Below, piece after piece: positions 1 to 64,000 of a stretch of 64,000 nucleotides of DNA; positions within the stretch are counted from its first letter, which is position 1; every line of letters starts with the position of its first letter. The position numbers and the translations under genes are program-made. Source of the stretch: Branchiostoma floridae (Eukaryota; Chordata; Leptocardii; Amphioxiformes; Branchiostomatidae); assembly GCF_000003815.2 (NCBI RefSeq), contig NC_049996.1, forward strand, positions 9,186,359-9,250,358. The letters are read 5' to 3'. The notes below the pieces were generated by a model. The model saw only the letters and a list, made by a program, of their open reading frames with translations, ran no database searches and had not been told where the DNA came from.

Positions 1-387
1 AGGCCTCTAGATTTGTATGTGACCCCTTTAGGGTACTTTTTATAAAAATTCACAGTATTTTTAAGAAAAGCTACCTTCGAAAAAACAAGATGTTTATGCC
101 ATCTTCTTAAAACAGTGCACCTCCAAATTAAATGTTTTAGCAGGACTTAAATAACAAGACTTTTGAAGGCCTCTAGATTTGTATGTAACCCCTTTAGGGT
201 ACTTTTTATAAAAATTCACAGTATTTTTAAGAAAAGCTACCTTCGAAAAAACAAGATGTTCATGCCATCTTCTTAAATCAGTGCACCTCCAAATTAACTG
301 TTTTAGCAGGACATAAATAACAAGACTTTTGAAGGCTTCTAGATTTATATGTAACCCCCTTTAAGGTACTTTTTATTAATTTCCCTT
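1..387. repeat. 166-bp tandem repeat, cut by window start
   Basis: Copies begin at 1, 167 and 333, exactly 166 bp apart. Each starts AGGCCTCTAGATTTGTATGT (third copy AGGCTTCTAG). Copies 1 and 2 are nearly identical over the full unit; the third fades out near 387. The array probably extends upstream of the window. No coding frame is conserved. Confidence 0.9.
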
Positions 388-1124
388 TATATAGTCATAC
401 CTGGAACTATAGATTGAAGTTTAATTACCTAACGAGTGGGTGGATAGACGCAGGTTTTGCTCTGACAGTATGAGAAATGTCAATGACCGTTACTATAGGT
501 GTCATGTTGCACTACATATACTGATAGACTTGACCAAACATGGAGATACAAATTACTGTAGGGCTCTTAACTCAAGACCAGATGCTCCAAAGATTCACTC
601 AAGAAGTCGTCTTTTGGGAAATATATCTGGAAGGTAATTTTTGCAGTGAGGGTCCCAGCAGGGAGTGTTTGTCATTTGAACTGGTGCATGCCACACATGC
701 CCTATGGGGGTCAGTACCCTACATAGAGGTTAGCCACCTTATGCATGTGGGAGTGGTGTATATTAGCTAAGGGTGTCACAGCTACCATAAGTGGATTTTT
801 GCTGTGATTTAGCAAAGGGTATCAAACACCACTGAAAGTGGGGTTTTGCTCTATCTTTATCAACTGGTGCTCTGGAAAATAGCAATATAATGACCTTACC
901 ATTTCCTTGGTGCACAGATAATTAGAGCTATATGTACAATATGCATGATGCTGGTGCTAGCAGCGCCAGAATGAAAAGAGGTCTACAGTAAACAATACGA
1001 CACTCATAGACAGAAGAAATGTCCAGACTATGCATTTTGTACAAAATGACTTTTTGATATACCTCCGGTACATGTATTTAACACTAGTTCAGAAAAGAAT
1101 AAGAAAGAGTCATGCCTTCAAGTA
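388..1124. other. Non-coding stretch, nothing recognised
   Basis: AT-rich DNA with only short open frames (76 codons or fewer) that lack splice context or a recognisable motif. I see no RNA gene or repeat unit here beyond the fading 166-bp repeat on its left. Confidence 0.5.
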
Positions 1125-2190
1125 CAGTCAAACTTGTCTAAGATGACCACCCTGGGGACCAGTGTAAAGTGGTCTTTTTAGACAAGTGGTCTTTTTAAGC
1201 AAAGGAAGTAAAAACGACAAGATAGGACAGACACAATGATTTCCGTCAAAAGTCTTTTATTACTCCTCATATCTGCACAATTGTACATGATAAACAACAC
1301 AGTATCACAGTTCCTGTATTATTTACATCCCAGGTGAACTACAGTTTACATACAATGTACATTGTACAAAATGTACTTGGATAACATTCATCACTTATAT
1401 CAAAGGTAAACCATGTCTACTGTGCAGTACATCACTTCCTCTTGAAAAACTGCTCAATGGTAGTTTGTTTTCCAGCCAATCTTCTCTGATTCCAAACGGT
1501 GCTTAACATGTCGTCTGCCTGGTCAAAAACATTCAGCAGCTCTCCTAGCCCTTCTTCAGCACACAGAATCTTGATGTCCTTCATAAGACTGACTAAAGAG
1601 TTCAGGTTAGGAACCTTACTAGGACTAGCTTCAACCTCATTTTCCTCATCAGACTCTTCCTGGTCACCTGTCTCCTGTAGTTCCTCCAGCAGCACAGTTG
1701 CATCCTTGTCCCAGTCCCTGGCTTCGGTCTCGCAGGTCGCCAGGTCCTGGTCGATCTCTGCGAGGTCTGCAAAGTTGCACCCAAACAAGTCCTGTGCGAG
1801 CTGCTCCATCCCAGCATCCCCAGACGGCTCTGTGCTGGCTGACTCAGTCTCGGTGTCTGCTACAAAAATTACAAAAGAGACAAAAATAAGAAAAACATTT
1901 GTAACAATCTCAATCTGAATTAACAACATTGCATGCGTGTCATCAAGAATTAAATGATACCATTTAAAAAAGATCAACAACATTCAACGACCTTATTTGA
2001 TGGTTAAATTAGAAAGAAAAGGTGAGGTGTGAAAAGTTACCTGGAGTTTCATTGAAGCCAGCTTTCCGGAAACACTTCTGGATGGTCTCCGGGGATGTCT
2101 CTCGCCACGCTGCTCCCACAAACTGGATGGCCTGTAGGACGGTCAGACGTTTGGCGGCCTGCGTACCTGTCGCCTCCTTGTCATTCTCCA
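1125..2190 (-). mobile_element. pogo/Tigger-like DNA transposon relic, 3' part
   Basis: The left edge reads TA then CAGTCAAACTTGTCTAAGA at 1125, which looks like a pogo/Tigger terminal repeat next to a TA target site. An internal copy of the GTGGTC / AGACAAGTGGTC motif follows (about 1150-1190). On the minus strand come an AATAAA signal (1256-1261) and the 3' end of a transposase frame (1432-2190). I could not find a matching inverted terminal repeat or the DDE/HTH part further right, so the copy looks 5'-truncated near 2190. The superfamily call rests on the TA/CAGT end plus the transposase C-terminus. Confidence 0.65.
1432..2190 (-). pseudogene. C-terminal fragment of Tigger/TIGD-like transposase
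   Basis: Two exon-like blocks on the minus strand: about 2190-2041 and 1859-1432, joined by a GT-AG intron of about 180 bp (donor 2040-2039, acceptor 1861-1860) that keeps the frame. The first block reads TVLQAIQFVGAAWRETSPET followed by a CFRKAGF motif, the hallmark C-terminal helix region of Tigger/pogo (TIGD) transposases. The second is acidic and ends KQTTIEQFFKRK, like TIGD C-termini. In the frame of the first block a TGA lies just upstream (about 2195), and no CENP-B HTH or DDE core is visible, so this is read as a broken copy. A domesticated TIGD gene with further exons elsewhere is less likely but possible. Confidence 0.65.
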
Positions 2191-2194
2191 GTCA

Positions 2195-3560
2195 TGTACC
2201 AGTGTTATCGACACAGTGTTCAGTTTGTTGTTTTTTCCTACATATTGAACTACCTGTAGGACAGAGTGAAACTCATTGCCAACATGTACAGTAGGGGCAT
2301 CACTCTCTCTTGAGCAAGTTTAGATGTACATAGGTTAGGTGTGACCTGGTCATTAAATTGCTGCCATGCCGTGTGCCTGAGAAGCTGATGTGATATGCTG
2401 GAGGGCGGTTATATTGGCTATATAGATCGAGGCACAGAATCTGATACAAAATGTACAATTAGGGCTCTTTTCTGGGCTGTGTCCAATTTTCTGTATGTAT
2501 TTTCCAACCGGTCAGTAACCTTTTTACAGTTTACCTCAGGATATATATTATGCAACCACATGTAGGACGAGTTCACTGACTTTACTTCTGCGAAAAGATT
2601 TCCTGTCTTCTCGGAAAATGTCTTATAAACAGCTTCCCTTGATGTTCCTGAGGGACAGGACGTGCTGGGGAAACTCAAGATAAAGGCTTAGGGTAATGAA
2701 GACAGCCTTGGGCTCTTGGACCATTGTTTGTGTAAATGAGACAGATGTACAGCAGAAGTGACAGGTTTTAATGAGGCAGAAAAATAGCCTGTCAGAGCAA
2801 TTAGTATCAGTAGGGTCATGAAACTTCCTGTGTAGTTCCAGGTCTCAGTAGACTCCATTACACAACATTGTGTAACTAAAGACACTTTTTGCATCTCTGT
2901 TTTGAAATGTGGCTTTTAAGGGTTATTGTTAGAGTACATGTATTTACTAAGAACATAAAGCAATATAACGTAGATTTCTTATTACCCCCAAGATGTACAA
3001 ACATGTATGTCATAGGGGTTATTTTTTCACTAGTGTTTGTGTGTCTGTCTGTCTGTCTGTTTAATAGATCGTGTGTTGGTAGGGTGTGACGAAAGCTGGA
3101 AATGATTAGATTGGGGGGGGGGGGGATCCTAGCGGGTTGCTTTAGTACTACAGGAAACCGTCCAGGTTTGATATCGTGTTAATAAGTACAATTGATATGA
3201 GCAAATTCAATCTGACCATCATGATCTGAAAATCAGGCCTGTCTTTTGCTTAATATGTATTAATTGACAACACAAAAGGCTTCACAATCACACAGGTGTT
3301 CTTGTTTCTCAATATGAATCGATGTAAAGTCTTGAAAAGTTGCAGGCGAGAGAGAGAACTGCTTTATTTATTAAACGCACACAAAGTCATGTACAAGATC
3401 GTAGTCCTAAGACTAAATTGCCTCGTACTAAGTACACAAGAGATTATAATGGAAGGCCCTGCCTAAGTACGTTAATCAAATTATAAGATCATCAACTGCA
3501 TACATGACTGACAATATTTCTGAACAGGAGCGTATCTCGAGTGCGAGAGGCAGCTCAGAG
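2195..3560. other. Intergenic, no gene recognised
   Basis: Contains short open frames only (up to 86 codons on the minus strand, 2418-2678, not recognised), a CTGT microsatellite near 3045-3063 and a G-run at 3113-3124. No spectrin, Sec14 or first RhoGEF exon of the downstream TRIO/KALRN gene is seen here. Confidence 0.5.
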
Positions 3561-3563
3561 AAC

Positions 3564-18776
<15,213 letters not shown>

Positions 18777-19046
18777 GTTTTACCGGGCTTGCGCTGTCAC
18801 TATCAACAAGTCAACCATACCAAATCTGCAGTTACAAGAGGGAGAATTACTATATACTCACCCACATCATGAATAGGAGCATCCACGAAAGCATCTGCAT
18901 TGTAGTGAGGTGGACCCGACCACTAGTATAACAGGGGAGTTATGTTTGGATGTACATAAAAGAGAGTGTACATATATATACAATGTAGCTGTTGTTGAAT
19001 TGTTACACCTGGTATGCTGTTGTGTGGTGCTGAATACTTATTGTAC

Positions 19047-19052
19047 AATAAA
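19047..19052 (+). terminator. Poly(A) signal of the TRIO/KALRN gene
   Basis: AATAAA lies 271 bp after the stop codon and is the first canonical signal downstream. Later candidates exist (an AATAAA near 20122), so a longer 3' UTR is possible. Confidence 0.5.
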
Positions 19053-19069
19053 TGATAACACAGTCTATG

Positions 19070-22000
19070 GAGGAATGTAGTTAAAATGTTGTTAATGAAC
19101 TTGTTGGCTTTCCTTCTGTGCAACAATGTTTACCAGGAATGACTTTCTACCAGTCCTCAATGATTTGTCATCATACATGTCTACCTAACAGATATAAAGG
19201 AGTGCTGTTTTTTTTGTTTTGTCATGTTGTTCTTTGTTTTCAACAAGGAAAAACTCGAGTCAGTCACAGAAGGAAAATGATAAACAAATCGTAATTGAGT
19301 CATAATCATAATCATAATCAGACAACCAATGCAAATATAGCTAATTAGCTTAGGGTATCGTTGTCTTTCAATCAAGCAATCCTTTTCTTCAGCAAGCCCT
19401 GAAAATCCTTGAATACTTCTCTACACATAGATTTTTGTGGCTTTGTCATGTTGTTAGTTTGTATAGATAAATATAATAAGATTGTGAGAACTTTTGTCTG
19501 CCTTGATCAACTCTCTAGTGTTATCAAGGTCCAAAAATGTTTGATTTTGTTATAACTTAGAGAGTGGACTGGTGGAAGTCATCCCTGCTGTAGTTCTCTC
19601 CCCTCTACAAGATGCACTAATCATGTGTGCTGAGATCAGATAGAAAGAGACAATTTGTGAGCTGTACTTATTATATACATGTATGAACTTGTACCATCAC
19701 CTTGTTGCATTACACACAAAAGTTGCAAATCACATTGTATTATGATCCCTAAGTGCCATCCTGTCTTGTACAATGTTGGTATCACACAAAAAAATAGATG
19801 TTTTTGGCATTGCCACAGGGGTGAGGCCCGTTTATATCAATTGATGAGTAGCTTTGAAGTAGGTAGGAAGCAATACAATGTCTTTGTGTCCGAAATAAAT
19901 CAATGTTTGCAACATATTTATTGGACAGAAACTTTTTATGCCAATCAAGATTATGATCATGTACACATAGCTAAAAGAAGCTGACACAGTTGGTGTACGT
20001 TAGAAGATAGTGTTACAGGTTTTCCTCGAGGGGCATGAAGTATAAGATTGTCGTCTGCTGTAATTTTTTATTCACATATCGATGGCACTTTGTAGATATT
20101 TAGGAACACAATCATGGTAAAATAAAAGCACCTTTCACTTTGTTGCAGCCTCTGCATGTGGGCATTAAGTAGGCTTTAACTGTCACAAAGTAGAAAGCAG
20201 ACCAACATTTTTTGGCGACGCTCTCAGGCAGCAAGCCATTATTGTAAAATCATGTACTTGCAATGATGAAATATTCCAAGAGTGACAAGTCCATCAAAAA
20301 AAGTCCATGAAAATTACAGATGTGTCCATTCCAAGAAATCAGCACATTGTAGTGTACAAAGATATGGTGTGGAGTGACTCATAGTTATGTATAGTTACTC
20401 CGGAGTTGTGAAACTATTTGAAATGGCAACCGTGTTCCCGTGTGCGCTAAATTTGTCACTTGTGTGGAGCAGCACAAATTTCCACATTTCTAAATGATGA
20501 AAACTCTATTGTTTTCAGCTATTGATAGGAACTGCATTATAGGAAATATGTAAGTCGTATGTTAGCTTTTTGTACATACTGCAATGTCAGGAGATCTCTT
20601 GAAGATCAGTGTTGTGGCATATTAGGTATAGAATTAATAAGTAGTGTGTAGGTATTGTGGATATGTAAATGTAAGTTTTGAATGTCAATATGAAAGCATT
20701 TAACCTGTAAATTTTACTCAAATTTTGTATCTGTTACTCTTGTGTACTATCTGGGAAAAGATGTTTTTAAGTGCAAGTTCATTCATTCAGTCATTCTTGT
20801 TAGGTTAGATAGGACATTGCAATTGTAGGCAAACTTTGGTGCAAACTGGCATATTTACATATTTCCAAGTGATTTATCATAAGTTTGCCATACTATGCAA
20901 TTGTTTGTCGTTAAACCTAAAGCTATACCCAGAAAGGTATTCGCAGTGGAAGAAGTCCTTTTCTTGTTGATTGCAAATGTGTTGCAGATGATAAGGAATT
21001 TCCAAGTTGCCCAGAACGTCCTGTAGTTATTTGATGAGGGTTTCCTCTACTGTGCCACTTTGCTGTCTGACGCTGATGTGTTCTTTTTTAAGGAAAAGGA
21101 CTCAAATATCTCTCTGCATGTATTTGTGATGAGGTAATTTATTAAAAAGTCACTGCCCAAGTATCTGTGCTTTACTGTTTTTCTGAAGAATGGTGTGGAC
21201 AAAGTTCTCTGATTGAGTAGAGATTCACTCATGCATGCGACTTCCCAATTCAATGCCTTTATTTGGATTTCAAATTCATATCATTCGGACAAGCAATTCT
21301 TTATACAAGCATTTCATTAATTCTATTTCACAACGTTTACACAGGAGTCGAATGATACAAGATATACCATACTCTTGCAATTTTTACTCTGGAAAACACG
21401 ATTGGAATGATTCAGAAGGCAACACTAAGTCTCAAAACTTATGCACTATCATATTGCAGCAATTATACTATTCATTCCCTTTAATGTAATAGATTTAAGT
21501 TTCCTTAAGGTTTCAAGCACTAGTATCGTCAAATCAGTCTGCTAAAAACATTATCCACAAGTCTATTAATACATTGTAGCCTAAGGATGGATCTCACAAC
21601 TGTATATCATTGGTGCAGGTCCGTCTCATATCAGTCTATATGATACAATATTGCAGCTTATTGCAACGTCCTTTTGCAGCTGAGCATCCGGAAATTAGAC
21701 ACACAGAGCCATATATACTTACATATTTTCAGCTCTTGGTATAGATAATTGTTACACCTATACCGGAAAACAACAAGAAAGGATATACATTTTTCACAAC
21801 TATGCGTAAATTGGTACCAACAGGAGATGATGGATCTTCCAATATCTGATACTGAGTGTCTATGTATGGCAAATAACACCTTCCGGAAGAATATTGGAGA
21901 TAAAAGTTTCATACCTTATAACGCCCACTAGCAAATTAAAGTTGCATAAGCACCAGACATAACGTTATATACATAGTTAATCATCCGCTCTCAATTGTGA

Positions 22001-22110
22001 CTTACACAAGTAAGACCTTTTACATGATTGCACTATGTTCTGTACAAGCAGTACTGAAACTATTTACAGTGATTTTTAAGGAAAAAATGACCCCTCGTGA
22101 TCTTGTAGAA
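19070..22110. other. Intergenic / possible extended 3' UTR
   Basis: AT-rich DNA without a supportable gene. It holds the second copy of the repeat described at 15535 (19745-19820). All frames are 101 codons or shorter and lack recognisable motifs or splice context. Confidence 0.5.
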
Positions 22111-22113
22111 ACA

Positions 22114-22289
22114 TGACGTCATTGAAAGTGTACGTGTTGGCTAAGAAGAAGGCCTCCTTCACTTCCATCTCTTGTTCTAAATATGTTTTTCTCAGAGCCC
22201 GGCCAATTTGATTCTGTTTAGAGCTTTGACTCAAATGAAAAGAAGGATGGTGCAAACATCCGGGCATCTTTGACCCGCTAATGACGTCA
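22114..22289. promoter_or_regulatory. Pair of palindromic CRE sites
   Basis: TGACGTCA occurs at 22114-22121 and 22282-22289; a third copy at 22876-22883 lies inside the last exon of the minus-strand gene. The 22282 site is followed by CAACATGGCCACC and, 70 bp on, a GTGAGTG donor-like sequence, so a small + strand transcript start is conceivable. CREB/ATF-type binding is inferred from the motif only. Confidence 0.35.
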
Positions 22290-22773
22290 CGTTTCAACAT
22301 GGCCACCTGTTAGAGCGAATGGGTCCGTTTTCCTGAGGAAGGCTGAACCATTGGAAAGTCGGTGAGTGTTGGAGAGAAATTTTACCTTACCTAAGTGCTA
22401 CCTTACAGCATAGACCAGTCTACTGTCCAGGTGTTTTTTTTTTGTCTTTACTCCATACGACGTAACGTTACCTATCCTCTGATGGGTAGAAAGGAGGAAG
22501 AACATCATTCCAAAGGACCGACCCTGACTATCCACCACTATTCAACCAACTATTCAATCAATTCAACCAATGTCAGCATGGCAATTTATGGCTCGACCAA
22601 TGTGAAAGTGGCTGCTTGTTCTTCCGAATATTTGCATTTTTATGTTGCACTTAAGCATTTCTACGTTTTGACCAAAGTTGACGGAACTAAGCGTTAGAGG
22701 CTATTTGAAGGAGTTTTCAGTATCTACCTAAAGCCTGGTGTATGGGGTTTTGGAGTAGCATGGATGTTCTCTA

Positions 22774-25054
22774 TCATTGCTGTCTGCAGTGCGGGTTCAT
22801 GTGACGTCGTCGCTCCATGTTGACCAGCCGGATGACCTGGTGCAGGACCCGGATGTACTTTAGGATCTTCTCGTCTGACGTCAGACGTGCCGGAGATGTC
22901 TGAGGAAAAGAAGTTGTAAAATCCATGAATCTCTTTTCCTAAATATTTCATTAACTTCAGTTAGAGTGGATACGCAGAACAGCAACCTTTTTGACACAAT
23001 CAAAACAATATTTCCAACTCTTCACCAGTTAGTAGACCTCCAAAACAAAAATCACGTAATCCACCCATCAAACTAATCATTAAAGACGTGGGACTTTTCA
23101 TCAGCAACTGCCTCCAAAGAAGAAGTCAAACCTCCCAGTAAAGAATGTAGAATCATGCATATAGATGGCTGTATAGAATAGACACTTGTAACTTTTTACT
23201 CTCTGTACCCTTGCAATTAGCCTACGGGCATGGATTTAATCAGATAATAAATCGGAATTAATTATTTCATGTTTTAAGAAATGGAAAGACCCGGTCCTCA
23301 CCTCTAACCTGACTTCTCTGAGGCGGCCTAGGATCCCAGTGGTGACGTCTAAACAGTGGCAGTTCTCTTCCGCGCGGTTTCTGTACAGCCGAATCTGTCA
23401 AAACAAGAAGAAGAAACATCAGTCACAGCGTCGAGTTAAGTGTATATAAGAGGCAGACTTACAAACCATTCTTGCGGTTTCTGTACAGGAGAATCTGCCA
23501 AAACAACAACAAGAAAACGTCAGCTATAGCGTCAAGGTAAATATGTATCAAGGAACGGGATTTTACAAATTAAACATACGTTACCACCGTACTTTTTTCA
23601 TAAAAAGAAGAAGAAAAAAGTAAATCTCTAGGCACTGCATCATTTTTTCTTGCATGAGGTCAGTTTCACGGTACATTACTCGTCAATTTCATTTCCACTC
23701 ATGAAGGATGCTGAGTTGAATTGGAAACGTTTGTAATTATAAAACATTTGTCCATTGGTTTACTAGTAGATTTGATTGAAACACAAGTGTTATAGTTGCT
23801 TTTTGGATGTGCAACCTAACGTTAAAAACGCTGCGCTCACTTTGGCCGGCGTTGAAATCAGAACAATGTTGCTTTCTTTACAAGGTATATAAGTGTAAAT
23901 CCTGCTATGGGAATCACATTTTGTGGTCTTAAATAGGATCATACCTTGAACTGTTATTTAAAAGAAAAGTAACTGACTAGAACGTACCGTGTTGTTCATG
24001 GTCGTGAGAAGCTCGTCCATGGCGGCCAACATCCGGGTTCTGTTTCGCGCGACGTCGACCGGTAGAAGGGCGGGGTTCTCGTTCAGCTCCTCCGTCATCA
24101 GGCCGACTGAGATGGTGTACAGCAGGTTGATGCGTTCCAGGGGCTGCCCAGGAAAACAAACGGCAAATACGTTATTTCACCGTTTACTTCAAAGTCTTCA
24201 GAAGCTCTGCTTCGAAAGCATTTTGGAACTCAAAAATTGTTTCCAAAATAAGCAACGAATTCGAACTACTAAGGTCTACTATTCATTCATATTTCGACCT
24301 GCAAATGAAAAATGGTCAAAACGTTGCCCGGTGTTAATAGTACGTGCACAAATAGAAATGCTGTCAAAACGTTTAATATATTTATCTCAAATAAAAATCC
24401 ACTGAAACATATTGAGCTCTACACAAAGGGAAAACATAGATTTTGTTCCATTCTCATTCATTCATTTGTTTTATCAACTTGAGCTTTTGACGTACAGGCA
24501 GGGAGACCAAAGTTATCTTTGTACCACCGCAGCACTTTCTATCAACGTTTCATGGAGTCCTGCTTTTTGATTTTATCCTGTGCGAAATTATTCAATACAA
24601 AAAAATGTCTCACCGTTAACGTAGGATCCCCCAACTCTTCTCTGATTGCGACGACTTCGACATTCAACAAATCCCAGTCCACCACGTCTGCGGGAAATCT
24701 CAGTTGCTGAAAAACATAATTTAAAATATCAAAACTGGAATAAAATTCTTAGTTATACAAGCGTCTTTATGATTTACGAATATAGTAGAAATTCCACTAG
24801 ATCAATTGTTGAGTTCTTACCGCGTATCCCTCCAGTCTTTGTGTGGCCAGCTGAGTCTGAGTTTCCAGGGCAGAGTCGTAGGAACAGTAGAGAATTCTGT
24901 CTGCTCGGTGTTCGTGTCCGCTCGCGATGTGCCGCCGAATTCTCCCGACGATCAGACCTCCGTCCACCATCACCGACGGGCCCAGGACCACCAACAAGGC
25001 TAGCGCTACTTGGAGAACGACGCTCTTTGTCTCGCTAGTCGTCTGGAACACCAT
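22774..25054 (-). CDS. Secreted helix-rich protein, candidate IL-6/CNTF-type cytokine
   Basis: Five exons, every intron in phase 0: 25054-24821, 24706-24614, 24143-23988, 23394-23302, 22899-22774 (TGA). They encode 233 residues. A hydrophobic stretch (12-36, SVVLQVALALLVVLG) is a likely signal peptide or anchor. Amphipathic helices are predicted at about 54-78, 110-131, 140-170 and 199-225, with a long A-B loop (79-109), short B-C loop and long C-D loop: the up-up-down-down layout of long-chain class I cytokines. Helix B (LTPLERINLLYTISVGLMTE) and helix D (SDEKILKYIRVLHQVIRLV) resemble CNTF/CLCF1 in pattern. N-glycosylation sites: N143 (NRT), N159 (NNT). Cysteines: 57, 173, 175, 230. The family call is inference; another helical secreted protein is possible. 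The gene structure itself is strong. Confidence 0.75.
23374..23543 (-). repeat. 100-bp-offset duplication of exon 4 acceptor region
   Basis: The acceptor and first ~20 bases of exon 23394-23302 (plus-strand words GCGGTTTCTGTACAG and GAATCTG) recur exactly 100 bp upstream in the gene (acceptor at 23495-23496), together with the adjacent AAAACAA-rich intron and CAGCGTC words. The duplicate reads ILLYRNRKNGL then stop, so it is a decoy exon start. The arrangement parallels the PH-exon decoys at 6525-6792. Confidence 0.75.
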
Positions 25055-25157
25055 TTTCGTTTCGGTTGTCGGAGCTTCTTCGTCGATCGCGAGAAGAATT
25101 TGACTTAGAGAAGTTTGCGTGAAAAAGGAAAGCGTTAGAATTTAAGGGCACCAAAGC

Positions 25158-25195
25158 CTATATTTTAAAGACATCGAAACGGAAGTGACGTGTGT
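25158..25195 (-). promoter_or_regulatory. Possible core promoter of the helix-rich secreted protein
   Basis: Reading the minus strand toward the gene there is CACGTCACTTCCG (CRE half-site plus ETS-type core) followed by TTTAAAATATAGG, a TATA-like box about 105 bp before the ATG. Position and order fit a core promoter; there is no direct evidence of transcription. Confidence 0.35.
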
Positions 25196-25199
25196 GCTG

Positions 25200-28110
25200 T
25201 AAGTTTTATTTTCATTCATTAGAGGAAGGAAAGTAGGAAATGACGATTTTTCCGTCTCTCTTTCATCAACTTAATGAAGAATACAAACAACACAACTTAG
25301 TCTGTGCACCGGTTCTTTTCCGCTCTTCCGCAGAAAACAAGCACTTCCATAAAAGGAAGAAAGTGGTCCTCCAATTTGGATGTCCCCCTGATTAACACTA
25401 TAAATAGGTATCTTGTATCCTCTATAGACACCATACACCAGGATTGGTTATCTTCGAAAGGTGCAGTCTGGCTGAAAATAGCCCAAACGACGCACATTCC
25501 CATCCGAAGACAGGAAGCCACAGGAGCTCGTCTGGAAACAAGAGTCTTTTCGGAAGAACTGAATCCTTTTCTTCCTCAACAAAACCCACCGAAATAATGA
25601 ATCCGGAGATGATACTAGAGAAATTGATCTAATACAGCGTCTTGTGGTAGATTCTTACAATCTTTCGGACACGTAAGCCATGTTTTAATCAACAACACCC
25701 CCCGCAAATCCATTTGCAAAGAAGAGAGAAGACGCCATTTTGGGAAAAAAATGTTTAAACACCGTAGATCAGCTATGTACCTAAGTCTCCACTTTGAAGA
25801 AACGAATAATATTGTTTTGGGAAATTTCACTAATAGATGTTCAAATTTTCAGACGTACGAAACAGTGTTAAAACTTTGTTCTTTTCTTTGACGTAGCTTC
25901 ACTGCTTATTATCGCTCTATTACAGATATCTGCACGTTGATTCTCAGTTTTCTCTTTGAAATCTATCCACTTTAGGGACACTTAGCTTAAAGTACAAACT
26001 TTTTGACAGGCTCCTTTCATATGGTTTCTTTGTGGCTTTGAATTTGACATCGTGGACATAGTTTTGCAATCAGTATGTCAAGGAACTCGTATTAGAGATA
26101 CCGGAACATTAGCTAAAGCATGATAAGGTGGGAAAAGGTGGAGCTAGGGGCCAGGGCCTGGACGGGACACTTATGCAGGTAGTCAACTTTTAACACTCAG
26201 TTCTTACTAGTAGGTATTTCAAAGTTCTTTTCCAAAGATGATGATCGTTTATGTACATGTATATGTTGAGGTCGTTGACTTATAGGTCGCGCTTTTTTGT
26301 TTTTGTTGTGGCGTGTATCCGAAACTAGGTTAAACGGTTTCTTTTACGTGGATTAAGTTACAACCAGTATGTCCAAATTCTAATTATGGTCATCTTCTTG
26401 ATTGCACAGGGCTAAATTCTTGCAAAAAATAGATGAAACGTCTTCGTATACATTTCATCAAATAAAGTGGGAGCAAAGTTTGCCTAAAATAAGCTTAACA
26501 TGTTTTTTCGCCAGGAAATAGCACATCGTGCATCCAAAATAACTGACGTACTGAAAATTTAATCACAGGACCAGAAACTAATACCAAACCTAGGACTTTC
26601 AATACACATAGTAGCTCCATAGTTTAACTAAACTGGACATTCGATTCGACCCTCAGAAAGTTAGAATATCTGACGCTATACACACTTGAAATTTTTACAA
26701 GATATAAACAAGATACAAAGACACGCCCTTACCTTTTCCTCTCCTTCCAAAGTCACTGTTCACGTGGAAAGTAGAGACTCGTAAGAATCCGCACAGATCG
26801 GCACATCATGGGGACTGTTTATATAGTGTCCAGAAGACCATTAGCTCGCCTACACCCCCAAACCCTGTCGTCCTTAGTTCGTCCATTGTCTTGTACCCTT
26901 GAGGCTATCGACCGTTCTCATTTCCTTTGTCAGATTTTTACCAAACATTTAGACACAGTTTTTCTACCCAAATTCATCTTTTGTCTACGCTTTTGCGTCA
27001 TGTACTGGCTCTCATTGACATGTTTCTTGGAGCTATAAGTGATGACCATCGCTCAAACAACGGAAAATATAACATTGGTCATCATATTTGGGGTCCTAGG
27101 GTTATAAAAGTTTGTCTAAAGTGCCCTTAAAACTTAGGATTACGTACATGCAAGTAGTATGTGTTTTGTACATCAGTTCTTGCGTGTTAAGAGAGGTGAT
27201 TATGGTTGGAAAACGTTTAACTTTCAGTGAAGAACCATCTGTTTTCGTGCAACGAAAGTTACCAGGCCCTTACTTCCAACCATCTACTCCTGTAAACTTT
27301 ATTCTCAAGAGTCATAATGTCCTTTCAAAAATGTGGACGTATAGCCGGCGCCTCCGTGTATGTGGGAGCTTTAAGGCGTCAATCCTCTGCACTTAAAAGA
27401 ACCCATCACACTTATCAATAATAGTAATCATAAAGGTGACCGGTCGTGCTTGTACGGATACGTGAGCCGTAGCAAAGCCGCATTATGCTACAAGCTGACG
27501 AAAAGGCGTCTGAGGTTCATCCGCGGAACCTTTTTACGTACATTTCAGTACTATTTTGGTCCTTTCCTTGGTGCTGAAATCACAGTTTTCCAATAGGAAA
27601 GCAGCTGTCCATATGGAAATATAGTAGAGACATACAGTGTTATACATCGCCGTTGGGGTTATGCATATACATGTCTTACTGTATATACATATACAGGAAG
27701 ATAAGCTAAGTATTCGTATCATTTTATAATAGTGTATGTGGTCAACACGGTAACAGTTGTATCTATATCTGTGTAGCCGTTATAACCGCCCTTCAGCATA
27801 ACAGACCAGCCGGCGCGGCAGCAGCTGGTTATATTACACTGAACGACCTGTACATGTCTCACCTCACTTTTACACATCTATCTGCAAATGTTGGTGATCC
27901 TAGTTGATATGATTACAACTGTGTGTAGTGCATATTCGTCTATCATGTCGTTCTGTCATCTCTTTTCGCTCGGAAAGACTCGTCCTGTATGTTTCACTTG
28001 CGCTTTAGCTGGCTGCAATATGACTCTCTGACTACTGGAAGATATCAAAGGTGTTCACTCAGAGAAGATATGTGGGAGAGCAGGCTTTCTCCCGTAAAAA
28101 TAGAGCAGAA
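25200..28110. other. Intergenic, no gene recognised
   Basis: Short frames only (up to 97 codons) without motifs or splice support. Includes one copy of the repeat shared with 16225 (27800-27858). Confidence 0.5.
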
Positions 28111-28116
28111 ACTTAC

Positions 28117-28400
28117 ACATGACCAAACGCCGAGGCCAGGGTCGCACGCAAGGCTAGCCGTTACGAGATCGAGAGGTACTAGGTCGGATGTTGGATTCCT
28201 AACATTCTTAGCTAGATGTTGTGTCCTTGGGAAATGCATTTTACATGACTTTCTTCTCTCAGCCTAGTGTCAAAATGGGTACTTGACTTCGGTTTGGGGA
28301 GTAGAAGGCCGTGGAAGGAGAGGCATGGGCTCCACCATTCAACCCAGCTGCCTCTGACGGCCTCAACAAGGCGTCGGGATTATATATATAATTTGTAAGT
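28117..28400 (+). mobile_element. SINE with deuterostome-type core
   Basis: GTTGTGTCCTTGGGAAATGC followed by ATTTTACATGACTTTC and CTCAGCCTAGTG is the conserved central domain found in many deuterostome SINEs. A tRNA-like head may lie in 28117-28200 (GGCTAGCCGTTACGAGATCG). A GGAGGCATGGGCTCCACC-like tail follows in altered form. Boundaries are approximate. Confidence 0.5.
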
Positions 28401-28950
28401 TCTGTCCTACACTGTATTGTCATTGTAACAAAGGCTGTTTCTATCCACACATAGCTAAACATTTCACATCCTTCCTCAACGAAAGTTTCACCTACGCGGA
28501 TGATGAAACTTAACCTGACGTAAAGTCATCTCGCCAAAGTGTCGTGGGAAATGATCATGACCATTTTGAAACCGTTACCCAGTCTGTCTCGGGGCCTTAG
28601 GTCCATACCGCCTCCATAGAACACCTGATGACGTACTCTATCCTTAACGTGGGCACCCTGTATACGTAAGTTCCGCTCCAAACTTTTAAATGTTGTATCA
28701 CAAGCGGATTCAACACCTACATAATTCTATTTATATCACTTCATGTGACACTAATCTAGACATACGTAGTTCCTCCGCCGGCACGTCCTCTTAAAGCGAG
28801 AAAAGCGTCGAAGAGATGATCAGTCAAGAAACGAAAAGCACCGAAATGGTAATGGCATCATGTAGTCATGTTCAGGCTAGGCGTACCCGTAGGCGTACCC
28901 GTATGGCATGTATGATGCTTTTCTATGACTAAAGCTTCGTGTTTCATGAT

Positions 28951-28992
28951 ACACACAGACAGACAGACAGACAGACACACACACACACACAC

Positions 28993-29051
<59 letters not shown>

Positions 29052-29069
29052 CTCTCTCTCTCTCTCTCT
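28951..29069. repeat. Compound microsatellite (ACAG)n(AC)n(TC)n
   Basis: Pure simple-sequence tract: ACAG repeats, a long AC run with one GC interruption, then TC repeats. Open frames across it are artefacts of the repeat. Confidence 0.95.
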
Positions 29070-30110
29070 TAAACGGTAGGAATTTCAGAATCATTAAACA
29101 TTTTAAGTCCAAATAACGTTACTCAATGTCATTAACGTCATCAATTATCTTTCATGAACAACAGGTGGTTCGCATGATATTACGTATTCTAAACAGGTGT
29201 TCCCGTGATGCACCGTAAAGTGGACGAGGTGCAAATGGCGTCTGTGTAGCAGAAGAAGAAAAACTTTGGTCAGAATTCGTCCCAGGAAGACGGACTACGT
29301 CCGTTTTAGGTCGTAAGTAGTACCTGAATATGTCCTTTATATTCTCCTGACCATTACAGGTAAAGGTCTATGAAAGAGGGTTAAGTTTCGCTGTAAAAAT
29401 GAGAAGCTTCTCCCGGCCATATGATGGTATGTATATCAGGGGCCTCTACAAGCGCAATGGCTTATGGGTCTGAGTGAAGGGTAAACATCAATCTCCAAGC
29501 AGATGTAGGGATGGGAAATTGGAACTTTTTTGGCTGCCCCATTTTTTAGACAAATGCAATCTATTTTGTACTGTTTCAACTGCAAGTTACACTTTCGTGT
29601 CTTAGTTAATGTCATGTATTTTCTATGAAATGAATGATTTTAAATGTTGGGGTCTTGCTTGCTGTGACAATTTAATTTTTTTGACATGATCACAACAGAA
29701 AAACTTTCAATGATATTGAAACTTTTTCTGAACATTGTACGTTGCAAGATGCGGAAATATGCATAGCATCTACATTCTATCTCGAAGTTCTAGTAGCTTT
29801 TCTCAGCCTGAATGATGCTTCACACAAACTTACAAGCCGGTATCTAACATTATATGTAAATCTTTGTCTTTATTTCCTCAAAATCTGAAATAACTGTAAC
29901 AGAACAACAGGAATTGTTGTGCCAGTGGATAAATGGGTTTATTTCAATGAAATGACATCATTGTTAGTCACGTGCCTCTTTAGTCAGTCTGAGATCTGGA
30001 CTGGTTGGGCTGTGAATAAATGCTGCTCCGTGAGTTGTTCCATCAGCAGCCTTTGGTCACTGAGTGGCGTAGGACTTAAATACAATACCCATCTCAACGC
30101 TTGTCTCACA
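29070..30110. other. Intergenic, nothing recognised
   Basis: No coding frame, RNA gene or repeat could be supported in this stretch. Confidence 0.45.
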
Positions 30111-30114
30111 TGTA

Positions 30115-30457
30115 CAGGGCCCAAAATACTTTTTTCAGCCAGGTTGTTCTAGTGGCAACCTGAGTCAAAAGCCAGGTTGTGCCATCAACATTTCAGGTTG
30201 CCCCACTTTCAAATTGTTACTCTCTTCAAATCAGCTACTTTTTCATTATCTTTTCTTCCAGTTATATGTAACTATGTAATATGTTTATGTTATAAAAAAA
30301 TAAATACAAAAGCTTATGCATGCATAGGTAGGGGAAAAGCAGTGTTCCATTGGCAAAATGTCAGGTTGCTCAGTGTGCAACCTTGGTTTAAAATTAAGTT
30401 GCGCAAAGCAAAATGGGGTTGCATTTTCAAGTGGGCAAGTGGGTATTTTGAGCCCTG
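30115..30457. mobile_element. CAGGGCTC-family inverted-repeat element, copy 2
   Basis: It starts CAGGGCCCAAAATAC and ends GTATTTTGAGCCCTG (inverted ends). It is flanked on both sides by ATGTA (30110-30114 and 30458-30462), a 5-bp direct repeat. The inside is built from CAACCTG / CAGGTTG words in both orientations. Confidence 0.7.
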
Positions 30458-30789
30458 ATGTAACTTTGCATTATGATATGATTTGGTTTGACATGATTTG
30501 CTTATGTCTCAGGGGCCTTTACCTTCGACATGTTACTCACAATTCCTTCAATATTTAATGTTGTAGGTATAAAACTGAGATTTCAGCACCAAGGACAGGA
30601 CCAAAGTAATGCTGAAATTTTCCTTATCAATCATGCTAATGAAGTCATAATTTACACACCATTACATCAGTCTTTGTTAAAGTCCGCAGCTGAAATGCCC
30701 CCTGTAGTTCCAAAGAAAGCTGCTAGATGCCCCAAATTTATGTCACTTCTTTCTGACCACAAGAACTATTTCATTGATAACAAGATATC

Positions 30790-30975
30790 AAAACTGGAAG
30801 TTCCATTGCAGTACAGGGGGCCAGAAAGACACTAGGGGCCCATAATCTAATATCAAGGTCTCATTAAAACTTACCACATACAAAATCAATTACCACTATC
30901 AAAACAGTCCATCCATCTCAAGGTAGTGTGTTTACAGATGGACAGACAAACACGCACACAATGACTGACAAAGAC
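30790..30975 (+). repeat. Dispersed repeat shared with 45385-45540
   Basis: AAACTGGAAGTTCCATTGCA followed by GTAC, then CTTACCACATACAAA and an ACAGA...CACAC stretch, corresponds to AGCTGGAACTTCCACTGCAG TACC, CCTACCACAAACCAAATATC and ACAGACACACATAC at 45385-45540. Likely part of one interspersed element; the 101-codon frame at 30530-30835 overlaps it and is not taken as a gene. Confidence 0.5.
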
Positions 30976-31578
30976 ATAACCTTCTGTCCGAAAGTAATGA
31001 GAATCTGTTTCACCAAATTGAATACCAAGGCAAGGCTCAGGCTGCCCCATGCTTCTAGTGAAGTATACCAAGTGATGTCAACAATGCTTCAGACTGTTTT
31101 CCTGTGGAAATTTTTTACTTGTTTAGTGGTTTTGGTACTTGAAGCCCCACACCAGAAGAGAAACAAAACCACTCATGTTATTTTATGGGTGATATTGCTA
31201 AAATGAACCAGTTATTTCTCTGCTACGCTGCTGATTTTTATGGAAGTTTCCTGCCATGTGGTCTTATGATTCTCATAAATGCTGTCACTTCTGAGCTTCT
31301 TTACTGGCAGACATTCATAGGCAGGTAGCTTCAACTATCTTATATGTAGGTAGGGTTCTAAAATGCCAAATAGATTCCTTTGTAGCAGATTGTACTAATT
31401 GTTTTGAGCATTCTCAGGTTTTTACAGACAATTGAGTTCAGGTACTAACTGTACTTCTAAATGTAACTATAATTTCAACCTAATATCATTTGGACCTGAA
31501 CCGTGTCTGTATTGGTACCCGACCGTAACAGGGTTGATAACAAATTGTAACCAATTTTCTCTTCACACATCCATGTAG

Positions 31579-32651
31579 TTGTCCATATCCTGAGAGTCAG
31601 CCAGCTGTGCAGGTGCTCCTGTCCTGATGAGATGAGACTTGTGATGACAGAGGCACCAGGTGATCAGATACAGGAGTATCAGGTTAGGTGAGAAATATCT
31701 CAGTTCTGCAGATTGACTGTCATTTACTTGATATCATATGAGACAAGTGTGTAACTTGTAATGTCTATATACTAGTTAGGTGGTTGCTGACTGCTGCAGT
31801 AGTGAGGATTCCTGTCTGAACCTGACAAGACTGGATTGGTGATTTGACGACGCAAGAGGCATATCAGGTTAGAAAAATCTGAATTCTGCATTTTACCAAC
31901 AATTTCCTTTGTGCTATTTGCAACAAATGTGTGACTTCTAATGTCTGTATAGTCGGGTGGCTGCTGACTGCTGCAGTAGTGAGGACTCCTGTCTGAACCT
32001 GACAAGACTGGATTGGACCAGACCAGGTGACTTGCAGACCAAAGAAGAGTAGTAGGTGAGAAAAATGTGAATTTTGCATTTAATGTACAATTAACTGTGT
32101 ATCATTTGTGACGAGTGAATAATTTATACTGTCTATAGTTAGGTGTCTGCTGACTGCTGCAGTAGTGAGGACTCCTGTCTGAATCTGACAAGACTAGATT
32201 GGACCAGACCAGACCAGACCAGACCAGGTGATTTGAAGACAGAAAAGCAAGACATCCACAGGTGAGAAAATGCTTTTCAATATGTATATCACCTTGTACC
32301 CAAATTTCTTTCTCTACATGTATAACACTCAAGAAATAACAGACAACCACCAACATCAAAAAAGATTTTCAATTGGCTTTACTTTAAATGAAGAACTAGC
32401 ATAGATATTTTATCAGGAAGACCAAAATGATAGGCCAATCCATATGTTTACTGTCTTTTTTTTGCTTGCTTATTGCCTATTCTTACATGTACCTTGTACT
32501 AAATCATCTTTTCACATCGTTAAGTGTGGCCTGATGGCCAGCTGTCCTATCGTTCCTGTTGTGACTGGGAGAATCTTGTGACGACCAGTGACTTTTGTCT
32601 GAACCAGACCAGAGGAGGGCTCAGCAAACCAGCTGATGTAAGTTTGTACAG
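31579..32651 (+). repeat. Tandem array of five exon-like cassettes
   Basis: Five units, each with an acceptor-like AG and a donor-like AG|GTGAGA or AG|GTTAGA: 31579-31687, 31776-31867, 31953-32055, 32139-32261, 32525-32651. The middle three are close copies (GACTGCTGCAGTAGTGAGGA, then TCCTGTCTGAA and CTGACAAGACT), 177-186 bp apart, and the outer two are diverged. One + strand frame gives ADCCSSEDSCLNLTRLDW in the middle units and CCDW...CLNQTR in the last, but stop codons break it (TGA in unit 2; TAG at the start of units 2 and 4). A further exon-like block is 33393-33471, and a long 3' block from 34190 ends at an AATAAA at 35524. Best reading: exons of a + strand non-coding RNA or of a decayed Cys-rich secreted protein gene. 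Confidence 0.5.
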
Positions 32652-34189
32652 GTGAGACAATGCTTTACAACTTACTACTTAAGTTTGTTGTTTGGGGTGT
32701 TAATATTACATTTTAAAAAACTTTGGACAGCTTTGTCCCAGTGTGCCAGTCCTCCCTGCGGTAGATATTGTACAGTCCCTAACTAGCTGTCAGACAGTCA
32801 GAAAATATGCCTTCTTGTTGTCTGAATGGAAAGCTTGAATGTGGCAAATATTGCCTGGTCATTAATATTCACTTGTTTAATATCAAGTGCCAGATTTTGT
32901 AGATAGAGGGCATCATTAAATGCTGACCAAACATACAAAGAAACTGTTATCCTATCACAAAAAGAAACAAGCTTATTTGTGCATGTCATACCGCCCGGCG
33001 GGCACTGCTTTTTGATCATATCAGACATTTGCAGGCACTGGGCATTAATTGGCTTGTGTGGAATGACGCAAGTTCATCAATATTTATAAGCAGACAGGAA
33101 GCGGGGTCGACTTTGAGTAGGAAAAATCAGATCCACCTGCTTTTGTCAATCATCCGTAACTTAGATATTTCTTTTTGTTAGAGACTCTAAAATTAAATAA
33201 AATTTCAGCTTGATCTTTGTTTTTTCCCTGCCCAAAATAAATTGAACAATGTTAGGTAGGACCTTTTGTAAGCTTGCAGCTAGTAATTTGACTTTTGTAG
33301 CTACCTGGTTTCTGTAGGGTATTTATTAGTTTTTTGTGTGCCAGTGAACTAAATACTGACTGTTGTTTTCTCTCTCCACATGACTCATGGAGGATTCTCT
33401 TCCCAAAGAAGAAAGGACCAGACTTTTCCCAGCAAAGCAGTGAGAGAAGACACGGGCAGTTGTGAGTATAGTTTATTTGTTTAGCAACAAAACATTTTCC
33501 AACACTTGCTGACATTACAACCAGTCACTTAGCATCTGACTCATCCACATCGCAACCGTTTCCCCACAAAAGACTCCACTCAGACCTTTACATGCATAGA
33601 CCACACTACAGCATCTTCCTCAAACACTTAGCCAAAATTTTACACAGTACGTCACACCTTCGTGCAGTCACTTAGGAAATCTACACATAAGTTTTCACAT
33701 TGGAGTAGCTTCCCTAAACACTTAGAATAATTTTACTCCTGTCAGCCATGCATACAGTGTGCTCCCCAGGGGAGGTCTTTGCTAAGCTGAAGACCCGGTG
33801 CTTCGAAACACCAGCATACCTTGGCAATGACTGATCAGGTAAATAACTTAGAATTAAAAACATAAAAAAAACTTAGTAAATAAAATAAACAAATACACAT
33901 ATATATAAGCAAACTTAATTTGTTTATTTTATTTACTATGTGTATACTTGATAAATAGATAGAAAAAAAACAACATAATATATACACACACAAACCAACC
34001 ACCCCCTTACTATTTTGAGAACGTGTATATTATGCGCACTATCTCCCAGGAATACTGACATCAAGCAACCAAACCTAGCGTCTAAGCCTGGAGAAGAAAA
34101 CCTCTGGGCCAGGGTAAAAAAAATCCACAAAGCCCCTCTCCGTTAGCGTAGAAGTCCTGATGACAAACAATCAAATTATTTGTCAACAG

Positions 34190-35545
34190 GACTCCTTCAC
34201 GGAATCAGAGTCATGTGTAAGTTAGAACCCTGGGACAGAAGTTCCTCCTCCAGGCTAAGCCCAGGAAGTAGAAATTGTCATACAGAAAGAGAGAAATTGT
34301 CATACAGAAAGAGAGGAATTGTGTTTTCTCATGCAGTGATATCAAAATTTGGTACCACTATTTATGTACTTGAAACAATTCAAACCTCCTGGTCCAACAT
34401 CCAGGCCTAGTCTCATACTCATCAAATAAAGTCTGTCAGTGTAACATATCACTGTCAAACTCTGCTTGATCAACATGAGACAAGCCCTAAATTTTGCAAC
34501 AGGTGGTTGGTATTGCTTACAACCACAAAAACAGTCATAACAAAGTCTGATGTCTACATGACTTAAAGAAATTGGCCAAACAAAACTAAACCCATCATTT
34601 TCTCAGATTATTCACTCAAAAGTTTTCTCCTTTACAACTCCTTTAAGTATTGAATGTGTCACATTTCAACTGCTTCTCTGCACTACTTGTTCCGACCTAT
34701 CTAGACCTAAACTAGTTAATATTGCTTTAGATTTGATGTCAAACTGTCTGTCTCAATGTAAACTATTTGCTGATTCACTCAGTGTAATTATGTGTCAGAC
34801 TATCTACAATACATTTCAGACCTACTATGTGTGAACTGTTGATTACAAATGTTGTGAAAATTGACTAAAACCATGTCAACCTGCCTGTCTACTGTATCAT
34901 TTAATTGTACCTCCATTATCTGTGGCTTGGCTAGTCATTACAAGTAGAAAACAACTTCAGAGTATATAATCCTGGTGAAAAGAATAGATGTACTTTTGTT
35001 TGGCCAATTTCTTACACACAATTCCTCTCTTTCCAACATCACACACAGCTTACCTGTAGTACATTTTACTCTACAGAAAGAAAGTACAACATTGCCTTTT
35101 CCATTTCCTGTAGAGCAGTGGGACATATTTCCAACAGTCATAATGTAACCAAAGTATTTCCCCTGAAATCCACTTCTTCACTTACTTGTTCCAATTGTTC
35201 TTTCTGAAAAACATGTTTTCATCAATTCTGACTGTAATATACTTGATTGTGCTATCTACTCACAAAGCTAATAAAATATCTGTAGTTTTTGTATTTACAA
35301 ATGTAAGTGATGTACATGATAAACGTTAAGGAAATCTGTGTACATTTTGTAAGACTGAAGACTTTTGCTTTAAGTTTCTTTTTGTATTATTCTGCTTTGC
35401 ATAAATTCATAATCTCGAAGATGTTGGTATAGCAAAGCATCATGGAATTTGTTTAATAATTTTTGGTCAACAATGCTACCACTGCCATGTGTTTTTGTAA
35501 CATTTCATCTATGTTTTTGTAACAATAAAAACAATAATTGAACTG
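34190..35545 (+). ncRNA. Possible 3' terminal exon of a + strand non-coding transcript
   Basis: The block begins after an acceptor-like TTATTTGTCAACAG and ends shortly after AATAAA (35524-35529). It has no meaningful open frame. The grouping with the exon-like cassettes at 31579-32651 and 33393-33471 is inference from strand, order and splice-like signals only. Confidence 0.25.
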
Positions 35546-35559
35546 ACATTGTCTGAATC

Positions 35560-36430
35560 ACTTCTTTAATTTGTCCTAGAGAAAGCTATAGAAAGTTAGG
35601 TTCCTTTTTAATTATGTCTATCTATAATCGTGATAGTAAAGAGAAGGTTTGTATGCATCATTAGATTGTTGTGATTAAAATTCATATGCAGGAATTACTA
35701 CTGTAACAGGAATTACTACTATAACAGTATTGCCATTGTCGCTTTCCATTTTGTTTTCTTTGTTATGTCTGATGCATGTTCCTAAAGATTATGATTTTAC
35801 CTTTTACCCATTTAAGACGAATAGGAATTTTATCAATTTCCTGTTTTCACTCAATTATTTATGTACATGTGTCACTAATAGTTGGACTGCAGTTTTGAAT
35901 TCTGTTATTGTTTAGAATCTCATCACTAATTATCCATATTTTGTACTACACATTAAATGATTCTGCTAAACATGTTGTTCCTGTAATAATTTGACTGCTT
36001 CACTGTGCAGATTTCACTTTCTTTACATAAAGAACAGTTTTCATTTCATAAATGGATGAAAAATTAATGACTTTTAAAAAGAAGACATCAGGGAAAATAG
36101 TTTTGGTTGTAATGTTTGGAAATACACCCCATTGCCATACAGAATGAAACAACAGACAATATAAGAAGTGCTCTCCTCCAATAGGAAAATGTAATGTGCT
36201 CTCCACCATATCTGAAATAAAATATTAGTCACAACCTTAAACTAGATGTTAGTAAAAGAAATGAGAACTCTTTCAGAAATGACGACAAAATGCAGGGAAG
36301 GCTACTTTTAACAATGGTGTTTGGAACCAAGAATTCAGATGACTGCAAACTATTGCCCTTTCCCAACATTTTTGTTGTCATGTTTGAAAGAGTTCTAAAG
36401 CAAAAATCAACTCACTGTCAAGTCTGATGT
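35560..36430. other. Intergenic, nothing recognised
   Basis: AT-rich DNA. I see no gene, RNA or repeat that can be supported. Confidence 0.45.
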
Positions 36431-36434
36431 TCTC

Positions 36435-36668
36435 TTGTCTTGAGCCGACAGGTCCCACAGCACACAGGAATGTGGTCAGGTCCTCCTGGAATATGGACAG
36501 GTACACAGGATAGCTGACAGGAACATGAACAGGTCCTCCTGGAATATGGAGGTACACAGGATAGCTCACAGGAACTAGACTGGTCCTCCTGGAATATGGA
36601 CAGGTACACAGGATAGCTGACAGGTCCCACAGCACACAGGAACATGGACAGGTATACGGTATCAGCAT
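36435..36668 (-). repeat. Short tandem repeat, possibly in an exon
   Basis: About three to four copies of a ~55-bp unit containing TCCTCCTGGAATATGGACAG and GTACACAGGATAGCT, framed by TCCCACAGCACACAGGA at both ends. On the minus strand the block lies between an acceptor-like CACCCTAG (36669) and a donor-like GACA|GTGAGT (about 36413). It is open in one frame (SYPVYLSIFQEDL-type repeats), so an expressed exon cannot be excluded. Confidence 0.5.
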
Positions 36669-36739
36669 ATCCTAGGGTGTCAAAGAAAAACTTATTCAGA
36701 AAAATTACCTGCCAAATGTACATACACCTGTCCATCAAT

Positions 36740-37900
36740 ATTCACAGAACATGCATGTTATCAAACAATAATAAAGCTTATTGCAAATTAAACCAGCAAT
36801 ATACATTCATAGTATTCACAACATTTGTTAAAGTTCTAAAACCTGCTTTGAGTTGGGGGTAAGAGCACATTCAGGTAAAAGTAAACGAAAAACATGATGG
36901 CCAAACATCAGAATAATATCACATTAATGTAAATTTTAAAATACATCTCACATAATATAGCACTTAAACAATGACCATATGACAGGATAGCATACATCTC
37001 ATGTTAGCAGAACATTCATTAGTATGCAGGTCAAAAGCATCACAGCATCAATGAAATACGTCAGACCTACATCTGAACAGTTATCAACACATAAAATACA
37101 TGTCAAATATCAAAATTCAAGCACAGATCATATTCACAGAACACATCTAATAAGAGATAGGATATACTTAACAAACAGTTTGACAGTAAACAGCATGTGT
37201 AAGTTCATTAAGGCTTTAAGCTTATGAATTCCCATAATCAAAAATGTGCATTCTGTAACATGCAAATGTAGAATACAAAAAAAAAAGACATCTATCAACT
37301 TAAGAACATGGACATAAAACCAGCTCAGAAATTGATGTTAAAAAAGCAACTCAGAAGTAGCCTACCATGACCTGTTCCATTGAATCACATTCAGTTAGAA
37401 TTGTCAGGACATGAAACATTTGGTCAAACACTTACATGTATTACTGCAATAAAAGTATTACTCATTTACTGTGATGAATAAGTGGTTAAAAGAGCATGTC
37501 AAACTTACATCATTATGATTCATCATCAAAAATAAACATGAAACCAGTTATCATTCTGAAAGATGTTCAAGAAATGTTAAGTACATTGTGTAAAACTATC
37601 AAACGTTATCAAAAGTATCATTACAAACACACAGCAACTGAAATATGCAGACATAATGTAACATGTACTAAAAATGTTCATGATGATTCCAAATAGTTCT
37701 CACCATTTTACCTGAAAATTCTATACTTTCTTAAAGTAAAGTGGAAATTGTATGTAGAACCACTGCTGATCCTGAATCTTGCAACACCAGAGGCAGTGTG
37801 ATACTGACATGTTCAACTGGAGTAAAGTCACCAGAACAACTTTGTACACCTGTCCAGACCCAATATAAATGTTGTCCTTACCTGAACATGGCGTTCTACA
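36740..37900. other. Intergenic, nothing recognised
   Basis: A- and CA-rich DNA with many ACAT words but no clear unit. No gene is supported. Confidence 0.45.
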
Positions 37901-37904
37901 CTTA

Positions 37905-38305
37905 CCTGTTAGACATCATCATCATCATCATGGGTTACCCCCATATAACCCCGCAAGGGGCAAAGTAGGGGGGGAGCTGAGGTCCCGGGTTAGGGCGGGC
38001 AGCCCTCCTGCCTGGCGCGGAAGCTCTCAACTGTGGGAGCGCTTACTACCGCGCCAGGCAGGGAATTCCACTCCGGAATTGTTCTAGGAAAATATGAGTA
38101 CTTGTATGTGTCTGTTCTTGCAAAGATTGGTTTGTACTTATGTTGATGGCTGCCTCGGGTTCGCCCTTGGGTCGGAATCATTAGGTTCTGTGTGTCTATG
38201 TTAATCTTGTTGTTAACTAACTTATAAAAGAAGGTGAGGCGGGCGTTCCTCCTCCTTTCGGAGAGAGGACGCCACTGCAGGTCATTGAGCATTTGTGTCA
38301 CGCTG
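37905..38305 (-). mobile_element. 5'-truncated LINE, 3' end with (GAT)n tail
   Basis: The minus-strand frame 38301-37990 ends a reverse-transcriptase protein: MLNDLQWRPLSERRRNARLT, FFYKLVNN, FPRTIPEWNSLPGAVVSAPT and VESFRARQ, the characteristic C-terminus of CR1/L2/Jockey-type LINE ORF2 proteins. A short 3' UTR and a (GAT)n tail (37917-37931) follow. The RT and endonuclease parts are missing, as in usual 5' truncation. Confidence 0.75.
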
Positions 38306-38309
38306 CTAG

Positions 38310-39870
38310 TCTGACAGGACAGGTAGCAGAGGTTGGTGTCTTAAATCAGTCTTACCTGCCTGGTACAGATGTCAGTTCAGGACTCATCCACTGAAGAATA
38401 CAACTAAATTATAAGTTGACAAAACATTGATGAAAAAAAAAAACCTAGACTACACATGTCCGGGTGCCTAGATTTTATTCAGACATTCCATAGGCCTGGC
38501 CCCACATCACAGTAACTTGTTGGTCCAAGACAATTGATGCTGATTGGGATCATAAATATGGACTTTGAAATTCAATTCACAGGCTGTAAGTTGTAACGGG
38601 GGCCGCCCTAAGACGGTCCCCGTCGTAAGACGGTACGGATTTTTTGCTGATCTTATTATCCATAAGTACACCGTGTTTGTTGCCACTGACTATGCTAATT
38701 ACAAAGGTAAATAAACCGAGTCCATGCACACAGCTTTAATTTGTATTCCAAGTATACTTTAACATATTTACTTCATGTTTTTTTAAGAGCAGAATTCTAA
38801 AAGTAATGTTGACAGTGCTGAATCACTGCGGTCACCGGCCTCTGCGTATTGGCGGCTCGTGTCGCTAACTATACGAAGTTCAACTCATCCAAGCAGTCAC
38901 ACGACTGCCATGATACACATAAATAAAGCTCCATAAAACACTATGAATATGGGTCTTCAAATGTATGTTGAGTAGAAAAGCAACCAAAAGGAAGCGACAT
39001 AAACATTGCCACCATTGTACTCCCAAGGGAGTGTGGCCGTGAAGGTGGCAGACTAGAGAACGCTCCAAAGATTTATTTGACTGTAACAAATGATTCGTGC
39101 TGTCTATGAAAATAAGACTTGACAGAGAGATGTAGATGATATTTTCATATAATCAGACAGAGTTTTGTTGATGTTGGCGGTGTCGTTTTTTCGTAATGGT
39201 TTTTTTACTCGGGTATTCACAATCAGTGCATTCAGCCCATTGCCCGTAAAACATCAGCTGGATTGTTCTAGGTACAGCCTTCCTCATGTGAGACAAGAAG
39301 TACATACAGTCACGATTTTACTGTCAAAAGAAAGCTAAAATATCATACTATTGATTTTTTTCTGTGTACTTAGATTTACCACTTACTTCTGAAGAGAGCA
39401 AAATATAAAAAAAGCGTACCGACTTAGGCACACTGTCCAGCGTAGCACAAAATTGGAAGGTTATATACACGAAATTGTCTATCAGTGTTTGCCGCTTGTA
39501 ACACGCAGCGCGAAAGGTTCATGAACCACATGAATGCATTTCTTATTCAAGTATGTTGTTCAAATCTATGAGTAAAAATTCAGTCATCAAAATTTGACCA
39601 CTCTCAGGCACTAGCGATGGAGCGCCATGAGTTTGAGCGCAAGAAAAAGCGTACCGTGTTGGGGCACCTCCCGTTACAGGTAGGATGCAGCACAAATTCT
39701 TGACTGGTTGTATTATTATTATGCAAATCAATGTAACTCAGGTGTTCGTCTTATGCCATGCCACAAGGGTTAAGAAACTCGGTCATATTTCTGCGTTGTT
39801 ACTTAGTCTTTCAACGTATGTTTGAGCCAAAGATGCTAACAAGAATATAAAGATCAAAGTACGCCCTTCT
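38310..39870. other. Intergenic with small unclassified repeats
   Basis: Holds AAGACGGTCC / GTAAGACGGT words (38610-38640) and two direct AAAAAGCGTACCG boxes (39411 and 39642). Neither is enough to name an element. No gene is supported. Confidence 0.4.
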
Positions 39871-39873
39871 CAC

Positions 39874-39949
39874 CACCCAAACCGGCCGTTTTCCGTCTCC
39901 CAGGGACAGAGTTTATCAGACGTTCCTCCGCTCCAGGTTCAGCCGCCAT
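39874..39949 (-). CDS. Candidate first coding exon at a YY1-type promoter
   Basis: On the minus strand CCAAGATGGCGGC is a perfect YY1 initiator-type sequence whose ATG (39949-39947) opens MAAEPGAEERLINSVPGRRK followed by TAGLG, ending at a GGTG|GTGAGAAG donor (phase 1). GC content rises sharply here. I could not identify the following exons; the minus-strand block 36668-36413 is one possible continuation. It may instead be the start of a non-coding transcript. Confidence 0.35.
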
Positions 39950-40149
39950 CTTGGAGTTCGAGGGTTCGCATGGCCCCAAGGGTAATTAATCACCACGTGT
40001 TGATCAGCGGTACTCAGTAAGATAACCTAATTATCTGTCTTTTCTTTTTTTAGTGTCATTAAAACATAAACTGTGACACGTAAACTGACAGAATATCCCT
40101 GTCAACATTCTCATGGAAGGACATGCTCAGCATACAACTTTATAACTAA

Positions 40150-40800
40150 GCACTGCACGTCCTGCAGTGATTGGATACCACCCACTCACAGCCAAACATA
40201 CCTGTCCTTGGTGCTGAACACCACACACATATAGGCAATCATGCCTTCCTTGTTTGACCACAATCCACTGATTTACATGTTCCTGCCCTTGGTGCTGAAC
40301 ACCATCCACTCACAGACAAACATCCCTGTCCTTGGTGCTGAACACTTTTCACTCACAACCAAACATACTTGTCCCTGGTGCTAACGTTAAACACCTTTCA
40401 CTCGGAGCCAAACAGTCCTGTCCTTGGTGCTGAACACCATCCACACATAGCCAAACATACCTTTCCTTGATGCTGAACACCATCCACACAAAGCTAAACA
40501 TTCCTGCCAGTCTGAACACCATCCACTGAAATACAAATGTTCCTGTCCTTCGTGCTGAACACCATCAACTCACAACAAAACCTTCCTGACCTTGTTTGAA
40601 CACCATCCACTCACAGCAAAACATCCCTGTCCTTGGTGCTGAACACCATCCACTCACAGCCAAAATACCTTCCTTGTTTGACCACCGTCCACTGAGATTG
40701 ACATGTTCATGTCCTTGGTGTTGAACACCTTCCACACACAGCTAAACACACATGTCCTTGGCGCTGAACACCTTCCACACAAACCATGTAAACTTTTCTT
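40150..40800. repeat. ~40-bp minisatellite
   Basis: About fifteen imperfect copies of CCTGTCCTTGGTGCTGAACA followed by CCATCCACTCACAGCCAAACAT. Copies drift in length (about 36-45 bp). The right flank (ACCATGTAAAC...AAGGTTTTGTCCC...TTTTTTTGCCTCTGAT) recurs beside a short copy at 43650-43805, so the array is part of a dispersed element. Confidence 0.85.
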
Positions 40801-40869
40801 TATGTAAGGTTTTGTCCCATATTTTTTTGCCTCTGATCTTAGAGACTCGAAATTTTGAGTCACTTGGAC

Positions 40870-41686
40870 ACATTCGCTATAAATGTCAGTGAGGACCCCT
40901 AGCGGTCAATGTAAGCTTTACATTGTTAGACGGGTTTTCCTGTTATAATTTCCTTAGACAATAGGAGTCATATTTGATACCTTGATGCTGATTGATTCAT
41001 ACCTTCAAGACGTCCTTAAGTTGGTTGTCCAAGTAAGGTTTTAGTTGAAGAAGGATTTTTATAAGATATTAGATTTTTGACTCAAGTGAAATTAAAATAT
41101 AGACTTAGGTCCAATATAGTTAATCAATTAATTAATAGACATCATTAAATAAGGGACAGCTACGACTTATGTAATGGACTAAACCTTTTAATATTTCTTT
41201 CTTGACCTATGTACTAAGGCTAATCATTAAGTATGTACATCTTTGGATGGAAAATATTATCTTAAAGTTTATGTTTATCATTTTCCTAAGATAACATAAA
41301 ACTATGAAACAGTTATTTGCAATACAGTCTTTATAAATCTTGAGACATATTAGATTCATTTGTTGATAAATTATGTACAAATATGCTATAACTAGTTGGT
41401 TTCTGTAATGAAAACAAACTTCAAAAGTGCTTATGTGAGGCTTTAGCTAATCTGTGGTTGTGTGAAATATGTGAATGATTAGGTTAAATCATCTAGACTC
41501 TGTCAATAACGCTTTTAATAACGGGGTTCTATATACATTGTACATCATACGTATTATACTATGGCTTACTATTGGTGATCATTTAAGAATGCCTTGCTCA
41601 TTAGCTATTCATATGAAAGTCTCAAAAAGAATGTCAAAAGATTGAATTTTCCACAATATCTGCTAATTGATATCATAAGTCTTGAG
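40870..41686. other. 3' flank of the adhesion GPCR gene
   Basis: AT-rich stretch directly downstream of the minus-strand stop codon. It probably includes the 3' UTR. I did not find a convincing AATAAA on the minus strand. Confidence 0.4.
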
Positions 41687-42574
41687 TTATAGAACATTTT
41701 TCCAGTCTTCTAGTTTAGGTAATGATCTCCTGCGTACTGCAACTTCATGTATTTCCTCAAACACGCTGGAATAATCAGAAAAATCATCTTCTGGTGGTGA
41801 GTCGGAGGATTCGACCTCTGGTGACGAGTCTTCAGGGATGTTGACTATCGTGTCATGTAAACTTCCTCTCGTCTTTTTGTTTGGACGTTTCTTTACTGGA
41901 GCAGAAGCTGCCCTTCTCAAGCCATTTCCGTTTATATGTTGTTCACCCATGAATTCAGCAGATGGTTGTACAGTAGCAGCTGAGTTGTTCTCTGGTGAAG
42001 GGGCTCTGCTAAAGTCAATGTTAACTTGGTTTGGCTCTACTTGTGCTGTGGTTGTAAAATTACTATTGGAGTTAACAGTAGAGTAAGGAGAACATTCCAC
42101 TAAGGTTGGGAGAGTCGGCGTTGGCATGAGAGTTGCAGAAGCCCTTTGCCGCTTGGTTCGGGGAGGGGCAACCGGCGGCTGTTCTAGATCTAGCGTAGGC
42201 GCCCAGCTCAAGCTTGTCGGTGTGTGCGGTGTGCTTGACGTGGAAGACCGCCTGCTTCGGTCTGGTGACTGTTTCCCTCCTGAGTGCAAGTCTGCCACGC
42301 CGGAGTCCCCGGATGTTGACTCATCAGCATTTTCCGAACTATGAGACCCTCTCAGCTTCCTAACTAAGGATGTTAAAGAGAAGCTACTGTCCGCAGAAGA
42401 TTTTCTTTCTTCCTTGCGCATCTTTGGAGGTGTACTGGGTACAGAAAGAGAGTTTGTGCCAGAACTGGAGTGCTGCCGCCGCCGGTCGTCCTTTTTGCTG
42501 GGAAACAGTCGCCGAAGTAACAAGGAGCCTTTCACGCGTTTCATCGTTGGCCGGGGGTCATAACTACTTTGTCT
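41687..42574 (-). CDS. Adhesion GPCR: cytoplasmic tail exon
   Basis: A single 888-bp exon encodes the last 295 residues. It is polar and Ser/Pro-rich with basic clusters ([35 protein letters not shown]) and an acidic end ([20 protein letters not shown]). The C-terminus DWKNVL is not a canonical class I PDZ ligand. No domain is recognised. A short exon 42805-42731 ([20 protein letters not shown]) links it to TM7. Confidence 0.88.
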   Translation of the reverse strand, partial: RQSSYDPRPTMKRVKGSLLLRRLFPSKKDDRRRQHSSSGTNSLSVPSTPPKMRKEERKSSADSSFSLTSLVRKLRGSHSSENADESTSGDSGVADLHSGGKQSPDRSRRSSTSSTPHTPTSLSWAPTLDLEQPPVAPPRTKRQRASATLMPTPTLPTLVECSPYSTVNSNSNFTTTAQVEPNQVNIDFSRAPSPENNSAATVQPSAEFMGEQHINGNGLRRAASAPVKKRPNKKTRGSLHDTIVNIPEDSSPEVESSDSPPEDDFSDYSSVFEEIHEVAVRRRSLPKLEDWKNVL

Positions 42575-45500
42575 CTGTAACACAATCAAACATTTATAAA
42601 TTAGTCTTTTAAAAAAAAACAGTAATCCTTAAGTTATATATTTGAAGCAAAACAACACATCATTTCTATTCATCTAGAAGAAACCAAACTTGTCTAATTT
42701 TAACTTTAATTCATGAATCAACTTTCTTACCGATATTGTCTTTGAGAGGTTGCTCTTTCTGAAGCTGGCTCCCTTGCCATTCTTCTTATCAAGGGCATCA
42801 TTTATCTGTTGGAAAACAAGGAAAAAGCTTGTGAAAAGGCCAGGTCTTTGTCCTATACAATGTCTTGCATGGATAGACCTATGGACAAAGATCTTAAGTG
42901 CATTTCAAATAAAATTCATTTCACACTAATTCTTGTTTTTGGTAAAAGTCACAAAATAAACAAAGATGATCAATTGTTTATTATCTTAGCACTATATTAT
43001 CTAGCAGATTATTTAAACCAAGATGGCTTTCAATAATAACATAGTCACAGAAACATACCGTCTTACTCCTCAAGCAGTGGAAGATAAAGATGAACAATCC
43101 CTGAAACAACAAGGAAGTGACACATAAGTGCTATGTCAGTTAAACAAAATAGTCCTCTAGAAATTGATACAAGAAGTGCATTCAATACAAATTCCTGTAG
43201 TATGCCCTTAAGTGGGCAGGTATATTTTTCAAGTCCTACAAGACAGTTAAAGTACAAGTATAAACTGTAAAGGCCTGATGGGTAAGGCCCTAACATGGTG
43301 TGCTTTCTCACTCACACACACATTCATCTAAAGTACATACTTGGATAAGAAATGCATTCATACTGTTTGTGGACCCTTTGCATAAAAATCATTGCCAAGT
43401 TAGGGCATATTTCATCTTACGGCACCCCCCTCACATGTCAAGAATAAATTGTTCATAAGGTCCTTACCTGGAGTGAGTTGACGACTGCAAATAGAAGACC
43501 AAAAGCAGCTGAAGTCTGTTCGTTGACAGAGAACACACCTAGCAACCAGCTCAGTCCAAGCAGAGGTAACATCACAAAAGAGGCCCGTACTCCAGCTCTG
43601 GATGGGGAAGAGACATTAGCAATTGTTATGAGTCATTCATATTTAAACAGGCATGCTGTTCTTCACTCACAGCCAAACATATCTGTCCTTGGTGCTGAAC
43701 ACTTTACACACAAACGACGCAGTAAAACCATGCATTGTTTAAGGCTTTGTTCCGTGCCCTTTTTTTTGCCTCTGATGTAGTTAGGGACTCTGATTGAAAC
43801 TTCACCTTGGGCACATTATCGATATTTATTCTTCAACTTAAAACACATGTGAATTCCCAACTCCCCCCCCCCCACACACACTCACAGGTGACATCTTACA
43901 ACTCAAAGGTGACTGGTGGGGATGTACTGATGGAGCAATCTTCCTGTGATCACCAAATGCCTTTATGATAAACTACATGTACATGTATGTACAATATACG
44001 TTTTAAAGGCCATGGTGAATTCTATGTTCATCACTGCGATCAAAAGAAAATCAGTAGACTTAGTCTGGTCTAGTCTTACTTGGTCCGTGTCCATTGTTCA
44101 GCATTCTGCAGTGCTCTGTTTCCCAGCATGGTTTTCAAAACAATCACCATGATTATTAGATTCACCTGAAGAAGGTAAAAAAAAAAGATGAAAACAACTT
44201 TATTTATTACACTCAGATGTAACTACATTGCAAAATCACAATTTGAAAGCAGTCAAAAATTATTGTGAACAGCTATCAATGATTTTCAAACTACCCATAT
44301 CAATACAAGTACAATTCCTCATAAAGAGAAGGTTCTTGCCAAGTTATTGCATGTACAAAATGTATCTTATCATAGCCTTGCACACAAGGAGGTTTAAAGT
44401 CTTGCTTGCTGCCATTTTCAAACCTTTAGCCTGGCAAACAATTCCGTCACACTTACCGCGATGATGAAGATTGCTGGTCCGATGAAAGACCACCTTACTC
44501 CGTTGTCTACAACCAGCCAACAGCTGAAAGAGACACACATTTTATCATAAGACATTGGTGAGATATGATGACTGCAGGGCACACGTTTCAATGCTGGTCA
44601 ACTGCAAAGGAGCTGTGAAATTCAGTGCCAGTGACAAAGCCAGTGACAAATAATCTAATTGTAGTCCACCTATATGACATCTTAGCTTCTAATGAAATGA
44701 ACATGACTGCTTGACCATTAAATGGCTTATCAGGAATGAACAGCTACAGTACTTATCTCCATGTGAAGTGAACTTAACTTTAATTTCTACACTCAGTCTA
44801 ATATTCTACTTTAAATATTAACCGTTTCCTTTTTTACACCTAAAGCTTAGTTCTAGTAAGTTCTGACATGAACACATATCAAAACACTGTGTCTGGTCAA
44901 AAACAAGACAAAAGTATCTCAGTGACTTTGGAAAATTGCAGCTGAAAGTTGCAATAACATGTTACATGTTGTATCAACTTTATCATCCTAAAAGATGAAT
45001 AAATAGATAAATAAAATACTCACTGCTCATCCTCGCCATTGCTGCTTGACACCTGTCCATCACTAGTAGCCTCGGCTGTGCCGTTTGTTTCAGACAGAGC
45101 CTGAGGGTTCCCGCCTGTGGTGACCTGGTTACCGTACCCTGCTGACTGGGTCACTCCGATGGTGATAGCCACAATGACCAGGGGAGCACCTGAAGCACAA
45201 CATCATTTCTTAGATTAGTTGCTGTCAATTAGAATCATGGTGGCCCTATGGTTAACCTACACTGCTTTCTCTCCCTCACTCTATCACTCTCTCTATCACT
45301 CAAAAATCATGACTATTAGTATATGGGTTATACACAAATGTACATGTATGAGTACTATATTGCAGGTCCAGAACACGAGACATAAAAGCTGGAACTTCCA
45401 CTGCAGTACCAAAGAAGGTCATGAGAAGTCCAAGATCTGAGAGGTCAAATCAAGACCTACCACAAACCAAATATCAAGACAATACATGTATATCCTGGCA

Positions 45501-46830
45501 TTCTCCAGTTATGGTGGTCACAGACACACATACTAACGCACATACAAATGCTGTAAAAAACATACCGAAGGTTCTGAAACAACCAGAGGGGCGAGTAGAA
45601 CAGAAAGAAACAACATGCCGCCACCCGGGATCGAACCTGGGTCGGCAGATCACAAATCGAACGTGCAAACCGTTCGGCCAAAAGGCTAGATAAAAGAATG
45701 TGCATATTGGCTATATAGGTTAAGGTATTACCCAGTCTGTCGTCTGTTCTAATAATTCTTACAGTATCAGTCTGGCAAACACTCACCCCATCCTGCAGCG
45801 TAGTACGCCCGTCTGACGATCTTGTTTGACCTCCTGAAGACGTGTACAATAGACATGTACAGCTGGATACCCTCACACAGCATCCACGTCATGGCGGACA
45901 GGTAGAAGAAGTGAAGAAACACGGCAATCACTGTACACAGAACCTAGAATATATATATATATAAAGTCATTCTTTATTCAGAAAATAAAAGAAAGTGACA
46001 TTTATACCAGGTCACGTTGGTCTTTGCAGACCGAACATGCAGGGAGACATGGACAAATTGACATAATTTTTTATTATGACATTACAACAATGATATCACA
46101 CAGTTTAGTTTAGTATTGCCTTAAAATCTTTCTATTGCACAATACTCCCAGTGCGGCTCATGTTGAGCTCTCCATGTAGCATAGGAGGACAATATGGAAG
46201 TAGGAAGCCCATGAATTGCATGGTGCGCAAGATCTGCTTGTGACGTAAGGTAGAGTGGACTCATTCCTCAAGCTACTGAAATTTTTTGCACCTGAATGAA
46301 ACGTGACAGGCTGAATAAAAGTTTGTAACGGGAACTACTAGTATGCGGCTCCAGATGTCTTACTGAGGCACAACCGTGTTCGTTAGCTTGGCGGTAGCTA
46401 TAGAGGAATAAGTCCACTCCACTTTAAAGTGTTTTCTGTTTTAATTTGATGTCGGGCAGAAATACTACTCCGGTCTCAAAACAACATTCCTTCCCTATAC
46501 CTTCTGGAGTCTTTTAAGACTTGTAACTAAAAGTTGGTCATCTATCACAAAACCTTGAAAGAAAACTTACAGTGATTCCAGGATCCACAATCTCGGAGAT
46601 GATGATGACTAAGTTGCCGATAGCGAGGGAGAAGCACAGGTTGACATGGATATGCGCACGTGCAGAATCCTTCTTCACAAACCTGCATTATGTAAAAGAG
46701 ATACCACCTGTTAATTTAATGTCCATGAAATATCTTTGGGCTTTCTTGGTGAAAAAAGGCAAGGGTTTGGACAAAAATCCATACAAACATCAATACATAC
46801 ACACACACTCATACACGTTTGCGCGCACGT

Positions 46831-46864
<34 letters not shown>

Positions 46865-46947
46865 GGACACACACACACACACGTGGACACACACACACAC
46901 ACGTGCACACACACACACACACAGACACACACATTCATACATGTTCG

Positions 46948-47017
<70 letters not shown>

Positions 47018-50000
47018 CACAAACACATTACACACAACTATACATACCTCCACAGAGTGAGATGTGCTGCTGCAGTTATTAAAAGGAAGATGAAAGAGAT
47101 TCCACAACCAATGATCGTGATGTACTTCAGTGCTTTAGACACAAAAGGGGAAGTCTGGAAAATAAAATGTACATGTATATCTACTGAACTTGCTTGTTGC
47201 AAGGAGGTTTTAGCAAGAGGATTGATAAAACCTCCTTGTTAATTGTACTTGTACTTAGCAGTTGTATTGCATACAAATTTGAAAAATAAGTTTGTTTCTT
47301 TGTATGAACTTCAAGATTAACGTTAGTTCATCTTTATCCGCAGGGTGACCAATATCCATTCATTAAGAATAGGGTCACATGAACTGTGTTTCAAATTACA
47401 ATATTTTGGAAATATTGCAGTTTCATATAACAACGGACACAGGTTACCCCCATGTTTGAAAATAATGCAGTTTGGGGTAACAACGGATATGGGTTACCCC
47501 GCGGATAAATGAAATTTACGTAAAAGGTAAATGACAACACACCTTGTGAAAGGGGCTCATAAGAAGTGCAAAGTTGGTGAGATGGTTGCAGAGGCAGTGT
47601 GTGTAACTGTCATTAGACATGGATGGATCAACAGTGCATCCTCTGTCTGTCCATTCCCTAGTAAGGAAAAAAAAACCTCGCACAGTCACTAATTGAAAAA
47701 CAGTCTGCTTTATGTCTGTAGTACACAATGAAAGACAAATTAAAGTGAAATGAAATATTCAGTGATAATAGTCTTCTCACACTGGATAAATTAATCTGAA
47801 CAGCTTGTAATCCAATTGTACATGAAGGTCTGATAGCCTTGATGTGTCCTGCTTTATCTTAGGACTGTATGTTTTGAACATACACATGTAGCTGTATGTT
47901 TTGAACATACACATGTAGCTGTATGTTTTGAACATACACATGTAGCTGTATGTTTTGAACATACACATGTAGCTGTATGTTTTGAACAAAGTCATACACA
48001 TGTAGCTGTATGTTTTGTATCTGTCAATCACCAACTCTTGTCGTCCAACAGTGTGCTATCAAGCAGGGAGCAAAGAAGGTTACCAACAGTGTCTATTATG
48101 GTATTAAGAAGATACACAGGGCTCGAAATAGCATCTGCATATGCAGGTTAGTGCAGGTAAAATTGGAGCTGTGCAGGTATTTCTGGTGTCTACCTGCACC
48201 TGGGTGTACTGGGTTTTATACATAAATGTCCTGTGATGTAGGTGTGTATGGATTGTTATTAGCTGCATTGATAAAGTATGAAAAAAATAGCAATGCATGG
48301 TTCCTGAACAATTTTAGTATGATTCATAATTCTTCAGAGTGGTGCAGGTAAAATTTGTCTGGTGCAGGTAATTTTCAATGTTACCTGCACCAGTGCAGGT
48401 ATGCAGAAAAAAAATATTTTGTGCCCTGATACAGTAGTATGTTAAGTGTACCTCTTTCCAAAGTCCCACCATGTGCAGGCTGTTTCATTAGGATCGTTCT
48501 GAAATATGGTGAAACAATCTAGATGAACATCGTAAACATTATTGACTTAAAAGTTTAAAAGTTGAACATATAACAAACAGTAATTGTCCCAATACAATTA
48601 ATGCCTGCTTCAAGGAAAACATCAAGATACAGATAACTAGCTACTTTTTCAAACTCAAAGTTTGACAAAGTTAAAACACCCACCGTAAGATGCCAGTGGC
48701 CAATTGACACATTCTGCTTGAAAGGTGTTACTGGCTGTGGGTCCACTCCAGCCGCTACAACTTGTGCTTGTATTGTAAAGCTGTGAACAAAGGAAAGCTT
48801 TTTAATGATTCCACATCTATGTGCATTCACTTTAACAGTGAAGGAATAAATGAATGAACTTTATTGCTCTACAGTACAATGTATGGCAAGTTTAACAAGA
48901 TCAAACATTATGATATGAGTTACTGTAAATGCAGAAACTTTCGCTGTGGTTTAATGTTCCCATTTTTTGCGGTGGCCGCTTCAGCGTGAACAACCACCGC
49001 GAACATTTTCCCATGGCAGTAAGTGGCCTTTTTCCCGCTACCGCCAAATTAAATCCCAGCGAACTTAGATGCATTTTACAGTATTGCTTCTTCCTGATGG
49101 TGACTTGCAGTGCAGATGTGTCGAATGGAAGGTTCAAACATTCTTACCCGTTGTACTTTACAGAAGTTATTGGAGGTAGACAGCTTTGCAGGTCCTCATA
49201 GGCAATGTAGTACACTGAGGACTCTTTCACTGGATGAAAAAAACAGGAAAAACAGAATTATCAATGATTGATAAGTTATAGTTGGCAAGGAAGTTAACAT
49301 GTAAACGTGTTATTGTGGACATCTTGGTCATCATATGGTCCAAAAGAAACAGTCTTCTTAGAGAATGTTTTTAAAATCAGACTTACTAATATATTCTGGT
49401 TGGAACTCTATAAGGTCCATAGTGAGTCTTACCTGAATCACCGGCACGAAGCACACCAATCGGAATGCTGATAGGAGATGGTTTTGTCCGACCTATGAAC
49501 TCTGATCTGTCTCTGGGAAAGTTAATATCATTTCTTGCCGAGACTGGAATTTTCTGGAACTCCATGTCTACAATTTGGAAAAAAGAAGATATGTAAGAGA
49601 TACGATTGATAAAGGAGTCTAGCTGCTTATCATAGACTTAAAGTATCTGTGTCTGTCTTTTTAGTCATTTAGTTTATTTACATAGTTTTTTCATAAAGTT
49701 TCTATTGCATCAAAAGGGAGATGAAAGGTACTAGTAACTGGTTGTGTGCAGAAATTTTTCCTTTTTAAGCAATATATAGTCCGTGTCTTCTACTTAAAAT
49801 GTATCTGTAACAGCTTTACTTTACAGATGGCCATTGTCAATAGATTTATCTTGATTATTTTCAACAAATGTGTTATTTGCATTGATGGTTGCTGAGTAGA
49901 CATGTTTGATACAAACTCACGTATATGTATGCTGTGGATTTCAGTGGTAAAAGTGCCATCTATAGGAAGGCTCCGTGCCAGAGATCGAGCTAATTTTTCA

Positions 50001-53000
50001 GCCTGCTCCATAACACAAGAGCAACCTCCGCAACTGTCACGGGTCAACTGGAAATAAAGAATACAATAACGTTATTGATATTAAGTACCTTCTAATGAAA
50101 CTTAGTGCTATAAAGTTAACAAGTTATTTGAAAATACAAGTAAAAAAAAGCACCACAAACAATTACAATTACCATGCTTGCAGTAGCCCAGACTTCCCTA
50201 TTTTTGGGTGCGATCATGTTGCTGAACACATTCACAACACTCTGTGAAAAAAATAGATAAAAGAGAAATATGACAAAAAGTATAAAAATGAATAGGAAAA
50301 AAATTCTTTAATTATGAATCACTTCATTTAACAGCGTAACTGATTTTCAAGCGAGCCCTTACAAAATCATAACATATCAGGATACAAAGGAAATTAATGA
50401 ACATTCACAATGATAACATAAAGTATGAAGTCTAAAATCACCAACCTGGGCATATCTTGTCAACCTTGTGTATGGCACTGTGTCGTTAGCCATTTCGAAT
50501 ACCCTGACGAGAGATGACGTGATGTTTGTATACAACTGCAGATCGTTGGCAGTTGGGATGTACCCCCCTGAAGAATTAGTGGCATCTTCCATGGCCTCGG
50601 CCAGCTGTCCCACCATGTCTACATCAGCAGGTGTTATGTGCTGCATTGTTTCCAGTTTGGTCAGAGTATCGTTGGCCTGGATGGACACAGTGAAAGATAC
50701 TTGAATCAGGAAGAGTCCAATATTACTGTTGCACTTCGTTTTAAAATCAAAGGACCATGTATTGTGTGATTTTGGTGCCAAAACTTTGAATTTTGAAATA
50801 TCCATTGAGATTGACATTTGTAACCTCTAATTCTGATTCTCAGTATATTTGGGTCATTTTCTCACATTTAAAGCTTTGATCACTCAGATACTACAATACA
50901 GACATGTACCTTTATTATAAAGGGTGTTTGGTTTTTCACAAGACCATATAGGGAAATGTAGAACGTATAACAAGACACTACTAACCATTCAATCAATTCA
51001 TTTCAAGCCTTGTCATTCTAATATATAATCTATCTCAATTTGGGTTTTTACCAATCAGAAAAGAAACTACATTTTTAAATAGGTTTGTTCAAAGTAAGGC
51101 CATTTGACCACTTCTAGGCAGTGAACTATTTGTTTTTGAGGGAAAACATTTGTGACAACATGACGATATGTTCAAATGTTCCAATTCAAAATTCAAAAGT
51201 ACCTTTTCCAACAGATCAGCTGCTTGATGGGAGTGGCATTCCGTCGTGTCTGGAGTTTGCCACCGACCGTCTCTGCACTCCCTCCTGATGATGCCTGCCA
51301 TGAAAGAAAGTAAAGTATGATCAAATCTACTGTGGACCCACCATCTGGAACAGTCTACCACCGGACATAAGCACTGTCCCAACTCTGGCTTCCTTTAAGA
51401 GACTCTTTAAATAATGGGAACGGCCAAATGAACGGACTTGAATCATGTAGCAGTATCTTTCTTTGTATGACAATGTAAAAATTGTGTACATAGATTTATA
51501 GGACTTATAAGGACTCTAAACGATGTAACTGTATCTCTGTTATATACTTTGTCTGACCCTTGCCTCTTCCCTCATGACCTCAATGAAAAGCGGCCTGCAG
51601 GCCGATTTGAGGTTTCATGAATAAATAAAGGTTCAAACAAACAAACAAATCTGTGCATGGCTATGGAACGTCTTTGCTGCCCCATTTATTCACTAGGTTT
51701 GGTTGTTTGTGAACTGTTCAAACCAGAGTACAATTATAGCTTCCCATAATGCAGGCATATTGATTGTCATGTAACTCGCATCACTTTGTGATACCTCATG
51801 AAACTAGAAGTTTAAGAATAAAAGAGTAGGGGTCAGCTCACAAAAATGTCTTTAAAAAAATATCATTTTGAGTTTTTAGTATTACTGGGCATAAACGAGC
51901 CGATGAAGACATTTTTATCTCAAATTCAACAATTACAATAACAACAACATAGTTAATAATAAGCATCATACCATGGTGACAGCTCCCAGCAAGTGTGATG
52001 ATCCCATTAGCCACTGTACGAGGCCACTCAAGACTCAGCTTATTGTCATTCTCACAGTAGGATACCGTTGATTGTGTAGCTGAAGGAAAAAAGGAATGTT
52101 CAACTTTGATATGTTCATAGATTAAAGAAAAGAAAGTGTTTTGTCAGGTGATTAAAATTGTACCTGTGTACACGTTTTAATGGAAGTGCAATAAAGTTTG
52201 GGCATACATTACATGACTTAAGACTAGTCGCATATTTGCCAACAAACTTTCCAAGCACCTTTAGATCGACAAAGGGTCTAACATGGGATGTGTATGTCAT
52301 TTTTCTTTACATGAAAAATATAAAAAGATTACTTGTTGTGTAGCCAGCATTAGTGGTTGTCACAATGACCACTGCTTCAGTTGTAGGTATTGCTGCTGTT
52401 GTTGTTGTTGTACCTGTTGGCTCACTAGCAACATCAGTTAGTGTTGACAGCCCTTGTCTGGAGTCTGTTGACCTCAAAGAAGTAGAAAATGGCGCTGACT
52501 GTTTGGTGGCACCCTCAATTGTAAGGAACGAAGAAGTTTTCAGAGTTGAAGCTGCAACCGTTGATGGTGCATGGGAGGTTGGACGCAGGGTTGATGGTTG
52601 GGTAGATCCAAGAGCAGTGGATAATTGCTCCAGAGGCACAGTTGTTGGAAATGACGATGTTGGAAATGTTTCCAGAACTCTAGTAAGAGTAGCTGTTGAA
52701 AACTGCCCTGTCGGTTTTGGAGTGGCTGATGTTGCAGTGGATCCTATGGATACAGTATGCTGTAGTTCACTTGACAATATCCTAGATGTAGTAGGATGTA
52801 CCGTAGGTGACATCGAAGCAACAGATGAGGTTGATACTTTCCTAACTTCTGTGGATGTATCTGTAGTTGGCTGTCTTGCTGATGCCCTTGTAGCTTTTCC
52901 ATGAGATATGGAGGTTGCTGTTGATGGTTTAGTACTTTGTAAGGATACAGTAACAGTACTTGTCGCCATTGACATCATTAACGGAGACGATGTTGTTCCT

Positions 53001-56000
53001 GACTTTGTAGAATATGATGCAGAGAAAGAGGAACTGGTTGGAGATGATGATGATGTTTGCACTCTTGATTGTGTTGTTGACAATGATGTTTGCACTCTTG
53101 ATTGAGTTGTTGACAATGATGTTTGTGCTCTTGATTGAGTTGTTGATGGCTTGACAGTAGTTGGGGTTCGTTTCCAAGGCTCTTCTGTGGACCTTACAGA
53201 GGATGCTGGGATCAGCAAGGTAGGTGAAACAAAGGTTGACCGTGCTAGAGATGACCCTATTGTTGTAGGGATTTCCTTTGTTGTTGAATTCATCAACGTC
53301 TCAATGCTTGTTTTTAAGAGAGTTGTTCTTTGTTCTATTGATTTTGTTGTCGATTTCATTGATTTTGTTGTTGGTTCCTTTGATTTTGTTGTTTGTTCCA
53401 TTGATTTTGTAGTTTGTTCCATTGATTTTGTTCTTTGTTCCATTAATTTTGTTGTTTGTTCCATTGATTTTGTTGTTGGTTCCATTGACTTTGTTGTTGG
53501 TTCCATTGACTTTGTTGTTGGTTCAATTGATGTTGTATTTGGTTTCATTGATGTTGTATTTGGAGACAATGTAGGCCCTTGTGTTGAAGGAATTTTCAGG
53601 AGGGTTGATAGTTTGTTTGTGCTTGTTGTTCCCATCAACGTAGAAGTTTCTTCTCTTATCAGAGATGCAGTGATCAGTGGTGTTACATTGGCTGAAGACA
53701 AGGAGGGGGCAGTTGATGTGGAAGGCGTCACCATTGTTGATGACATCCGTGTGGTTGGGTGAATAGTGGAAGGTTGTACATTTCTTTGAGAGGATGAAGA
53801 CGTTTGCACAGACGTCTGTCTTAAAACCGGAGAAGTAGCCTTTAAGCGAGGAGTTGTTGTTGCAGAAGAAGACATTGTTGGTGAAGATGCATCCCTGGTA
53901 GTGGATTTCATTGTTGAAGTCCCTGTAACATTTTCTACATTTGTAGTCTGATGACTTAACGTCTTTATTGGCAGTGATGATGTCACTGACATCTGAGTGT
54001 GTCTTGTTGACAAAGACAAAGCAGATGGCTTAGAGGACGCCTGAGTGGTTGATTCTGATGTTGAAAACTCAGAAGTGCTGCTGACCAATTGTTGGGTCGA
54101 CTTCTGTGTGGCTGAAATCCCAATGGTTCTTGTGGACAAAGCAATTTGTTGTGAATTTTTGGGCGAAGATTGCATTGGCGATGTTGGATGCAGAATGGCT
54201 GACCATGAAGTTACTGATGATGTCATCACATTAGCTGTGGAAGTCTCTGTAGTAGACTGGCCTTTCAATGGAGTTGTACTTTGTGCAGGGGACGAGACAA
54301 GCTGAGACGCTGAAGAGGAGGTCCTCCATTTAGTTGTTGATGGAGATGAAACAATAACTGACACTGTGGGATGTAATGTAGACAGAGTTGACCCTTCTGA
54401 GGATGATACACCTTCTGATGACAAAGTTTGTATTCCTGATTGGGTCATTGATGATGAAGGGCGTATAGAGGTAATTTTTTCCGTCAGTGGTTCCGAGGTA
54501 GACGTAATCACAGTCGTTGATGTAAGAGATGTCCGGGGTTCTGAAATCTTTGATGATTGTACAGTTGGCTTTCTGCTTGTTTTTGGGAAAGTTTCTGTTT
54601 GCTCTGTAGACTGCGCAGTTGAAGTTAGGGACAGTGCGAGAGTTGTGAGATGCTCTGGTGTTGATGAAGAAGCAATTGGCTGTGTTGTTAAGAGCATCTG
54701 TGCGGGCGATGACGTCAGGGTGGTTGGTGATGTTGCCATGGACATCTTGGTGGTTAGTTTGCTTGGGGTTGTACTTGTATATGCTGTGGATGTTAAGTCT
54801 TCTGTTGAAGATGTCATGACTGTTGTAGATGGAGTAGTGGTGGACACTGATGGTGTCTTAATGGAAGGCTGCATCTGTGTTATTAGGCGAGTAGTCGAAG
54901 GCTTAACATTTTCTGTTGAGATTGAAGTTGGTTTCACTGACGCCTGACTTATAACAGCGGAGGATGAAGTTCTTAAATCAGAGGAAGAGGTCTTTAAGTC
55001 TGCAAGAGAAGACAACACCATTGTAGAAGGAACTTCCATGGTCGTGGGCATCACTGTTGAAGCCCTTGCAGGATTCCCAGTTAGTTTGGTAGACACTGAC
55101 TTTGGCAATGATGACAATGATGAAGTCACAGATGTTGTTGGATGTCTTGAAGTGTTGCTGACTTGTTTCCTTGTTGTTTTTTGAGCGTCTGATATTACAG
55201 TGGAAGTTGTGTGTTCTTGCTGAGATGCTGTCTTCGATGAAGATTCCATGTGTGATGTAGAATTCACTACCGATGACATCACAGTCACAGGTGATGTTAA
55301 GTTGTTTGCTTTGGTTGTCTTTGCAGTTGTTTGGCCTGTTGCTTGCTTTGTTGTTTTTGCAGAGGATATGATTGCCTGAAATGTTGTAGGAGATGAAGGG
55401 GTGTTTGTTGGTGTTGTTGCTGAAGTCATTGTGCTCTCTGAGGATACTGTGCTCAGTTCAGGTGACTTTGTTGATAAAGACAAAGTGTCGAAAAGCATTG
55501 TTGATGACTCAGTATCATTCAGCATTGCGGTTGCAGGCTCTGCTGTTGTGCGTTCCAAGGTTGTTGGGCGTATGTGTGGCTCTGAGGCAGATGCAATCAA
55601 AGTTGTTGAACTTGGTGTTGAAGAGGATGCCTTTGTTGTTACATGTACAAGTTGTGTTGTCTCCATCCTTGATTTTGAAAAAGTTGTTGCTTTCACTGTA
55701 GACTGCATGTTTGGGAATGAAGAGGCTTCTCTTGTTGTGGCCTTTGTTGTTGAAGGACTGATAGCTAGAGTAGTTGCACTGTTTGTGGCTGGTGTACTTG
55801 GCATTGCCCTGGTAGTTTCCATAGATACTGAACTTTTCTTTGAAGATACTATTGTTGGAGACAGGGAAGTACCTAATTTTGATGTGTTAGAGGACGAAAC
55901 CAGAGTGTCTGTTGACATGGATGACATATTTGCCAAAAATAACGTTTGTGTGCTTGAAGGAGCAGTCTCTGATCTTGTATCTTCCGTAGAAACTGACGTT

Positions 56001-59000
56001 GGCTTCATGGATGTCTCTCTTAGAGCAGTGGAGGTTGTAGTCCTCAATTCAGGAGTTGCTGCTATGGTAGAAGGTACCACAGAGGTAGTCCTTGCAGTTT
56101 TTGTAGGGGTTTGGGTTTTAGTAGACGTTGTTAGATACTGCAATTTTGTTGTTGATGTAGTTGGTTGGCCTGTTGATTGCATTGTAGTCTGTGCAGACAA
56201 TGTAACTGATTGCGATGATGTAAGAAACAAGGAGGTTGTTGATTGTTCAGTAGTAGGTTCAGTAGTGGGTTCTGAAAGCTCCATTGTTGAGGATAATGCT
56301 AAAACTGGCGTTATGGAATGGGATGGAGACAAAGAGGAATCTGTTAAGGATGTTCTTTCAGCTGACGATGATTGTACTCTTGGTTCGATTGTTGTTGGTT
56401 CATAAGCCAGAGTTCTGTATATGGTTTCTACTGATGTACTCATTTTAGAGGATGTTGCGCTCTCTGTAGATGCAATTGAAGTTGTCTGTCTTTGAGATGA
56501 AGACAATTCCTTTGTTGTTGGACTTAAGGTGGTCCTGTCTGTTTCCATGATAGTGGTTGTTTGCTTTGTAGACAGTGTGATTACAGACTCAGAGGCTACT
56601 GGTGTTGTGGGATATTCTGGCATTGTAGATGTAGACACACTTGTTAAAGTTGAAGGCATCAATACAGAACTCGTAGACTCTGTTGTGGTTAATGACGGTC
56701 TTGTGGTTGAATGTGTTGTTGATTCTTTGGTACTTTTATGGACATTTGTAGTCAGCGTTGGTATGAGAAGGGTAGAGGACATCTTTGTGGTTGCAGTTGA
56801 TAGCTTGGTTGTTCTTACAACCCTTGAAGTTTGTTTCAATGTTGATTGCAAGATAGAAGTTGTTGACATCACAGATTGTGCTTTTGACACTGTAGGGATG
56901 GTTGTTGAAGTAAGCAACATTGACGTAAATGATTGGTTTATGGTCGTTTCAGCAGTTGAAGACCCAGTAGTATCTTTAAGGGTCGCTGCATTTGAGCCTG
57001 TTACTAACGGCAAAGAAGTTGGTGGCATCGTGGGATGCAGGGAGGATTCAATTGGTGAGGAAGAAGATTGCTCCTTTGATGTTGATGATACACGGGTCTT
57101 AGATTGGGTTGTAGTTGGTACAGTTGTATTCACTGCTGTTGAAAATGAGGGAGTTATTGTTGCTGCAATAGAGTAGGTTGGCACTGGAGATACTGAATAT
57201 GATGACACTGTCACCGCTGGTTTGCTTGGGGTAGCCCTCGTAGCTTCTGTGGACAGTATCGTTTTCTCTGAAGAAACTGCTTTGGAAAACAGAGAAGTGA
57301 ATGGCATTGACTGAGCAGTTGACAAAGAAGAGGCCTCCCTCAATATTGAAGATGTCGTCTCTGCTAAAGATGGTGTCTGAGTTGATGGGAAAAGAGATGA
57401 TGTTGTATCTACTTTGGACGTTGTAGTTGGTTTTGCAGACGTCTGTTCTCTAACTGAAGAAGATGTAGTTTTGGCATCAGTCAATACTGCTGTGGAAGAG
57501 ACCATTCCAGAACTCATCTTCAATGCAGTGGAATTTATCATTTGCACAAGACTTGTGGTCTGATCAGTTGACCTTGTTGATGATTGTGCTGGCATCAATG
57601 GAGTCTGAGGATGTCTTGAAGACAAAGAGAGAGAAGACTCTGAGGGAGATGATGAATGTGTAAGTTGCGTCAAGGAAGACACTGACTTTGGTGTTGATAC
57701 CAGAGAAGTGTTTACTAGACGTTCTGTGGTTATATTTGATGCCCTTGACAGCCCAGTCCTTGCAGTTGTAAAGCTCCATGGCAATGTAGATTGTACTGTA
57801 GATGACAAAGAACTGCTAGATGATGTGGAGTATTCCATACTTGCTGTGGATTTCTTTGTCGTTGTTTGGGCTGTAGAAGGAGTTTCAGTTTGAGCTTTAG
57901 TTGGAGTAGATGGAGTTTTAGTTTGTCCTGTGGTTGCCTTTGCTGTTGTTTGGACTGTAGAAGGAGTTTCAGTTTGAGTTTTAGTTGAAGTAGATGGAGT
58001 TTTAGTTTGTCCTTTGGATTCTTTTACTGTTGTTTGGACTGTAGATGGAGTTTCAGTTTGAGTTTGAGTAGATAGAGTTTTAGTTTGTCCAGAGGTTACG
58101 TTTGCTTGCGACACTTCAGGGAATGAAGAGGATGTTGTTGGAGCCATGGTACCACTTAGAGAGACTGTGCTTGGGTCCGAAGACTCTAGTAATGGAGATG
58201 TAGAGATACCTGGCATTGTAGTCTGTGATGGAGATGAAGAGGAACCAGCAAAAGATGTTATTTTTTTGGTCGCAGTAGTATCTAGGGTTGGTTTCCTTGT
58301 CCCTGTTATGGAACTCATAGAGGATGTTGATCTCACAGATTCTGGAGTAGATGTGATCAGTTGGGTCCACGTTTGAGATGATTTCAGTGTCGTAGGAGAT
58401 TTTGTACTTGCTAGTTGTACTGTTGAATTCATTCTTGTTCTTTCCAATGTTGCTGTTTGTTCTGAAGAATGTATGTTCGGGGATGGACTCATTGACAATG
58501 TTGTTGTCAAAGACTTCTTGGTTATGGTTTTGGCTCTTGATGACTTAGAGGTTTCTGAAAATGNNNNNNNNNNNNNNNNNNNNNNNNNNNNNNNNNNNNN
58601 NNNNNNNNNNNNNNNNNNNNNNNNNNNNNNNNNNNNNNNNNNNNNNNNNNNNNNNNNNNNNNNAGAAGATTTAAAAAATGAGGTGTTCAGTTGACATCAA
58701 TTCAAAAGAACATGCATAAAATAAAGGTAACAAATCATCTTTCAGTATGATTAAAACTTACCTATTGTGGATAATACCATTGTTGATGGTTGATGTGAAG
58801 GTAGAGAGGATGTGGGCAGTGTTTTCCGTTCAGATGATGCAGCCGAGTGAGAGACTGACGGCATTGGCTCAGTATTGGGCACCCGTTGTGGAATTGTCGC
58901 TGATTGAAATATCAATGGAGATGAAGTTACAGACATTGTGGTAGATGCTGGGGATGTAAGCCTAACAGGAGCTGATTTTGAAAATGTAACTTGTTGTGTA

Positions 59001-62000
59001 GGTGGTTTCTGTCTTACTGATATACTTACTGTGTCTCTATGTGTTGTAGATTTTTCTGAGGATGGGGATTGCATACTAGTTTGCACTATTGTGTTAGGTG
59101 ATGTCAAAAGGGAGGATCTAGCTGGCAATGTTATAGAAGTAGCTATATCAGTTGTTGGTTTTGAGGAAAGTCGCGATGCTAGAGGACTGACTTTTCTTTG
59201 AGATGAAGCAGTTGTTCCCCAAAATGTTGTTGATGATTTGTCAGTTGTTTGTGACAGCAATGGTTGACTTGTTTTCACCTTTGTTTCACTTGGTTCTAAA
59301 GATGTTGGGGATACAGAAAAAGCTTTTGCAGGTAATGCAGTAGTATGGGGACTATTTGGCAATGTTTTTGCCAAAGACGCTAATGTAGTTAATGTTTTGG
59401 AAGGCAGGTGTGGTGTTATAAAAGGTGTTCGGTATTCCTTCTCTGATATAGTTGCCATTGTTGGAAACGTTAATGCTCCACTGGTCCTTTTAGATGTTGA
59501 TGATATCTTTGAGGAGTGTGCTGCAGACACATATGGAGTCACAGATGGACTTTTATCAAGTAGGTCAAAGGGTGTAGTCTCAAGTGAATTAAATGTGTTA
59601 GATGTTGTTGTGTCTGACTGTGGAGATGTTGAAGATGTTAAGTCTTGCTCAAATGGCGTTGTTGAAAGTGTACTTAACAAGGTGGGCATTGTTGTGGTCA
59701 TCTGAGTTGACGTTCCTTCAGTTCCAATTCCTGTCCTAAAAGGTGTTGTCTCAAGTGTACTCAATGTGCTGGAATTTTTGTTGGCTTGTGAAAGCATTGA
59801 TGTTTGAAAATGTGTTGAATCCCGCTCCAAAGTTGATGACACAGGTGTAGGTACTGTAGTGGGCATTATAGTATGAGACTGTGTAAATCTTGTTTTTCCA
59901 GCCGTGGAATCTTGCTCCAAAGTCGATGACAGTGCTTTGATGGGCACTGTTGTGTAAGACTGTGTAAATGTTGTTTCTCCATCTGTGGAACCTTGCTCTA
60001 AAGATGTTGTTAGAGGTGTACTTAATGTGCTGGATATTGTACTGGTGGGCTCTATAAGCGTTGACATCTCTTGCATTGCTGAACTTTGCTCAAAACGTGT
60101 GGTCCGGAGTGATTTGATTGTGGTGAACTTTGTTGAGTCTGGGTGCGGGAATGTAAATGTTTCTGAAGGAGTTGAAACATGCTCAGATGAAGACACTGTG
60201 CCTGATGTGCTGGACGTAGACTCTTCCTCCAAAGAAGTTGTCAGCAATGTGAGTGATTTGCTGACTGTTGATATATCAGGCTGTGTAAACATTGATGTTT
60301 CTGGAGCTGTGGCGTGTTGAATAAAATCTGTTGTTACAAGATTACTCAATGGGCTGTTCATTGTGGTGTTGCCATGCGGGAGCACTGTTGTTCCTAGATC
60401 AGTTGTATCCTGCTTAAAGGTTGTTGTCATGGGTGAGCTAGTAGTTTTGAATGATGTTGTACCACCTCTTGGAAAAATTGAAGTTTCTGGAGCTGTAGAA
60501 CGTTGGTCTGAAGGTGCTGTTTGTGATGTGCTGATGAGAGCTGGCATGTCAGGATGTGGAGGTTCTGTTGTTTGCAAAGCTGTAGATATTTGCTCTGAAG
60601 GCATTGTCACAAGTGTTGGTAATGTCTTGGATTGCTGTGGAAATGTTGATGCTTCTTGGGTAGTTGAACGTTGCTCAACATCCGTTGTCATGAGTGAGCT
60701 ATCTTTGTGGTATGTAGTTCTTTCAGGTTGTGGCAATGTAGACGTTTTTGAAGCTCTTGAAACTTGTTCTGAAGACATTGTTTGAAGTCTACTCATTGTG
60801 ATGAGTGTAGACCCTTGCTCCAAAGGTGTCGTCACTAATGTATGTGATGCGCTTGATGCTGATGTATCTAACTGTGGGACCGTTGACGTTTCTGAAGAAT
60901 GTTGCTGACACGGTGTTGTCACAAGTAGACCAAGTGTGCTGGACATCATTGAGTTAGACTGTTTTAACTGTGTTTTTGATGTTGTAGCTTCTTGCTCTGA
61001 AGGTGTTGTCACAAGTAAAGTTGTCATGTGAGGTTGAGGGAGCATTGTTGTCTCTAGAGCTGCTGGACTTTGCTTTAATGTCATTGTCACAGGTGTAGTT
61101 AATGTGCTAGATGCTCTTGTGTCTGTTTGTGGAAATGTTGATGTTTCTTGGGGAGTTGAACTTTTCTCCAAAGTCATNNNNNNNNNNNNNNNNNNNNNNN
61201 NNNNNNNNNNNNNNNNNNNNNNNNNNNNNNNNNNNNNNNNNNNNNNNNNNNNNNNNNNNNNNNNNNNNNNNNNNNNNGGGGATTGTGGGACTTGATGTTT
61301 CCAGATGATTTGTGACAAGGGCACTTACTTTGCTGGAAGTTGTGTGTAAAGTTGTAGGTTCTTCATCAAACGATGACGTCAACTGTGAGCTTAATGTGCT
61401 AGATGGTGCTGTGTCTAGATGCGGTGGCCTTGATGCTTCTAAAACTGTTGAGCCTTGCTGAGAAGGCACTGTACTACGGGCAGTGTCAGATTGTGGAAAT
61501 GTTGTTTCCACAGTGTGGGAGATTTGCTCTAAAGCAGATGTTGTCACAAGTGCACTTGATTTGCTTGGCATTGCTGTGTCTTCTTCTATAACGGTAGAGT
61601 CATGCTCTAAAAGAGTCACAAGTGTTGAGTGTTGACGTTGCGATTTTGATGTTTCTGAAGCTGTTTCAGTAGACTCTCGCTCAAATGGGGTTGTCACAAG
61701 TGCCCTTAATGTACTGGAAGCTCTTGTGTATTGCTGTTGGGATTTTGATGTATCTGCAGCTGTAGACACTTGCATAAAAGGGGTTGTCAGAAGTGAATTC
61801 AATATGATACTAGCTGTTGTCTCTCGTTGGGATTTTGATGTTCCTGAAGCTGTAGAATCTTGCTTAAAAGTCGACAACACAGGTGTAGGTACTGTAGTGG
61901 ACGTTGTTGTTTGAGACTTAGGTAGTGAACTTATTGTTCTGGATGCTGTTGTCTCCTGTTGGTGGAGTTTTGATGTTTCTATAATAGTTGAAGAACTTTG

Positions 62001-64000
62001 CTCAAAAGGCATTGTTGCGAGTGTGCTCAATGTGTTGTCAGATGTGTCAGATTGTGCGAGTGCTGATGTTTCTTGAGAAGTTGATCCTGTCTTTAAAGTC
62101 TTTGAAATGAGTGAACTAAATGCATTAGATGTTATTCCGTCGGGTTGCGGTAGGGTAGATTTTTCTGCAGTTGTAGAATCTTGCTCCAAACTTGTTGTCA
62201 CAAGCATACTCAATGTATTGGGCACTGTTGGGTAGGCTTGTGGGGATGTTTCTAGAGCCATAGAAATATTCTCAAGAGGCATTGTACGAAAAGTACTTGA
62301 CACTTTTGTGTCAGGTTGGGGAAAGCTAGGATGTCTCTAAAGCTACAGAATCAAGTTCAGAAGGCTCTGTCCCTAGTGTTCCTAATATGCTGAAATTTGT
62401 TTTGTTGGTATATGACAAANNNNNNNNNNNNNNNNNNNNNNNNNNNNNNNNNNNNNNNNNNNNNNNNNNNNNNNNNNNNNNNNNNNNNNNNNNNNNNNNN
62501 NNNNNNNNNNNNNNNNNNNCCGTTGATTTCTGTACGTTAGTGTCCCTATAAGAGATGTCACTATTGGGGAGGACTTAGACGAGAAGATGGCCGTTTTTGT
62601 TGATAATGAATCTAAGGAGGATAGTCGAGTTGAAAACGATGTTGGTGTTGCTGGTGTTGTTGTTGGTTCTGCTGTTGTAGTTGTCCATGTCTGAGTCGTC
62701 AATGTCGATGTCAGTAACTGTCGTGTTACTGGTCTAGGTGTAGTTAAAGGTGTGGTTTGGGAAGCAGATGAGCTGGAAGTTGGAGATGTGGTGTGTGGAG
62801 GAGATGCGTTGGGGGTTGATGAAACCACAGTTGTTACAGTTGTAGGAAATTCTAGAGAAAACCAAAAAAATTTCAGGCCCAAAATTTGATTATAAGTTAA
62901 CACTGGATTGGAGTACATGTACATATAACAAACATCCTATGAGTATATAGTAGAGTGGACTAATAGGAAGAAGTTGTACGCAACAAAATTGGTTTGGTAG
63001 GCTGAATAAAGGTTCAGAAACTTGAACTATGAGGCTCCAAATGTCTTACTGAGGGATGACTGGTGTGATAGATGTTGGCTTGCTTAGGAATGAGTCCACT
63101 TACTATACAAAATGTCTATAACATCCTATGAGACTCAGTATACATTTCAAACAGACATACATGTACAGTAGTGAATGAAACGTGAGGTACAGTACTTACC
63201 ATCTGTCGATGATGTCATTGTTGTCAGCTTATCTGGCCAGGGAGAGGATGTTCTCTGTTTAGATGATGTGGTAGGTGGCAAACTTGTCACAGTTGAATGA
63301 GTAGCTGGTGTCCTTGTATTGGCTTTGGATGTCTGATGTTGAACTGTTGAGTGTTGAGACATATTGGAAGGCTCAGAAGAAGACAATGGGAAGCTGGTAG
63401 AGTCTGTCCTTGTTGGTTCAAAAGCTGATGATGATGGTAGCAAGTCAGCAGATGTGGTAGGAGTGGACTTTGCAGACCATTTTTTTGGTGATGCAGACGT
63501 ACTGGCAGATGGTGGCATTGGTGATGTCCATAGAAGGGATTTCTGTGTTTGCCTCGCAGAGGTTGAGTATTCTGTTGCAGATGATCTTGGCACACTTAAT
63601 GATGAAGTGGGTAATGGACTGGTTGCTTCTGTTGGCAACCTTGGTGTCCATTGGTGGGTAGACAAACCTGAAGTTGTTTCTGATGATGACTCAGTAGACC
63701 TTTGTTCTTTTGGAGCCGTAAATAAAGTTGATACTCTCAATGTTGTAAGGTTTGCCTCTGATGACGTGGTTTCTCTCCCTGAAGATGTTGACTGGAGGAC
63801 AGATTCTGTTTGCATCTTTGGCAATGTACTACTTGCAAAGTCAGTCTTTGATGTCTGAGTCCTAGAACTGGACAAGGCAGCAGTGGATGTAGACAAATTT
63901 AATTCTAGTGAAGCTGTAGACATTGGTTGTTGCTTTGTTGTGGATTCTGATGACACACTGCTATGATTTTTCCTATGAGTCGTCTGAAATGGATTGGATG
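41687..64000 (-). CDS. Giant mucin-like adhesion G-protein-coupled receptor, 5' end outside
   Basis: At least 23 exons: >=64000-63200, 62851-58762 (two N gaps, one frameshift), 58554-52333, 52079-51972, 51294-51203, 50676-50446, 50241-50173, 50047-49921, 49567-49433, 49223-49148, 48780-48684, 48498-48452, 47657-47543, 47154-47048, 46682-46571, 45943-45787, 45189-45024, 44523-44457, 44165-44080, 43597-43468, 43100-43059, 42805-42731, 42574-41687 (TAA). Exons from 52079 on add 975 residues in frame. Order: Ser/Thr-rich mucin region (over 3,500 residues), HRM, GAIN, GPS, 7TM, 295-residue tail. Such receptors self-cleave at the GPS and signal through a tethered agonist. Subfamily is unclear; the 7TM looks like group I (ADGRL/E-like). 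The ligand-binding domain, if any, would lie upstream. Confidence 0.9.
42731..47154 (-). CDS. Adhesion GPCR: seven-transmembrane region
   Basis: Nine exons. TM1 [20 protein letters not shown] (47154-47048); TM2 [17 protein letters not shown] (46682-46571); TM3 [20 protein letters not shown] with MLCEGIQLY (45943-45787); TM4 [15 protein letters not shown] and a long second extracellular loop (45189-45024); [19 protein letters not shown] into TM5 (44523-44457) and [14 protein letters not shown] (44165-44080); TM6 [19 protein letters not shown] and TM7 (43597-43468, [11 protein letters not shown] in 43100-43059). The WMLCEG motif, the TM3 Cys/ECL2 CWL pair and the FIFIFHCL motif are class B2 hallmarks. 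Frame and phases join throughout. Confidence 0.92.
43650..43805. repeat. Second copy of the minisatellite-bearing element
   Basis: CACTCACAGCCAAACATATC followed by TGTCCTTGGTGCTGAACAC is one unit of the 40150-40800 minisatellite. Its right flank (AAACCATGCATTG, AAGGCTTTGTTCC, TTTTTTTGCCTCTGAT) matches the right flank there. It lies in the intron after exon 43597-43468, upstream of it in genomic order. Confidence 0.75.
45500..45690 (-). mobile_element. tRNA-derived SINE
   Basis: On the minus strand it has an A box (TGGCCGAACGG, 45680-45670) and a B box (GGTTCGATCCC, 45637-45627) at tRNA-like spacing, with CCGGGTGGCGGCA downstream resembling a tRNA 3' half. The 5' acceptor arm (AGCCTTT) does not pair with TGGCGGC and one T-stem pair is mismatched, so it is a SINE head or tRNA pseudogene rather than a working tRNA. 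It lies in the intron between TM3 and TM4 exons. Confidence 0.65.
46251..46423. mobile_element. MITE, AGAGTGGACT family, copy 1
   Basis: It begins TAGAGTGGACTCATTCC and ends GGAATAAGTCCACTCCACTT, giving imperfect inverted ends. The inside (GGCTGAATAAAAGTTTGTAA, GGCTCCAGATGTCTTACTGA) matches the copy at 62951-63104. It is in an intron of the adhesion GPCR. Confidence 0.7.
46801..47038. repeat. Long (CA)n microsatellite
   Basis: About 240 bp of CA-rich simple sequence with GTGGAC and ATGTTCGAAC interruptions. It begins about 10 bp from the TM1 exon end (donor at 47047-47046). Open frames through it are artefacts. Confidence 0.95.
47200..47239. repeat. Perfect short palindrome (MITE end pair)
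   Basis: CAAGGAGGTTTTA, a 13-bp loop, then TAAAACCTCCTTG. Related words lie at 4277-4306 (AACAAGGAGGTTG...ATCCTCCTTG) and 44389 (ACAAGGAGGTTTA), so it is probably a collapsed family of hairpin elements. Confidence 0.6.
47543..48498 (-). CDS. Adhesion GPCR: GPS autoproteolysis motif
   Basis: Exons 48498-48452 and 47657-47543. The motif has CTWWDF, then CTVDPSM, and [14 protein letters not shown]: four Cys, the Trp pair and the HL^T cleavage tripeptide, all intact. Cleavage would fall between the Leu and Thr codons (47579/47578), leaving [12 protein letters not shown] as the tethered agonist at the N-terminus of the membrane fragment. Confidence 0.93.
47866..48017. repeat. 27-bp minisatellite
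   Basis: About five to six copies of TGTATGTTTTGAACATACAC followed by ATGTAGC. Each unit is itself nearly palindromic (GTATGTTTTGAACATAC). The penultimate copy carries a short insertion (AAAGTC). Confidence 0.85.
48117..48428. mobile_element. CAGGGCTC-family inverted-repeat element, copy 3
   Basis: It begins CAGGGCTCGAAATAGC and ends TATTTTGTGCCCTG. It is flanked by ATACA on both sides (48112-48116 and 48429-48433), a 5-bp direct repeat like that of copy 2. The inside is dense in GTGCAGGT / ACCTGCAC words in both orientations. Confidence 0.7.
48684..50676 (-). CDS. Adhesion GPCR: GAIN domain
   Basis: Exons 50676-50446, 50241-50173, 50047-49921, 49567-49433, 49223-49148 and 48780-48684. The first two are helical ([32 protein letters not shown]), as in GAIN subdomain A; the rest are strand-rich ([28 protein letters not shown]), as in subdomain B leading to the GPS. 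N-glycosylation sequons are frequent (NDT, NSS, NIT). A short Cys cluster SCGGCSC in exon 50047-49921 is unusual. Phases join without a break. Confidence 0.85.
51203..52079 (-). CDS. Adhesion GPCR: hormone-receptor motif (HRM)
   Basis: Exons 52079-51972 and 51294-51203. They read [16 protein letters not shown], then LAGSCHH | [12 protein letters not shown] and TPDTTEC. Cysteines, the WPRT core and the G-x-W near the end fit the HRM of adhesion and secretin-type GPCRs. A + strand LINE 3' end lies in the intron between the two exons. Confidence 0.85.
51320..51655 (+). mobile_element. 5'-truncated LINE, 3' end
   Basis: The + strand reads [20 protein letters not shown] followed by RLFK and stop, the typical C-terminus of CR1/Jockey-type ORF2, then a 3' UTR ending AATAAATAAAGG and (CAAA)n. 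It lies in the intron between the two HRM exons, antisense to the receptor gene. Confidence 0.75.
52333..58554 (-). CDS. Adhesion GPCR: 6.2-kb mucin-like exon
   Basis: One uninterrupted 6,222-bp exon (2,074 codons, phase 1 at both ends) encodes almost only Thr, Ser, Pro and small polar residues, which predicts dense O-glycosylation and an extended stalk. Local repeats are visible: a 7-residue SMEPTTK-type run (53320-53575), a 28-residue GQTKTPST / TQTETPST / VQTT unit in three copies (57866-58085) and [11 protein letters not shown] (53040-53150). The exon is preceded by CATTTTCAG next to an assembly gap and ended by a donor at 52332-52331. Long open frames on the opposite strand here (up to 334 codons, Val-rich) are mirror images of the Thr/Ser codons. 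Confidence 0.9.
58564..58663. other. Assembly gap (100 N)
   Basis: Exactly 100 N, so the true length is unknown. It lies in the intron between the two largest mucin exons, 8 bp from the acceptor of the 6.2-kb exon. Confidence 0.99.
58762..62851 (-). CDS. Adhesion GPCR: second mucin-like exon, gapped
   Basis: Read as one phase 1-1 exon from the acceptor at 62853-62852 to the donor at 58761-58760. It encodes degenerate ~40-residue repeats of the type [20 protein letters not shown] and contains two 100-N gaps of unknown true size (61178-61277, 62420-62519). One extra base near 62326 shifts the frame beside the second gap; an assembly or base-calling error is likely. Continuity across the gaps is inferred from the repeat style and matching end phases. 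Confidence 0.75.
61178..61277. other. Assembly gap (100 N)
   Basis: Exactly 100 N inside the second mucin exon. The frame differs on the two sides, as expected for an arbitrary gap size in repetitive coding DNA. Confidence 0.99.
62420..62519. other. Assembly gap (100 N)
   Basis: Exactly 100 N inside the second mucin exon, close to the apparent single-base frameshift near 62326. Confidence 0.99.
62951..63104. mobile_element. MITE, AGAGTGGACT family, copy 2
   Basis: It begins TAGAGTGGACTAATAGG and ends AATGAGTCCACTTACTA. The inside (GGCTGAATAAAGGTTCAG, GGCTCCAAATGTCTTACTGA) matches copy 1 at 46251-46423. It lies in the intron between the first two visible mucin exons. Confidence 0.7.
63200..64000 (-). 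CDS. Adhesion GPCR: first visible mucin-like exon, cut by window end
   Basis: Ser/Thr-rich frame open to the window edge, ending at a phase-1 donor (63199-63198, ACAGATG|GTAAGT). A possible acceptor CATTTCAG lies at 63984-63991, so the exon may begin at 63983 or extend beyond the window. Composition matches the following two mucin exons. Signal peptide and any adhesive domain are not in view. Confidence 0.75.

Follow-up and report, generated by a model that had tools for sequence, protein, structure and literature searches.

A five-exon amphioxus gene that may encode a fast-evolving secreted cytokine of class II-like architecture

Does this locus of Branchiostoma floridae encode a helical cytokine and, if so, of which class? 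We analysed a 64,000-nt stretch of the amphioxus genome on contig C18 (hereafter the window), in which an earlier note had described a spliced gene as a candidate helical cytokine of the CNTF/CLCF1 pattern. The note gave no strand; the gene lies on the minus strand. The reading that we tentatively favour is that its product is a fast-evolving secreted helical-bundle cytokine of amphioxus, class II-like (IL-10/IFN-type) in architecture and action. That the protein is secreted and helical is probable and that it is a helical cytokine is plausible; neither the sequence nor the low-confidence structural model yet proves cytokine identity. Five coding exons, running from 25054 to 22774 and joined in frame, give 233 codons and a stop:

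24821..25054, minus strand: coding exon 1, 78 aa; start context AAAATGG; donor GTAAGA, phase 0; signal-like hydrophobic N-terminus (about residues 12-25, by eye), linker, and predicted helix 58-78 with Cys57 just ahead of it
24614..24706, minus strand: coding exon 2, 31 aa, phase 0 on both sides; carries a short predicted helix (89-103) within the A-B segment
23988..24143, minus strand: coding exon 3, 52 aa; N143 and N159 sequons; predicted helix 110-129 and most of 137-169 (B and C in class I terms, C and D in class II terms); phase 0 on both sides
23302..23394, minus strand: coding exon 4, 31 aa, phase 0 on both sides; completes the long helix and carries Cys-His-Cys (173-175) and predicted helix 173-193
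22774..22899, minus strand: coding exon 5, 41 aa plus stop; carries the final predicted helix (200-225) and the C-terminal Cys230

The exon number, the protein length and the uniform intron phase agree with the earlier description: the introns, of 114, 470, 593 and 402 nt, are GT..AG in 4/4 cases and phase 0 in 4/4. G+C content is 0.51-0.60 in the exons as against 0.25-0.36 in the introns, and GC3 over the coding sequence is 0.71. As a chance control, we searched 11.7 kb of the minus strand near the gene for segments that contain no stop and lie between an AG and a GT, and found none at the length of exon 1 (0/11464) or exon 3 (0/11542), 15/11605 at the length shared by exons 2 and 4, and 3/11575 at that of exon 5. 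Because of this rarity, together with the contrast in G+C, chance is a poor explanation of the exon chain; the five-exon gene is real. In a search for paralogues across the genome (513,431,437 bases in 431 contigs), the protein matched its own five exons alone at E<=0.001 and is thus single-copy at that cut-off; at E<=10 one extra place appeared, on contig C5 (E 4.1, 24% identity), which we take as chance.

The protein begins with a short polar start followed by a hydrophobic stretch at about residues 12-25, as judged by eye, and this stretch suggests a signal peptide and a secreted product. No strong splice acceptor precedes the ATG, the best candidate, at -49, having a pyrimidine content of 0.67 over the preceding 18 nt; a separate signal-peptide exon is therefore not needed, though one may exist. 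The two N-X-S/T sequons (N143 and N159) and the small number of cysteines (four, at 57, 173, 175 and 230) had, like the hydrophobic N-terminus, been seen correctly before.

For lack of relatives, both AlphaFold2 models were computed from the single sequence. Each is helical throughout and of low confidence, with a mean pLDDT of 44.6 for the whole protein and of 55.3 (pTM 0.52) for core residues 48-226; both are too weak to establish a fold. Where four helices had been proposed, the low-confidence core model has six: 58-78, 89-103, 110-129, 137-169, 173-193 and 200-225. In this model, introns 1, 2 and 4 lie no more than one residue from the end or start of a predicted helix, and intron 3 lies eight residues before a helix end. 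The segments had also been called amphipathic, a description that failed against shuffled sequence: in hydrophobic moment, no predicted helix among the six exceeds its own shuffles at p<0.1 (in order, p = 0.21, 0.97, 0.81, 0.22, 0.74 and 0.10). The structure prediction that the note had proposed thus came out helical at low pLDDT, and the fold search that went with it returned no match: Foldseek with the core model gave nothing at E<=0.001 in either PDB or BFVD. Among the 50 of 358 PDB matches listed there was no cytokine, and none of the 50 of 281 viral matches listed from BFVD was named as one, many of these being nameless; the best viral row had E 0.012, TM 0.38 and rmsd 22. The matches from the two databases are incoherent, and we therefore make no use of them.

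The alternative that comes next to our preferred reading, and that we regard as a serious if somewhat doubtful possibility, is that the product is secreted and helical but has no relation to cytokines, being either lineage-specific or from a family not yet described, and that its likeness in exon phase is coincidental. Consistent with it are the amphipathicity values just given and the want of any weighty match in sequence or structure; nor does a helical model from single-sequence AlphaFold2 speak more than weakly for one fold over another. Set against this, the length, the signal-like N-terminus, the placing of the cysteines, and the introns in their number, phase and position relative to the predicted helices jointly fit the template of a helical cytokine.

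Sequence comparison was carried out with a cytokine panel, the human LIFR-type cytokines among them, and with motif patterns. A Pfam search of the protein gave no match up to E 10, a search of limited sensitivity in that human CT-1 itself lies under the Pfam cut-offs. Pairwise alignment, hmmsearch and hhalign against the CNTF/CLCF1/LIF/OSM, IL-6 and class II panels all gave scores at noise. With residues 47-228 as the query for the HMM and hhalign comparisons, and panel members (except CNTF and CT-1) taken minus their first 22 residues, the query scored 2.1 bits on the class II HMM of nine sequences, with 16/500 shuffles as high, and 1.4 bits on the gp130 HMM of five sequences, with 41/500 as high; for reversed cytokines these two models gave up to 6.3 and 5.7 bits. 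On the IL10fam, IFN and IL6type HMMs, 189, 277 and 82 of 500 shuffles were as high as the query, and the gp130+IL6 HMM of eight sequences gave the query no score, so that its shuffle count (468/500) is without meaning. In hhalign the query fell under the best of 40 shuffles on 5/5 profiles and under its own reverse on 5/5, which leaves the profile comparison with IL-6/CNTF-type families, likewise proposed in the note, at noise.

Three motifs were also looked for. FxxK, site III for LIFR, stands where the last helix begins in 5/5 LIFR-type cytokines and is absent from the query, the bare pattern turning up elsewhere in 6/16 other panel sequences. The PROSITE patterns PS00520, the IL-10 family signature, and PS00252, the interferon signature, are absent as well; the former matches 6/6 IL-10-family panel sequences and the latter 2/2 IFN-alpha/beta. 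As these signatures were tested and are absent, we do not assign the protein to the IL-10 family or to the interferons. Homology to CNTF/CLCF1 likewise lacks sequence-level support, whether from Pfam, alignment, HMM, hhalign or FxxK, so that of the original proposal the helical cytokine stands as plausible and the CNTF/CLCF1 membership is not supported. A Cys-His-Cys near the start of exon 4 is common to the query, IL-19 and IL-20, and gapped alignments do superpose the triplets; homology on this ground was given no weight and rejected, because reversed IL-19 and IL-20 outscored the real ones.

A helical cytokine of similar length to our 233-residue protein is already on record in amphioxus: GHl, a class I, growth-hormone-like cytokine of 208 residues, described together with GHRl in the accessible part of PMC9010856. 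The GHl qPCR primers P19 and P20 (PMC5376476, Table 1) do not match the window even when 3 mismatches are allowed; they have no match in the whole genome either, and since they match nowhere in it, this test of identity is weak across species. The same passages of PMC9010856 mention several further, unnamed type-I helical cytokine-related genes in the amphioxus genome; the present gene may be one of these, and so possibly already seen. In the portions of the open-licence literature at hand, GHl was the sole named amphioxus helical ligand, and neither the present gene nor any class II ligand of amphioxus was reported there. A further alternative, which we consider improbable, is that ours is a class I helical cytokine, of the long-chain IL-6/G-CSF/CNTF/GH type or one of these amphioxus type-I-related genes, acting through class I receptors.

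Of the promoter motifs looked for within 1500 nt upstream (kB, GAS TTCN3GAA, ISRE, AP-1, TATA and others) none is present, and we attach no significance to two TTCN4GAA there or to two ATTTA within 1.47 kb 3' of the stop. No canonical AATAAA follows within that same 1.47 kb; an ATTAAA lies at +1288 after the stop. The acceptor and first codons of exon 4 (23374-23416) are duplicated within intron 3, at 23474-23516 on the minus strand, with 88% identity over 43 nt. A GT donor follows 32 nt on in this copy, a length not divisible by three, which marks it as a decayed or frame-breaking mini-exon. That the locus as a whole is an artefact or decayed gene, a chance exon chain or one whose expression is lost, draws on this degenerate copy and on the missing canonical polyadenylation signal, and is very improbable, given that 5/5 exons have an open frame, clean splice sites and the contrast in G+C.

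We return to the class II-like reading and to the receptors through which such a ligand might act. Receptor domains of both classes are present elsewhere in the genome. PF01108, the class II receptor domain, scores above cut-off at 3/7 places, two on contig C12 and one on C3, and one of these three holds two stops. PF09294 is above cut-off at 1/3 places, on C3, 5.2 kb from the PF01108 match and on the same strand; neither domain has a match in 14 control genomes. Two regions carry PF01108 near PF09294 on one strand and form candidate class II receptor genes, C3:5626893-5632680 (minus) and C12:5975560-5984824 (plus), the PF09294 match on C12 being below cut-off. One class II receptor has already been named in B. 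floridae (PMC3210801). The class I domain PF09067 is above cut-off at 2/6 places, both on C7, and gives below-cut-off matches in 2/14 control genomes; the two matches lie within 41 kb at C7:20654588-20695763 (minus) and mark candidate class I receptor genes.

On the class II-like reading, the gene would specify a secreted protein of about 200 residues, folded as a bundle with the six-helix class II topology and with Cys57 paired to Cys173 or Cys175. It would act outside the cell by bridging two single-pass, JAK-coupled receptor chains, of a kind that the same genome appears to encode; the chains, if so held together, would allow JAK kinases to activate STATs. Both the binding itself and the choice of receptor, if any, belong to this conjecture. 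A narrower proposal, that the gene is a single-copy invertebrate class II ligand representing the stock ancestral to IL-10-type cytokines and interferons, and that it serves the amphioxus class II receptors, is unlikely. If a ligand of class II architecture were confirmed, one animal would suffice for a direct test of how the interferon/IL-10 system arose.

The surroundings of the gene were read from the same window. At about 5500-13400 on the plus strand lie exons of a Rho GEF, Trio/Kalirin-like in our reading, with a RhoGEF domain, fn3 and an SOS1/NGEF-type PH domain; the PH domain is spread across two open frames and is below cut-off in the second. At about 47500-63000 on the minus strand, a GPS motif (PF01825) is preceded by Ser/Thr-rich open frames, 2129, 857 and 409 residues long, which cross three 100-N gaps; together they probably represent an adhesion GPCR whose stalk is mucin-like. 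We know of no vertebrate helical cytokine with either as its neighbour. An open frame at 37990-38340 (minus) resembles the end of a retrotransposon reverse transcriptase by reading, with no Pfam match. NUP107 neighbours IL22/IFNG in man, and this one macrosynteny marker counts against: it lies on C4 (9/9 matches), not on C18.

How, then, does the gene compare with known cytokine genes? The coding exons of human IL10 measure 55, 20, 51, 22 and 30 residues, summing to the 178-residue panel sequence of human IL10, and follow the same long-short-51-short-medium pattern as the 78, 31, 52, 31 and 41 residues found here. In class II cytokines the first disulfide joins the region before the first helix to the region after the long helix, and LIF and OSM are similar; the amphioxus protein resembles class II cytokines in having cysteines at both places, and in its six helices as predicted at low confidence. 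According to the following papers, five coding exons with four phase-0 introns are the typical layout of IL-10-system genes (PMC12652433), teleost type I IFN genes have four phase-0 introns (PMC4929537), type III IFN genes have a phase-0 structure (PMC5723907), and the reported IL-10s all have four introns between five exons and conserve six helices (PMC4338397). The amphioxus gene is alike in layout to the IL-10 family and the introned type I and III interferons. It differs from IL-10 and IFN in its longer exons 2 and 4 and in lacking their signatures, any Pfam match and a profile score above noise; and IL-19 and IL-20 have a Cys pair in exon 3, where the amphioxus gene has no Cys.

CNTF, CLCF1, CT-1, LIF and OSM are similar to the amphioxus protein in size class and all-helical prediction, LIF and OSM also in having Cys where the first helix begins and where the third bundle helix ends. 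They differ in having two or three coding exons as against five, in the FxxK that is missing here, and in the lack of any sequence signal between them and the query. IL-6 and G-CSF genes share the five coding exons. The exons of human IL6 are 6, 64, 38, 49 and 55 residues long, so that the exon for helices B and C has 49 residues compared with 52 in amphioxus, and the phases are 1-0-0-0, a pattern not matched by the 0-0-0-0 of the query. The first intron of IL-6/G-CSF is of phase 1 and lies within the signal peptide, whereas that of the amphioxus gene is of phase 0 and lies after the first helix; the amphioxus gene also has an extra intron that separates the third bundle helix from the fourth. 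The available text of PMC7284502 gives five coding exons for IL6, and that of PMC6070626 gives three phase-0 introns for salmonid IL-2 genes, with signal peptide and helix A, AB loop, helices B and C, and a large CD loop. From this IL-2-type class I layout the amphioxus gene differs by one intron. Four phase-0 introns would by our estimate be expected in several per cent of five-exon genes and are not rare by themselves, so that the architecture is suggestive, not decisive. What it suggests is a layout that favours class II, standing one step from IL-2-type class I genes and two steps from IL-6.
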